43,678 nucleotides of DNA. It comes from Candidatus Gastranaerophilales bacterium (GTDB lineage Bacteria > Cyanobacteriota > Vampirovibrionia > Gastranaerophilales > Gastranaerophilaceae). Numbering within the stretch: the first letter of the stretch is position 1; the number at the start of each line of letters is the position of its first letter. The stretch lies in NCBI GenBank assembly GCA_944325555.1, contig CALVAN010000018.1, positions 1-43,678 of the forward strand, given 5' to 3'. The notes beneath the pieces were generated by a model. That model was not told the origin of the DNA. It did not search any database and saw nothing but the letters and a program-made list of their open reading frames with translations. Positions 1 through 43,678 of the stretch are shown one piece after another. The position numbers and the translations under genes were made by a program.

Positions 1-72
1 AACAGTAAAGTGTTTTATCAGTAATTTTTCAGCGACAAGCTGCTGTAAAAATTACCTCAAAACACAACTGTT
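1..72 (+). other. Nested hairpin element at the left edge (possible structured RNA)
   Basis: Four stems nest inside one another: 1-6 with 67-72 (AACAGT/ACTGTT), 10-16 with 59-65 (GTGTTTT/AAAACAC), 21-29 with 47-55 (GTAATTTTT/AAAAATTAC) and 30-33 with 39-42 (CAGC/GCTG, loop GACAA). Small internal loops separate them. An ordered stack like this usually means a folded transcript. A terminator follows at 113-147 on the + strand, so the element may be the 3' part of a transcript that begins outside the window. I cannot name the RNA family, and no coding frame is evident here. Confidence 0.45.
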
Positions 73-112
73 TCTAACCAAAGTTCCGTCAGGGCTCCGC
101 CCCGAACCCCCT

Positions 113-147
113 ACGGCTTACAAAGTAAGCCGTTATTGTTTTTTGTT
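113..147 (+). terminator. Rho-independent terminator
   Basis: A perfect 9-bp stem, ACGGCTTAC (113-121) and GTAAGCCGT (125-133), closes an AAA loop and is followed by the T-rich tract TATTGTTTTTTG. The T tract lies on the + strand, so it ends a rightward transcript entering from the left, not the leftward methyltransferase gene. Just upstream is a GC-rich stretch (86-110) with a short GGGC/GCCC hairpin. CCGT at 86-89 could also pair with ACGG at 113-116 and compete with the terminator, but only over 4 bp. Confidence 0.75.
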
Positions 148-200
148 ATCTTGTTTAAATAAAATGCGTTTTTCCATAATAAATATTATCAAACCAAACT

Positions 201-758
201 TTAAACCAATTTTAAAGCCATAAGCAAACCAGCAGGCAAATCTAAAACCTGTGACTGAAATCTTTTATCATTTTTTATTGCTTCTAAAAAATCAGCTACT
301 TTAGCAGCATGAGAAATGACATTGTCTGCAAGTATAATTGCACCTTTAGGCAACTTATCCTTCAACAAATCAAAGTATTGGATATATTCAGACTTATTTG
401 CATCAATAAAAACCATATCCGGAGCAAAGTCTAATTCCTTCAAAATTTCAAGAGCTCTGCCTTGCTTAAAGGTTACAACGGGTGATAAACCGCATTTTTC
501 AATATTTTCTTTTGCAATACACTGCCTTTTTTCATAAAACTCTATAGTAGTCAAATGTCCGTTATTAGCAGAATCTCTTAGCGCATCAGCAATCCACAAA
601 GCAGAATATCCATTAGAAGTTCCTATTTCTAATACATTTTTTACACCGGAGATTTTTATCAACATACTTATAAATTCAGCTGTTTGGTGGGATATATTCC
701 AAAACTCATGCTGGGTTTCTTCTAATTTTTCTGCTAATTGTAAAGTTTCGGCATTCAT
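201..758 (-). CDS. SAM-dependent O-methyltransferase (family 3, COMT-like)
   Basis: A 185-residue protein with a class I methyltransferase fold. Motif I (LEIGTSNGYSALWIA, about residues 43-57) forms the S-adenosylmethionine site. FIDANKSEYIQYFDLL, about 60 residues further on, matches the metal-binding Asp/Asn-Lys segment of O-methyltransferase family 3, which includes caffeoyl-CoA and small catechol O-methyltransferases. LADNVISHAAKV near the C-terminus is the usual third metal or active-site segment. The length is slightly short for the family (about 200-220). The physiological substrate cannot be read from sequence; in bacteria this family methylates small hydroxylated compounds. It lies 10 nt downstream of the propeller-protein gene on the same strand and may be its last operon partner. 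Confidence 0.85.
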   Translation of the reverse strand: MNAETLQLAEKLEETQHEFWNISHQTAEFISMLIKISGVKNVLEIGTSNGYSALWIADALRDSANNGHLTTIEFYEKRQCIAKENIEKCGLSPVVTFKQGRALEILKELDFAPDMVFIDANKSEYIQYFDLLKDKLPKGAIILADNVISHAAKVADFLEAIKNDKRFQSQVLDLPAGLLMALKLV

Positions 759-768
759 TACAAATTCC

Positions 769-2214
769 TTATTTCACTTTTTTATTAAGCAATTGCATAT
801 CACTGATAACAACGGCTGACGGCACTGTTTGAAGAACAGTATTCTTTTTATAGTCATAAACATGATATTTTTTATTAAGAACATTAGTTATAAGCATAAT
901 ATTGGATTTTGGAACAACAACCAATTTTTTAGAAAAACCGCCACCCGGAAGCTGTACCTTTGAAACAAGAGAAAAATCCTCAAGATTAAATACATCAATC
1001 TCATTAGAAGCGCATAAAATATATAATTTATTATCAATCAGCACCATATCAACAGGCTTGTGTGCAAGCTCCTGAGAATATATAAGATCTTTTAAATCGT
1101 TATCCACAACCTGAAGCACATTATTTGTTCTGGAAAGCAAATATACATTATTACCTCTCAATGCTAATTTAGATACGTTTGAGGCATTATAAACATATTT
1201 ATTTAAATAAGTTTCATTCAAGGCTAAAGTATAAATATCACCTGTATTTCTGTCAGAATAAACAATTGCTTCTCCGTCTTCACTTAATGCGATATTTTTA
1301 GGATAACCTTTTACCTTTATTTTTTCCGACAGAGCCATATTTTTTAAATCAATAACAAATATTGCCTGATCATCTAACACAGCTACATAAGCACGTGATT
1401 TGTCCTTATTCAATATTATTTCAGCCGGCTGATATGATAAATCAATTTTTTTTGCAATAACTTCCTGATCAATATCAGCAACTTCAATGTAGGTTTTACC
1501 CGCAGCAGCAACAAGCAAATACTTATCGTTTACAACAGGCTGGACAAATTTGGGGAGATTTTCCAATTTCAATGTATATTTTGGTACAACAGAATCGGTA
1601 GGAATTACATTTACCATCTTGGAGTCAATAGTTGTAACCAAAAGAGTTTTATCCTGCAAAGAGGCAACAGGCGTAATTTTTATGTCATTTTTTAAATTAG
1701 TTTTATCAACAAGAGGTGTTTCCTGCAAAATATTATTAACTCTTGAATCAGCAACATTAATAACAAGATCCCCCATCATTATTTTCATATCCTCAGGAAT
1801 AATCAAGCCGGGCGGAACCAGCATATCTTGAGGGAAAATACCTGTCTTAACAACAAACGGAATATTCTTTGTGTCAGTAACAGTTATTTGACCTTTTGCA
1901 TTTTTTATTACTTTTAACAACGCAAAGTTTGAATCAAAAACTACAACTTCAGGAAGCTGCGACAATTTTTGATTTGACGGATAAGTTGAAACAACTTTGC
2001 CTGCAGCATTCTTTTTGGGATTTGACGGAAGAACAGGCAAAAATACAGTTCCGTCAGGCAAAGAAATTAATCCGTCAAAACGAATACTCGCTTTTGGCAA
2101 ATCACTTTTGATAGTACGGACAATATTGTCAGGCAGTTTAGTCGCATACGATGACATAGCTGATAAGCAGTACACCAGTGCCAAAACAACTGCATTTTTA
2201 ATATTTAACTTCAT
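769..2214 (-). CDS. Secreted beta-propeller (YncE/WD-like) protein
   Basis: A 481-residue protein. It begins with a signal peptide: Lys near the start, then a hydrophobic run AVVLALVYCLSAMSS and a likely cut after SYA (about residue 24). The mature part has repeated beta-rich units such as KSRAYVAVLDDQAIFVIDL and GEAIVYSDRNTGDIYTLAL, typical of YncE-like seven-bladed propellers. There is no catalytic motif. Proteins of this kind usually act in the periplasm or on the cell surface as binding or scaffold modules. It sits 17 nt downstream of dnaJ on the same strand, so it may be co-transcribed with the chaperone genes, although no functional link is visible. Confidence 0.72.
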   Translation of the reverse strand: MKLNIKNAVVLALVYCLSAMSSYATKLPDNIVRTIKSDLPKASIRFDGLISLPDGTVFLPVLPSNPKKNAAGKVVSTYPSNQKLSQLPEVVVFDSNFALLKVIKNAKGQITVTDTKNIPFVVKTGIFPQDMLVPPGLIIPEDMKIMMGDLVINVADSRVNNILQETPLVDKTNLKNDIKITPVASLQDKTLLVTTIDSKMVNVIPTDSVVPKYTLKLENLPKFVQPVVNDKYLLVAAAGKTYIEVADIDQEVIAKKIDLSYQPAEIILNKDKSRAYVAVLDDQAIFVIDLKNMALSEKIKVKGYPKNIALSEDGEAIVYSDRNTGDIYTLALNETYLNKYVYNASNVSKLALRGNNVYLLSRTNNVLQVVDNDLKDLIYSQELAHKPVDMVLIDNKLYILCASNEIDVFNLEDFSLVSKVQLPGGGFSKKLVVVPKSNIMLITNVLNKKYHVYDYKKNTVLQTVPSAVVISDMQLLNKKVK

Positions 2215-2231
2215 CCTACTATCCTTATGTA

Positions 2232-3356
2232 TTAACTGTGAATTGCGTTTTTAAATTTATCTATCAGCTTCTCGCTGGGCTTTTTATTTTCAGATAATTC
2301 AAAAAGCTTTTTGTATAGCCTTTTTTCCTCATCATTAAGTGATTTTGGTGGTTTATATTTTATTAAGACGAGATGATCCCCTCTTTTTTCAGGGTGTCCT
2401 AAATATGGAACACCTGCATTTTTTATAGTAAGTATTTTACCATATTCTATACCGGCAGGCACAACAAGTTCCTTGTCTCCATGAACAGTGCTCACTGATA
2501 CAGTATCGCCTAAAACAGCCTGAGGCAAACTTATAATAACCTCTGAATATATGTTAAAGCCTTCTCGTTTAAATAATTTATGCGGTTTTACATGCATTAC
2601 TACATATAAATCCCCGCTTGAACCGCCATTCTTACCGGCATCGCCTTCTTTTGCAATACGAATTTTTGCATTGTTGTCAACACCTGCAGGTATTTTAACT
2701 TTGATAGTTTTTTCTTTTTCAACTCGTCCTTCACCATTACAAGTTTTACACGGCGAACCAATAATTTGCCCAGTACCGCCGCATTTTGGACAAACAGTAA
2801 CCTGTTGTATGCTGCCCAGGATAGTTCTGGTAACATGTGCAACACGACCTTTACCGTTACAATCCGGACATACAGTAGGCTTTGTTCCCGGCTGTGCACC
2901 CGTGCCATAACATTCTTTGCACATTTCCAAATGATCAATTTTTATTTCTTTTTCAACACCAAAGACGGCTTCTTCAAAATCTAACTCGATATCAAGCCTG
3001 AGGTCATGACCTCTCTGAGGAGCGTTAGGATCAACCTGAGAAGATGAAAATCCTCCCATTCCGCCAAAGAATGATTCAAAAATATCATTTATATCACCAA
3101 ATCCAAAGTCAAAAGGACCCGTACTATCGAAACCGGCATTAGCAAGACCTTCTTCGCCATATCTGTCATATAATGAACGCTTTTCCTCGTTTGACAAAGT
3201 TTCATAGGCCTTGCCCAATTCTTTAAATTTTTCTTCTGCGTCAGGAGCTTTATTCACATCAGGATGAAGTTCTCTAGCCTTTTTACGAAAAGCTGACTTA
3301 ATTTCGACCTGCGTTGCTTCCTTACTTACCCCAAGTATTTCGTAATAATTTGCCAT
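2232..3356 (-). CDS. dnaJ: Chaperone protein DnaJ (Hsp40)
   Basis: A co-chaperone that stimulates DnaK ATPase activity and delivers unfolded clients. From the ATG at 3356 the protein has 374 residues. It has a J domain with HPD at 31-33, a Gly/Phe-rich linker (about 76-105), four CxxCxGxG zinc motifs (146-153, 163-170, 189-196, 203-210) and the C-terminal substrate-binding and dimerisation region. This is a complete type I DnaJ. A GTG at 3365 lies in frame three codons upstream and overlaps the grpE stop by one base, but the ATG gives the usual MANYYEILG start. grpE is immediately upstream and dnaK is absent from the window. Confidence 0.97.
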
Positions 3357-3364
3357 ATTTCTCA

Positions 3365-3952
3365 CTATTCACTAACTGCAACATTAACAAGTGAAGGTCT
3401 TAATACCTTATCACCGAGTTTATAACCTTTTTGTAACTCAGCAATAATTGTATTTTCAGGATATTCACTAGTCGGAGTCTGCATAACAGCCTCATGCATA
3501 TTAGGATCAAATTCCTTATCTTTTGTATCTATTACCTCAAGTCCAATTTTGGTAAGGACATCATAAATTTGTTTAAATACGAGATTATAGCTATCTTTTA
3601 CGGTATTTACATCATCAACATTTTCAATAGAAGCTTTAGCCCTATCAATATTATCAAGAGCCTCTAGCATCTTTTTCAATGTTTCTTCCGCACCGTATTT
3701 CAACAGCGCCTCACGTTCTTGCATTTGTCTTTTTCTGTAATTATCAAAATCTGCGGCAAGCCTTATATATTGATTATTAACCTTGTCCAGTTCTGATTTT
3801 AGCGATGCAATCTCATCAGTAATTTTTGAGTCAGACTCTTCAGAAGCATTATTTTCTTCTGTTTCCTCAGCGTCAAAATTATCTTTAGCAAACGGATTGT
3901 TTTCAGATTTTAACTCATCCGTATTGGCATTTTCTATATTTTCGTTCCCCAT
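3365..3952 (-). CDS. grpE: Nucleotide exchange factor GrpE
   Basis: GrpE releases ADP from DnaK during the folding cycle. The 195-residue protein has an acidic, low-complexity N-terminus (about 1-45) and a long coiled coil (about 48-85). The family signature region runs through [15 protein letters not shown] and ends in the beta-domain ([19 protein letters not shown]). A well-formed promoter lies about 35-60 nt upstream. It is directly followed by dnaJ, so the heat-shock pair forms one unit without the dnaK gene often found between them. Confidence 0.96.
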
Positions 3953-3985
3953 AATAAAATCCCTTTATTAAATTCAATATATTTA

Positions 3986-4013
3986 ATTATAAATTATCAA
4001 GGCATATACTCAA
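3986..4013 (-). promoter_or_regulatory. Sigma70-type promoter for grpE-dnaJ
   Basis: Read on the minus strand, TTGAGT (4013-4008) and TATAAT (3991-3986) are separated by 16 nt. The -10 box is a perfect consensus. The predicted transcript would begin near 3979 and give a short leader before the grpE ATG at 3952. No CIRCE inverted repeat or recognisable sigma32 box overlaps it. Confidence 0.6.
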
Positions 4014-4025
4014 GGGAATTTAATT

Positions 4026-4089
4026 ATTTCTTAACTTTTCATAAATTTAGACTCGATAGAGTCATTGAAAGTTTCAATTGTTAAGAAAT
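4026..4089. other. Intergenic three-hairpin inverted-repeat element
   Basis: The outer arms ATTTCTTAAC (4026-4035) and GTTAAGAAAT (4080-4089) are perfect 10-bp complements. They enclose GACTC-GATA-GAGTC (4050-4063) and the near-palindrome TTGAAA-G-TTTCAA (4065-4077). This can form a junction with two inner hairpins. It lies between the grpE promoter and the small gene at 4197, so it could be an operator, a DNA cruciform or part of an RNA leader. It is not followed by a T tract, so a simple terminator is unlikely. Confidence 0.45.
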
Positions 4090-4196
4090 GTAATGAAAAA
4101 AAATAAAATTGAATTTAATAAATCGAAAATGTTTTTATATATATACGAGGTATATATAAAATATTTCAGAAGTAAAATTTGAAGAAGGAGTAAATT

Positions 4197-4358
4197 ATGA
4201 ACGTATCAGCAATCGGAAATCTATTCTCAAGCTACAAACAACCTGAAAGAGTTGAACAAAAACCGGTAGAAACAGCAGGTTCACTGGCATTTGGTTCTGT
4301 AGAAACAGCAGGTTCACTGGCTAATAATGTAGGCGGTTCATTCTCAGCTATGGCTTAA
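4197..4358 (+). CDS. Small repeat-containing peptide (53 aa), unknown function
   Basis: The open frame starts at ATG 4197, with a strong ribosome-binding site (GAAGAAGGAG, 6-7 nt upstream), and ends at TAA 4356-4358. The peptide contains two copies of VETAGSLA 11 codons apart. At the DNA level a 23-nt unit is repeated exactly (4266-4288 and 4299-4321), which points to a recent in-frame tandem duplication. The C-terminus is Gly/Ser-rich and holds a Gly-Gly pair (VGGSFSAMA). There is no membrane segment or signal peptide. It is followed by another very small gene and a terminator. I do not recognise a characterised family. It could be a secreted or processed peptide, but nothing next to it looks like a processing enzyme. 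Confidence 0.6.
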   Translation: MNVSAIGNLFSSYKQPERVEQKPVETAGSLAFGSVETAGSLANNVGGSFSAMA

Positions 4359-4413
4359 GGCAAAGTTTTAATCATACGGAGAAACGGACGACTACTATTC
4401 AACCGGGGTGGAA

Positions 4414-4566
4414 ATGACAGAAATTACAGAACTAAAAATAGCGAAATATGCTCTAATAGCCATTTTGCTAATGAGCATGGCTAATTTCTACACATCAATA
4501 AATACACTTGCACAAACTGCAACATACGGAAATTATCCGTCATTATTATCAGGCTACAACAAGTGA
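4414..4566 (+). CDS. Small membrane-type peptide (50 aa), unknown function
   Basis: The frame starts at ATG 4414, preceded by GGGGTGGAA, and ends with TGA 4564-4566. The peptide has one hydrophobic segment (about residues 12-25, YALIAILLMSMANF) flanked by a short charged N-terminus and a polar Ser/Tyr-rich tail. This suggests a single-pass membrane peptide or an uncleaved signal sequence. It lies 55 nt downstream of the repeat-containing peptide and directly before a strong terminator, so the two probably share a transcript. There is no known family. Confidence 0.5.
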   Translation: MTEITELKIAKYALIAILLMSMANFYTSINTLAQTATYGNYPSLLSGYNK

Positions 4567-4596
4567 TAATAAGCAAAAGAAATAAAGAGAAACTTA

Positions 4597-4624
4597 AAAG
4601 CACCCATAATGGGTGCTTTATTTT
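4597..4624. terminator. Bidirectional rho-independent terminator
   Basis: The stem AAAGCACCC (4597-4605) and GGGTGCTTT (4611-4619) has a 5-nt loop. It is followed by TTTATTTT on the + strand and by a T-rich stretch on the minus strand. It ends the two small rightward genes. It can also end the leftward zinc-ribbon gene, whose stop codon overlaps its edge. Confidence 0.8.
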
Positions 4625-4886
4625 AGTTCATTGATTTATAACAATCTTTACAGTAGACTTCTTTACCTAAAATTGGTTTAAACGGAACCTGGGTGTGTGC
4701 TCCGCACTTTGAACATACAACATCATACATCTTTTTTCTGTTGCTTTGTCTTCTCTTTTTTCTGCACTCAGGACAACGTTTTGGTTTATTTACCAATCCT
4801 TTTTCTGCGTAAAATTCCTGCTCACCTGCAGTAAATACAAACTCTGCACCACAGTCCTCGCAGATAAGTTTTTCATCTTGATACAT
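4623..4886 (-). CDS. Double zinc-ribbon protein (87 aa)
   Basis: An 87-residue basic protein with two Cys4 zinc ribbons. The first is CEDC at about 9-12 with CPEC at about 38-41; the second is CSKC at about 58-61 with CKDC at about 79-82. A Lys/Arg-rich linker (KKRRQSNRKK) joins them. This matches small bacterial 'probable zinc-ribbon' proteins that occur as stand-alone genes. Basic charge and paired ribbons suggest nucleic-acid or ribosome binding, but no member I know of defines the function. The ATG at 4886 has an AAGGAG site at ideal spacing. Confidence 0.8.
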   Translation of the reverse strand: MYQDEKLICEDCGAEFVFTAGEQEFYAEKGLVNKPKRCPECRKKRRQSNRKKMYDVVCSKCGAHTQVPFKPILGKEVYCKDCYKSMN

Positions 4887-4987
4887 TAAATTTTCTCCTT
4901 GTTATAAATTGGTAAATAAATACCATTAGTATGCTTATTTATTTTATACCTTTTCACATAATTAATCAAATAATATGCATAAAAAAA

Positions 4988-5011
4988 GTACCTGATTTTA
5001 ATTTCAGGTAC
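4988..5011 (-). terminator. Rho-independent terminator of the 5062-5607 gene
   Basis: On the minus strand GTACCTGA (5011-5004) and TCAGGTAC (4995-4988) form a perfect 8-bp stem. It is followed by TTTTTTTATG and lies about 50 nt beyond the stop codon at 5062. Confidence 0.8.
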
Positions 5012-5061
5012 CTTTTATTATTCACTTTACACACACGCGAGGAATTATATTAAGTTATTTA

Positions 5062-5607
5062 TTATGCGTACTTAGGTGCTGTTCTTTCTATATTCTTGCT
5101 TTCCTGTTCTTCAACTTTTTGAAGTTCTGCTTCAGCTGCCTTCAATTGAGTTTCAATCATCAATTTCTGGTTGTTGATATCAGTTTCAAGACGTTTTACC
5201 TTAGCGGCCTCAGCCTTACCAGCCGCATCAAGAGCCTGTTTGAAGAAGGAGTTAAATACAAAGTATTGGTTAGCATAAATTGAGTTGGGGTTGGAAGGAT
5301 CGACGAGCATACCGTATTGTCCGCCGGAAGCAGCATTCATATTCATTACATTTGCATTATAGATCTGAGATGATCTCGATGCTTCGAATAATGCCTGCGG
5401 GACGCTGTTGTTGAAGAAATTCATATTCGCCCCGAAAATGCTTGCCGGAGAGCTCATAAACTCATCGGGTGAAATAACCCCATCAGCTACGTTACCTGCA
5501 TAAACAGATAAATCTTGAAGCTTTTGCGACAACTCCATCAATCTGTATTGAAGGTTGTTGATACGCTGAGTCAATTGTAGCTTTCGCATTGTAAAGATTG
5601 CGTACAC
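5062..5607 (-). CDS. Conserved-looking coiled-coil protein (181 aa), unknown function
   Basis: The N-terminus (about 8-35) and the C-terminus (about 130-172, rich in Lys/Glu/Ala/Gln heptads) look like coiled coils. They flank a middle region rich in Asn, Ser, Ala and Met. There is no signal peptide or membrane segment. The arrangement resembles helical proteins exported by flagellar or type III routes, but this is only resemblance. The chosen start is GTG at 5607, because GGAG lies about 10 nt upstream; the next ATG (5589) has no ribosome-binding site. A stand-alone gene with its own terminator. A 17-nt sequence at 5652-5668 upstream is shared with the region before the small gene at 4197. 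Confidence 0.65.
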   Translation of the reverse strand: MYAIFTMRKLQLTQRINNLQYRLMELSQKLQDLSVYAGNVADGVISPDEFMSSPASIFGANMNFFNNSVPQALFEASRSSQIYNANVMNMNAASGGQYGMLVDPSNPNSIYANQYFVFNSFFKQALDAAGKAEAAKVKRLETDINNQKLMIETQLKAAEAELQKVEEQESKNIERTAPKYA

Positions 5608-5786
5608 TGTTTTAATCTCCTACCATAACCAAACTTTATTTAACCTTACACATATATAAAAACATTTTAAAAATAAAAATTGCCTAAGCTGTTTTACGCA
5701 AAACAAAAAAGTGCAGAAAGTCTAAAACACATATTATCAAAGACTTTTGGGCAAATGAATAATTTTTGATTATTGAAAAAATAAAT

Positions 5787-5826
5787 AAATAGTAGCTATC
5801 ATTTATATAAAAATTAGCTACTATTT
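5787..5826 (-). terminator. Rho-independent terminator of clpP
   Basis: The 12-bp perfect arms AAATAGTAGCTA and TAGCTACTATTT (5815-5826 and 5787-5798) have a 16-nt loop. On the minus strand they are followed by ATTTATTTTTTC. The element begins 33 nt after the clpP stop codon. Confidence 0.7.
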
Positions 5827-5859
5827 AAATACAAAAAATTTGTGTAATATTAAGAAATA

Positions 5860-6471
5860 TTAAGAAGGACGTGTAATTACTTTATCAATTAAGCCATATT
5901 CAACGGCTTCTTGAGCAGACATATAATAATCACGCTCAGTATCCTTTTTAATCTTATCAAGAGGCTGAGAACAATTAGAAGCAAGTATGCCGTTAAGCAT
6001 ATTTTTCATTCTCATTATTTCTTTTGCCTCAATTTCAATATCTGTAGCCTGACCCTGTGCTCCACCTAACGGTTGGTGTATCATAATTCTTGAACTTGGC
6101 AGAGAAAGTCTTTTTCCTTTTGTGCCGGATGATAAAAGAAAAGACCCCATGCTTGCAGCTTCGCCAATACAAATTGTGCTCACATCTGCACGAATGCTTT
6201 GCATTGTATCGTAAATCGCCATACCTGCAGTAATAACACCACCAGGGCTATTTATATATAACATGATATCCTTTTCCGGATTTTCCGAATCTAGCAACAA
6301 AAGTTCAGCAACAATAACGTTTGCCATTTCATCATCAATTTCTTCTCCAAGAAATATAATTCTTTCTCTTAACAATCTGGAAAAAATATCAAAAGAGCGT
6401 TCGCCGCGTGAAGAAGACTCTATTACCATCGGCACATAGCTCAAAATTTTGGAATAATCGCAATCTGTCAT
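5860..6471 (-). CDS. clpP: ATP-dependent Clp protease proteolytic subunit ClpP
   Basis: The serine peptidase chamber of the Clp protease, which degrades proteins unfolded by ClpX, ClpA or ClpC. The 203-residue protein has the full catalytic triad: Ser107 in GEAASMGS, His132 in MIHQP and Asp181 in TERDYYMS. The oxyanion-hole segment NSPGG is at 74-78. The length is normal. The ATG at 6471 is preceded by AAGGAG. No Clp ATPase is adjacent, so its partner must be encoded elsewhere. It is a single-gene unit with its own terminator, downstream of a pilin-like gene. Confidence 0.97.
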
Positions 6472-6531
6472 ACACTTCTCCTTTTAAGAAATGATTAAAA
6501 TAATAATATTATTTCAAATTATCAATATTAA

Positions 6532-7212
6532 TTACCAAGGATATTTTTTATCCATAATCCACTCATTATCATACAAATAAGCTGAACAGTACATTGGCAT
6601 TTCAGCCTCTTTATTACAGCCCATTTTGGGATCATTTGCCAATTTATCTCTTGATATCTTAATGTTATATGGTAAAAAAGGCTTTTGTTTTGAATTTAAA
6701 AGCATAAAAATAAACAAATCTTTACCGAAAGTATTTGGTTCTTCAATTGAATTCATGTCAACATATACAATTGCACAAACAGATTCAGCTTTTTTACATT
6801 TGCCTATTGTTTCAAAAGCTATAGCTATACCATTGTTCAAAACGAACGAAGGGTATTTTGATAAGTTAAGCTTGGTAGGTTTCTTTTTAAAGTTTTTGTA
6901 AAAAGTATTTGGAAAGCAGTCACCTGACTCAGTAACACAGTTTTTTTCAACACGCATATACTGAGCAATATAATTATTTATAATGTCAGCATTTCTGTAA
7001 CCTTTTTTAAAGCCCCATATTTCAGGAGTAAAATTTAAATTCATGGAAAACTGCAGGGTTTGGTGCATGTCTGAATAAAAATTGCGAAGACGCATAGTTG
7101 TATTTTTCTTCTCTCTTATTTGATAAAAAACGAAGAAAATGGCCAGTACGACACCTACAAGAACTGCGATTGCTCCAACTGCTCTTAATTTTCTTTTAGT
7201 AATTTCATCCAT
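6532..7212 (-). CDS. Pilin-like protein with N-terminal membrane helix
   Basis: A 226-residue protein with one hydrophobic helix at about 11-31 (AVGAIAVLVGVVLAIFFVFY) followed by a polar extracytoplasmic domain. The segment VYVDMNSIEEPNTFGKDLFIF resembles the conserved D-x-N-x(3,4)-PNxxGxDxFxF feature of type II secretion/type IV pilin-like globular domains. Four or more Cys in the C-terminal half (for example MGCNKEAEMPMYCSAYL) could form disulfides. The usual class III prepilin signal (Gly followed by Phe and Glu+5) is not present, so it may be a membrane-anchored relative, not a processed pilin. No pilus assembly gene is adjacent. Confidence 0.6.
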   Translation of the reverse strand: MDEITKRKLRAVGAIAVLVGVVLAIFFVFYQIREKKNTTMRLRNFYSDMHQTLQFSMNLNFTPEIWGFKKGYRNADIINNYIAQYMRVEKNCVTESGDCFPNTFYKNFKKKPTKLNLSKYPSFVLNNGIAIAFETIGKCKKAESVCAIVYVDMNSIEEPNTFGKDLFIFMLLNSKQKPFLPYNIKISRDKLANDPKMGCNKEAEMPMYCSAYLYDNEWIMDKKYPW

Positions 7213-7289
7213 GCTTTAATAATACCATAGATTAAAAAATATATACATATGTAATATTATTTTTTTTCAAATATACTAAAACATACAAT

Positions 7290-7317
7290 TTGCATAAAAT
7301 AATTCTTAATTTATAAT
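7290..7317 (+). promoter_or_regulatory. Sigma70-type promoter for ebfC-recR
   Basis: TTGCAT (7290-7295) and a consensus TATAAT (7312-7317) are separated by 16 nt. The expected start lies near 7324, giving a leader of about 38 nt to the ATG at 7362. The leader carries AGGGAAGAGG as a ribosome-binding site. Confidence 0.6.
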
Positions 7318-7361
7318 TGAATTATAGACAACACAATAAATAGGGAAGAGGAAAAAACGAT

Positions 7362-7694
7362 ATGAATATCGCTCAAATGATGAAACAAGCACAACAAATG
7401 CAAAAAAAATTACAAGAAACCCAAACTGAACTAGCAAATACCGAGTTCAGTTCAGAGTCAGGCAACGGTGCTGTTTCTGTTATATGTGACGGTCAAGGAA
7501 AATTCAAATCAATAAAATTGTCAAAAGCTGCTTTAAATCCGGAAAATCCTGAATCAGTCGACACCGATACAGTTGAAATGCTGGAAGATTTGATTACAAC
7601 AGCAATCAATAATGCAACAGCTCAAGCAACAAAAGAAATGCAAACAAAAATGAAATCGTTAACAGGCGGAATTAACATTCCCGGTTTATTCTAA
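7362..7694 (+). CDS. ebfC: Nucleoid-associated protein, YbaB/EbfC family
   Basis: A 110-residue DNA-binding protein of the YbaB/EbfC family, which forms tweezer-like dimers and is usually linked to recombination genes. It has a long N-terminal helix (MMKQAQQMQKKLQETQTEL), a central strand pair (SGNGAVSVICDGQGKFKSIKL) and a C-terminal helix ending in a Gly-rich tail, all typical in length and order. Its TAA stop overlaps the recR ATG (TAATG), the classic ebfC-recR pair, which suggests translational coupling. Confidence 0.95.
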   Translation: MNIAQMMKQAQQMQKKLQETQTELANTEFSSESGNGAVSVICDGQGKFKSIKLSKAALNPENPESVDTDTVEMLEDLITTAINNATAQATKEMQTKMKSLTGGINIPGLF

Positions 7695-8293
7695 TGCAAT
7701 ACACAAAACCACTTGCAACATTAATAGAGCAGTTTCAAAAGCTACCAGGTATAGGGCCAAAGTCAGCCCAAAGAGTAGCTTTTCACCTACTCAAAATGCC
7801 TCTTCAAGAGGTTGAAAAATTTGCAAAAGCAATGATTACAGCAAAAGAAACAATTCACTACTGTGATATATGTTTTAACATGTCGGCAACAAATCCATGT
7901 GAAATTTGCTCTGCAACTAACAGAGATAATTCAGTTATTTGTGTATGTGCAGAAACAAAAGACCTTATTGCAATAGAAAACACAAACGAATATAAAGGTA
8001 AATATCATGTTTTACAGGGATTGATTTCACCTATAGACGGAATCGGAGCCGAAGACATAAGAATAAAAGAACTTCTGCAAAGAATAGCCCATAATGATAT
8101 TAAGGAAGTAATTATAGCACTTAACCCCTCAGTAGAAGGAGAGGCAACAAGTTTATATCTTACAAAACTTCTTAAACCGTTTAACATAAAAATAACAAGA
8201 ATTGCTTTTGGCATTCCTATCGGCTCGGATATTGAATATGCAGACGAAATCACGCTTGCAAAAGCAATAGAATGCAGGCGTGAAATCAACTAA
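7694..8293 (+). CDS. recR: Recombination mediator protein RecR
   Basis: RecR works with RecO (and RecF) to load RecA onto gapped single-stranded DNA. The 199-residue protein has an N-terminal helix-hairpin-helix (KLPGIGPKSAQRVAFHLL), a Cys4 zinc motif (CDIC...CEIC, about 56-72) and a Toprim domain (VCVCAETKDLIAIE onward, with GEATSLYL). It ends in the usual ITRIAFGIPIGSDIEYADE segment. Length and architecture are complete. It overlaps ebfC by one base and converges on fliD 20 nt beyond its stop. Confidence 0.97.
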   Translation: MQYTKPLATLIEQFQKLPGIGPKSAQRVAFHLLKMPLQEVEKFAKAMITAKETIHYCDICFNMSATNPCEICSATNRDNSVICVCAETKDLIAIENTNEYKGKYHVLQGLISPIDGIGAEDIRIKELLQRIAHNDIKEVIIALNPSVEGEATSLYLTKLLKPFNIKITRIAFGIPIGSDIEYADEITLAKAIECRREIN

Positions 8294-8312
8294 TTTATCT
8301 GTTTTATATCAT

Positions 8313-9764
8313 TTATTTAGAAGAAGTACCAACACCAATAGATTGCAATTGAGAAAGCATTTGTGAATATTGGCTGTTAATAGTTGCAATTTGCTGGTCC
8401 ATGTAATTAAACTGTTGAGTTATTCGTTCTCTATACGTTTCCAAATCTTCTTCCCTATCCGCAATTTTGTCGGAAAGACGACTCAATTGACTTTGTAAAG
8501 AAGAGCTTCTTGCAGTAAAATAGCCGCCCTGAGCATTCAATGCAGTATCAAGATTTTCTTGAACCAATTGCATAACACCTTGTTTTGCTTCTTCACCGGT
8601 TGCAGTATTAGCATTTGTACCGATTAAAAGTTCTTTAACTGCCGCAGGGTTTGTTCTAAATGCTTCAAGAAATTTTTCTTCATCAATAACCAAAGAAGTT
8701 GTATCTGCATCGACATCCATACCAGGCTCCCCTGATGTAATACCGATATCAGCCAATGATTTGTAAACACCATCACCTACTGAGCTTGTAATCATATTTC
8801 TCAATCTGTTTCTGATAGAAACAAGAGAAGTTTCACCATAGAGGTTACCTTCGGCATCAGTTTCCGTATCAGTGTCATTAATAGCTTTGTTAAAAGACTC
8901 AACAAATGTTTTAACTGCTTCAAGAACGCCCTCTGCATCAGATTCTCTGGTGATGTTAACTTTTACAACTTCATCACCTGTAACTTCTTTTAATTCAAGA
9001 GATAAACCTGTAATACCGGTTTCAGTGCTCGTTAAATTATTAGTCGTCGCCTCTTTTTGCTTTCCGTTTATTGTAAATATTGCATTTTGCCCGACTGTCA
9101 AATTATCATCATCAGTCCAGCCAATCCAAGATGCAAAATCGGAACCTTCTCCGTCCTCAATAACTATATCTTTAGCACCAAGGTTAGTACCTTCAAGAAA
9201 AATTTGTCCGTCTTCAAGGTGAGCAGAAACATTTGCATCAGAAGAGTTATTGATTTGATAAACAAGACCGTCAATTGTAGTATCGCCATTTACAGCAAAG
9301 GTCGCACCATTTATCGTAAAAGTACCTTCTTTATCATACCCCAAATCAGCCAAAGTAACAGACGAATCGGAAAAATCCAACTGTTTGCCGTCAGGACTGT
9401 CCGGACCATAGGTTTTTCTTACGGTAGGACTTGCCAGCTGTTGCACACTGATTTTTAACACTGCAGGTGTCGCAAGCTGCGTTGCGGTAGCACTTAAATA
9501 TTTATTATCTTCATCAGATGTCGAAACGGATATTTTTGTAAAGATGTCTGCTGAAGCACCATGCAAAGAGTCAGTTAAAGTCAATGTAGCACTTTGAAGA
9601 GCATTATATGTCGATTTTAAAGTATTAAGTGTATTGGATTTTTCGTTTAACTCATCTTGCTGTGCAGTCAATGCATCGATTTTTTCTTGTTCAACACCGA
9701 CAAAAGCTTCAATCCACTCATTAATAGGCAACCCTGAGCCTACACCGGATATTGATATTGACAT
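8313..9764 (-). CDS. fliD: Flagellar hook-associated protein 2 (filament cap) FliD
   Basis: FliD caps the growing flagellar filament and helps flagellin subunits fold into place. The 483-residue protein has the FliD N-terminal domain (SISGVGSGLPINEWIEAF and a coiled coil at about 30-75). The Thr/Ser/Asp-rich middle domains carry a flagellin-hook IN-type motif (GTFTINGATFAVNGDTTIDG). The C-terminal FliD domain ends in a long coiled coil (about 415-470). The ATG at 9764 has GAGGTGAT upstream. It stands alone here; fliS and a FliT-like gene lie about 17 kb away on the other strand, and flagellin itself is not in the window. Confidence 0.93.
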   Translation of the reverse strand: MSISISGVGSGLPINEWIEAFVGVEQEKIDALTAQQDELNEKSNTLNTLKSTYNALQSATLTLTDSLHGASADIFTKISVSTSDEDNKYLSATATQLATPAVLKISVQQLASPTVRKTYGPDSPDGKQLDFSDSSVTLADLGYDKEGTFTINGATFAVNGDTTIDGLVYQINNSSDANVSAHLEDGQIFLEGTNLGAKDIVIEDGEGSDFASWIGWTDDDNLTVGQNAIFTINGKQKEATTNNLTSTETGITGLSLELKEVTGDEVVKVNITRESDAEGVLEAVKTFVESFNKAINDTDTETDAEGNLYGETSLVSIRNRLRNMITSSVGDGVYKSLADIGITSGEPGMDVDADTTSLVIDEEKFLEAFRTNPAAVKELLIGTNANTATGEEAKQGVMQLVQENLDTALNAQGGYFTARSSSLQSQLSRLSDKIADREEDLETYRERITQQFNYMDQQIATINSQYSQMLSQLQSIGVGTSSK

Positions 9765-9924
9765 GATTAATCACCTCATTTTTCTACAAATATATTGTAT
9801 AAAATGTTATAAATCATTAGTATCCATCATTTAAATTATTTTGGGATTAACTCGCAAATACAAAAGATATATAAAGAAAGATAAAATATACATAATGAAA
9901 ATATATTTATGATAATTTTACATT

Positions 9925-9952
9925 TTGTACTTTTTTATTTTATGGGTATAAT
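9925..9952 (+). promoter_or_regulatory. Promoter for the bamA transcript
   Basis: TTGTAC (9925-9930) and a consensus TATAAT (9947-9952) are separated by 16 nt. Transcription would begin near 9959. That leaves room for translation initiation between about 9983 and 10037, which bears on the start-codon question for the next gene. Confidence 0.55.
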
Positions 9953-10036
9953 TTTTATTGGAAGTATAGGTAACTTAGGTACATAATAATTTCTATTATA
10001 AATAAAAAAGCCGTTATATTCACAATAACAGTAGGC

Positions 10037-11962
10037 ATGCTTATAGCTCAAGCATCGCCGTCTTTTGCTGCCGGTCCTAAATGGAAATTTTGGGAACGTA
10101 ATAAAAACAATAAAGAAGAACAGTTACCCCAGTCCACTCCTTCCGATACAATGTGGGAGGATATTCAACCTGATGCTCAACAACTTCAGGCAGAAAAAAA
10201 TAAAGTCACTTCAGATATAAAATTTAGCGATATTGAAATAGTCGGCAACAGCTTGATAAGCACTGAAGAAATTTTGCAAAACGTAAAAATACAGCCCGGT
10301 GATCCTTATAGTGTAGAAACCGTACAGCAAAATTTAAAATCTATCTATGAAATGGGATATTTTAGCGAAAAAATGCGCGCTGTTCCTATAAAAGTCGACG
10401 ACAAAAACATTAAACTGAGAATAATTGTACAAGAAAATATACCTATTACCGACTTCACAATTTCAGGCAACGATTCAATAGCCACCGGTGACCTTTTGCA
10501 GATTCTCAACGAGCTGGTAAATAAACCGCAAAATATTAACAAAATCAATGATGCCATTCAAGAAATTCAAGACTACTATGCCAGTCAGGGATTTATTCTC
10601 GCAAGAGTTACTTCTGTTACCGATGATCCCGACGGAATTGTAAATATAACAATAGATGAAGGGAAAATAGGTTCAATCGTTATTGAAGGCAACAAAAAAA
10701 CAAAGGATTTTGTTGTAAAAAGAAATATTCTTACTCAGCCCGGAACAATATACAACGAAAACCTGATTAAACAGGATTTGATGCGTTTATATGGAACTCA
10801 GGCTTTTAAAGATGTAAAAAGAACAATTGAACGTGACGAAGACAATCCGGAAGTATATAAAGTTACAATACATCTAGAAGAACAAAGAACGGGAACAATA
10901 TCTTTAGGCGGCGGTATTGATACAGCAACAGGTCTTTTCGGTACAGGCGGCTTTACCGATAACAACTTCTTAGGCTCGGGACAGAGAGTTTCTTTAAGTT
11001 TATTAGCCGGTACAGGTGTTGTCATGGCCGACAGCTCTATGCTTAACAGAGCAAACCTGCAGGCTGAGTTAAGTTGGTTTGAACCTAAACTTAAAGGAAC
11101 AGACAATTCTTTAATGATAAAAGTGTTCGGACGTGATTTTGCAAGTTACCAGATTCCGTTGGCTGTTGAAAAAAGATTCGGTATCGAATCTACTATTTCA
11201 CGTTCATTTGTTAACTTTCCGCACCTTGTTGGTTCTTTTGGCATAGGGCTTGAAAATGTTCACGTAAAAGAGGGCGATGCAAACCAAATTTCAAGACTGT
11301 ATGCAGCTCATAACATACCTATTTCCGAGCGTGCAAAACAGTTACAGGGCGGTCTGTTCCTGTCATTGTCACCAAGTTTAATATACGACACAAGAGACAA
11401 TGCAACCCTGCCGAGAAGCGGTGTTTTTGCAAATGTGAGATTTGACGAAGAAATTGCCTTAGACGGCTTTGACAATACCTTCGGAAAACTTTCGGGCGGC
11501 ATCAAAAAATACTATCCTGTAGCTAAAAAATCATCCGTTTCCTTAGCATTTAGAGCCGGCGGTAAAATACATGGCGATATTCCGGAAGTTATGGCATACC
11601 GTTTAGGCGGCCCATATACCGTCAGAGGTTTTAGAATGAGCGGTATTGGTACAGGTACGGGATTTATGATGGGATCGGCAGAATTTCAAACACCAATACC
11701 ATTCGTAGACAGAATTACCGATGCAAAATTTCTTGATAATATAAGAATTGCAGCTTTTGTTGATGCCGGTCAAATATACGGTTCAACAGTAACAAACGAA
11801 ATATACAACAGACCTATTCATGCAATTACAGCCGGTGTCGGAATCAGAGTATTTGTACCCGGCGTAGGTCCGCTTAGTATAGACTGGGGCTATCCGCTCA
11901 CAGGTGTGCCTGATGGAACCTCAAAAGGTGCATTTACATTTGGTGTAGGCGAGTTTTATTAA
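10037..11962 (+). CDS. bamA: Outer-membrane assembly protein BamA/Omp85
   Basis: The outer-membrane insertase for beta-barrel proteins. It has three POTRA domains (about residues 62-134, 136-209 and 210-283, counted from ATG 10037) and a 16-strand-type barrel from about 285. The lid-loop motif VRGF (in GGPYTVRGFRMSG) is present, and the protein ends in an aromatic C-terminus. Three POTRAs match the cyanobacterial form better than the five of Proteobacteria. The ATG at 10037 falls inside the signal peptide. The frame stays open upstream to 9974 and encodes INKKAVIFTITVGMLIAQA followed by SPSFA, a complete signal sequence, but only ATT or ATA codons could start it (for example ATT at 9989 or 9995). 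It begins a rightward envelope gene block. Confidence 0.93.
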   Translation: MLIAQASPSFAAGPKWKFWERNKNNKEEQLPQSTPSDTMWEDIQPDAQQLQAEKNKVTSDIKFSDIEIVGNSLISTEEILQNVKIQPGDPYSVETVQQNLKSIYEMGYFSEKMRAVPIKVDDKNIKLRIIVQENIPITDFTISGNDSIATGDLLQILNELVNKPQNINKINDAIQEIQDYYASQGFILARVTSVTDDPDGIVNITIDEGKIGSIVIEGNKKTKDFVVKRNILTQPGTIYNENLIKQDLMRLYGTQAFKDVKRTIERDEDNPEVYKVTIHLEEQRTGTISLGGGIDTATGLFGTGGFTDNNFLGSGQRVSLSLLAGTGVVMADSSMLNRANLQAELSWFEPKLKGTDNSLMIKVFGRDFASYQIPLAVEKRFGIESTISRSFVNFPHLVGSFGIGLENVHVKEGDANQISRLYAAHNIPISERAKQLQGGLFLSLSPSLIYDTRDNATLPRSGVFANVRFDEEIALDGFDNTFGKLSGGIKKYYPVAKKSSVSLAFRAGGKIHGDIPEVMAYRLGGPYTVRGFRMSGIGTGTGFMMGSAEFQTPIPFVDRITDAKFLDNIRIAAFVDAGQIYGSTVTNEIYNRPIHAITAGVGIRVFVPGVGPLSIDWGYPLTGVPDGTSKGAFTFGVGEFY

Positions 11963-12000
11963 TAAGACAACTTACTTATACAAAATGAACAATATAGTTG

Positions 12001-12006
12001 TATAAT
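12001..12006 (+). promoter_or_regulatory. Consensus -10 box for the 12043 gene
   Basis: TATAAT at 12001-12006 lies 36 nt before the ATG at 12043. A 7-bp inverted repeat, TATACAA (11977-11983) and TTGTATA (11998-12004), straddles the promoter and could bind a dimeric regulator. The -35 region is weak. Confidence 0.4.
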
Positions 12007-12042
12007 CGTTATTACTAACGAGAAGAGAACGGAGGAATTAAT

Positions 12043-12747
12043 ATGTTAAACTTAAATACCAAAATAATAGTATCATCTATACTTTTGGCATCAATGCTTA
12101 CATTTGGAACCGGCTCAATTGCAAACACCAATTTTTCCTCAACTGCATACGCCGAACAATTCACTCCGCTTCAAGGAAAAATTATTTATGTACCATCCGG
12201 TACAACATTTCCAGCAACGGCAACAATGGAGCTTTCTTCAGAATCTTTAGAACTCGGTCAAAGTGTATGCATAGCATTATCACAAGACTTTTATTATAAC
12301 AATACTTTAATAGCACCTATCGGCAGCTCTGTAAACGGAACTGTTATTCAAGTCAAAAAAGCGGGTAGAGCCGGCGTTAACGGGCAATTGATGGTAAAAT
12401 TCACAAATATAATTACCCCATACGGGCAAATGATACCAATATCAGGGAAAGTGCAAACAGATGACGGTACAGGACTTATTAAAGGTGCAAGTACAGCTCA
12501 ATCCGCCACTGAATATGCAAAAGATATTGCAATAGGCTCTGCAGCAGGTGCAGTGGCAGGAGTAATTATGGGGCCATTATCCGGTGGTAAAGTCGGTAAA
12601 GGTGCTGCATACGGAACTGCGGTTGGAGCAGGTGTCGGTGTTGCAAAATCAATATGGGACAAAGGAGAACCTGCAACTATATCTGCGGGCTCAGTTGTAA
12701 ATATAGTTCTCGATCAACAAATAACATTTACACCACAAAAAAAGTAA
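12043..12747 (+). CDS. Secreted glycine-zipper protein, possibly VirB10/TrbI-like
   Basis: A 234-residue exported protein. It has a long signal peptide (hydrophobic SSILLASMLTFGTG, likely cut after TAYA at about residue 38). A beta-rich domain follows with the phrase YNNTLIAPIGSSVNGTVIQVKKAGRAG, similar to TrbI/VirB10-type C-terminal domains. Next comes a glycine-zipper stretch (about 162-200, AIGSAAGAVAGVIMGPLSGG), then a final strand (SAGSVVNIVLDQQITF). Glycine zippers occur in proteins that insert into or associate with membranes. There is no other conjugation or type IV secretion gene nearby, so a general envelope role beside BamA and TonB is more likely. ATG 12043 has ACGGAGGA upstream. 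Confidence 0.6.
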   Translation: MLNLNTKIIVSSILLASMLTFGTGSIANTNFSSTAYAEQFTPLQGKIIYVPSGTTFPATATMELSSESLELGQSVCIALSQDFYYNNTLIAPIGSSVNGTVIQVKKAGRAGVNGQLMVKFTNIITPYGQMIPISGKVQTDDGTGLIKGASTAQSATEYAKDIAIGSAAGAVAGVIMGPLSGGKVGKGAAYGTAVGAGVGVAKSIWDKGEPATISAGSVVNIVLDQQITFTPQKK

Positions 12748-12773
12748 CTCCGGTAATTAAGTAACTCGGGTGA

Positions 12774-12813
12774 TTTGTTTTATGGTTGTGCTTTTGCTAA
12801 ACTATAAAACAAA
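12774..12813. promoter_or_regulatory. Inverted repeat before the tonB operon
   Basis: TTTGTTTTAT (12774-12783) and ATAAAACAAA (12804-12813) are perfect complements across a 20-nt spacer. A direct repeat GTAACTC (12744-12750 and 12761-12767) lies just upstream. TATAAA inside the right arm could be a -10 box, which would place the repeat over the promoter as an operator. It lacks the T tract of a terminator and does not resemble a Fur box. Confidence 0.4.
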
Positions 12814-12830
12814 AGAGATTTGGGGACAAA

Positions 12831-14063
12831 ATGACACTACTAGGCAACATAGAAACATACGAAGAAGATGAAGAAATAAGAGAGGATTCCAAATACACAT
12901 ACGGAGTCTATAAAAAGGAAGACGATAATGATATTTCGCTTCCGAAGTGTTTTGTCTATTCGGCAATATTACATCCTGTTGTTGCCGGATTAATATGGCT
13001 GATAATTATTGTGCTTGCTTTATTGGGAATACACTTTTCAATTTTTGACAAACCTCAGCCAAAACCCAAAGACATTGAATTTGTATTGGTAAACAGAGAA
13101 GCGGAACCAATAAACAAAAACACAAAATTCAGAGCTGACAAAAACTCACGTGCAGGCGGAATACATGATCCCAAACGGCCTGTTTCGATGCCACAACCTG
13201 CATCACAAGCAAGCAAACCGCAGCAACAAGCGGCTCCTACACGTAAAGCAAGTACACCGCAAAAAACAATTCAACAACCTGTGCGCAGACCACAGCAACA
13301 GCCAAAGCCAAAACAACAGGCACCTAAACAGCAAAAAAATGTTACGCAACCTAAACAAGCTTTTAACGTACCAACACCGTGGGCACCTAAAAAAACAGAA
13401 AAACCAGCAGCTCCGCAAGGTGTGCCAAAAGTAGAAGCGCCTGCACCAAAACCGGCAATCAAGCCGAGTGCCCCAAAAATAAAAAAACCTTCAGGAAGCT
13501 TTAATGTTCCTGCACCCAAAATCGCCGCACCTAAAGTAGCTGGACCTTCAGGCGGACCTGTTGCAGGTACAAAGTCCGGTTCAGGTTCTAAAAGCGGATC
13601 TACAGGCAGCGGCAGTAAATATACACCATCACCGAGCTTTTCGCCAAGTAATTCCGGAAGTTCAAGCGGTGGAAGATTTTCGCCGGGGAGTACAGGCAGA
13701 GGCGGAAATATCGGAAATCCAGGACCTGGAAATCCTAAAGGCGCACCGGGAATAGATGCAGTTAAAGAGCCTGATTTTGGGCCATATATGAGAGAACTGC
13801 AACGCAGAATAAAAATGAACTGGGAACCCCCAAAAGGTAACGAAAGTAAAAGAGTAGTACTGTTATTTAAAATAGCAAGGGATGGCAGACTGATATCCCA
13901 CAGAGTTTATAAATCTTCGGGATTACCAGCAGCAGACCGAGCAGCTATGCATGCAGTAGAACTGACTGCACCGTTCAAACCGTTGCCGCCCGAATACAAA
14001 GGCGACAGTGTAGATATTCAATTCACTTTTGATTACAACGTATTCGGCGCAACCGCATATTAA
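12831..14063 (+). CDS. TonB family energy-transducing protein
   Basis: TonB couples the proton-motive force harvested by ExbB-ExbD to outer-membrane transporters. This 410-residue protein has a cytoplasmic acidic N-terminus, one membrane helix (about 44-69, SAILHPVVAGLIWLIIIVLA) and a long Pro/Gln/Lys linker (about 110-240). A Ser/Gly-rich section follows (about 240-310), then a C-terminal TonB domain (about 320-410) with the YMRELQRRIKMNW helix and ARDGRLISHRVYKSSG strands. The N-terminal cytoplasmic part is longer than in enterobacterial TonB. It heads a tonB-exbB-exbD-exbD operon with a 40-nt gap to exbB. No TonB-dependent receptor is in the window, so its target is unknown; a TolA-like envelope role is possible. 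Confidence 0.85.
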   Translation: MTLLGNIETYEEDEEIREDSKYTYGVYKKEDDNDISLPKCFVYSAILHPVVAGLIWLIIIVLALLGIHFSIFDKPQPKPKDIEFVLVNREAEPINKNTKFRADKNSRAGGIHDPKRPVSMPQPASQASKPQQQAAPTRKASTPQKTIQQPVRRPQQQPKPKQQAPKQQKNVTQPKQAFNVPTPWAPKKTEKPAAPQGVPKVEAPAPKPAIKPSAPKIKKPSGSFNVPAPKIAAPKVAGPSGGPVAGTKSGSGSKSGSTGSGSKYTPSPSFSPSNSGSSSGGRFSPGSTGRGGNIGNPGPGNPKGAPGIDAVKEPDFGPYMRELQRRIKMNWEPPKGNESKRVVLLFKIARDGRLISHRVYKSSGLPAADRAAMHAVELTAPFKPLPPEYKGDSVDIQFTFDYNVFGATAY

Positions 14064-14103
14064 AATAATATAAATAATAATTAAAATAGAAAGAGGACGA
14101 ACA

Positions 14104-14751
14104 ATGGAATTATTACTAAAAGCAGCAATAGAAGACCTATGGATTATCGCACCGATTATTCTTTGTTCAATTTTAACAGTAATGGTAGCAATCAACAGAT
14201 TTTACTATTACAGTAAAAACAAAAGAAATGTAGTTTTATTTATACAAAAACTTCAGAAAGAACTTACTAAAAATAATCTTGACTCCGCACAGGGACTTAG
14301 CGTTCAACTCGGTGGCATCATAGGTGAAGTTGCTGAAGAAGCAGTAAGAATATTTTCAGAACAAAAAAGCGGATTCTCCCGTTCATTTGATATTGCCTCA
14401 AGCCTTGCAACAAGAAAACTTGAAGCACACCTTACAATCCTTGGTACAATTGGCGGTGTGTGTCCGTTCTTAGGTTTGTTCGGTACGGTTGTAAGAATAT
14501 TATATACATTCCAGGATTTAGCAGTACAGGGCAACCAATCCGCAGCGGTAGCATCCGGTATCGCTTCAGCCTTGATTGCAACTGCATTAGGTTTGGGCGT
14601 TGCAATTGTTGCAGTAGTTTTATATAACTACTTCCAATCAATGGTAAAAAGATTTGAAGATGATTTCCAACTTATAAAACTTTTATTCCTCAGCTTTGTT
14701 GACAGCAACGAAGAAGTAAATATGAATCAACCCACAAATATAGCACTATAA
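14104..14751 (+). CDS. exbB: ExbB/TolQ/MotA-type proton channel protein
   Basis: A 215-residue inner-membrane protein with three membrane helices: about 12-32 (DLWIIAPIILCSILTVMVAI), about 118-140 after GTIGGVCPFLGLFGTV, and about 150-175 (ASALIATALGLGVAIVAVVLYN). The segment LTILGTIGGVCPFLGLFGTV is the family signature, and the Thr in the last helix (ATALGLG) is the usual channel residue. It forms the proton channel with ExbD. RBS AGAGGACG precedes ATG 14104. Adjacent tonB and exbD genes favour ExbB over TolQ or MotA. Confidence 0.9.
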   Translation: MELLLKAAIEDLWIIAPIILCSILTVMVAINRFYYYSKNKRNVVLFIQKLQKELTKNNLDSAQGLSVQLGGIIGEVAEEAVRIFSEQKSGFSRSFDIASSLATRKLEAHLTILGTIGGVCPFLGLFGTVVRILYTFQDLAVQGNQSAAVASGIASALIATALGLGVAIVAVVLYNYFQSMVKRFEDDFQLIKLLFLSFVDSNEEVNMNQPTNIAL

Positions 14752-14774
14752 AATCAACTTGAAAGTAAATAAAT

Positions 14775-15299
14775 ATGGCATTTAAAACATCCAAAGGCAA
14801 AGAGGCCTTATTTACAGAGATAAATATTACACCGCTTACGGATATTTTTTTGGTACTGTTGATTATCATGATGGTTATAGCACCAACATTTCAATCAAAT
14901 GACAGCAGCATAAAAATGCCTGAAATAAACAGCGGACTGGTTGTAGAACAAAAAAATGCAACAATTTCAGTAACCAAAGAAGGCAACTTTTATGTTAATG
15001 GTGCACAGGTTAAAGAAGACGATATATACAACCAGCTTGTAGCTCTAAAGCCAAAGTTGGAAAAGAAGGAAGTTGTTGTAAAAGCTGATGAAAGCGTCAA
15101 AAGCAGAGAAATTATGAAAATAATGAGAGCTGCTCAAGATGCAGAATTTGACAAACTTATTGTTGCGGGTGAACCTCTTTCTAAAAAAGAACAAAAGCAG
15201 CTAAAAACTAAAGACGTACAAAATAACAGTGCTGACATAAGCCAAAATTCTACTCAAGAATATAAAGATACAATCGGTGAAATTCCGTCAGAAGAATAG
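14775..15299 (+). CDS. exbD: ExbD/TolR-type biopolymer transport protein (copy 1)
   Basis: A 174-residue single-pass protein. The N-terminus holds the family motif EINITPLTDIFLVLLIIMMV, whose Asp is the proton-carrying residue in the membrane helix (about 22-40). A periplasmic domain follows, with KEVVVKADESVKSREIMKIM. The C-terminal tail (about 140-174) is polar, Gln/Asn/Glu-rich and absent from the second copy. It lies 23 nt after exbB and 11 nt before the second exbD. The tail may allow a different partner. Confidence 0.9.
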   Translation: MAFKTSKGKEALFTEINITPLTDIFLVLLIIMMVIAPTFQSNDSSIKMPEINSGLVVEQKNATISVTKEGNFYVNGAQVKEDDIYNQLVALKPKLEKKEVVVKADESVKSREIMKIMRAAQDAEFDKLIVAGEPLSKKEQKQLKTKDVQNNSADISQNSTQEYKDTIGEIPSEE

Positions 15300-15310
15300 G
15301 AAACAAAATT

Positions 15311-15700
15311 ATGGCAAGAAACAGAGATACATTTAATGAAATTAATATTACCCCATTGACTGATATTTTTCTCGTTTTGTTGATTATTATGATGGTTATT
15401 GCACCTCTTTTGGATCAACAGGGGCTTAATCTTGCCGTTCCCAACAATGTTGAAGTTCAGGATGTTAAACAGGATAACAAACTCATCTCCGTCACTGTTA
15501 GTGATGATGACAGATACTATATAGATGATCAGGAAGTAAATTATGATCAACTGGAACCGGCTATAAAACAACGGATAAAAGATTTTCCGGAAGGACTGTT
15601 GATTTTGGCTCAGCCGGAAGCATCTCACGGTGCTGTAGTAAAACTTATGGATACTGCACGTAATGCGGGAGTTACTAATATTTCTGTTGCTGAATCATAA
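15311..15700 (+). CDS. exbD: ExbD/TolR-type biopolymer transport protein (copy 2)
   Basis: A 129-residue protein of standard ExbD length with the same N-terminal motif (EINITPLTDIFLVLLIIMMV), including the membrane Asp. The periplasmic domain is YYIDDQEVNYDQLEPAIKQR through ASHGAVVKLMDTARNAGV. Away from the N-terminal helix the two copies are clearly diverged, so this is an old duplication. ExbD acts as a dimer within ExbB5-ExbD2 complexes, so the two copies could form a heterodimer. It probably ends the tonB operon. Confidence 0.92.
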   Translation: MARNRDTFNEINITPLTDIFLVLLIIMMVIAPLLDQQGLNLAVPNNVEVQDVKQDNKLISVTVSDDDRYYIDDQEVNYDQLEPAIKQRIKDFPEGLLILAQPEASHGAVVKLMDTARNAGVTNISVAES

Positions 15701-15796
15701 ACTTAATGTATATTTGTTTAAAATACTTTACCATTAACCCGATTAACAATATAATAGATACTAAGATAGCATTTGTTAAAGAATTTGAATAGAAAT

Positions 15797-17647
15797 ATGA
15801 GTGAAGGGTTAACATCAAAATTTTTAAAACAGGCATTTCAATTGCAAGAAGAAAAGCATTACAAACAAGCAATTGAAGCATTATATAAAGCACTTTGCCT
15901 TGAAAGTGACAATATTGAAATACTGTCACAAATTGCACAACTTTATTTTTTGATGAATAACTTTGAAAGGGCTATTGAATATGCCGACAAAATTCTGGAT
16001 ATAAATCCCGAGCATATTGATACTTTAAAAATCGTTGTAAACATAAACAAATTCAACAAAAATTATGCAAAAGCATTGCAATATGCAGAAAAATTGTATA
16101 AACTATCTCCTGAAATAGATAACTTCATTACATATCTTGAGATGTTAACTGAATGCAGCCAGTTCAACACCGTATTAACAGAGCTTGAAAACAGCAAGTT
16201 CAACTATGAAGAAAGAAAAAACGAAAAACTTTTGCTGATTGAAGGTTATGCGAGATTAAAACTTAACCAAATATTCAAGGCTATTGGTGTTTTTCAGGAA
16301 ATAATAAAATTATACCCTCACAATACTGATGCAAGATTTTATCTTGGTGTCATATATTATCAAAAGCATCAAGATGCTGATGCAGAAAAGCTTTTTAACA
16401 GCATACTTGATGAAATACAATGCGACAGAACCTATAATTATCTCGGACTGTTAAAATTAGATCAAAACAAAATTGCTGATGCAATAAACTATTTTCAGTT
16501 TGCTATAAAAATAGAACAAAATAACCCGTTCTATTACTATAATCTTGGCACAGCATATTCTCTTAACGGCTGGTTGATGGAAGCAGAAGATGCATTTAAA
16601 AAGGCTGTATCACTAGAGCCAAACAACATTGTCTACAATTATTCTCTTGCTTACCTGTATTATGAAAGACAGGATGTTAAACCTGCACTGGAAACTATTG
16701 AACACATATTGCAAATTGATCCTCAATATACTGATGCAATAATACTTAAGGCATTAATTAATGCAAAAACCGGCAAAATCATAGATGCAAAAAATACTCT
16801 GTTGCAACTTTGCGAAAAAATCACTGATAATGACTTTTTATATTATGCAATGGCAAAAATATATAAAGAATTTCCTCTGTACAAAGAAGCCGTAGAATGT
16901 TTGCAAAAAGCCTTGTTCATTAAGCCTGAATCGTTAGAATATTTAAGCGAGCTAGCTGATTGTTATTGCGAGCTTGACAGATATCAGGAAGCAAAAGATA
17001 TTGCGACAAAAGTTTTGTACCTTAACAACAGATTTATATACGCCCATCTTTTAATGGCAAAAATCAATTTAAAACAAGGACGGTACGCTGAAGCCGCAAA
17101 AATTGTTGAAAATGCCATAAAATTAGACAGCAACTGCGCAGAGGCTTACAGATATAAATCAATGATATACGAAGCACAGGGATTGAAAAATCGTTCCATC
17201 GAAAACGCAAAAATAGCTGTTTCTCTGCAGCCAAACAATCATTCATACTATGCATTTCTGGCAAAATTATATTTTAATGCACAAGAATATGAAAATGCGT
17301 TTTTATATTACAAGGAAGCATCTATGCTGGATGAGCTAAATGTGGATTATCTGTACAATGCAGCCTTGTCTGCAGATAAAGCAAATGATTTTACAAATGC
17401 AGCAAATTATTACTCCTATGCACTTAGACTTGACCCGTTTAATAATCTTATTATCTATGAGTATGTGGATCTTCTAAAAAGAAATAATAAAATAAAACAA
17501 GCTTTGAGCCTGCTTAAAAATAAAATTAATACTGTAGAATCACAAAATGTAGCAAAAGTATTAAAACAAAAATATAATGAGCTTTTGGAAGAATCTAAAA
17601 AACCGCTGATACAAAAAATAAAAGACTTTATAATAAAAAAACATTAA
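15797..17647 (+). CDS. Large tetratricopeptide-repeat protein
   Basis: About 616 residues from ATG 15797. An in-frame TTG at 15773 would add 8 residues, and neither start has a strong ribosome-binding site. Nearly the whole length consists of TPR units, recognisable by recurring A-x3-YxxAL and DPxN/EP-N spacing (for example NPFYYYNLGTAYSLNGWLME and EALEYLSELADCYCELDRYQ-like helices). There is no signal peptide or catalytic domain. TPR arrays form superhelical scaffolds for protein-protein contact. It follows the tonB-exbBD operon by about 95 nt on the same strand and may belong with envelope assembly, but this is only context. Confidence 0.85.
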   Translation: MSEGLTSKFLKQAFQLQEEKHYKQAIEALYKALCLESDNIEILSQIAQLYFLMNNFERAIEYADKILDINPEHIDTLKIVVNINKFNKNYAKALQYAEKLYKLSPEIDNFITYLEMLTECSQFNTVLTELENSKFNYEERKNEKLLLIEGYARLKLNQIFKAIGVFQEIIKLYPHNTDARFYLGVIYYQKHQDADAEKLFNSILDEIQCDRTYNYLGLLKLDQNKIADAINYFQFAIKIEQNNPFYYYNLGTAYSLNGWLMEAEDAFKKAVSLEPNNIVYNYSLAYLYYERQDVKPALETIEHILQIDPQYTDAIILKALINAKTGKIIDAKNTLLQLCEKITDNDFLYYAMAKIYKEFPLYKEAVECLQKALFIKPESLEYLSELADCYCELDRYQEAKDIATKVLYLNNRFIYAHLLMAKINLKQGRYAEAAKIVENAIKLDSNCAEAYRYKSMIYEAQGLKNRSIENAKIAVSLQPNNHSYYAFLAKLYFNAQEYENAFLYYKEASMLDELNVDYLYNAALSADKANDFTNAANYYSYALRLDPFNNLIIYEYVDLLKRNNKIKQALSLLKNKINTVESQNVAKVLKQKYNELLEESKKPLIQKIKDFIIKKH

Positions 17648-17665
17648 AGAAGCAGCACATACAAG

Positions 17666-18262
17666 CTACCAAAAACTTGCACCGTATTTTTCCCACGGTT
17701 TAATTTTAGCCTTTATAATTTCCTTCATATCTTTAACTGTTTTATTTTTATCACTAAGAACTCTGTCTTCAGGCAACAATTCCAGCTCCATGAGAGTTTC
17801 TTTGAGCTTTCTGACAATTGATTTGACCCGTTCTCTTTGCTGAAATTGCCAACCCTTGAAAGCGCAATCGGGTGCCAATAGAGACCAGCCATTATGAGGA
17901 AGACGTCTGCAGCAGTCCGGACGAATAGGATAGATAGTGCAGAGATTTTCATCCGTCAAATGCGGGCAATAATAAAATGTGATTTTGGACTCATCCAAAT
18001 TAGGATCATTTTTACGTAAATTATTGATAATATTATCAACATGATCAGGTACAGCAGCCCTTGCCTCTTCAACAGAATTGTATCTTTTAAAAATGTCAAC
18101 AAATACTTTTGCCTCTTCTTGACCTTTTGCAGCAAGCTCTACAAGTTCTTCATATGTATAAGGTGTTGCAATAGCCCGGCAACACTTTCCGCACTTTTTG
18201 CACAAATACTGAGGAAAATCAGCAGAATGTTCAAAAGAATTACTAAATATCACATCATCCAT
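17666..18262 (-). CDS. YkgJ-family cysteine-cluster protein
   Basis: About 198 residues from ATG 18262; the longer frame to 18283 would need a TTG. The N-terminal CKKCGKCCRAIATPYTYEE carries the CxxCxxCC cluster of the YkgJ/UPF0153 family. Two further cysteine groups follow: FYYCPHLTDENLCTIYPIRP and DCCRRLP. These probably bind a metal, possibly zinc or an iron-sulfur cluster. The family's function is not established. It converges on the TPR gene with an 18-nt gap and lies downstream of a terminator that separates it from the EF-hand gene. Confidence 0.8.
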   Translation of the reverse strand: MDDVIFSNSFEHSADFPQYLCKKCGKCCRAIATPYTYEELVELAAKGQEEAKVFVDIFKRYNSVEEARAAVPDHVDNIINNLRKNDPNLDESKITFYYCPHLTDENLCTIYPIRPDCCRRLPHNGWSLLAPDCAFKGWQFQQRERVKSIVRKLKETLMELELLPEDRVLSDKNKTVKDMKEIIKAKIKPWEKYGASFW

Positions 18263-18301
18263 AAAGTAATTATAAATAAACAATCAACTTTTTACAATTA
18301 A

Positions 18302-18334
18302 AAAAGGAGAAAGCTTATCGGGCTTTCTCCTTTT
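18302..18334 (-). terminator. Rho-independent terminator of the EF-hand protein gene
   Basis: A 13-bp perfect stem, AAAAGGAGAAAGC (18302-18314) and GCTTTCTCCTTTT (18322-18334), has a 7-nt loop. On the minus strand it is followed by TTTTTAATTG. It starts 22 nt after the stop codon at 18357. Confidence 0.8.
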
Positions 18335-18356
18335 AGATAATGGATGGATGGATAAA

Positions 18357-20645
18357 TTATTTTTTATTATTTTGATATTTTTTGAGTTTGTCTTCAAATG
18401 TATCCAAGAATGTATCGTACAATTTACTTGGATCAAAAGCATAACGATCACGAGCGCCGCCTCTGGTATCCCAGTAGTTGGCAGAATCAACTGTTGATGT
18501 AATAGATTGATCTATCATTGTTTCTATATCGGAAGCCACGTAATCATCACCTAAGATAGACTGAGCCTGTGCCAGTAATGAAGCTCTAAGCATTTCAAGT
18601 TTTTGTCTTGCAACACCTTTTGCATCATCCCTTGCGTGGCTGCTCTTCCAGTGAGTACCGCCTCTGGTCTCGCTTGCAGCATAGTCATCAACAGCACCGG
18701 AATCCTTGAGTACCTGTGTTCTGTCTATTGTACCATCGTTGGAATTAGTACCTTTAAGACCGTTTGTAGCAATTTCATTGAATTCTTTTATTATTCCGTC
18801 AACAAATGATTCAACTGTCACTGTAGCATTGTTATCACCAATATTTATCAATTGTTGTAATACTGCGTCATCAAAATATTTTTCGATATCTGCTTCATTA
18901 TACAGTGCACCCAATTGGTCTTTTAATTCAGCTTTTATTCTGTCTTCCAATTGCGTTAATATTTTTTCAATATCACCTTTGTCGTTGTTATTGGTCCATT
19001 TTATCTCACCATTGTCATCGATACTGAAGGACGGAATAATTTTGTTATCATTTCCGTAAGTATCTTTTGTTCCATAACCCCAGATGCCAGATGTCAATGT
19101 TCCGGGTTGTAAGTTTATATTTTTAGATTCATTAGTTTTTACGCCGTCTGCAATTTTATCAGCACCGTATTCTTTTAACATATTATTCAATAATTCTTTT
19201 ATCTTGTCATAGTCTTCCTGCGGTGTTGCTGATGTTGCCAATCCGTCAAACAATGCTTTGGCTTCTTGATAATCTGAGCTTGTTGCATAATTCGGATATA
19301 TTTCTTTTATCGCTGATTCATCACCGCCTGTTAACATAACGTCCATAAACAAATCAGTTGCGGCATTTATTATATTTTCCTGCTCTTCATTTGATATGTA
19401 CGTTCCTGCAGATTCTACATTGTTTACAAGAGCATCATATGCTGCGGATTCACCATCTGCGGATCTCGTTGACAGATAGTTTATATTATTTTCTATCATT
19501 TGATAATCTCTGGTTATTCCTTTGAAAAATTCCTGGAATTTTTCTTCAATGTCACCTGTTCCATCGTAATTTTCCAAAAATTCTTTTATTGCGTTGTCTA
19601 ATCTTGCCGAATAATTATCCAGATCTTTTTGTCCTGCATCTGAACGAGTATCTACCTGGCTTGAATATCTTTCTGCCATTTCATCCGCCAATGCCTGCAA
19701 TTGTTCCTGATATTCAGCTTGCTGTCTCGCATCTTGTGTACTATTTATTGCATCCACCAATTTTGATGAACCATCTACATTTTGACCACCTATTAATTTG
19801 CCTATTGCCTCTTCGGCTTTATCCAGATATTCCTGCATTTTTGCGGGATCACTCTGGGTTTGCATAGTCTTTATCGCATTCTGGGCTGCTATATAGTTTA
19901 CATCATTCTGGTATTGAGTGCTTAATGCTGACAAAAAGTCAGTATCTACTTCGCCATTAAGCATTTGACCTAAAATGTAGTCCACAGCCTGATTTTTTAA
20001 TTCTTGGAATTCATCAGCATCCATGTAGTTTCCGTTATCATTCGCTGCTGTATGCAATCCGTCAAAATTTCCTGCTGATGCTTTTTTATTTTCCACTGAT
20101 TCATTAAATGCATCAACGCCCTCCTGACGTGTTGCATATGCACTGTCCATTGACTCTATGTATGCAGCAGATACTGCTTCCATATCATACGGACCTTCGG
20201 GATTCTTTTGTAAATATTCATTTAAAAATTCCGTTTTTTGGTTCTTCATATATGTTATCAAGGCTGAGGCATCACTTGTTCCGCCTATACCTGATTCATC
20301 CAATAATTTTTCTATGTACTGGCTTTCTACTTTTGTTAAATATTGTTCAAGTTCTGTTTTATCATTAGCCGTGCTCTGAGCACCGTTATTGATTGCGGCA
20401 TTATATATTCCTTCTCCCCTGCTGTCTAATTCCGGTGCAGGTTCTGCAGGTGCCTCGGGTTCTGTAGTTTCAGGCTCTTCTATTTGGACATCGCCTTCTA
20501 CGTCTTGTTCTTGAGTAACCCAGCTTATATTTGCCGTTAATTCTTCATAAGATACAATACCATCTCTGTTTTCATCTAATTTTTGAATTTCTTCTGCCGT
20601 TAATACCTTCCCAGTAAACGGATTAAAATTTACGCCATCAACCAT
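18357..20645 (-). CDS. Large acidic protein with N-terminal EF-hand (762 aa)
   Basis: The N-terminus contains a canonical 12-residue EF-hand loop at 24-35 (DENRDGIVSYEE), with calcium ligands at Asp24, Asn26, Asp28, Ser32 and Glu35. A Pro/Glu-rich spacer (about 48-75) follows. The rest, to 762, is acidic, helical and rich in Asp, Glu, Asn, Ala and Tyr, with no hydrophobic segment. There is no Sec signal peptide, so if it is exported it needs another route, for example a flagellar or type I-like pathway. I do not recognise a family for the main body. It is a single-gene unit with an AAGGAG ribosome-binding site and its own terminator, divergent from the gene at 20816. Confidence 0.75.
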   Translation of the reverse strand: MVDGVNFNPFTGKVLTAEEIQKLDENRDGIVSYEELTANISWVTQEQDVEGDVQIEEPETTEPEAPAEPAPELDSRGEGIYNAAINNGAQSTANDKTELEQYLTKVESQYIEKLLDESGIGGTSDASALITYMKNQKTEFLNEYLQKNPEGPYDMEAVSAAYIESMDSAYATRQEGVDAFNESVENKKASAGNFDGLHTAANDNGNYMDADEFQELKNQAVDYILGQMLNGEVDTDFLSALSTQYQNDVNYIAAQNAIKTMQTQSDPAKMQEYLDKAEEAIGKLIGGQNVDGSSKLVDAINSTQDARQQAEYQEQLQALADEMAERYSSQVDTRSDAGQKDLDNYSARLDNAIKEFLENYDGTGDIEEKFQEFFKGITRDYQMIENNINYLSTRSADGESAAYDALVNNVESAGTYISNEEQENIINAATDLFMDVMLTGGDESAIKEIYPNYATSSDYQEAKALFDGLATSATPQEDYDKIKELLNNMLKEYGADKIADGVKTNESKNINLQPGTLTSGIWGYGTKDTYGNDNKIIPSFSIDDNGEIKWTNNNDKGDIEKILTQLEDRIKAELKDQLGALYNEADIEKYFDDAVLQQLINIGDNNATVTVESFVDGIIKEFNEIATNGLKGTNSNDGTIDRTQVLKDSGAVDDYAASETRGGTHWKSSHARDDAKGVARQKLEMLRASLLAQAQSILGDDYVASDIETMIDQSITSTVDSANYWDTRGGARDRYAFDPSKLYDTFLDTFEDKLKKYQNNKK

Positions 20646-20815
20646 AAGTTTTTACTCCTTATATTTTCCCTGTATGTTCACTACATCGGTAATTTTTTTT
20701 TTAACTTTAGGGAAAATAAGAATTTTATTAAGATTTTGTTACAAAAGTATAAAAAATAGCACTTTTAAAGCTTCAAATGCGTTTATATATTTGCAAAGAA
20801 GTGTAAGGTGAAAGT

Positions 20816-21556
20816 ATGCAAAATTCTCCGGTAGGCTACAGACCATATACGCAAGTTCAGAGTATGCCGCAAACTACAGCAGGCAATACTTCCGGTGCGA
20901 CCTTTAATATCGGAACGGGTACACCCGGCTCAATACCTACAAATGCAAGCGGAGTAACAATAAACATAATAGGAGCCTCGGTAAATCCTAACGGAGCAAA
21001 TATTTACAACAATAATGCAGCTCCTGTTCCCAACAATGCATACGACAAATCGTATTACACAATGCACCCTCAAATTCATGCCTCACAGGTACCAACAGTT
21101 CCTGTCGGAGCATCTAGTTTGAATGCAGCAAACACTAAAGCGGAAGAAAAACCGAAAAAAAATATAGTATTATTAACGGATGATTATATAAAAACTCTTG
21201 AAAACTACATAAGAAATGACAATCCCGAAATAAAATTAATGGGTGCTAAAGAGCTTATGCAGCGTTTCAAAGAAGATGAATCAAGAAAAAATGATCCCGC
21301 ATTAACGGCATTGTTAAATTTGCTTCTGCAAAGCAAATACTCTAATGTAAAAATGATAGGTACAGCAATACTTGAAAACGGATGGGCTCAGGGTGATGCA
21401 CTTACTCAACAATTGCTTGCACAAATACAGCAGTCTAATACCGGTTACGGCTTAGATGCGCTTGATGCAGCTCAAGCGGCATTAAAAACCGCAGGTCAAA
21501 CAATAAAAGTAGATGACCCAAATCCACCTAAAAAAGAAAACACAGAAAAGAAATAA
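20816..21556 (+). CDS. Unknown protein with Asn/Gly-rich N-terminus and helical C-terminal half (246 aa)
   Basis: The first about 105 residues are low in charge and rich in Asn, Gly, Thr, Ala and Pro (for example NASGVTINIIGASVNPNG), suggesting disorder. From about 115 to 225 the sequence is helical, with DDYIKTLENYIRNDNPEIKLMGAKELMQ and a following unit (KYSNVKMIGTAILENG), somewhat like ARM/HEAT-type helical repeats. The tail is Lys/Pro-rich. There is no signal peptide. It is followed 15 nt later by a small membrane-type gene, so the pair is probably one operon. The RBS is TAAGGTG. The function is unknown. Confidence 0.65.
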   Translation: MQNSPVGYRPYTQVQSMPQTTAGNTSGATFNIGTGTPGSIPTNASGVTINIIGASVNPNGANIYNNNAAPVPNNAYDKSYYTMHPQIHASQVPTVPVGASSLNAANTKAEEKPKKNIVLLTDDYIKTLENYIRNDNPEIKLMGAKELMQRFKEDESRKNDPALTALLNLLLQSKYSNVKMIGTAILENGWAQGDALTQQLLAQIQQSNTGYGLDALDAAQAALKTAGQTIKVDDPNPPKKENTEKK

Positions 21557-21571
21557 AAAGCAGGTTTATGT

Positions 21572-22009
21572 ATGAATAAATGGAATGTTGCAGCTAAAGT
21601 AGCAGGAACAATAACAGCAGGTATGGTGCTGTACAATGCACACGATGTTGGCAAAAAGCATTCAGCCGAAGCTGTTAAAGAAAAATCCGCAGAAAGATTA
21701 ACCAATATTTATATGCGTTCTCGCAGAATGGAAGACTTGAGTGAAACGACCAGCAAATTAAAAGATTGGTACTTTAAAAGTAACGCAGACTGGAATCTTC
21801 CGGATAAAATTAATGCGATAAAAGGCTATTTTTCAGGAGCTTTTGAACAATTAACTTCTGATATAGTTCCTGCAGCACTGGCAACTGGTGCTTTATTAAG
21901 CAAGAAATTGGCAAAAGTATTTTCAATAGGCTTGCTGTTATACGGAATCAAATATTTAATTTGTGATGTTATAGATGTAGGACGACCTAACCACCTCAAA
22001 GGGGAATAA
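21572..22009 (+). CDS. Small membrane-associated protein (145 aa), unknown function
   Basis: There is a hydrophobic N-terminal stretch (about 8-22, AKVAGTITAGMVLYNA) and a C-terminal hydrophobic region (about 96-130, DIVPAALATGALL then FSIGLLLYGIKYLI). A basic or amphipathic middle lies between them. It has no catalytic motif and belongs to no family I know. It follows the 20816 gene closely. Its last 14 bases overlap the end of the formyl-THF cyclo-ligase gene on the other strand (21996-22009). Confidence 0.6.
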   Translation: MNKWNVAAKVAGTITAGMVLYNAHDVGKKHSAEAVKEKSAERLTNIYMRSRRMEDLSETTSKLKDWYFKSNADWNLPDKINAIKGYFSGAFEQLTSDIVPAALATGALLSKKLAKVFSIGLLLYGIKYLICDVIDVGRPNHLKGE

Positions 22010-22544
22010 CCTGCAAGATATCATTTTCAGTAATTAAATAATTTACACGAACATCGTGTGATTCAGCGGGTATTGTTTCAAAAAGCAATTTGGAACATAT
22101 AGGCACGACAGATAAAGCATTTTTATTTAAAGTTAAAAATCTGTCATAGTAGCCCTTTCCATATCCAAGACGGTTGCCATACAAATCAGCAGCCAATGCA
22201 GGGACAAATATTAAGTCAACAAATGAACAATCTTTTAATCTTTTTCCGCAAGGTTCTGCAATACCGTAACATCCGGTTTTAAAAGCGCTGAATGATGTAT
22301 AGCGTGCAGCATAAATATATTCGCCCTCAACACAAGGAAAATAAAAATTTTTCCCTTGCGTATTTAACAAGTCCAATAATGATAACTCACTGCCGACAGG
22401 ATAAAAAAGCATAATATTGTGCGCATTCTTAAAGATTTCCCAATCTGAAATAATCTCAGTTATTTTTTGAGATATCAAAGCAGAATTTAAATTGTTTCTT
22501 AGTTTTTTACACTCAATACGCAGTTGTGCTTTTTGGTTGTTCAT
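21996..22544 (-). CDS. 5-formyltetrahydrofolate cyclo-ligase
   Basis: The enzyme converts 5-formyl-THF to 5,10-methenyl-THF with ATP, returning stored folate to one-carbon metabolism. From ATG 22544 it has 182 residues; an upstream TTG at 22562 is less likely. The signature GYGKGYYDRFL, which binds ATP phosphates, is present. The N-terminal basic helix KAQLRIECKKLRN and the strand VDLIFVPALAADLYGNRLG are typical. A consensus -10 box lies only 7 nt before the ATG, so the mRNA may be leaderless. It is divergent from the XRE regulator gene. Confidence 0.9.
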   Translation of the reverse strand: MNNQKAQLRIECKKLRNNLNSALISQKITEIISDWEIFKNAHNIMLFYPVGSELSLLDLLNTQGKNFYFPCVEGEYIYAARYTSFSAFKTGCYGIAEPCGKRLKDCSFVDLIFVPALAADLYGNRLGYGKGYYDRFLTLNKNALSVVPICSKLLFETIPAESHDVRVNYLITENDILQVIPL

Positions 22545-22585
22545 AAAAATAATTATATCCAAATACGGCAGACATGAATATAATC

Positions 22586-22614
22586 TTTACACCTATGTAA
22601 TTTAAGATTATAAT
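22586..22614 (+). promoter_or_regulatory. Strong sigma70-type promoter for the XRE regulator operon
   Basis: TTTACA (22586-22591) and TATAAT (22609-22614) are separated by exactly 17 nt. The expected start is near 22621, about 22 nt before ATG 22643. On the other strand a TATAAT (22557-22552) serves the cyclo-ligase gene, so two divergent promoters lie within about 60 bp. Confidence 0.7.
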
Positions 22615-22642
22615 GTAGCAAATTAAAAAATTTATTAAACTA

Positions 22643-22993
22643 ATGAACAGAAAAGAACTAAGTAAAAAACTAAAAAAAGCAAGAATTGAATCCGGTCTCA
22701 AACAAGAAGAAATCGCAGAACTCATGAATTTACCAATTTCCGGAATTTCTGTAATAGAAAAAGGGAATAGAAAAGTTGATGTTCTTGAGTTAATTAAGTT
22801 TGCAGAGTTTTATTCCAAACCTGTTGAATGGTTTTTTAGGGATGACAACCAAACAGACTACAGAAGATGGTATGACAAAGATGAAAAATTAGCAGAGGCT
22901 TTTGCTTTGCTGCAAAAAGCACCGGTTAAATATCAAAAAAGTTGTGCCTGTGCAATAATAGGTTTCTTAAAAGAAAGCGGACTAATTAAGTAA
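22643..22993 (+). CDS. XRE-family helix-turn-helix regulator
   Basis: A 116-residue protein with a Cro/CI-type HTH at about 6-60. The helix pair is LKQEEIAELMNLPISGISVIEKGNRKV, with the recognition helix at PISGISVIE. The rest is a short helical domain with a Cys pair (SCACAIIGFLK). It probably binds DNA as a dimer; its targets are unknown, though the divergent promoter next to it is a natural candidate. No clear ribosome-binding site precedes ATG 22643. Its stop overlaps the start of the cobalamin adenosyltransferase gene (TAATG). Confidence 0.85.
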   Translation: MNRKELSKKLKKARIESGLKQEEIAELMNLPISGISVIEKGNRKVDVLELIKFAEFYSKPVEWFFRDDNQTDYRRWYDKDEKLAEAFALLQKAPVKYQKSCACAIIGFLKESGLIK

Positions 22994-23577
22994 TGAGCAT
23001 ACCCGATTACAATAACCCAAAACTATATAACCCTGAGTTTTCAAAACACGGCTACATTCAGGTATATACGGGCAACGGGAAAGGTAAAACCACTGCTTCA
23101 TTAGGACTTGCCATGAGAGCACTCGGCAGAGGCTGGCGTGTGCTTATTGTTATGTTTACAAAAGGCGGCAACGATTACGGCGAACTTATATCGTTTTCTC
23201 AACTGTGCCCTGACTTAAAAGATAATGTAAAAATAATACAAGCAGGACTGGATAGAATTGTTTACTCTCAAAATATCAATGCAACTGACAGAGAGATAAT
23301 ACAACTAGGCTGGGAAACAGCAAAGCAAGCGATTAAAAATGATGAATACCAGCTTATAATACTTGACGAGGCTAACATAGCAATAGATTTAGGATGCATA
23401 AAACTTGAAGACATGCTGAAAACATTAAAAAGCAAACCTGAAGATATGGAAATTGTATTAACAGGCAGAAATGCAAAAAAAGAAATCATAGATTTGGCGG
23501 ATCTTGTTTCAGAAATAAATCCGATAAAACATTACTGGGACAAGGGTATCAAAGCCCGTAAAGGAATTGAATTTTAA
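22993..23577 (+). CDS. cobO: Cob(I)yrinic acid a,c-diamide adenosyltransferase (CobO/BtuR/CobA type)
   Basis: The enzyme adds the 5'-deoxyadenosyl group from ATP to corrinoids in coenzyme B12 synthesis or salvage. The 194-residue protein has the family's P-loop near the N-terminus (YTGNGKGKTTASLGLAMRAL, about 26-45), a Walker B-like ILDEANIAID and the conserved VLTGRNA and EINPIKHYWDKGIKARKGIEF end. The length is normal. It follows the XRE gene with a one-base overlap. No other corrinoid gene is in the window, so salvage is at least as likely as full synthesis. Confidence 0.93.
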   Translation: MSIPDYNNPKLYNPEFSKHGYIQVYTGNGKGKTTASLGLAMRALGRGWRVLIVMFTKGGNDYGELISFSQLCPDLKDNVKIIQAGLDRIVYSQNINATDREIIQLGWETAKQAIKNDEYQLIILDEANIAIDLGCIKLEDMLKTLKSKPEDMEIVLTGRNAKKEIIDLADLVSEINPIKHYWDKGIKARKGIEF

Positions 23578-23644
23578 TATTTGATATTGCTATTTTCACG
23601 GATTTGACATAAATTATATATATAAGAGGATTAAGGAGAAAAAA

Positions 23645-23899
23645 ATGGCACAGCAGTTTCCCCCGCAGCAATATAAAACAAGACTTGTTTTACTGGTATT
23701 CTTAAAAGGTGCATCAGCCCCAATGGTACTTTACTTTGAAGACCCTAAAGCTGTATTTGATGAAATTTTACCTTTAATAAAAACCCAATCAACAGTTGGT
23801 AAACTAATTGAAAAAGATGCTACAGGCCCTATAAAAAAAGTTGCAATTATGTCAAACCAAATTGCATCAATTGCACTCCAGGAAGAAGTTTGTCAATAA
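23645..23899 (+). CDS. Small conserved-looking protein (84 aa), unknown function
   Basis: An 84-residue protein, probably a single alpha/beta domain, with strands at TRLVLLVFLKG and MVLYFEDP, a helix at KAVFDEILPLIK, and a last strand-helix at KKVAIMSNQIASIALQEE. There is no signal peptide or metal-binding motif. An AAGGAG site precedes ATG 23645. It lies 17 nt before the 730-residue protein gene and probably shares its transcript, so the two may act together. I do not recognise the family. Confidence 0.65.
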   Translation: MAQQFPPQQYKTRLVLLVFLKGASAPMVLYFEDPKAVFDEILPLIKTQSTVGKLIEKDATGPIKKVAIMSNQIASIALQEEVCQ

Positions 23900-23916
23900 A
23901 AAAAAACGGTAATTAG

Positions 23917-26109
23917 ATGAAATTAGTTGAAATAAAAAACAGTTTAGCAAAATTATATTATGAACCTCTTGACTTTCCGCTTGTTATTTCTGATTTTTTG
24001 ACAATCGATGACGGAAATCAAAAAATTCTTGCGCAGGTTGTTTCAATAGAATCAACAACTAAAGAAGACACTAATTGTGCTATCCTGAAATTTTCACTTG
24101 ATTTGGATGAATCAAATAAACACAGCACCTATAGCGGATATGTTCCTGCATTGGATGCTATAGTTTCCAGAACAAAAACAAATATCTTACAAAACATTTT
24201 TTCCTCCTCAACAAACGCAATAAATGTAGGTGTATTAACTAATTCTTCCAAAATAGAACTCAACTTAAGTTCTGACATATTAAATAAATTTTTGTATATT
24301 CAGTCTGACAGACAAGAAGAAACAACAAATATTTTAAATACATTGTTAGACTATAATATGTCGCAAAAGCAAAAAACACTTATAATCAAATTCCATAATA
24401 TAGAAACATATACTAACGACAATACTATTGTCTTTGGTAAAGATTTAAAACTGCCTGTCAATACAAATATACTTAACTATATATATGAAAATGACCTGAC
24501 TGGTCTTACAGTTGAACAAAAAGCAATTGTGCAGGACATTCTTCTTGAAATAGAAGAATACATTAATACGCTCGAAGACGGTTTTATTCCGTTCAATACA
24601 TTACTGGATGTAGTTAACAGTGTTTATGAGTCAGACAAATCAACCGGTGTAATACTTTTCAGAAATAAACTTTTAAAATATAAGCAAATGGATATATTTG
24701 CATCTACACTTGAAGAAATAAACGCCTTGTATGACTCATTAAAAACATATACTGTTACAGTTTTCGATATATCAGACCATGATATCAACTGGATGAAAGA
24801 AGCTCTTAATTTTGCATTACAAAATATAGACGAAAAATTCTATGTTCTTATGCAAATTGATGATGACACGGTTGCAGAAAACAACATAAACGAAATGTAC
24901 CAAAATGAAAATATTATACCTATAGTTGCATCCTGCTATGAATCTTCGCTTGCTCCAAAAATCAAATCTTTTGCTAAGAATTTGATACTTTATAAACCTG
25001 AAAAGCAGCAAAAAGCAGCTGCAAGCTATAATTCATTTTTAATGAAACTTGCACCGTCAGAATTTATAGTATCGGGTGAAACAACTTATTATACACCGTT
25101 AATAGTAAAAGATTTGCCTGCAAAATTAATAAAAACAAACATTGTAGAAACGGTTATTGCTCAACCATCAGCAATTGATGAAGAAACCAACTCAGAAGAA
25201 GCTGTTGAAATAATTGATTCAAATGACACAGAAGAGCAGGAAAATATTTACGAAACTCCACAAGTTAGTGAACTTGAAGAATTACAAGACATACAGGAGC
25301 TTGAAGAACTTGATTCTTTACCTGTTTTATCATCAGAGGAACAGGAAGAAAACAGCGAAATAAAAAACATTTTTGATGAATCTGTAGAAGAAGAAATTGC
25401 CAAAGATGTAGACAAAATGTTTACGGCAACAGGTTCAGCACCTGAAGAAATTTCTGATACAGGTTTAGAGGAATTTTCAGATGTTGAAAACACAGAAGAG
25501 CCGGAGACTATTCAAACTGAAGACGTAATATCGGACGATGATCTTGACATTCTTGAACAGCTTAGTGACGGCGACGACCTTACTTTAGAAGATGCAACAC
25601 TGGATACTCTTGAACCGATAGAAGAAGATAACCAACCGTTAGAAGAAGCCATCTCACCGGCACCAATAGAAGAGCAGGAAGAACAAGAATCCGAAGAAGA
25701 GCCTTTACCAATTGAAGAAGAATTAATATCTGAAGATGACACTCTGGAAGAATTAGAGCCACTTGAAGACTTAGAGGATTCAGAGTCAGGAATTCTGGGC
25801 GGAAATGAGGAACTGCCTCTTGAGCTTTCAGAAGAAAAACCTATGCAAGACACTATTTTGGAGAGCCTCACGGAAAACAACTCCTTACCCGGAGTACCTA
25901 TATATTCCACCGACAACAACTCTGCTTCCGCAAAATCAAGTGATGGAATGAATATAACAGAAGGCAATATTGTTTACCATGAAAAATACGGCAGAGGGGT
26001 AGTTGAAGAACTCTTTAACTATGGCAAACGTACATTATGTTCAATACAATTTGACAATGTAGGAAGACGGCTTCTTGATCCAAATCTTGCAGAACTTAAA
26101 CAAATGTAG
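23917..26109 (+). CDS. Large acidic protein with C-terminal PcrA/UvrD-like Tudor domain (730 aa)
   Basis: Three parts are visible. Residues about 1-400 look like a globular alpha/beta region whose layout faintly resembles HerA/FtsK-type ATPases (barrel-like start, strand-helix at ILNKFLYIQSDRQEETTNIL, then KTLIIKFHN), but no Walker A or B is intact. Residues about 420-650 are extremely acidic (runs of Glu/Asp with Leu) and probably disordered. The last about 50 residues (GNIVYHEKYGRGVVEELFNY through RRLLDPNLAELKQM) match the Tudor-like domain at the C-terminus of PcrA/UvrD helicases, which binds RNA polymerase in PcrA. No helicase motor is present. It lies 71 nt before fliS. The function is unknown; contact with transcription or nucleic-acid machinery is an inference from the last domain. 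Confidence 0.6.
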   Translation: MKLVEIKNSLAKLYYEPLDFPLVISDFLTIDDGNQKILAQVVSIESTTKEDTNCAILKFSLDLDESNKHSTYSGYVPALDAIVSRTKTNILQNIFSSSTNAINVGVLTNSSKIELNLSSDILNKFLYIQSDRQEETTNILNTLLDYNMSQKQKTLIIKFHNIETYTNDNTIVFGKDLKLPVNTNILNYIYENDLTGLTVEQKAIVQDILLEIEEYINTLEDGFIPFNTLLDVVNSVYESDKSTGVILFRNKLLKYKQMDIFASTLEEINALYDSLKTYTVTVFDISDHDINWMKEALNFALQNIDEKFYVLMQIDDDTVAENNINEMYQNENIIPIVASCYESSLAPKIKSFAKNLILYKPEKQQKAAASYNSFLMKLAPSEFIVSGETTYYTPLIVKDLPAKLIKTNIVETVIAQPSAIDEETNSEEAVEIIDSNDTEEQENIYETPQVSELEELQDIQELEELDSLPVLSSEEQEENSEIKNIFDESVEEEIAKDVDKMFTATGSAPEEISDTGLEEFSDVENTEEPETIQTEDVISDDDLDILEQLSDGDDLTLEDATLDTLEPIEEDNQPLEEAISPAPIEEQEEQESEEEPLPIEEELISEDDTLEELEPLEDLEDSESGILGGNEELPLELSEEKPMQDTILESLTENNSLPGVPIYSTDNNSASAKSSDGMNITEGNIVYHEKYGRGVVEELFNYGKRTLCSIQFDNVGRRLLDPNLAELKQM

Positions 26110-26179
26110 GTAATTTATAGTATAGACCTTAATATATTAATGTGTTAATGTTTATATTAAATAAATTGGAAGTTGCCAT

Positions 26180-26674
26180 ATGAATCCGTATTTAAAACAA
26201 TACAAACAAACTCAAATAGAAACAGCTCCAAAAGAAGAAATTCTTTTAATGTTATATGACGGTGCTGTGAGATTTTTGCATAAGGCCAAAGAAGGATTTG
26301 CTGAAAAAAACATTGAAAAACAGCACAATAACATTGTCAAAGTGCAAAATATAATAACAGAATTTGAATCAACACTTGATATGGAAGCAGGCGGAGAGTT
26401 TGCAAAAAATTTATTCAATTTATATGAATTCATGAGCGCACAGCTCTTAATTGCCAATGTCAAAAAAAATGAACAGGCACTTGACATTGTTATAAAACAC
26501 ATGACCTCACTGCGTGATACCTGGAGAGAAGCAATTAAAAACTTTAAAGCCTCAGGACAATCTCTTAGCTATAACGAAGTAGACAAATACAAATCATCAA
26601 ATGAAAACGACGAAGATGACTATGACGACGACGATGAGGATGAGGATAATTCAATCGGGGAATATATAATATGA
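26180..26674 (+). CDS. fliS: Flagellar export chaperone FliS
   Basis: FliS binds the C-terminus of flagellin in the cytoplasm and delivers it to the export apparatus. The helical core (about 1-122) has the family start MNPYLKQYKQTQIETAPKEE and the ILLMLYDGAVRFLHKAKE segment. Standard FliS is about 125-135 residues; here an acidic tail (about 138-164, runs of Asp/Glu) is added. The stop overlaps the start of the FliT-like gene by 4 bases (ATGA). Confidence 0.9.
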   Translation: MNPYLKQYKQTQIETAPKEEILLMLYDGAVRFLHKAKEGFAEKNIEKQHNNIVKVQNIITEFESTLDMEAGGEFAKNLFNLYEFMSAQLLIANVKKNEQALDIVIKHMTSLRDTWREAIKNFKASGQSLSYNEVDKYKSSNENDEDDYDDDDEDEDNSIGEYII

Positions 26675-27039
26675 GCTTGGATTTAGATAATCTTGAAATA
26701 ATATATGAAAGATATTATGAAATTTCACTACAGATTAAAGAATTGATAGAAAGAGGTCTGTATAGTGAATTGGCAGCATTTATCAGCAAAAAAGAAATGA
26801 TATTACAGGAATCAAAAATTCTTGCTGACAGAATACAACAAACAGGCGAAGATGCTGGACGACTTACTGAATTGTGTAACAAAATCCGCAATATTGAAAA
26901 AGCAAATATTGAAGCATTAATGAAAATAAGAGAAACTTTAAAAAAAGAATTGCATGTTGTCAATAAAAACACCAAATTAATAAATGCTTACGCTCTTTCA
27001 GGGAAAGCGAACGGAAGTATTCTGGACTTCAAGGAATGA
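26671..27039 (+). CDS. FliT/FlgN-like flagellar export chaperone
   Basis: A 122-residue all-helical protein (for example IIYERYYEISLQIKELIERG and NIEALMKIRETLKKEL) of the size of FliT or FlgN, which bind FliD or hook-associated proteins before export. Sequence similarity in these families is low, so the call rests on size, helicity and a 4-bp overlap with fliS; fliS-fliT is a common pair. Its likely client would be FliD (8313-9764). Its stop overlaps the next gene's start (ATGA). Confidence 0.6.
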   Translation: MSLDLDNLEIIYERYYEISLQIKELIERGLYSELAAFISKKEMILQESKILADRIQQTGEDAGRLTELCNKIRNIEKANIEALMKIRETLKKELHVVNKNTKLINAYALSGKANGSILDFKE

Positions 27040-27947
27040 TAAACACACTGTTTACAAATAAAAAGACAGCCGCAATGCTGTCAATAATATCAAACCTTTC
27101 ACTAATTATACTAAAGCTGATTACCGGCTTTCTCACAGGCAGCGTTAGTATTATATCGGAAGCAATACATTCTGCAAGCGACCTTCTTGCATCGTTTATA
27201 ACTTTTATCGCAGTGAATAAAGCAGATAAACCGGCCGACAGCGACCACCAGTTCGGTCACGGAAAATATGAAGATGTAGCAGGTTTTATTGAAGGCTGCC
27301 TAATTATACTAGCATCACTATATATTATATACGAAGTCATAAAAAAACTAAGCGGAGAAGTAGATCCTGTAACCAATTCTATAGCAGGTATTGCAGTTAT
27401 GGGGATATCAGTAGCCGTAAATATAGCAGTAAGCGCATACCTTTTTAAAGTAGCTAAAATAACTGATTCAATAGCAATACACTCTGATGCAGAGCATTTG
27501 AGAACCGACATATTTTCATCTTTGACAGTATTTGCAGGATTAATTGTAATAGAATTTACGGGACTGCATATTATAGACGCAATTATGGCAACTATTGTCG
27601 CTATGATAATTATGAACACAGGTTATAAAATTTGTAAACAGACAATGAATGATATCCTGGACGGATCATTGCCGCAAAAAGATGTAGAAGTTATTGATAA
27701 TGTTATAAAAAAACATATCGATCACGGTATTTCAGAAATCAAAGATATAAAAACGAGAAAATCAGGCAAAGATAAAGAAATAAATATGATTTTACTCGTC
27801 GATGGAAATCTTACAGTTTCAAAAGCACACTCAATATGCGACAGTATAGAAAACGAAATAGAAAAAAAACTTGGCAATACCAAAATTACAATACATGTGG
27901 AACCTGCTAAAACAGCTGACGATTCTTGCCAAAAGGTTAATATATAA
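27036..27947 (+). CDS. Cation diffusion facilitator (CDF) metal efflux transporter
   Basis: A 303-residue inner-membrane antiporter that exports divalent metals such as Zn2+, Fe2+, Mn2+ or Co2+ against protons. Six hydrophobic segments are visible. The metal-site motifs are EAIHSASDLLASF in helix 2 and HSDAEHLRTDIFSSL in helix 5. A cytoplasmic C-terminal domain (about 208-295) holds HIDHGISEIKDIKTRKSGK and ITIHVEPA. The metal is not clear from sequence. It is translationally coupled to the FliT-like gene but has no obvious flagellar role. Confidence 0.93.
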   Translation: MINTLFTNKKTAAMLSIISNLSLIILKLITGFLTGSVSIISEAIHSASDLLASFITFIAVNKADKPADSDHQFGHGKYEDVAGFIEGCLIILASLYIIYEVIKKLSGEVDPVTNSIAGIAVMGISVAVNIAVSAYLFKVAKITDSIAIHSDAEHLRTDIFSSLTVFAGLIVIEFTGLHIIDAIMATIVAMIIMNTGYKICKQTMNDILDGSLPQKDVEVIDNVIKKHIDHGISEIKDIKTRKSGKDKEINMILLVDGNLTVSKAHSICDSIENEIEKKLGNTKITIHVEPAKTADDSCQKVNI

Positions 27948-27960
27948 GTACAATTAACTT

Positions 27961-29037
27961 ATGAGTAAGAAAAGCCTTTTAGTAATATTTATAATTTCTC
28001 TGGTCAGCGTAATTTATACGATAAATAATATCTGCTACCAATATATTGATAAAAAGATTGACAACTACCTTATCAATCAACAGAGAATATCTAAACATCA
28101 GGAAACTGCACAGCCAACAAAAAATATTGTAATACCGGAACACTCACGATTGATAATAACAATAACTGCAGCAGCTTTAACATTTGCCGTAGTGATATCA
28201 ACAACACAGTTTCAAACTTTGATTTTTATAATATTCTTTATACTGGCATACTTTATTGCATATAAACTTGCTCTTGACAATAATGTATTAATAAATTTAA
28301 CCGGGACACTGGCTTCAATAGGAGCCTCTTATATATTTGCAAAAACATACAAATCTGTTTTTAAAGATAATGTTAATAAAAAGATTGAAAATATACTCAG
28401 TAAATACATCTCAAAGGATATAAAAAACAAAGTTCTCAAAAATGAATCCGCCACACAACTTGGCGGCAAAAGAGCAGAAATTACCGTTATGTTTGCAGAT
28501 ATAAGGGGATTTACTTCATTATCGGAAACAAGAAAAGCCGAAGAGGTATCACAGCTCTTAAACGAATACTTTAGTGAATTAGAACCGATAATAACTAAAT
28601 ACAACGGAGTAATAAATAAATTTATAGGTGATGCGGTGCTAGTTATCTTTGGCGACCCGACAACAGATAAATTTCACGCAAAAAATGCGGTAAAATGCGC
28701 TTATGAATTAAGAACCAGAGTCAAAGAGATAAAACAACGCTGGATTGACGAAGGTAAACCCAAAATAGACATTGGCATAGGCATCAATACCGGAGAAGCC
28801 TTTATTGGTAACGTTGGCACGGAAAATCGTTTTGAATACACGGTTATCGGAGATACGGTTAACATAGCAAGCAGAATAGAAGATTACAACAAAATTTATA
28901 AAACTCATATTCTAATAAGCGAAAATACCTACAATAAAATATCTCAAATCGTTGATGTAATAAAAATAAGAGAGGTATCAATCAAAGGCAAAGCCAAAAA
29001 GATTAATATCTACGAAGTTCTGAGAATTACGGAATAA
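27961..29037 (+). CDS. Membrane-bound class III adenylate/guanylate cyclase
   Basis: A 358-residue protein. There is one N-terminal membrane helix (about 5-24) and a pair of hydrophobic segments at about 60-130. The cyclase domain (about 165-358) has MFADIRGFTSLSE with the first metal Asp, INKFIGDAVLVIFGDP with the second, and ENRFEYTVIGDTVNIASRIE with the substrate-selecting and transition-state residues. The membrane part resembles the C-terminal helices of CHASE2-cyclases common in cyanobacteria. The extracytoplasmic sensor between helices 1 and 2 is reduced to about 35 residues, so ligand sensing may be lost or changed. It probably makes cAMP. The stop overlaps recG (TAATG). Confidence 0.88.
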   Translation: MSKKSLLVIFIISLVSVIYTINNICYQYIDKKIDNYLINQQRISKHQETAQPTKNIVIPEHSRLIITITAAALTFAVVISTTQFQTLIFIIFFILAYFIAYKLALDNNVLINLTGTLASIGASYIFAKTYKSVFKDNVNKKIENILSKYISKDIKNKVLKNESATQLGGKRAEITVMFADIRGFTSLSETRKAEEVSQLLNEYFSELEPIITKYNGVINKFIGDAVLVIFGDPTTDKFHAKNAVKCAYELRTRVKEIKQRWIDEGKPKIDIGIGINTGEAFIGNVGTENRFEYTVIGDTVNIASRIEDYNKIYKTHILISENTYNKISQIVDVIKIREVSIKGKAKKINIYEVLRITE

Positions 29038-31436
29038 TGATAGAAAATATTCAACAAATCAGACAAGCCATCGAAGTCGAACAAAAAAATCAATATATAG
29101 ATATAAGGGGCAGACAGTGCAATTTTTCTGGATTTATTCTAAAACAGTTGCACAAACTATACAAAGAATCAAAGAAAAATCCAAAGTGGCTGCTGCTTAT
29201 AAAAGAGTTTGAAACCTACGAGCTTTCTTCTATGCCGACAAGAAGAAAGTCAGTACAACGTCTTGTTTATACACTAAGAGAAGAAATTACAAACGACGGA
29301 GAAATTAAAAAAACAGATTTAACGCAAACGCTTAAAAACCCTGCCGAAACAAACGTAATATACGTAAAAGGCGTAGGCCCCAAAATAGGACACCTGTTAA
29401 ATCGTCTTGGCATTTTTACGGCAAGGGATTTGTTTTTTTACTTTCCCAAACGCCATATAGATTATTCCTCAAGAACACTTATAAAAGATATAAAAGAGGG
29501 TGCTAACGTTACCGTAATAGGCACAATAAAATCTATAAGCGCCTATAACACAAAAAACAACCTGGGCATAATAACACTTGCGGTAAATGACGAAACAGGA
29601 GTGATAAAGCTTAATTTCTTCTATGCAAAAGCGAATAAATTTCTGCTGGAAAGGTACAAGTCACAATTTATAAGAGGAGCTAACATAATTATTTCAGGCA
29701 AGGCAAAGATTGACAAATACTCCGGAACCTATACAATCGATAAACCGGAATTTCAGGTGTTATCCGGAGAGTTTGACAGCAAAAGCAACCTCAATTTAGC
29801 AAGAATAGTCCCCGTTTATCAGCTTGTTGACGGTTTAAGCATAAAAACTTTAAGAAGAGCAATCTATAATGCACTGGAACAATATCAAGACTCTATAGAA
29901 AACGTTATTCCCGCCGAAATAATGCAACGCAACAACCTGCTTAACAGAAGCAAAGCACTCAGGCAAATACATTTTCCTGAAACAGAAGAACTGCTTGAAC
30001 ATGCAAGATACACAATAGTATTTGAAGAATTTTTCCTCATGCAGCTCAAACTTGCACTAATGAGAGAAACCAACAACAAAAATATAAAGGCTCTTTCTCT
30101 TAAAGTAAAAAAAGATGGGCTTGTAAATAAATTCAGACAAAGCCTGCCTTTTGAACTGACAAATGCTCAAGATAAAGCAATAAAAGAAATACTAAAAGAT
30201 ATAAGTTCGGAAAAACCTATGCAAAGACTTTTGCAGGGAGATGTGGGCAGCGGCAAAACAGTAGTTGCCTGTATGATGCTGTTATCAGCAATAGAAAACG
30301 GCTATCAGGGTGCATTAATGGCGCCGACTGAAATTTTGGCACAACAGCATTTTAACAACTTTGTAAGCTGGCTGACACCGTTTGGAATAAGCGTAGGTCT
30401 GTTTACAGGCACCAACGGAGCAAAAGTCCGTAAAAAGCTCGAGACTGACCTAAAAAACGGTCAAATAAACATTGCTATCGGAACACACGCACTTATTCAA
30501 GATAACGTTGAATTTAACAAACTCGGCGCCATTGTAATAGATGAACAGCACAGATTCGGAGTAAAACAGCGCTCGCAGCTTATGGTTAAGGGTAAAAATC
30601 CGCAGGTGCTTACAATGACAGCTACTCCTATTCCACGCACACTTGCTCTTACAACGCAGGGTGATTTAGATTTTTCAGTAATAGACGAAATGCCCAAAAA
30701 CAGAAAACCGATAAAAACATATATAATAAAACCCTCGCAAAGAAATCAGGCATATAAAATGATGCGCAATGAAATTTCCAACGGGCATCAGTGCTACGTT
30801 GTCTACCCTCTTATTGATGAAAGCGAAACTCTGTCGGCCAAAGCTGCAACAATCGAAGCAGAAAGGCTCAGCACGGAAATTTTTCCTGATTTAAAGATAG
30901 GACTGCTCCATGGAAAACTATCCAATGCAGAAAAAGAAGACGTTATGGAGCGTTTCAAAAACAAAGAATACGACATACTTGTCAGTACGACTGTTGTTGA
31001 AGTGGGAGTTGACGTGCCTAATTCAACAGTAATGATGATAGAAAATGCTGAAAGATTCGGACTTTCTCAGCTGCACCAGCTGCGTGGGCGTGTCGGACGT
31101 TCACAGCTTCAATCCTATTGTTTACTTGTACCGGCAAACTCAAGCCAGACAACTATGGACAGGCTTAAAATAATGGAACAAACAAACAACGGCTTTATAA
31201 TCTCGGAAAAAGACCTTGAACTCAGAGGCCCCGGAGAATTCCTTGGTACACGCCAGAGCGGAATGCTTAACTTTGCCCTGGCAGATATTATAAAAGACAC
31301 AAAAATCCTTGAACTTGCGAGAAAAGAAGCTTTTGACTACGTTAAAGCCCACGAAGATATACCTGTAGAAAAAAATCTCTTAAATGAATTGGACGAAAAA
31401 TTTAAAACAGTCCCAAATCTCTCAACACTTGATTAG
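29037..31436 (+). CDS. recG: ATP-dependent DNA helicase RecG
   Basis: RecG remodels stalled replication forks and Holliday junctions. The 799-residue protein has an N-terminal extension of about 100 residues, then the wedge/OB domain (about 100-280, starting NVIYVKGVGPKIGHLLNRLG). The SF2 motor has Walker A in LLQGDVGSGKTVVA, DEQHRFG as motif II, TATPIPRTLA as motif III, and HQLRGRVGRS as motif VI. E. coli RecG has 693 residues; a long N-terminal extension is known in cyanobacterial and plant RecG. All motifs are intact. It is last in a tightly packed + strand run. Confidence 0.97.
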   Translation: MIENIQQIRQAIEVEQKNQYIDIRGRQCNFSGFILKQLHKLYKESKKNPKWLLLIKEFETYELSSMPTRRKSVQRLVYTLREEITNDGEIKKTDLTQTLKNPAETNVIYVKGVGPKIGHLLNRLGIFTARDLFFYFPKRHIDYSSRTLIKDIKEGANVTVIGTIKSISAYNTKNNLGIITLAVNDETGVIKLNFFYAKANKFLLERYKSQFIRGANIIISGKAKIDKYSGTYTIDKPEFQVLSGEFDSKSNLNLARIVPVYQLVDGLSIKTLRRAIYNALEQYQDSIENVIPAEIMQRNNLLNRSKALRQIHFPETEELLEHARYTIVFEEFFLMQLKLALMRETNNKNIKALSLKVKKDGLVNKFRQSLPFELTNAQDKAIKEILKDISSEKPMQRLLQGDVGSGKTVVACMMLLSAIENGYQGALMAPTEILAQQHFNNFVSWLTPFGISVGLFTGTNGAKVRKKLETDLKNGQINIAIGTHALIQDNVEFNKLGAIVIDEQHRFGVKQRSQLMVKGKNPQVLTMTATPIPRTLALTTQGDLDFSVIDEMPKNRKPIKTYIIKPSQRNQAYKMMRNEISNGHQCYVVYPLIDESETLSAKAATIEAERLSTEIFPDLKIGLLHGKLSNAEKEDVMERFKNKEYDILVSTTVVEVGVDVPNSTVMMIENAERFGLSQLHQLRGRVGRSQLQSYCLLVPANSSQTTMDRLKIMEQTNNGFIISEKDLELRGPGEFLGTRQSGMLNFALADIIKDTKILELARKEAFDYVKAHEDIPVEKNLLNELDEKFKTVPNLSTLD

Positions 31437-31590
31437 AACGGGTTGCAGATGAACTGTTGATGGAATCTTTCATTTGCACTATATATTCGGCATCGGCATA
31501 TTTTTGCTTTGCTCTGACAAAGTTTTCAGCATTGTTGCGGGGCAGAAGGCTGCGTAATTTAAAACTTATGTCAATGTTATTAATCTTCAT
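31402..31590 (-). CDS. Small hypothetical protein (62 aa) overlapping the recG 3' end
   Basis: A 62-residue frame running opposite to recG, overlapping its last 35 bases. The composition looks coding (basic N-terminus, LRSLLPRNNAENFVRAKQKY as a likely helix). The ribosome-binding site is weak: GGGG about 10-12 nt before ATG 31590. There is no known domain. It could be a chance frame. Confidence 0.4.
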   Translation of the reverse strand: MKINNIDISFKLRSLLPRNNAENFVRAKQKYADAEYIVQMKDSINSSSATRSNQVLRDLGLF

Positions 31591-31690
31591 CTGTTTATGA
31601 CCCCAATTATCACACTAATTACTATACAAAATATTGGTGTATAATAATATAAATTCATAAAAACAAAAAGACAATGGAGATTGCTAAAAT

Positions 31691-32221
31691 ATGGCAGATA
31701 AAATTATTATACTTTCCGGAAAACAGTACAGCGGCAAGGATACAGCCGCCAAGATTTTGTTACAAAACTTAACAGATTTTAAAAGAATAGGTCTTGGTGA
31801 TGCGATAAAAATTGAATATGGAGAACAAAAAGGACTAACTTTTGAAGAAATCGAAAAAAATAAAGCACAGTACAGGCAGGATCTAATCAATCTCGGCAAT
31901 AAAAGAAGAAGCGAAGACAAAGATTACTGGATTAAAAAAGTAATAAAAATGCCTGGCAACATAATAGTACCGGATGTACGTGTTAAGCGTGAACTTGAGT
32001 TTTTTAAAGAAGCAAACGCAATAACTATAAGGGTTGAAGCAACAAGAGAAACCAGAGCTCAAAGAGGAACACTTGTCGGAGAAACAGATGTTACAGAAGT
32101 TGACCTCGACGACATAAAAGACTGGGATTACGTTATACACAATGACTCTACATATGAAAATTTGCAAGCTGAAACAAGCCAACTTGCAAAAGAAATAAAG
32201 AGTTTCTTAGTCAAAAAATAA
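31691..32221 (+). CDS. P-loop NMP kinase-like protein (dNMP/phosphomevalonate kinase-like)
   Basis: A 176-residue protein with a Walker A at 10-18 (GKQYSGKDT) and the order of features of small adenylate kinase-fold enzymes. It has a DRQxxxNxG-like helix (AQYRQDLINLGNKRRSED), a strand IIVPDVRVKRELEFFKE and an Arg-rich lid (VEATRETRAQRG). SGKD and the VPDVR strand resemble deoxynucleoside monophosphate kinases and animal-type phosphomevalonate kinases. The substrate cannot be decided from sequence. A TATAAT at 31640-31645 lies upstream and AATGGAGA precedes ATG 31691. Confidence 0.75.
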   Translation: MADKIIILSGKQYSGKDTAAKILLQNLTDFKRIGLGDAIKIEYGEQKGLTFEEIEKNKAQYRQDLINLGNKRRSEDKDYWIKKVIKMPGNIIVPDVRVKRELEFFKEANAITIRVEATRETRAQRGTLVGETDVTEVDLDDIKDWDYVIHNDSTYENLQAETSQLAKEIKSFLVKK

Positions 32222-32242
32222 GGAATGGTTGTCAGAGGTCAA

Positions 32243-32449
32243 TCAAACATAGCTTTTGAGATAATCGTCAATTCCATAATCTCCATACTTGAAAGTATAT
32301 GGCTGATAATTGTACTCAGGAGTTTTGTAAAGCGAATTGCTTGCAATCATAAAAATCTTATTGTGAGAAAACAATAACGAACTCATCTCAGAATATTCAC
32401 ACATAAGTTCTTCCAATTCGTTCACACCGTCTATAATTTTGTTAAACAT
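32243..32449 (-). CDS. Small hypothetical protein (68 aa)
   Basis: A 68-residue acidic frame: a helical N-terminal half (IIDGVNELEELMCEYSEMSS) and a Tyr-rich C-terminal half (TPEYNYQPYTFKYGDYG). ATG 32449 has AGGGAA about 6 nt upstream, which supports translation. It fills the gap between the kinase and rpiB on the opposite strand. There is no recognised domain. Confidence 0.5.
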   Translation of the reverse strand: MFNKIIDGVNELEELMCEYSEMSSLLFSHNKIFMIASNSLYKTPEYNYQPYTFKYGDYGIDDYLKSYV

Positions 32450-32576
32450 TTTACATTCCCTTATAAAACTTATTTATCATTCCTGGTAAACTTCACATAA
32501 TATTTATCGGATACAATAGAACATGACTTTAGTATTTCACATTAAGAATTAACATATATTTACAAACGGAGAAAAT

Positions 32577-33014
32577 ATGGTCACAAAAATCATTATAGGC
32601 TGCGACCACGCAGGTTTAAACTTAAAAAAAACACTTATAAATTTTATGGAAAGCAAAGGCATTGACGTTGACGATGCAGGCACATACACAAAAGACTCAT
32701 GCGACTATCCGCAAATAGCCCACGAAGTTGCTCAAAAAATTGCTGCGGGAGAATATCCAAAGGGAATTTTAGTCTGTGGAACAGGCATAGGTATGTCTAT
32801 AGCTGCAAACAAAATAAAGGGTATAAGAGCAGCAGTAGTTTCTGACACATGCTCAGCCAAAATGTCACGCCTGCACAATGATGCTAATATCCTATGTCTT
32901 GGTGAACGTATTGTCGGTGAAGAGCTTGCAAAAGATATAACCGAAATCTGGCTAAATACAGATTTTCTGGGAGAACGACACGCCCGCAGAGTTAATATGA
33001 TAGAACAATTATAA
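32577..33014 (+). CDS. rpiB: Ribose-5-phosphate isomerase B
   Basis: Interconverts ribose 5-phosphate and ribulose 5-phosphate in the pentose phosphate pathway. The 145-residue protein has the family start IIIGCDHAGLNLKK (Asp10, His11), the active-site Cys67 in VCGTGIGMSIAANK and His100 in SRLHNDANILCLG. It has the conserved ERHARRVNMIE end. The length is normal. The RBS is ACGGAG. Its last bases overlap the end of the convergent receiver-STAS gene (33009-33014). Galactose-6-phosphate isomerase subunits look similar, but the ERHxRRV end fits RpiB. Confidence 0.94.
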   Translation: MVTKIIIGCDHAGLNLKKTLINFMESKGIDVDDAGTYTKDSCDYPQIAHEVAQKIAAGEYPKGILVCGTGIGMSIAANKIKGIRAAVVSDTCSAKMSRLHNDANILCLGERIVGEELAKDITEIWLNTDFLGERHARRVNMIEQL

Positions 33015-33896
33015 CTCTTGAGAAATCTTGCTTACTGCAGCATCAACACTAGAAAAAGTCGGAATTAATGTATCCAAAAAAGCGTCAGATAATGCCTCTC
33101 TTACAGATTCTGATATTTTAACAAGCATGAAGGTTCCGCCCTTTTCATTACACATTTTGTACAAAGTTGTAAAAATATTTGTGTACTCATCATCAAATAT
33201 TTTTACATTTTCCATATTGAAAATTATATTGACTTGGCCGGTATAAAGGCTTGTTGTAACATCTTTTAATAGCATATCAATATGTTTTTGACCGTTAAAT
33301 TTATTGATTGTATAACAGCAAATATCATTGTTGATTGAATATTTAAAGAAATTTTCATGCTGCTTTGAAGTAAGAGAAGATGTAATATATTTTAATATCT
33401 GATCATGCCAATTGCTGCTTTTAGGAACAAATTCATCAATACCTCTTTTGTAGCAACGTTCTATTAAATCCTTGTCATCAGTTCCCGACATAACGATAAT
33501 TTTATTTGTTCTTTTAGCATCTCTGAGTTTAATACACTCATCAATAAGTTCAATACCGTCGTCAGCGTCAGGCAGAAACAAGTCTATAACGATATAATCG
33601 TACTTTTTCTTTTTTAACTCAGCCAGTGCCTCAGCCTTAGTTCTGGCAACCGTTGGCACAATACCGACTTTTTTAAGCAACTGGTTAAATTGATAAATAG
33701 ACAGCTCCATATCATCTATAATTAAAATATTAAACTCAGCCGGTAATGTTAAAGACTCGGCAGAAGAAAAAGATAACAACTTGCGTTCAACAGCAATAAG
33801 AGCTTTTGTAATATCATCAGAAGTTACATTAAGCAAATCAATTTCTATACCTGCCATATCAAAAAGCTTTTTTAGCTGTTCAAGATTTATATCCAT
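33009..33896 (-). CDS. Response-regulator receiver protein with C-terminal STAS-like domain
   Basis: A 295-residue protein. About 50 helical N-terminal residues precede a receiver domain (about 54-175) with acidic pair Asp61/Asp62, phospho-acceptor Asp105 (IVIDLFLPD), Ser137 (VMSGTD) and Lys159 (VPKSS). The rest (about 190-295) has a STAS/anti-anti-sigma pattern: GQVNIIFNMENVKIFDDEYT, then CNEKGGTFMLVKISESVREAL. The usual phosphorylated Ser after the D-S pair is replaced (FDDEY), so it cannot be regulated like SpoIIAA. It has no DNA-binding domain. It probably relays a phosphorylation signal by protein contact. It is the last gene of the trmD run, 35 nt after trmD. Confidence 0.75.
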   Translation of the reverse strand: MDINLEQLKKLFDMAGIEIDLLNVTSDDITKALIAVERKLLSFSSAESLTLPAEFNILIIDDMELSIYQFNQLLKKVGIVPTVARTKAEALAELKKKKYDYIVIDLFLPDADDGIELIDECIKLRDAKRTNKIIVMSGTDDKDLIERCYKRGIDEFVPKSSNWHDQILKYITSSLTSKQHENFFKYSINNDICCYTINKFNGQKHIDMLLKDVTTSLYTGQVNIIFNMENVKIFDDEYTNIFTTLYKMCNEKGGTFMLVKISESVREALSDAFLDTLIPTFSSVDAAVSKISQEL

Positions 33897-33931
33897 TGCA
33901 TAAGACCTATCTAACTATCTATTAAATATTA

Positions 33932-34672
33932 CTATTTAAACTCTGAAATTACCTCATTCAAAAGTTTTAAATCTGTCTTATCAGTACAATTTTTTATAAA
34001 TGCATCAAACAAATCTTTCCGTTTTTTATATGTAGCAACAAATTGTTGTTTTCTTCTCCACAATGCAATTTCTGCATGGTTACCGTTTAATAGCACATCA
34101 GGAACATTGTATCCGTTATATTCTCTTGGCTTTGTATATTGAGGATGTTCAAGCAAACCATCGGAAAAAGAATCAAAATGTGCGGAATCAATTTTTCCCA
34201 AAAAGCCATCTATATTTCTTGATACAGAGTCTATAATACACATAGCAGGCAGTTCACCGCCTGTCAGAACAAAATCGCCTATCGATACTTCTCTTGCTTT
34301 GGTATAAAGCTTAATACGCTCATCAAAGCCTTCATAATGACCGCAAATTAAAATAATATGATTTTTTTTTGCCAGCTCAACACTCATTTGCTGATTAAAA
34401 GTTTTCCCCTGAGGGGAAAGAATTAACACCTCGGTATCAGGAGTCTTTTCGACAGAATCAAAACAATCAAAATATGGCTGACACATTAAAACCATACCTG
34501 CACCACCGCCATAGGGAGTATCATCTACTTTTTTATGTTTATCCTTAGTATAATCACGGGGGTTTATAGCATTTACACTGATAAGGCCAGACTCAATACC
34601 TCTTGCAACAATACTATGCGAACAAGCTTGATTTATCATATCAGGGAATAATGTCAGAACATCAAATTTCAT
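33932..34672 (-). CDS. trmD: tRNA (guanine37-N1)-methyltransferase TrmD
   Basis: Methylates G37 next to the anticodon of tRNAs reading CNN/CGG-type codons and prevents +1 frameshifting. The 246-residue SPOUT enzyme starts MKFDVLTLFPDMI and has YGGGAGMVLM, the SAM-knot segments ILICGHYEGFDERI and SIGDFVLTGGELPAM, and GLLEHPQYTKPREYNG. It has full length and all motifs. It overlaps rimM by 4 bases (ATGA), the usual rimM-trmD order; rpsP and rplS, often in the same operon, are not adjacent. Confidence 0.97.
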   Translation of the reverse strand: MKFDVLTLFPDMINQACSHSIVARGIESGLISVNAINPRDYTKDKHKKVDDTPYGGGAGMVLMCQPYFDCFDSVEKTPDTEVLILSPQGKTFNQQMSVELAKKNHIILICGHYEGFDERIKLYTKAREVSIGDFVLTGGELPAMCIIDSVSRNIDGFLGKIDSAHFDSFSDGLLEHPQYTKPREYNGYNVPDVLLNGNHAEIALWRRKQQFVATYKKRKDLFDAFIKNCTDKTDLKLLNEVISEFK

Positions 34673-35208
34673 TGCTGATTACCTTGTGTCGTAAACAATG
34701 ACTCAATACCTTCAAGCATATTAATAACTATTTTCCCGTTATCAATATCCACAACTGGTACCCACTCTTTAACAAACGGAACCATAAATTTCAAACCGTT
34801 GGTCTTTTCAATTTCAAGGAGATTTGACGCTTTATTTTCGCCGACTCCGCTTACAATACCTATTTTTTCGCCATTTGTATCATATGCGATCAAGCCTGAT
34901 AATTCTGAAATCAAAAACTCATCAGCTTCCAATCCCGATTTTAAAGTTGCTTCATCTATATGAACAAGCAAACCTTTAATAGCCATAACGTCATTAATAG
35001 AGTTAATCTGCTTAAATTTAATGATGGCAAAATTCTTATGAAACCTTACGGATTCCACATCATAAGCAATTTTTTCATCATTTTGAAAAATAAAAACCTT
35101 TTTTAAAGTTTTTAAAAGAGCCTCTTTACCGGCACTAAACCCCACTTTGACTTCGCCTTTAATGCCATGAAAGTTAAGTATTTTGCCGATAGAAATTAAT
35201 TTGCCCAT
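34669..35208 (-). CDS. rimM: Ribosome maturation factor RimM
   Basis: Assists 30S head assembly through binding S19. The 179-residue protein starts ISIGKILNFHGIKGEVKV, the typical N-terminal barrel motif with G-x-HG-x-G. The PRC-barrel C-terminal domain contains FMVPFVKEWVPVVDIDNGKI, the conserved VPF/V-x2-VD segment. The length is normal. It lies 5 nt after the zinc-ribbon/duplicated-domain gene and is coupled to trmD. Confidence 0.95.
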   Translation of the reverse strand: MGKLISIGKILNFHGIKGEVKVGFSAGKEALLKTLKKVFIFQNDEKIAYDVESVRFHKNFAIIKFKQINSINDVMAIKGLLVHIDEATLKSGLEADEFLISELSGLIAYDTNGEKIGIVSGVGENKASNLLEIEKTNGLKFMVPFVKEWVPVVDIDNGKIVINMLEGIESLFTTQGNQQ

Positions 35209-35213
35209 ATCAA

Positions 35214-36275
35214 TTATTCAGTCTTTTCTTCAGCAGACTCGGTAGCTTTTTTTCTTCCTCTTTTTTTAGGCTTTTCTTCGACATCTGCTTCCTGAGCAGG
35301 TTCAGCAGCAGGAGCTTCCTGTTTTGGTGCCTGTTTAAATTCAGCAGGTGCATCCTCACGTTCAGGATTCCATCTGTCTAAACCAAGTTGTTTTCTGATT
35401 AAACCAATGCCGACGTGCACACGCCATTCATCAATTTTGAGTTGACTTGCGATAATTTTGTGACAGCCGATAGGAGGCAAAGGCAACAATGGTTCATAAA
35501 GCATTTTAATCGCCGCCAACTGATCCGGAGAAACGGCAAGTTTACGTTTCGGGAACGGCAACTTAGGCAGCATAAGCTTTTGTCTTACAAGATTTATGCC
35601 AAAAAATACCTTTCTTGCCTCAAGACCGATTTGTTCTCCGATAACTTCATGTGCATCCGGGTTTGGCAGAGGGAGCATCTTTTTGTACAATTCTTCAATT
35701 TGAAGTAATTGTTCTTTGTTAACCAACAACTGTTTTGGCGGTCTATTTTGCGGTCTTGAAGGTCTTCTTCCGCCCATTGGAGGTCTGCCGCCTTGAGGAC
35801 GCTGAGGTCTTTGATACCCGCCTTGAGGACGGCTGTATCCGCCTTGCTGTGGTCTTTGATAGCCACCTTGATTATAGCCTCTTTGACCGCCATCTCTATC
35901 ATATGGACGTCTTTGATAGCCACCTTGCTGAGGTCTTTGATACCCGCTTTGAGGACGGCTGTATCCGCTGTGTTGAGGTCTTTGATATCCGCCTTGGTTA
36001 TAGCCCTGATTATAACCTCTTTGATTATCGTATCTCGGACGATCCTGCTGATATGGTCTTTGATAAGAATTATCAGTAGAATATCCGCCTGCACTATAAG
36101 CAGCAGGTCTTTCATAAGATGAGTTATGTTCCTGATTTTGAGAATTTTCACCCAGATCAGAACCAGTTTCTGAATCAGGTTTTTTATCAGGATATAAACA
36201 ATTTGGACAAATTACCCTTTTAGGGTTTTTTGTTTCGAATTCCGCTCCACATTTAGTACACTTATTTACATACAT
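35214..36275 (-). CDS. Zinc-ribbon, Gln/Gly/Tyr/Arg-repeat protein with a duplicated C-terminal domain
   Basis: A 353-residue protein in four parts. First, a Cys4 zinc ribbon at 6-26 (CTKC...CPNC). Second, a disordered stretch of about 100 residues (about 75-175) made of GGYQRP/GYSRP/GYNQ repeats, typical of RNA-binding or phase-separating tails. Third, two tandem copies of a domain of about 60 residues (about 185-245 and 247-307), both with the plan Q-L-x-x-I-x-x-LY-x-x-(M/L)LPLP-x(4-5)-H-x-(V/I)I. Last, a Lys/Arg-rich end with KKRGRKK. I do not know the duplicated domain. Position directly before rimM-trmD and the basic, repeat-rich composition suggest an RNA or ribosome role, which is inference. 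Confidence 0.7.
   Translation of the reverse strand: MYVNKCTKCGAEFETKNPKRVICPNCLYPDKKPDSETGSDLGENSQNQEHNSSYERPAAYSAGGYSTDNSYQRPYQQDRPRYDNQRGYNQGYNQGGYQRPQHSGYSRPQSGYQRPQQGGYQRRPYDRDGGQRGYNQGGYQRPQQGGYSRPQGGYQRPQRPQGGRPPMGGRRPSRPQNRPPKQLLVNKEQLLQIEELYKKMLPLPNPDAHEVIGEQIGLEARKVFFGINLVRQKLMLPKLPFPKRKLAVSPDQLAAIKMLYEPLLPLPPIGCHKIIASQLKIDEWRVHVGIGLIRKQLGLDRWNPEREDAPAEFKQAPKQEAPAAEPAQEADVEEKPKKRGRKKATESAEEKTE
35795..36065 (-). repeat. Degenerate tandem repeats coding for GGYQRP-type units
   Basis: Short in-frame repeats in the gene at 35214-36275, with recurring sense-strand phrases such as GGCTATCAAAGACC and TATCAAAGACC. Near-identical longer blocks occur at about 35801-35850 and 35925-35970. These repeats also keep other frames open, which explains the long shadow frames here. 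Such a tract is prone to slippage and length variation between strains. Confidence 0.75.
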
Positions 36276-36610
36276 TTTTGACTACCCTTTGAAGTAAAAG
36301 GCGAAAGGCTATTAAAAATTTTAGCTCCTCGACATCTTATTAATTAAAAATTCTAATATCTTATAATATTCTATACGCAAACATAATATTAGGCAAGCTT
36401 TTTTATTTTTTTATATAGTCAACTGCCCCCGACAACTCATTAAACAGGCGCAATAAATAAGTACAATATTGGCTATACAACAAGGGCACCGGCAACAAGT
36501 GACGGGGGCACTTGAGCAAAATTATAGCTTATGAGACCTCACTACCTCTGCTAATTGTTATCACAAATCCGGATATCCTCGGGTACAAGCGAGGTTCCTC
36601 TCAAACAAAA
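36276..36610 (-). ncRNA. Structured 335-nt intergenic region, candidate RNA or leader
   Basis: No gene is evident. The strongest structure is a 13-position stem, TCAA-C-TGCCCCCG (36419-36431) with CGGGGGCA-C-TTGA (36503-36515), broken by one mismatch. An alternative hairpin CAAGTG (36496-36501)/CACTTG (36509-36514) puts the G-rich strand (36503-36508) in its loop, from where it could pair with CCCCCG at 36426-36431 as a pseudoknot. A further hairpin CCTCG (36577-36581)/CGAGG (36590-36594) is extended by GGA/TCC. The region is clearly less AT-rich than its surroundings. Strand is assumed from the flanking genes. I could not match it to tmRNA, SRP RNA, RNase P RNA or a known riboswitch. Confidence 0.45.
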
Positions 36611-37057
36611 TTAATCAGCAGACTTATTTAAAACAAAAGTCACAGGACCGTCATTAACTAGCGAAACATCCATCATAGCAGCAAAAACGCCTGTTTTTAC
36701 TTTTAATTTAGTTTGTTCTAACCTCTTAACGAACTGTTCGTACATATTCTTTGCAACATCAGGTTTTTCCGCATTATCAAAACTCGGACGTGTTCCCTTT
36801 TTACAATCAGCCGCAAGCGTAAATTGAGAAACCACAAGAATTTCTCCGTTTACATCAGCTATAGATTTGTTCATTTTGCCATCTTCATCTTCAAAAAATC
36901 TAAGAGATAGTATTTTTTTAACAAACCAATCAAGGCACTCCTGTGTATCGCCTTTTTCTACGCAAAAAAGAATCAGCATGCCGGCTTCTATTGAAGAAAA
37001 AAGTTCATTATCAATAGTCACAGAGGCTTTTTTTACTCTTTGGATAACAGCTTTCAT
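36611..37057 (-). CDS. dtd: D-aminoacyl-tRNA deacylase
   Basis: Removes D-amino acids wrongly attached to tRNA. The 148-residue protein starts MKAVIQRVKKASVTID and has the two family motifs: SQFTLAAD (usually SQFTLYAD, with the catalytic Thr) and NDGPVTFVL (the Gly-Pro chiral-proofreading motif). The Tyr-to-Ala change in SQFTL-x-AD is minor. The length is normal. Its ATG overlaps the stop of the Maf-like gene by 4 bases, so it is translationally coupled to a flagellar modification gene. Confidence 0.95.
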   Translation of the reverse strand: MKAVIQRVKKASVTIDNELFSSIEAGMLILFCVEKGDTQECLDWFVKKILSLRFFEDEDGKMNKSIADVNGEILVVSQFTLAADCKKGTRPSFDNAEKPDVAKNMYEQFVKRLEQTKLKVKTGVFAAMMDVSLVNDGPVTFVLNKSAD

Positions 37058-39000
37058 AAATTATTTTCCAATTCATTTAATGTATCTTCAAGTGAGTTAA
37101 TTGTAACATTTAAACGCCAGACGCCGTATCTAAAGTAATCATAATATGCGAAAGCGAGCTGTTTAAGGGTTGTAAAATCGTTTAAGACAGGATTTTCCCG
37201 CATAATATAAGCTACAACATTATACTCTTTCACCATAAGCATTTTTATTATCCTGTGTTTGAGCATATAACAGTTAACAGCATCTGCATATACCTTGGCA
37301 TATTTTTCGGTAATGTTTTTCAATATCTTCTCGGTAAGCTCAGCTTCATTGGTTAACAAGACCTTTTTCAACTCATCTCTTGCAGGGAGCATAATATTGA
37401 AAAGCTTTTTCATCACTTTAATATCCTGCGATATATTTTTCTTTACTTTATTTATATCAAAGCCTGATGTTTGTGTTGTATTATAAAAGGCCTTCATTGC
37501 CGTATTTCTGTCAAATGAAGGAGAAACATATTTTTTTATTGCATCTTCGAGCGGCAGCGTGTCAAACCCCTGTATTAGAGCCCCGCCGACAGAAGCATTA
37601 ACAAGAGTTCTTTGATTCTTATATCTTGCCGCAAAATCCTGCAGATAATCAATAAAAAGAGAATAAACGGCATCAGTCGGTAACAAATTTGAATTTTGAC
37701 CTTCTACAGTTACAAGATTAGCATTCAATTTTTCCAAACGATTTTTAACTGCCTCTGTTTTTTTCTCTTCATCCCAGTTAACGGAAGCACAATAGGCATT
37801 CTTGAATTTTTCAAAATCTTTTACACAAATCCGGTATTTTTGTAGGGTATCGTCAAAAATACACTCTAAATCCTCAAACTTGGAACCTTTGGAGTAACAA
37901 TCGCCGTCACTGTACGCAAGATCTTGTCCCAGCAAAATAATAGGGTTACACCCCAGATAATATGCACAATACAAGGCATGGTAGGCAACGGTACCTTTTG
38001 TTTCAAAATCGACAAACGGCTCTTCTGCCATTTCCAAGAACCATCTTGCATCATCATTTTCTAAAGAATTAGTTATAAATTTTTCTTTAAAAGGTACATC
38101 CAAATAAGACGGCTCACTAAACTGCTCGCATATAAAAGAAACATCATTTGCAAAAGGCAAATTATAGTGCTGCAAGGTTTTAACCTTTTCTATAACATTA
38201 GCAAAATCAGGAGTAATCCCATTTTTATACAATGTTCCTAAAGCAGTACCAACACAAAATATTACAGCACTATCACGGTATTTTTTAACTATATCAAGAT
38301 TTTTACTCAATGAAGGGCCTGCAGATGCAATAATTGCAGGTACTCCTTTTAAAGAGTCTTTGTAATCAACCAGTTTTTTAAGATTATACTTTTCCGCAAG
38401 TCTTTTCAAAGTTGATGAAAAGAATAGTCTGGAATTATTCACCTGAAAATCGTAATTATGCTCTATAAGTATAATTTCTCTTTTTAACCAAGCTGATATC
38501 TCGTTAAAATCACGCCCGTTTGCTTTGTAATAATCCAGAAATGAAAAAGTAGCGTTTGATTTGTATCTGTATAAGGAATATAGCAAATTTTGCAGTTCGT
38601 TTTTATCCGACGCAAAAAATAGTCTGCCTGTTTTAAAATTTTGTGACAAATCCACAACCGAAAGTACAAAAGCCAGTGTTTGAACATCCGGCTCGTAAAC
38701 AATAACTTTACCTTTTAAAGACTGAATAAATTCATCAGGCAAATACCCGAGTCCAATTCCGTAGATTATATGCAAAGTTCCGTAGTCATTGTGAGGAACC
38801 GAAGCTGCTATGTCTTTTGCTTCAGTTACGGCACCCGTTAACGAGTGTACAGGTATCGAGTCAATTAACAGATTGTATTCTCCGGCAAGGTTTGTATCGA
38901 TGGCAATATTTTTATCTGCTTCTATCTCCAATAACTTATCCGCCAAAGTTTTATTATCTTTAGCAATAAATTTGCAATTGTTTTGTAAAATCTCCGACAT
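37054..39000 (-). CDS. Maf/DUF115 motility-associated glycosylation protein
   Basis: A 648-residue protein of the DUF115 group (6-hydroxymethylpterin pyrophosphokinase MptE-like). Motility-associated factors of this group transfer nonulosonic acids such as pseudaminic or legionaminic acid to flagellin. The core has PAIIASAGPSLSKNLDIVKK at about 219-238, FCVGTALGTLYKNGITPDFA, and GCNPIILLGQDLAYSDGDCY with YSKGS. These are the conserved G-PS, GTAL/PD and GxDLA segments. The N-terminal about 200 residues match the Maf N-terminal domain and the C-terminus is helical. No sugar-synthesis gene (neu/pse) is in the window. The presence of fliD and fliS fits a flagellin-modifying role. Confidence 0.8.
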   Translation of the reverse strand: MSEILQNNCKFIAKDNKTLADKLLEIEADKNIAIDTNLAGEYNLLIDSIPVHSLTGAVTEAKDIAASVPHNDYGTLHIIYGIGLGYLPDEFIQSLKGKVIVYEPDVQTLAFVLSVVDLSQNFKTGRLFFASDKNELQNLLYSLYRYKSNATFSFLDYYKANGRDFNEISAWLKREIILIEHNYDFQVNNSRLFFSSTLKRLAEKYNLKKLVDYKDSLKGVPAIIASAGPSLSKNLDIVKKYRDSAVIFCVGTALGTLYKNGITPDFANVIEKVKTLQHYNLPFANDVSFICEQFSEPSYLDVPFKEKFITNSLENDDARWFLEMAEEPFVDFETKGTVAYHALYCAYYLGCNPIILLGQDLAYSDGDCYSKGSKFEDLECIFDDTLQKYRICVKDFEKFKNAYCASVNWDEEKKTEAVKNRLEKLNANLVTVEGQNSNLLPTDAVYSLFIDYLQDFAARYKNQRTLVNASVGGALIQGFDTLPLEDAIKKYVSPSFDRNTAMKAFYNTTQTSGFDINKVKKNISQDIKVMKKLFNIMLPARDELKKVLLTNEAELTEKILKNITEKYAKVYADAVNCYMLKHRIIKMLMVKEYNVVAYIMRENPVLNDFTTLKQLAFAYYDYFRYGVWRLNVTINSLEDTLNELENNL

Positions 39001-39171
39001 ACAGACCTCTTTGCCTTTTAATATAAGTATTATAGCAAAATGTATAAAAAATGTTTTTTTAAATTAACCACATGGTCTAATTAAATTTAACCCTGAGGCC
39101 AATAACTTTTATCGATAAAATCCCTAAAATAAAATAGTAAACTAATAAATTTAACTTACGGGGAAGAGATA

Positions 39172-39957
39172 TTGGGGATAAAATATAAAAGTGTGGTACA
39201 GGGACTTGATGCCTTTGTTATTAAACCGCAAAATTACCAAAGAACTGAAGCATATAAGGCATTTGTAAAAGCAGACGCTCTTAGACTTACAAATCATTTC
39301 AGAGAATCCATAAAACACTATCTTTCTGCATTAATGCTTGACAGAAACAATTATCGTGTTTACAAAGGTCTTGGTATTTCTTATAAAGCGGAAAAAGACT
39401 ACGACAAAGCCGTAAAATATCTTGAACAGGCAAGAGCAATGTCTTACTTTTCCCCTGATATACACTATGAACTCGGGCTATGTTATATGCTGACAGGCCA
39501 ATTTTGTGATGCTATAAAATGTTTTCACCATACAATTTCTCTTGACAGAAACAATCTTAATGCACAGGTTCAGCTTGGTGTTGCGCATGAGTGCATAGAA
39601 GAATATGATATGGCGATACTGATATATCACACTATTATAGAGAACAATCCTTCATATATGAGTGCATACAATCATCTTTCAGCTTTATATATGAACATAG
39701 GCGACTTTAAAGCGGCAGGCAATGTGTTTTCTCAACTGTTAAAGATTAACCCTGCTTTTAACAAGGCTTATCTGGGGCTTGCAATATGTTTTGATAAAAT
39801 GTCACACAAAACACGTGCACTGCATTATTACAAAATGTTCTTAGACAAAAAACCGCACTCACACCACGGAGAAAAAATCAGAAGAAGAATTGATAAACTA
39901 ACACGCCAAAAAGAAGCATCAGCAGAAAGCAGAGCTTTAGCAATAGTTAATGACTAA
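39172..39957 (+). CDS. TPR protein (261 aa)
   Basis: A soluble protein with about six TPR units from residue 18 on, for example NNYRVYKGLGISYKAEKDYD and YFSPDIHYELGLCYMLTGQF. The C-terminal tail is basic (KIRRRIDKLTRQKE). The start is TTG at 39172, supported by GGGGAAGAG at good spacing; the next in-frame ATG is far into the domain. The last four bases overlap the end of the convergent gene at 39954. The partner is unknown. Confidence 0.8.
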   Translation: MGIKYKSVVQGLDAFVIKPQNYQRTEAYKAFVKADALRLTNHFRESIKHYLSALMLDRNNYRVYKGLGISYKAEKDYDKAVKYLEQARAMSYFSPDIHYELGLCYMLTGQFCDAIKCFHHTISLDRNNLNAQVQLGVAHECIEEYDMAILIYHTIIENNPSYMSAYNHLSALYMNIGDFKAAGNVFSQLLKINPAFNKAYLGLAICFDKMSHKTRALHYYKMFLDKKPHSHHGEKIRRRIDKLTRQKEASAESRALAIVND

Positions 39958-41111
39958 TCGTCTTTGGCTTCTGAGGAGTCTATACCCATTTGCTCAAAAA
40001 ACTTTCTGTTATTTTCTTCAATAATTTTTTGATCAACTGCTTTTTTCTTATTATACAGTGCGTCAACCGCATTTTTACATTTATTCAAATAATCATCAAA
40101 AGATTTAAAATCAACGGTTACGCCTTTTTCTTTGTACTCTTCATTATAAAAATCCATAAGCTTCACATATTCATTTGCTGCATTTTTTTCGCAATCTTTT
40201 ATAAGAGAGTCATAAGCAGCTTCTATATCATTTTTTGATGGATTGCTTGGTTTATCATTATTGTAATCTTCAATGAACTTGTTTACACTGTTGCTATACT
40301 GTCCGTAGCGGTCAATATCTTTAATAATAGAATCAGCAGACTGCTGTAAATGTTCAACAGAAGTCAGAGTTTTCATAAGCGACTGCGTCGGATGCTGAAC
40401 TTCTTTGCCGGCTTCTTTAAAAGTGCGGAGCATCATAAAAATTTCCGGCATAGGCATAAGCAGTGCATAAGCAGCAGCCTGATAACGAGATTCATTAACT
40501 TTATGCAATTTCTCCTTTAAAGGTAAATCAGAGGCATTAAGAGTTTTTTCATTATTGTATTTTTCGATATTTGCAGAAACCTCTTTGTATTTACGAGCCA
40601 GAGGTTTTATTTTTTCCGCTTCGGGATTATTGTTAAAAAGCAGATTTTGCGTGTTTTTCAAAGTATTCTGTATATCTATTGAACTGTAACAATCACCTTT
40701 CATGGTATTTTTCAAATTGTTAAAACGGCTCAAATTCCGTTTATAAGCGTCATAGCGGGAAATCATCGGAGTGAAGAATTCACTTTTCTCAACCTGCGAT
40801 AAATCCTGCAAATCAACTTTTCTTGAAATAAAAGTCATCTCCTGCTCGGAAGCATTGCTGATAACAGAATTTGCATCATTATTAATATCAATCAAAGCCT
40901 GATAAGTAGCTTTGTTTTCATTAACAAAAGGCATAATCTGATTGTTTATAGTGTTTTCAAGATTATCATATGAGTCCTGCAAAAAATTACCGCTAAAGCT
41001 GACCGTATCTTTTTGCAAAGTGTTGTTTACATTTACAACGGGGATAGAAACCCTGTTACTGTTTAAATTTTTCTTGTGTATCAACTGAATAGATAACGGC
41101 AGTATTCTCAT
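39954..41111 (-). CDS. Coiled-coil protein (385 aa), unknown function
   Basis: A mostly helical, hydrophilic protein with long coiled-coil stretches (for example about 60-110, 150-200 and 255-370). The N-terminus holds the phrase LQKDTVSFSGNFLQ, a short DxVSFxG-type tag. Similar tags recur at the start of many otherwise unrelated proteins in gut Melainabacteria, as far as I recall. There is no signal peptide or catalytic motif. One hydrophobic stretch (AAYALLMPMPEIFMML, about 216-231) might contact membrane. It lies 8 nt after rlmN on the same strand. Confidence 0.65.
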   Translation of the reverse strand: MRILPLSIQLIHKKNLNSNRVSIPVVNVNNTLQKDTVSFSGNFLQDSYDNLENTINNQIMPFVNENKATYQALIDINNDANSVISNASEQEMTFISRKVDLQDLSQVEKSEFFTPMISRYDAYKRNLSRFNNLKNTMKGDCYSSIDIQNTLKNTQNLLFNNNPEAEKIKPLARKYKEVSANIEKYNNEKTLNASDLPLKEKLHKVNESRYQAAAYALLMPMPEIFMMLRTFKEAGKEVQHPTQSLMKTLTSVEHLQQSADSIIKDIDRYGQYSNSVNKFIEDYNNDKPSNPSKNDIEAAYDSLIKDCEKNAANEYVKLMDFYNEEYKEKGVTVDFKSFDDYLNKCKNAVDALYNKKKAVDQKIIEENNRKFFEQMGIDSSEAKDD

Positions 41112-41119
41112 AATTCAAC

Positions 41120-42148
41120 TCATTCCTTCATCTTGTTGCTCAATTGCCCGCAGGCAGCGTCAATATCGGAACCTCTTTCCAACCTTATTGTAACCTTTTT
41201 GCCGGATTGCTCCAATATGTATTTAAACTTTTGTATAGATTCTTTACCGGGTTTTTCAAAATCATCCTTGTCATTGGGGTTGTAGATAATAAGGTTTACG
41301 TTTGCTTTTAATCCAATTAAGAGTACAGCCAGCTTTTTGGCACAATCCACCGTATCATTAAACCCTTTAATCAAAGTATATTCAATTGTTACTCTTCTTC
41401 CGGTTTCGCCTACATAATCTTTCAGCGTCTGCATAAGCTCATCTATCGGGTACTTTTTCTCTATAGGCATAAGAGATTCCCTAAGCTCATGAACAGGAGC
41501 GTGCAGCGACACCGCCAGAGTAGGTTGAAAATCCATCTGTGCAAGCTTTTTAATCTGAGGAATAATTCCGCAGGTAGAAACCGTCAAACGTCTTATTCCG
41601 ATAACAAAATCGGTATTAAAGATATCAATTGCCTTAAGCACGTTATCAAGGTTCAACAAAGGCTCACCCTGTCCCATAAATACAATATTAGTAACCTTAA
41701 GCCCCGTATCACGCTGTATGGTTAAAACCTGTTCGATTATTTCCCTCGGGGTAAGGTTTCTTATAAAACCAAGCTTTGCAGTAGCACAAAACTTGCAGTT
41801 GCAGGCACAGCCAACCTGAGAACTTACACACGCAGTAAGATTTGCTCTGTTGTCAAAACGCATAAGAACGGTTTCTACACAGTTGCCGTCAGCGTATTCC
41901 AGCAGATATTTTATTGTCCCGTCTTTACTTACCTGCTTGTGTTTTATTTTTACATCAGTAATTTGCGCAATTTCAGCAATTTTTTCTCTTGTTTTTTTAG
42001 ATATATCCGTCATTTCATCAAAGGAAGAAACTGACTTTAAATAAATCCAGTTGTGAAGCTGTTTTGCACGATACTTTGACTCGCCGATAGAGTCAGTAAA
42101 GGCAGTTAATTCGTCTAAATTCATTCCCGATAAAATTTGCTTTTCCAT
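41120..42148 (-). CDS. rlmN: 23S rRNA (adenine2503-C2)/tRNA (adenine37-C2)-methyltransferase RlmN
   Basis: A radical-SAM enzyme that makes 2-methyladenosine at A2503 of 23S rRNA and A37 of some tRNAs. The 342-residue protein has the CxxxCxxC iron-sulfur motif at Cys114, Cys118 and Cys121 (GCACNCKFCATA). It also has NIVFMGQGEPLLN (the GEP motif), RRLTVSTCGIIPQI and the second catalytic Cys in AACGQLSNK near the C-terminus. Cfr-type resistance enzymes share the fold, but the length and the AACGQL end fit RlmN. Confidence 0.96.
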   Translation of the reverse strand: MEKQILSGMNLDELTAFTDSIGESKYRAKQLHNWIYLKSVSSFDEMTDISKKTREKIAEIAQITDVKIKHKQVSKDGTIKYLLEYADGNCVETVLMRFDNRANLTACVSSQVGCACNCKFCATAKLGFIRNLTPREIIEQVLTIQRDTGLKVTNIVFMGQGEPLLNLDNVLKAIDIFNTDFVIGIRRLTVSTCGIIPQIKKLAQMDFQPTLAVSLHAPVHELRESLMPIEKKYPIDELMQTLKDYVGETGRRVTIEYTLIKGFNDTVDCAKKLAVLLIGLKANVNLIIYNPNDKDDFEKPGKESIQKFKYILEQSGKKVTIRLERGSDIDAACGQLSNKMKE

Positions 42149-42243
42149 ACTTTAATTTTTACATAAAATAATTAATAACAGATAGCAAAAATTATTTTAT
42201 TTACGTTTTTTAGCATTAGGGTCACACAGGAAGAGAAAGTTAT

Positions 42244-43461
42244 ATGCAAATACAGCGTCTTGCAGCTCAAACACCGTTAAAAAGAAATTTTAAAAATACA
42301 CAAAATCAGCAGCAGCCGCAAAAGCCTGAAAAATTCGACGCAAAACCGTATATCTGCGGCGCAGGAGTACTGGCAAGCGCAGCAATAGGTTATTTCATCG
42401 GCAAAAAGCCTGCCAAAATCGTAGAAAAAATTGTAAATAAAGAAACATTACTCCTTTTAAGCGAGCAAAGCGCACAAAAGTGTAAAAACATTTTGAATAA
42501 TATGTCCTCACACTTTGCGGCAAACACATATAAAAGCGAACTTGAAAAGCTGAATACGCTTACGCAGGACGAAAAAAAGTATTTTATAAAGCTTTATGAA
42601 GAAAAAACCGGCTTCCCTAACCTTGAAAAAGTGACGGATAACATAAAAGAACACATAAAATCCGTACTCAATAAAGCAGCTGAACAAAGCGGCACAAAAG
42701 TCGTGTTCTCTGCTTACGATAAAAACTGTTCCATAGGCAGAAAACTTGCACTGCCGGGAACTGATATTGATGAATGGGGACTTGTTATAGACGGTACGCA
42801 GGAGCAAATAAACAAATTCAAAGAGGTGCTTTACTCAAGCTATGACCAGAATATAGTTAACATAATCTGCGACCACCCAAAAGTCTACAGTCTTGAGGAA
42901 CTTAAAAACTACCTCAATAAAATTGATGAAATAACAAATACACCCGAGTTTCAGTCAAAGACACAACAGTTTGTAAAAAACATAAACGAATACACAGGCT
43001 CAAAAGAAAAGCCCGAATATATCACCAATACAACTTACAACATAATGCTTGCTGACAAATTTCCTGAGGAAGAATCCAAAATAAGAATAGCGCTCGACCT
43101 ATCCTCGACAATAGAAACACTGCGTGACGGCGAAACACTCATAAACAACCTGTCAGAAACAGACAAAGCCCTGATAGAAAACTCCTCGCTTTATAAATAC
43201 GGAAACTTTCTGCAGCAAAAGTGGAGAAACTCCCTAAAAAGCAAACACGCAGCAAGAATCGGACTGGATAAAAAATATAACGAATACAATACGGATAAGA
43301 AAATAAGACTCATACAATCCTTTATAGACGCCTCTTTTAATAACAAACCGACAAAGGAAAGCGAGTTCGGCTCACTTTATAACAATATACAAAATACTGA
43401 TCAGGGCATTTTAGATACTGTAAGCAGACTTTTGCAAAAAGAGGTAAAAAGCCCGATTTAA
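42244..43461 (+). CDS. Membrane-anchored protein with a possible nucleotidyltransferase motif (405 aa)
   Basis: The first about 30 residues are polar (Gln/Asn/Lys), then comes one membrane helix (about 36-53, YICGAGVLASAAIGYFIG). The rest is soluble and helical. At 162-176, CSIGRKLALPGTDID follows the spacing of the Pol-beta-type nucleotidyltransferase motif G-S-x(2)-R-G-x(3)-P-x-S-D-x-D, with Cys in place of Gly and Thr in place of Ser; a strand (EWGLVIDG) follows. A third acidic residue could lie in SKIRIALDLS (about 280-289). This is a weak match. Otherwise the family is unknown. ATG 42244 is preceded by AGGAAGAG. Confidence 0.6.
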   Translation: MQIQRLAAQTPLKRNFKNTQNQQQPQKPEKFDAKPYICGAGVLASAAIGYFIGKKPAKIVEKIVNKETLLLLSEQSAQKCKNILNNMSSHFAANTYKSELEKLNTLTQDEKKYFIKLYEEKTGFPNLEKVTDNIKEHIKSVLNKAAEQSGTKVVFSAYDKNCSIGRKLALPGTDIDEWGLVIDGTQEQINKFKEVLYSSYDQNIVNIICDHPKVYSLEELKNYLNKIDEITNTPEFQSKTQQFVKNINEYTGSKEKPEYITNTTYNIMLADKFPEEESKIRIALDLSSTIETLRDGETLINNLSETDKALIENSSLYKYGNFLQQKWRNSLKSKHAARIGLDKKYNEYNTDKKIRLIQSFIDASFNNKPTKESEFGSLYNNIQNTDQGILDTVSRLLQKEVKSPI

Positions 43462-43605
43462 AGGTGTTTTTATAAAAAATAACGATTACACAAATGTAAC
43501 AATTTATTAACAAATACAAAAATTCTGTTTAAGATTACACAAAAATGGGAACTATTAATTTAGAAAACAATTTTCACGGTTTAGCCAAACACAGGATTTA
43601 GTATT

Positions 43606-43678
43606 ATGGATAATAAAAAAAACGAAATAGTGATAAACCTTCAGGAATGCTTATATAGCAATATTTTACCCCCCCCCC
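43606..43678 (+). CDS. Truncated gene start at the right edge
   Basis: An open frame from ATG 43606, with AGGA about 10 nt upstream, encodes MDNKKNEIVINLQECLYSNI and then reaches a run of ten C at 43669-43678, where the window ends. Only about 24 codons are visible, so no product can be named. The Pro codons from the C run may be an assembly artefact or a real homopolymer. Confidence 0.4.
   Translation, partial: MDNKKNEIVINLQECLYSNILPPP

Follow-up and report, generated by a model that had tools for sequence, protein, structure and literature searches.

The window, i.e. the whole 43,678-nt stretch of Candidatus Gastranaerophilales DNA that was analysed, contains between dtd and a zinc-ribbon/RNA-binding-like gene a 335-nt gap (36276-36610), for which the original prediction had proposed a GC-rich structured RNA with mutually exclusive pairings, of the kind typical of riboswitches or regulated leaders. 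This raises the question of whether the stretch belongs to the dtd locus or is found elsewhere as well. The gap is real, and the proposed interval 36419-36598 is indeed GC-rich (45.6% against 35.3% for the whole window). Other gaps of more than 300 nt exist, contrary to what had been stated, since simple ORF calling also displays 3953-4622 and 39001-39333. The limits of the structured unit had to be corrected to 36409-36607 on the minus strand (Table 1). That no known family could be assigned has held: an Rfam scan gave no match at the gathering score and noise matches only at E<=10, and a search for tRNA and tmRNA gave none.

Table 1. Features at the locus between dtd and the RNA-binding-like gene, in window positions.
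Feature	Position	Strand	Remarks
dtd	36611-37057	minus	
Copy of dispersed mobile repeat, 199 nt	36409-36607	minus	3 nt behind dtd stop codon
Conserved 5′ end	36589-36607	minus	window copy TGTTTGAGAGGAACCTCGC, consensus TGTCTGAGNGGGACCTCGC
5′ domain stem	36536-36595	minus	ACCTCGCT (36595-36588) / AGTGAGGT (36543-36536), fold of window copy
Hairpin with C-rich loop	36496-36514	minus	CAAGTG-CCCCCGT-CACTTG
Long-range stem	36424-36510	minus	TGCCCCCG (36510-36503) / CGGGGGCA (36431-36424)
Apical helix	36445-36492	minus	CCGGTGC (36492-36486) / GCGCCTG (36451-36445); best covarying; one C.U mismatch here
Conserved 3′ end	36409-36425	minus	window copy CAGTTGACTATATAAAA, consensus CAGTTGACNATATGAAA
Ancestral intergenic segment, outside element	36276-36404	minus	78-99% identity, orthologous loci of 20 same-genus genomes without element
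Zinc-ribbon/RNA-binding-like gene	35214-36275	minus	

Comparison of the orthologous loci revealed that the element is absent from the dtd/RNA-binding-gene site in 20 of 20 same-genus genomes, one of which (G010) informs on the right flank only, as its upstream segment is not dtd. The empty site of G016 reads ...AATCAATTTATAAAAAAGCTTGCC, and the filled site of the window reads ...AATTAATTT-[199 nt]-AAATAAAAAAGCTTGCC; other copies of the element likewise display clean presence and absence at several sites. The window copy was inserted behind dtd after the host species had split from the sampled relatives. What remains in front of the RNA-binding-like gene, ~130 nt, is conserved throughout the genus and is the probable promoter or leader of that gene.

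The stretch behind dtd is repeated in its own genome (G000; 2.3 Mb, 60 contigs), where its comparison yielded 177 candidates, 40 of them scored at 80-92% identity. The basic unit is ~177 nt long, with the ends TGTCTGAGNGGGACCTCGC...GGRGTCAGTTGACNATATGAAA. In pattern searches, from which all genome-wide copy counts were obtained, the 3′ end GTCAGTTGACTATATGAAA had 110 matches at <=3 mismatches against 2 for the reversed control pattern, and the 5′ end had 95 against 0; the merged ends correspond to ~130 whole or partial copies in the host genome. Copies that could be delimited measure between 148 and 543 bp, most often 177 bp, and many contigs of the host assembly start or stop within a copy. 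No protein is encoded by the element, whose unit is too short for a transposase, and no transposase gene was present in the few longer copies that were read. The stretch behind dtd is almost certainly a copy of a non-coding, transposase-free mobile repeat.

The mobility of the element is also seen in another species of Ca. Gastranaerophilales, genome G011 (public records BRZ_AN__bin36), which has 165 3′ ends and many identical 176-nt copies. Two near-identical copies, ~400 nt apart, interrupt a UvrD/Rep-type helicase gene (L390, G011:C3:58400-60200), the pieces of which still match the UvrD N- and C-terminal domains, and another interrupts a nitroreductase-like gene. The identical copies and the interrupted genes show that the element was recently mobile. 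When the joined flanks were compared with uninterrupted relatives, one additional nucleotide was recorded at both sites with a spanning alignment. Insertions are usually intergenic and sometimes gene-breaking, in every orientation relative to genes. The element has no terminal inverted repeats, and over 119 junctions flanks of 1 or 3-5 bp match no more often than expected, nor do they at shifted boundaries; matching flanks of 2 bp are slightly in excess (34 against 23.6, p 0.008). At these junctions, position -4 of the target is A in 85% of cases, and the positions between -3 and +3 are A or T in 84-98%; the left flank is AT-rich, and no fixed tetra- or pentanucleotide precedes the insertions. 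At one copy, L063 (G000:C46:3046-3222), ~40 bp of host sequence are near-perfectly duplicated in direct orientation around the element, unlike all others read.

These observations decide the fate of the leader hypothesis. A cis-acting riboswitch or regulated leader/terminator of dtd or of the downstream RNA-binding-like gene would agree with the location between two co-oriented genes, on the transcribed strand, and with the competing pairings. However, the site is empty in the 20 relatives, ~130 copies lie beside unrelated genes in all orientations, copies occur inside coding sequence in G011, and Rfam gives no match. As the same element is present at ~130 unrelated places and absent here in relatives, the riboswitch reading of the dtd locus fails and is now scarcely credible, and an ancestral function of this kind is already refuted. 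The element is a passenger at this locus, and any effect on dtd or on the downstream RNA is putative.

The window copy is an internally deleted, diverged relative of longer versions of the element. The longer copies contain an extra GCATCCTG..GATTTGTATGGCTCGCC block with an insert of ~140 nt inside it, as well as palindromes framed by ACTCT..AGAGGT, the arms of which are completely different between copies. This palindromic module is free-standing in G002, adjoining the gene of a RAYT (REP-associated tyrosine transposase), and is therefore an independent small element nesting in the mobile repeat. A second family, of small palindromic elements, ACTCTGCCGA-[palindrome]-TGAGAGG, has conserved frames and arms unrelated between copies; it is located upstream of the RAYT (L324) and inside many element copies (L060, L068, L095, L198). 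Two unusual arrangements were recorded in G000. L132 (G000:C13:21049) is a fold-back remnant, in which the 5′ end of the element stands before an inverted copy of itself (TGTCTGAGAGG-GACCTCGCTG-CCTCTCAGGCA), and L116 (G000:C4:12300-13250) has an rdgB/ham1-like gene between the 5′ half of the element and a 14-nt match to its 3′ end, possibly a rearranged copy.

The minus strand of the window copy folds better than chance (-61.2 kcal/mol, z -3.24, 1 of 200 shuffles equally good); the plus-strand fold is not beyond shuffles (z -1.2), and with DNA parameters folding is weaker (z -0.88). Covariation was evaluated in alignments of the 3′ domain (33 sequences, A1) and of the full core (26 sequences, A2). 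Cells changed on both sides of a pair number 34 against 11.6 in shuffles (0 of 500), and this compensatory count collapses once the partners are slid by one column. The compensatory changes are located in two helices, the apical helix (pair 96-142, CG 13, GC 9, UA 3, AU 1; pair 97-141, UA 14, GC 10, AU 1; 0 of 500 shuffles) and the 5′ stem, whose counterpart in the 177-nt core, CTCGC/GCGAG, covaries at pair 16-47 (CG 17, UA 6, UG 2). The core counterpart of the hairpin, AAGUG/CACUU, has a standard pair in 98.5% of cells, its variation being mostly G-U wobble. On the consensus strand 464 cells are Watson-Crick, 48 wobble and 16 broken, while the same pairs on the complement strand give 1 wobble and 63 mismatched or broken cells. 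As wobble pairs are kept on the consensus strand only, the folded strand is that of the window's minus strand, and we hold with high confidence that this fold is under selection.

The long-range stem and the competing hairpin that had been foreseen at this locus are both present, and the C-rich loop on the minus strand can pair with the same G-rich segment. The hairpin either excludes the long-range stem or is pseudoknotted with its 3′ strand, so that hairpin loop and long-range stem compete in the fold. In the long-range stem of the window copy, C-G replaces the A-U of most copies. This change supports pairing of the hairpin loop with the 3′ GGRGU segment, but 13 of the 26 sequences do not form pair 80-160, so that support for a pseudoknot or long stem is only partial. 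Thus a covarying structure with mutually exclusive pairings has survived from the original prediction and its assignment as riboswitch or leader of the dtd locus has not; the covariation that it called for was found, but between dispersed copies rather than orthologous leaders.

Conservation of wobble pairs fits RNA and single-stranded DNA equally well. A SINE-like retro-element, copied via RNA by reverse transcription, was considered, given the RNA-like fold and the A-rich 3′ end. Besides the RNA-style wobble conservation on one strand, several copies in G002, G134 and G000 that are 5′-truncated but keep their 3′ ends intact are in line with such a mode of copying, but 3′-truncated copies are about as common and there are no long target duplications. 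RVT_1 is absent from the high-copy genomes G000, G001, G016 and G019, and among the high-copy genomes tested a reverse transcriptase was present in G134 and G014 only. We consider copying via RNA unlikely.

The orientation of the copies provides a further indication. In G000, neighbouring copies on a contig tend to share their orientation (58 of 80 adjacent pairs against 39.8 expected); part of this clustering is due to copies at contig ends, and with interior copies only the values are 31 of 46 against 23 (p 0.014). Clustering was also recorded in G011 (37 of 53 against 26.8, p 0.003). Orientation in G000 tracks local GC skew for all copies (57 of 77) and for interior copies (42 of 63, MW p 0.0015), and at contig level 14 of 17 signs agree (Spearman 0.51, p 0.03); in G011 the link is a trend (38 of 67, MW p 0.07; p 0.06-0.07). 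No association of orientation with coding direction was found in G000 (p 0.89). There is moderate evidence, therefore, that orientation follows GC skew and not gene direction. The G-rich strand is, as a rule, the lagging-strand template, and this rule would place the folded strand on the strand that replication forks expose, a reading based on skew rather than on a mapped origin, in genomes whose GC skew is weak.

Two further alternatives are affected by these results. A DDE transposase acting on an ordinary MITE, one whose inverted ends are degenerate and whose target duplication is 1-2 bp long, could produce the slight excess of 2-bp matching flanks and the extra nucleotide at the two gene-interrupting sites. 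The ends of such a MITE should correspond, but TGTCTGAG and the reverse complement TTTCATATAGTC mismatch; there is no duplication signal of 1 bp or of >=3 bp, and a GC-skew orientation bias is not expected of double-strand DDE transposition, which together make a MITE doubtful. Domesticated BOX-like regulatory repeats, giving transcripts a common stability or termination element, would have the modular build and the whole-element covarying fold observed here, and many copies do lie just behind stop codons. The independence of orientation from gene direction and the interruption of genes in G011 render such a regulatory role very unlikely.

No mobilising enzyme was found for the element. In the search for an autonomous parent, those unpaired 5′ or 3′ ends that were pursued proved to be truncated copies, none being a transposase-bearing version, and no IS605-type transposon with matching subterminal palindromes was found in the host genome. 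The sole Y1 enzyme found there is a RAYT (G000:C13:23994-24527; L323 1477-2013; NF047646 E=6e-42, PDB 4er8 E=2e-23), which sits between two element copies, the right copy starting directly after its stop codon, and has its own hairpin, GTTGGGCATACCTGCCCAAC, upstream, different from that of the element. The placement of this bona fide enzyme makes a REPIN/REP-type element moved by the resident RAYT an obvious candidate. Yet element ends were looked for around five other full-length RAYTs and flank none of them, although the contig of one is too short for its upstream side to be checked. A hairpin of their own, GTTGGG..CCCAAC, frequently preceded by GTAG, accompanies most RAYTs, and its sequence is unlike the element ends. 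The element-rich genomes G021 and G134 have no Y1/RAYT match, and G011 has only a broken RAYT fragment with a stop. The element is a 177-nt unit rather than two inverted REPs of 20-40 nt, and a GTAG/GTGG foot matching RAYT-flanking repeats was not found in it. The resident RAYT is weakened as mobiliser by the hairpins and flanks of other RAYTs and by the RAYT-less element-rich genomes, and mobilisation of this kind is quite unlikely.

The element has neither inverted ends nor duplications and its orientation follows the skew, a combination that speaks for transposition of folded single-stranded DNA by an enzyme acting in trans. The folded strand is most likely the moving form: during replication it would fold where the lagging-strand template is single-stranded, and the trans-acting enzyme would excise it and reinsert it there, in the manner of IS200/IS605-type transposition. 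Two members of that family, IS608 and ISDra2, use the lagging-strand template in transposition (PMC6006769). As an overall description, we favour with modest confidence a mobile repeat of gut Candidatus Gastranaerophilales that is non-coding, lacks a transposase and probably moves as folded single-stranded DNA; single-stranded-DNA mobilisation, taken by itself, is finely balanced and leans slightly towards doubt. More speculatively, the ~177-nt fold in its entirety, with its switch between hairpin and long stem, may be the recognition signal of a single-strand mobilising system. The element would then represent a new class of structured, enzyme-less mobile DNA, a hitch-hiker of the replication fork and a landing pad for a second hairpin family with freely changing arms, a tentative and less than probable extension.

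Of 241 genomes of the order Ca. Gastranaerophilales, 15 were found with a covariance model to contain the element; they belong to 3 of the 50 genera sampled, and copy number is very uneven within the genus (0 to >100). A scan of contig records matched Ca. Gastranaerophilales records and sets titled 'uncultured Clostridia' and 'uncultured bacterium'. Among these, CAMEWS records (L217, L235, L285 and others) titled 'uncultured Clostridia bacterium' carry the element, and this title is probably a misassignment. Carriage by phages was not indicated by 2.9 million viral contigs (0 exact matches). In the literature searched, no paper on transposable elements of Gastranaerophilales or on intergenic repeats of Melainabacteria was found, nor the element itself.

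The analysis disposes of a false riboswitch candidate and gives a name to a repeat which is probably responsible for many contig breaks in these genomes. The element is a clear test case for how very small mobile DNA spreads when it has no terminal repeats, no target duplications and no enzyme of its own. If its fold is kept by one-strand compensation and its orientation follows replication, the role of single-stranded DNA structure in transposition becomes testable outside IS608 and ISDra2. The element may also serve in strain typing of uncultured Gastranaerophilales.

Several known families resemble the element in part. The small dispersed repeats (SDRs) of cyanobacteria (cited in PMC3116915), compared by description only, are also small mobile repeats and are much shorter. 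REPINs and their RAYTs (PMC3116915, PMC6006769) share with it a short non-coding repeat family, single-strand hairpins and a RAYT in the genome, but the element is not built of paired REPs and RAYT presence does not track it. The BOX elements of Streptococcus pneumoniae (PMC3049150) are similarly composite, with conserved outer and optional inner modules and a predicted RNA fold, a resemblance of build only. Sequence and fold differ, and the element nests palindromes with unrelated arms, whereas BOX has a tandem array of inner modules.

The palindrome-associated transposable elements (PATEs) of Haloquadratum are non-autonomous IS605-type relatives (PMC3119063). Like the element, they are free of transposase, terminal inverted repeats and target duplication, have palindromes near their ends and tens to hundreds of copies, and are hit by nested small palindromic elements (SMR-A) (PMC3119063). 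The element differs from them in its covarying fold over the ~177-nt unit and in an A(W)3 left flank in place of a fixed target, and an IS605-type parent sharing its end palindromes was not found. The element is not classed as a PATE because neither such a parent nor a fixed target was found; by build and behaviour, the PATEs of Haloquadratum are nevertheless the nearest known system, and the element is PATE-like in kind.
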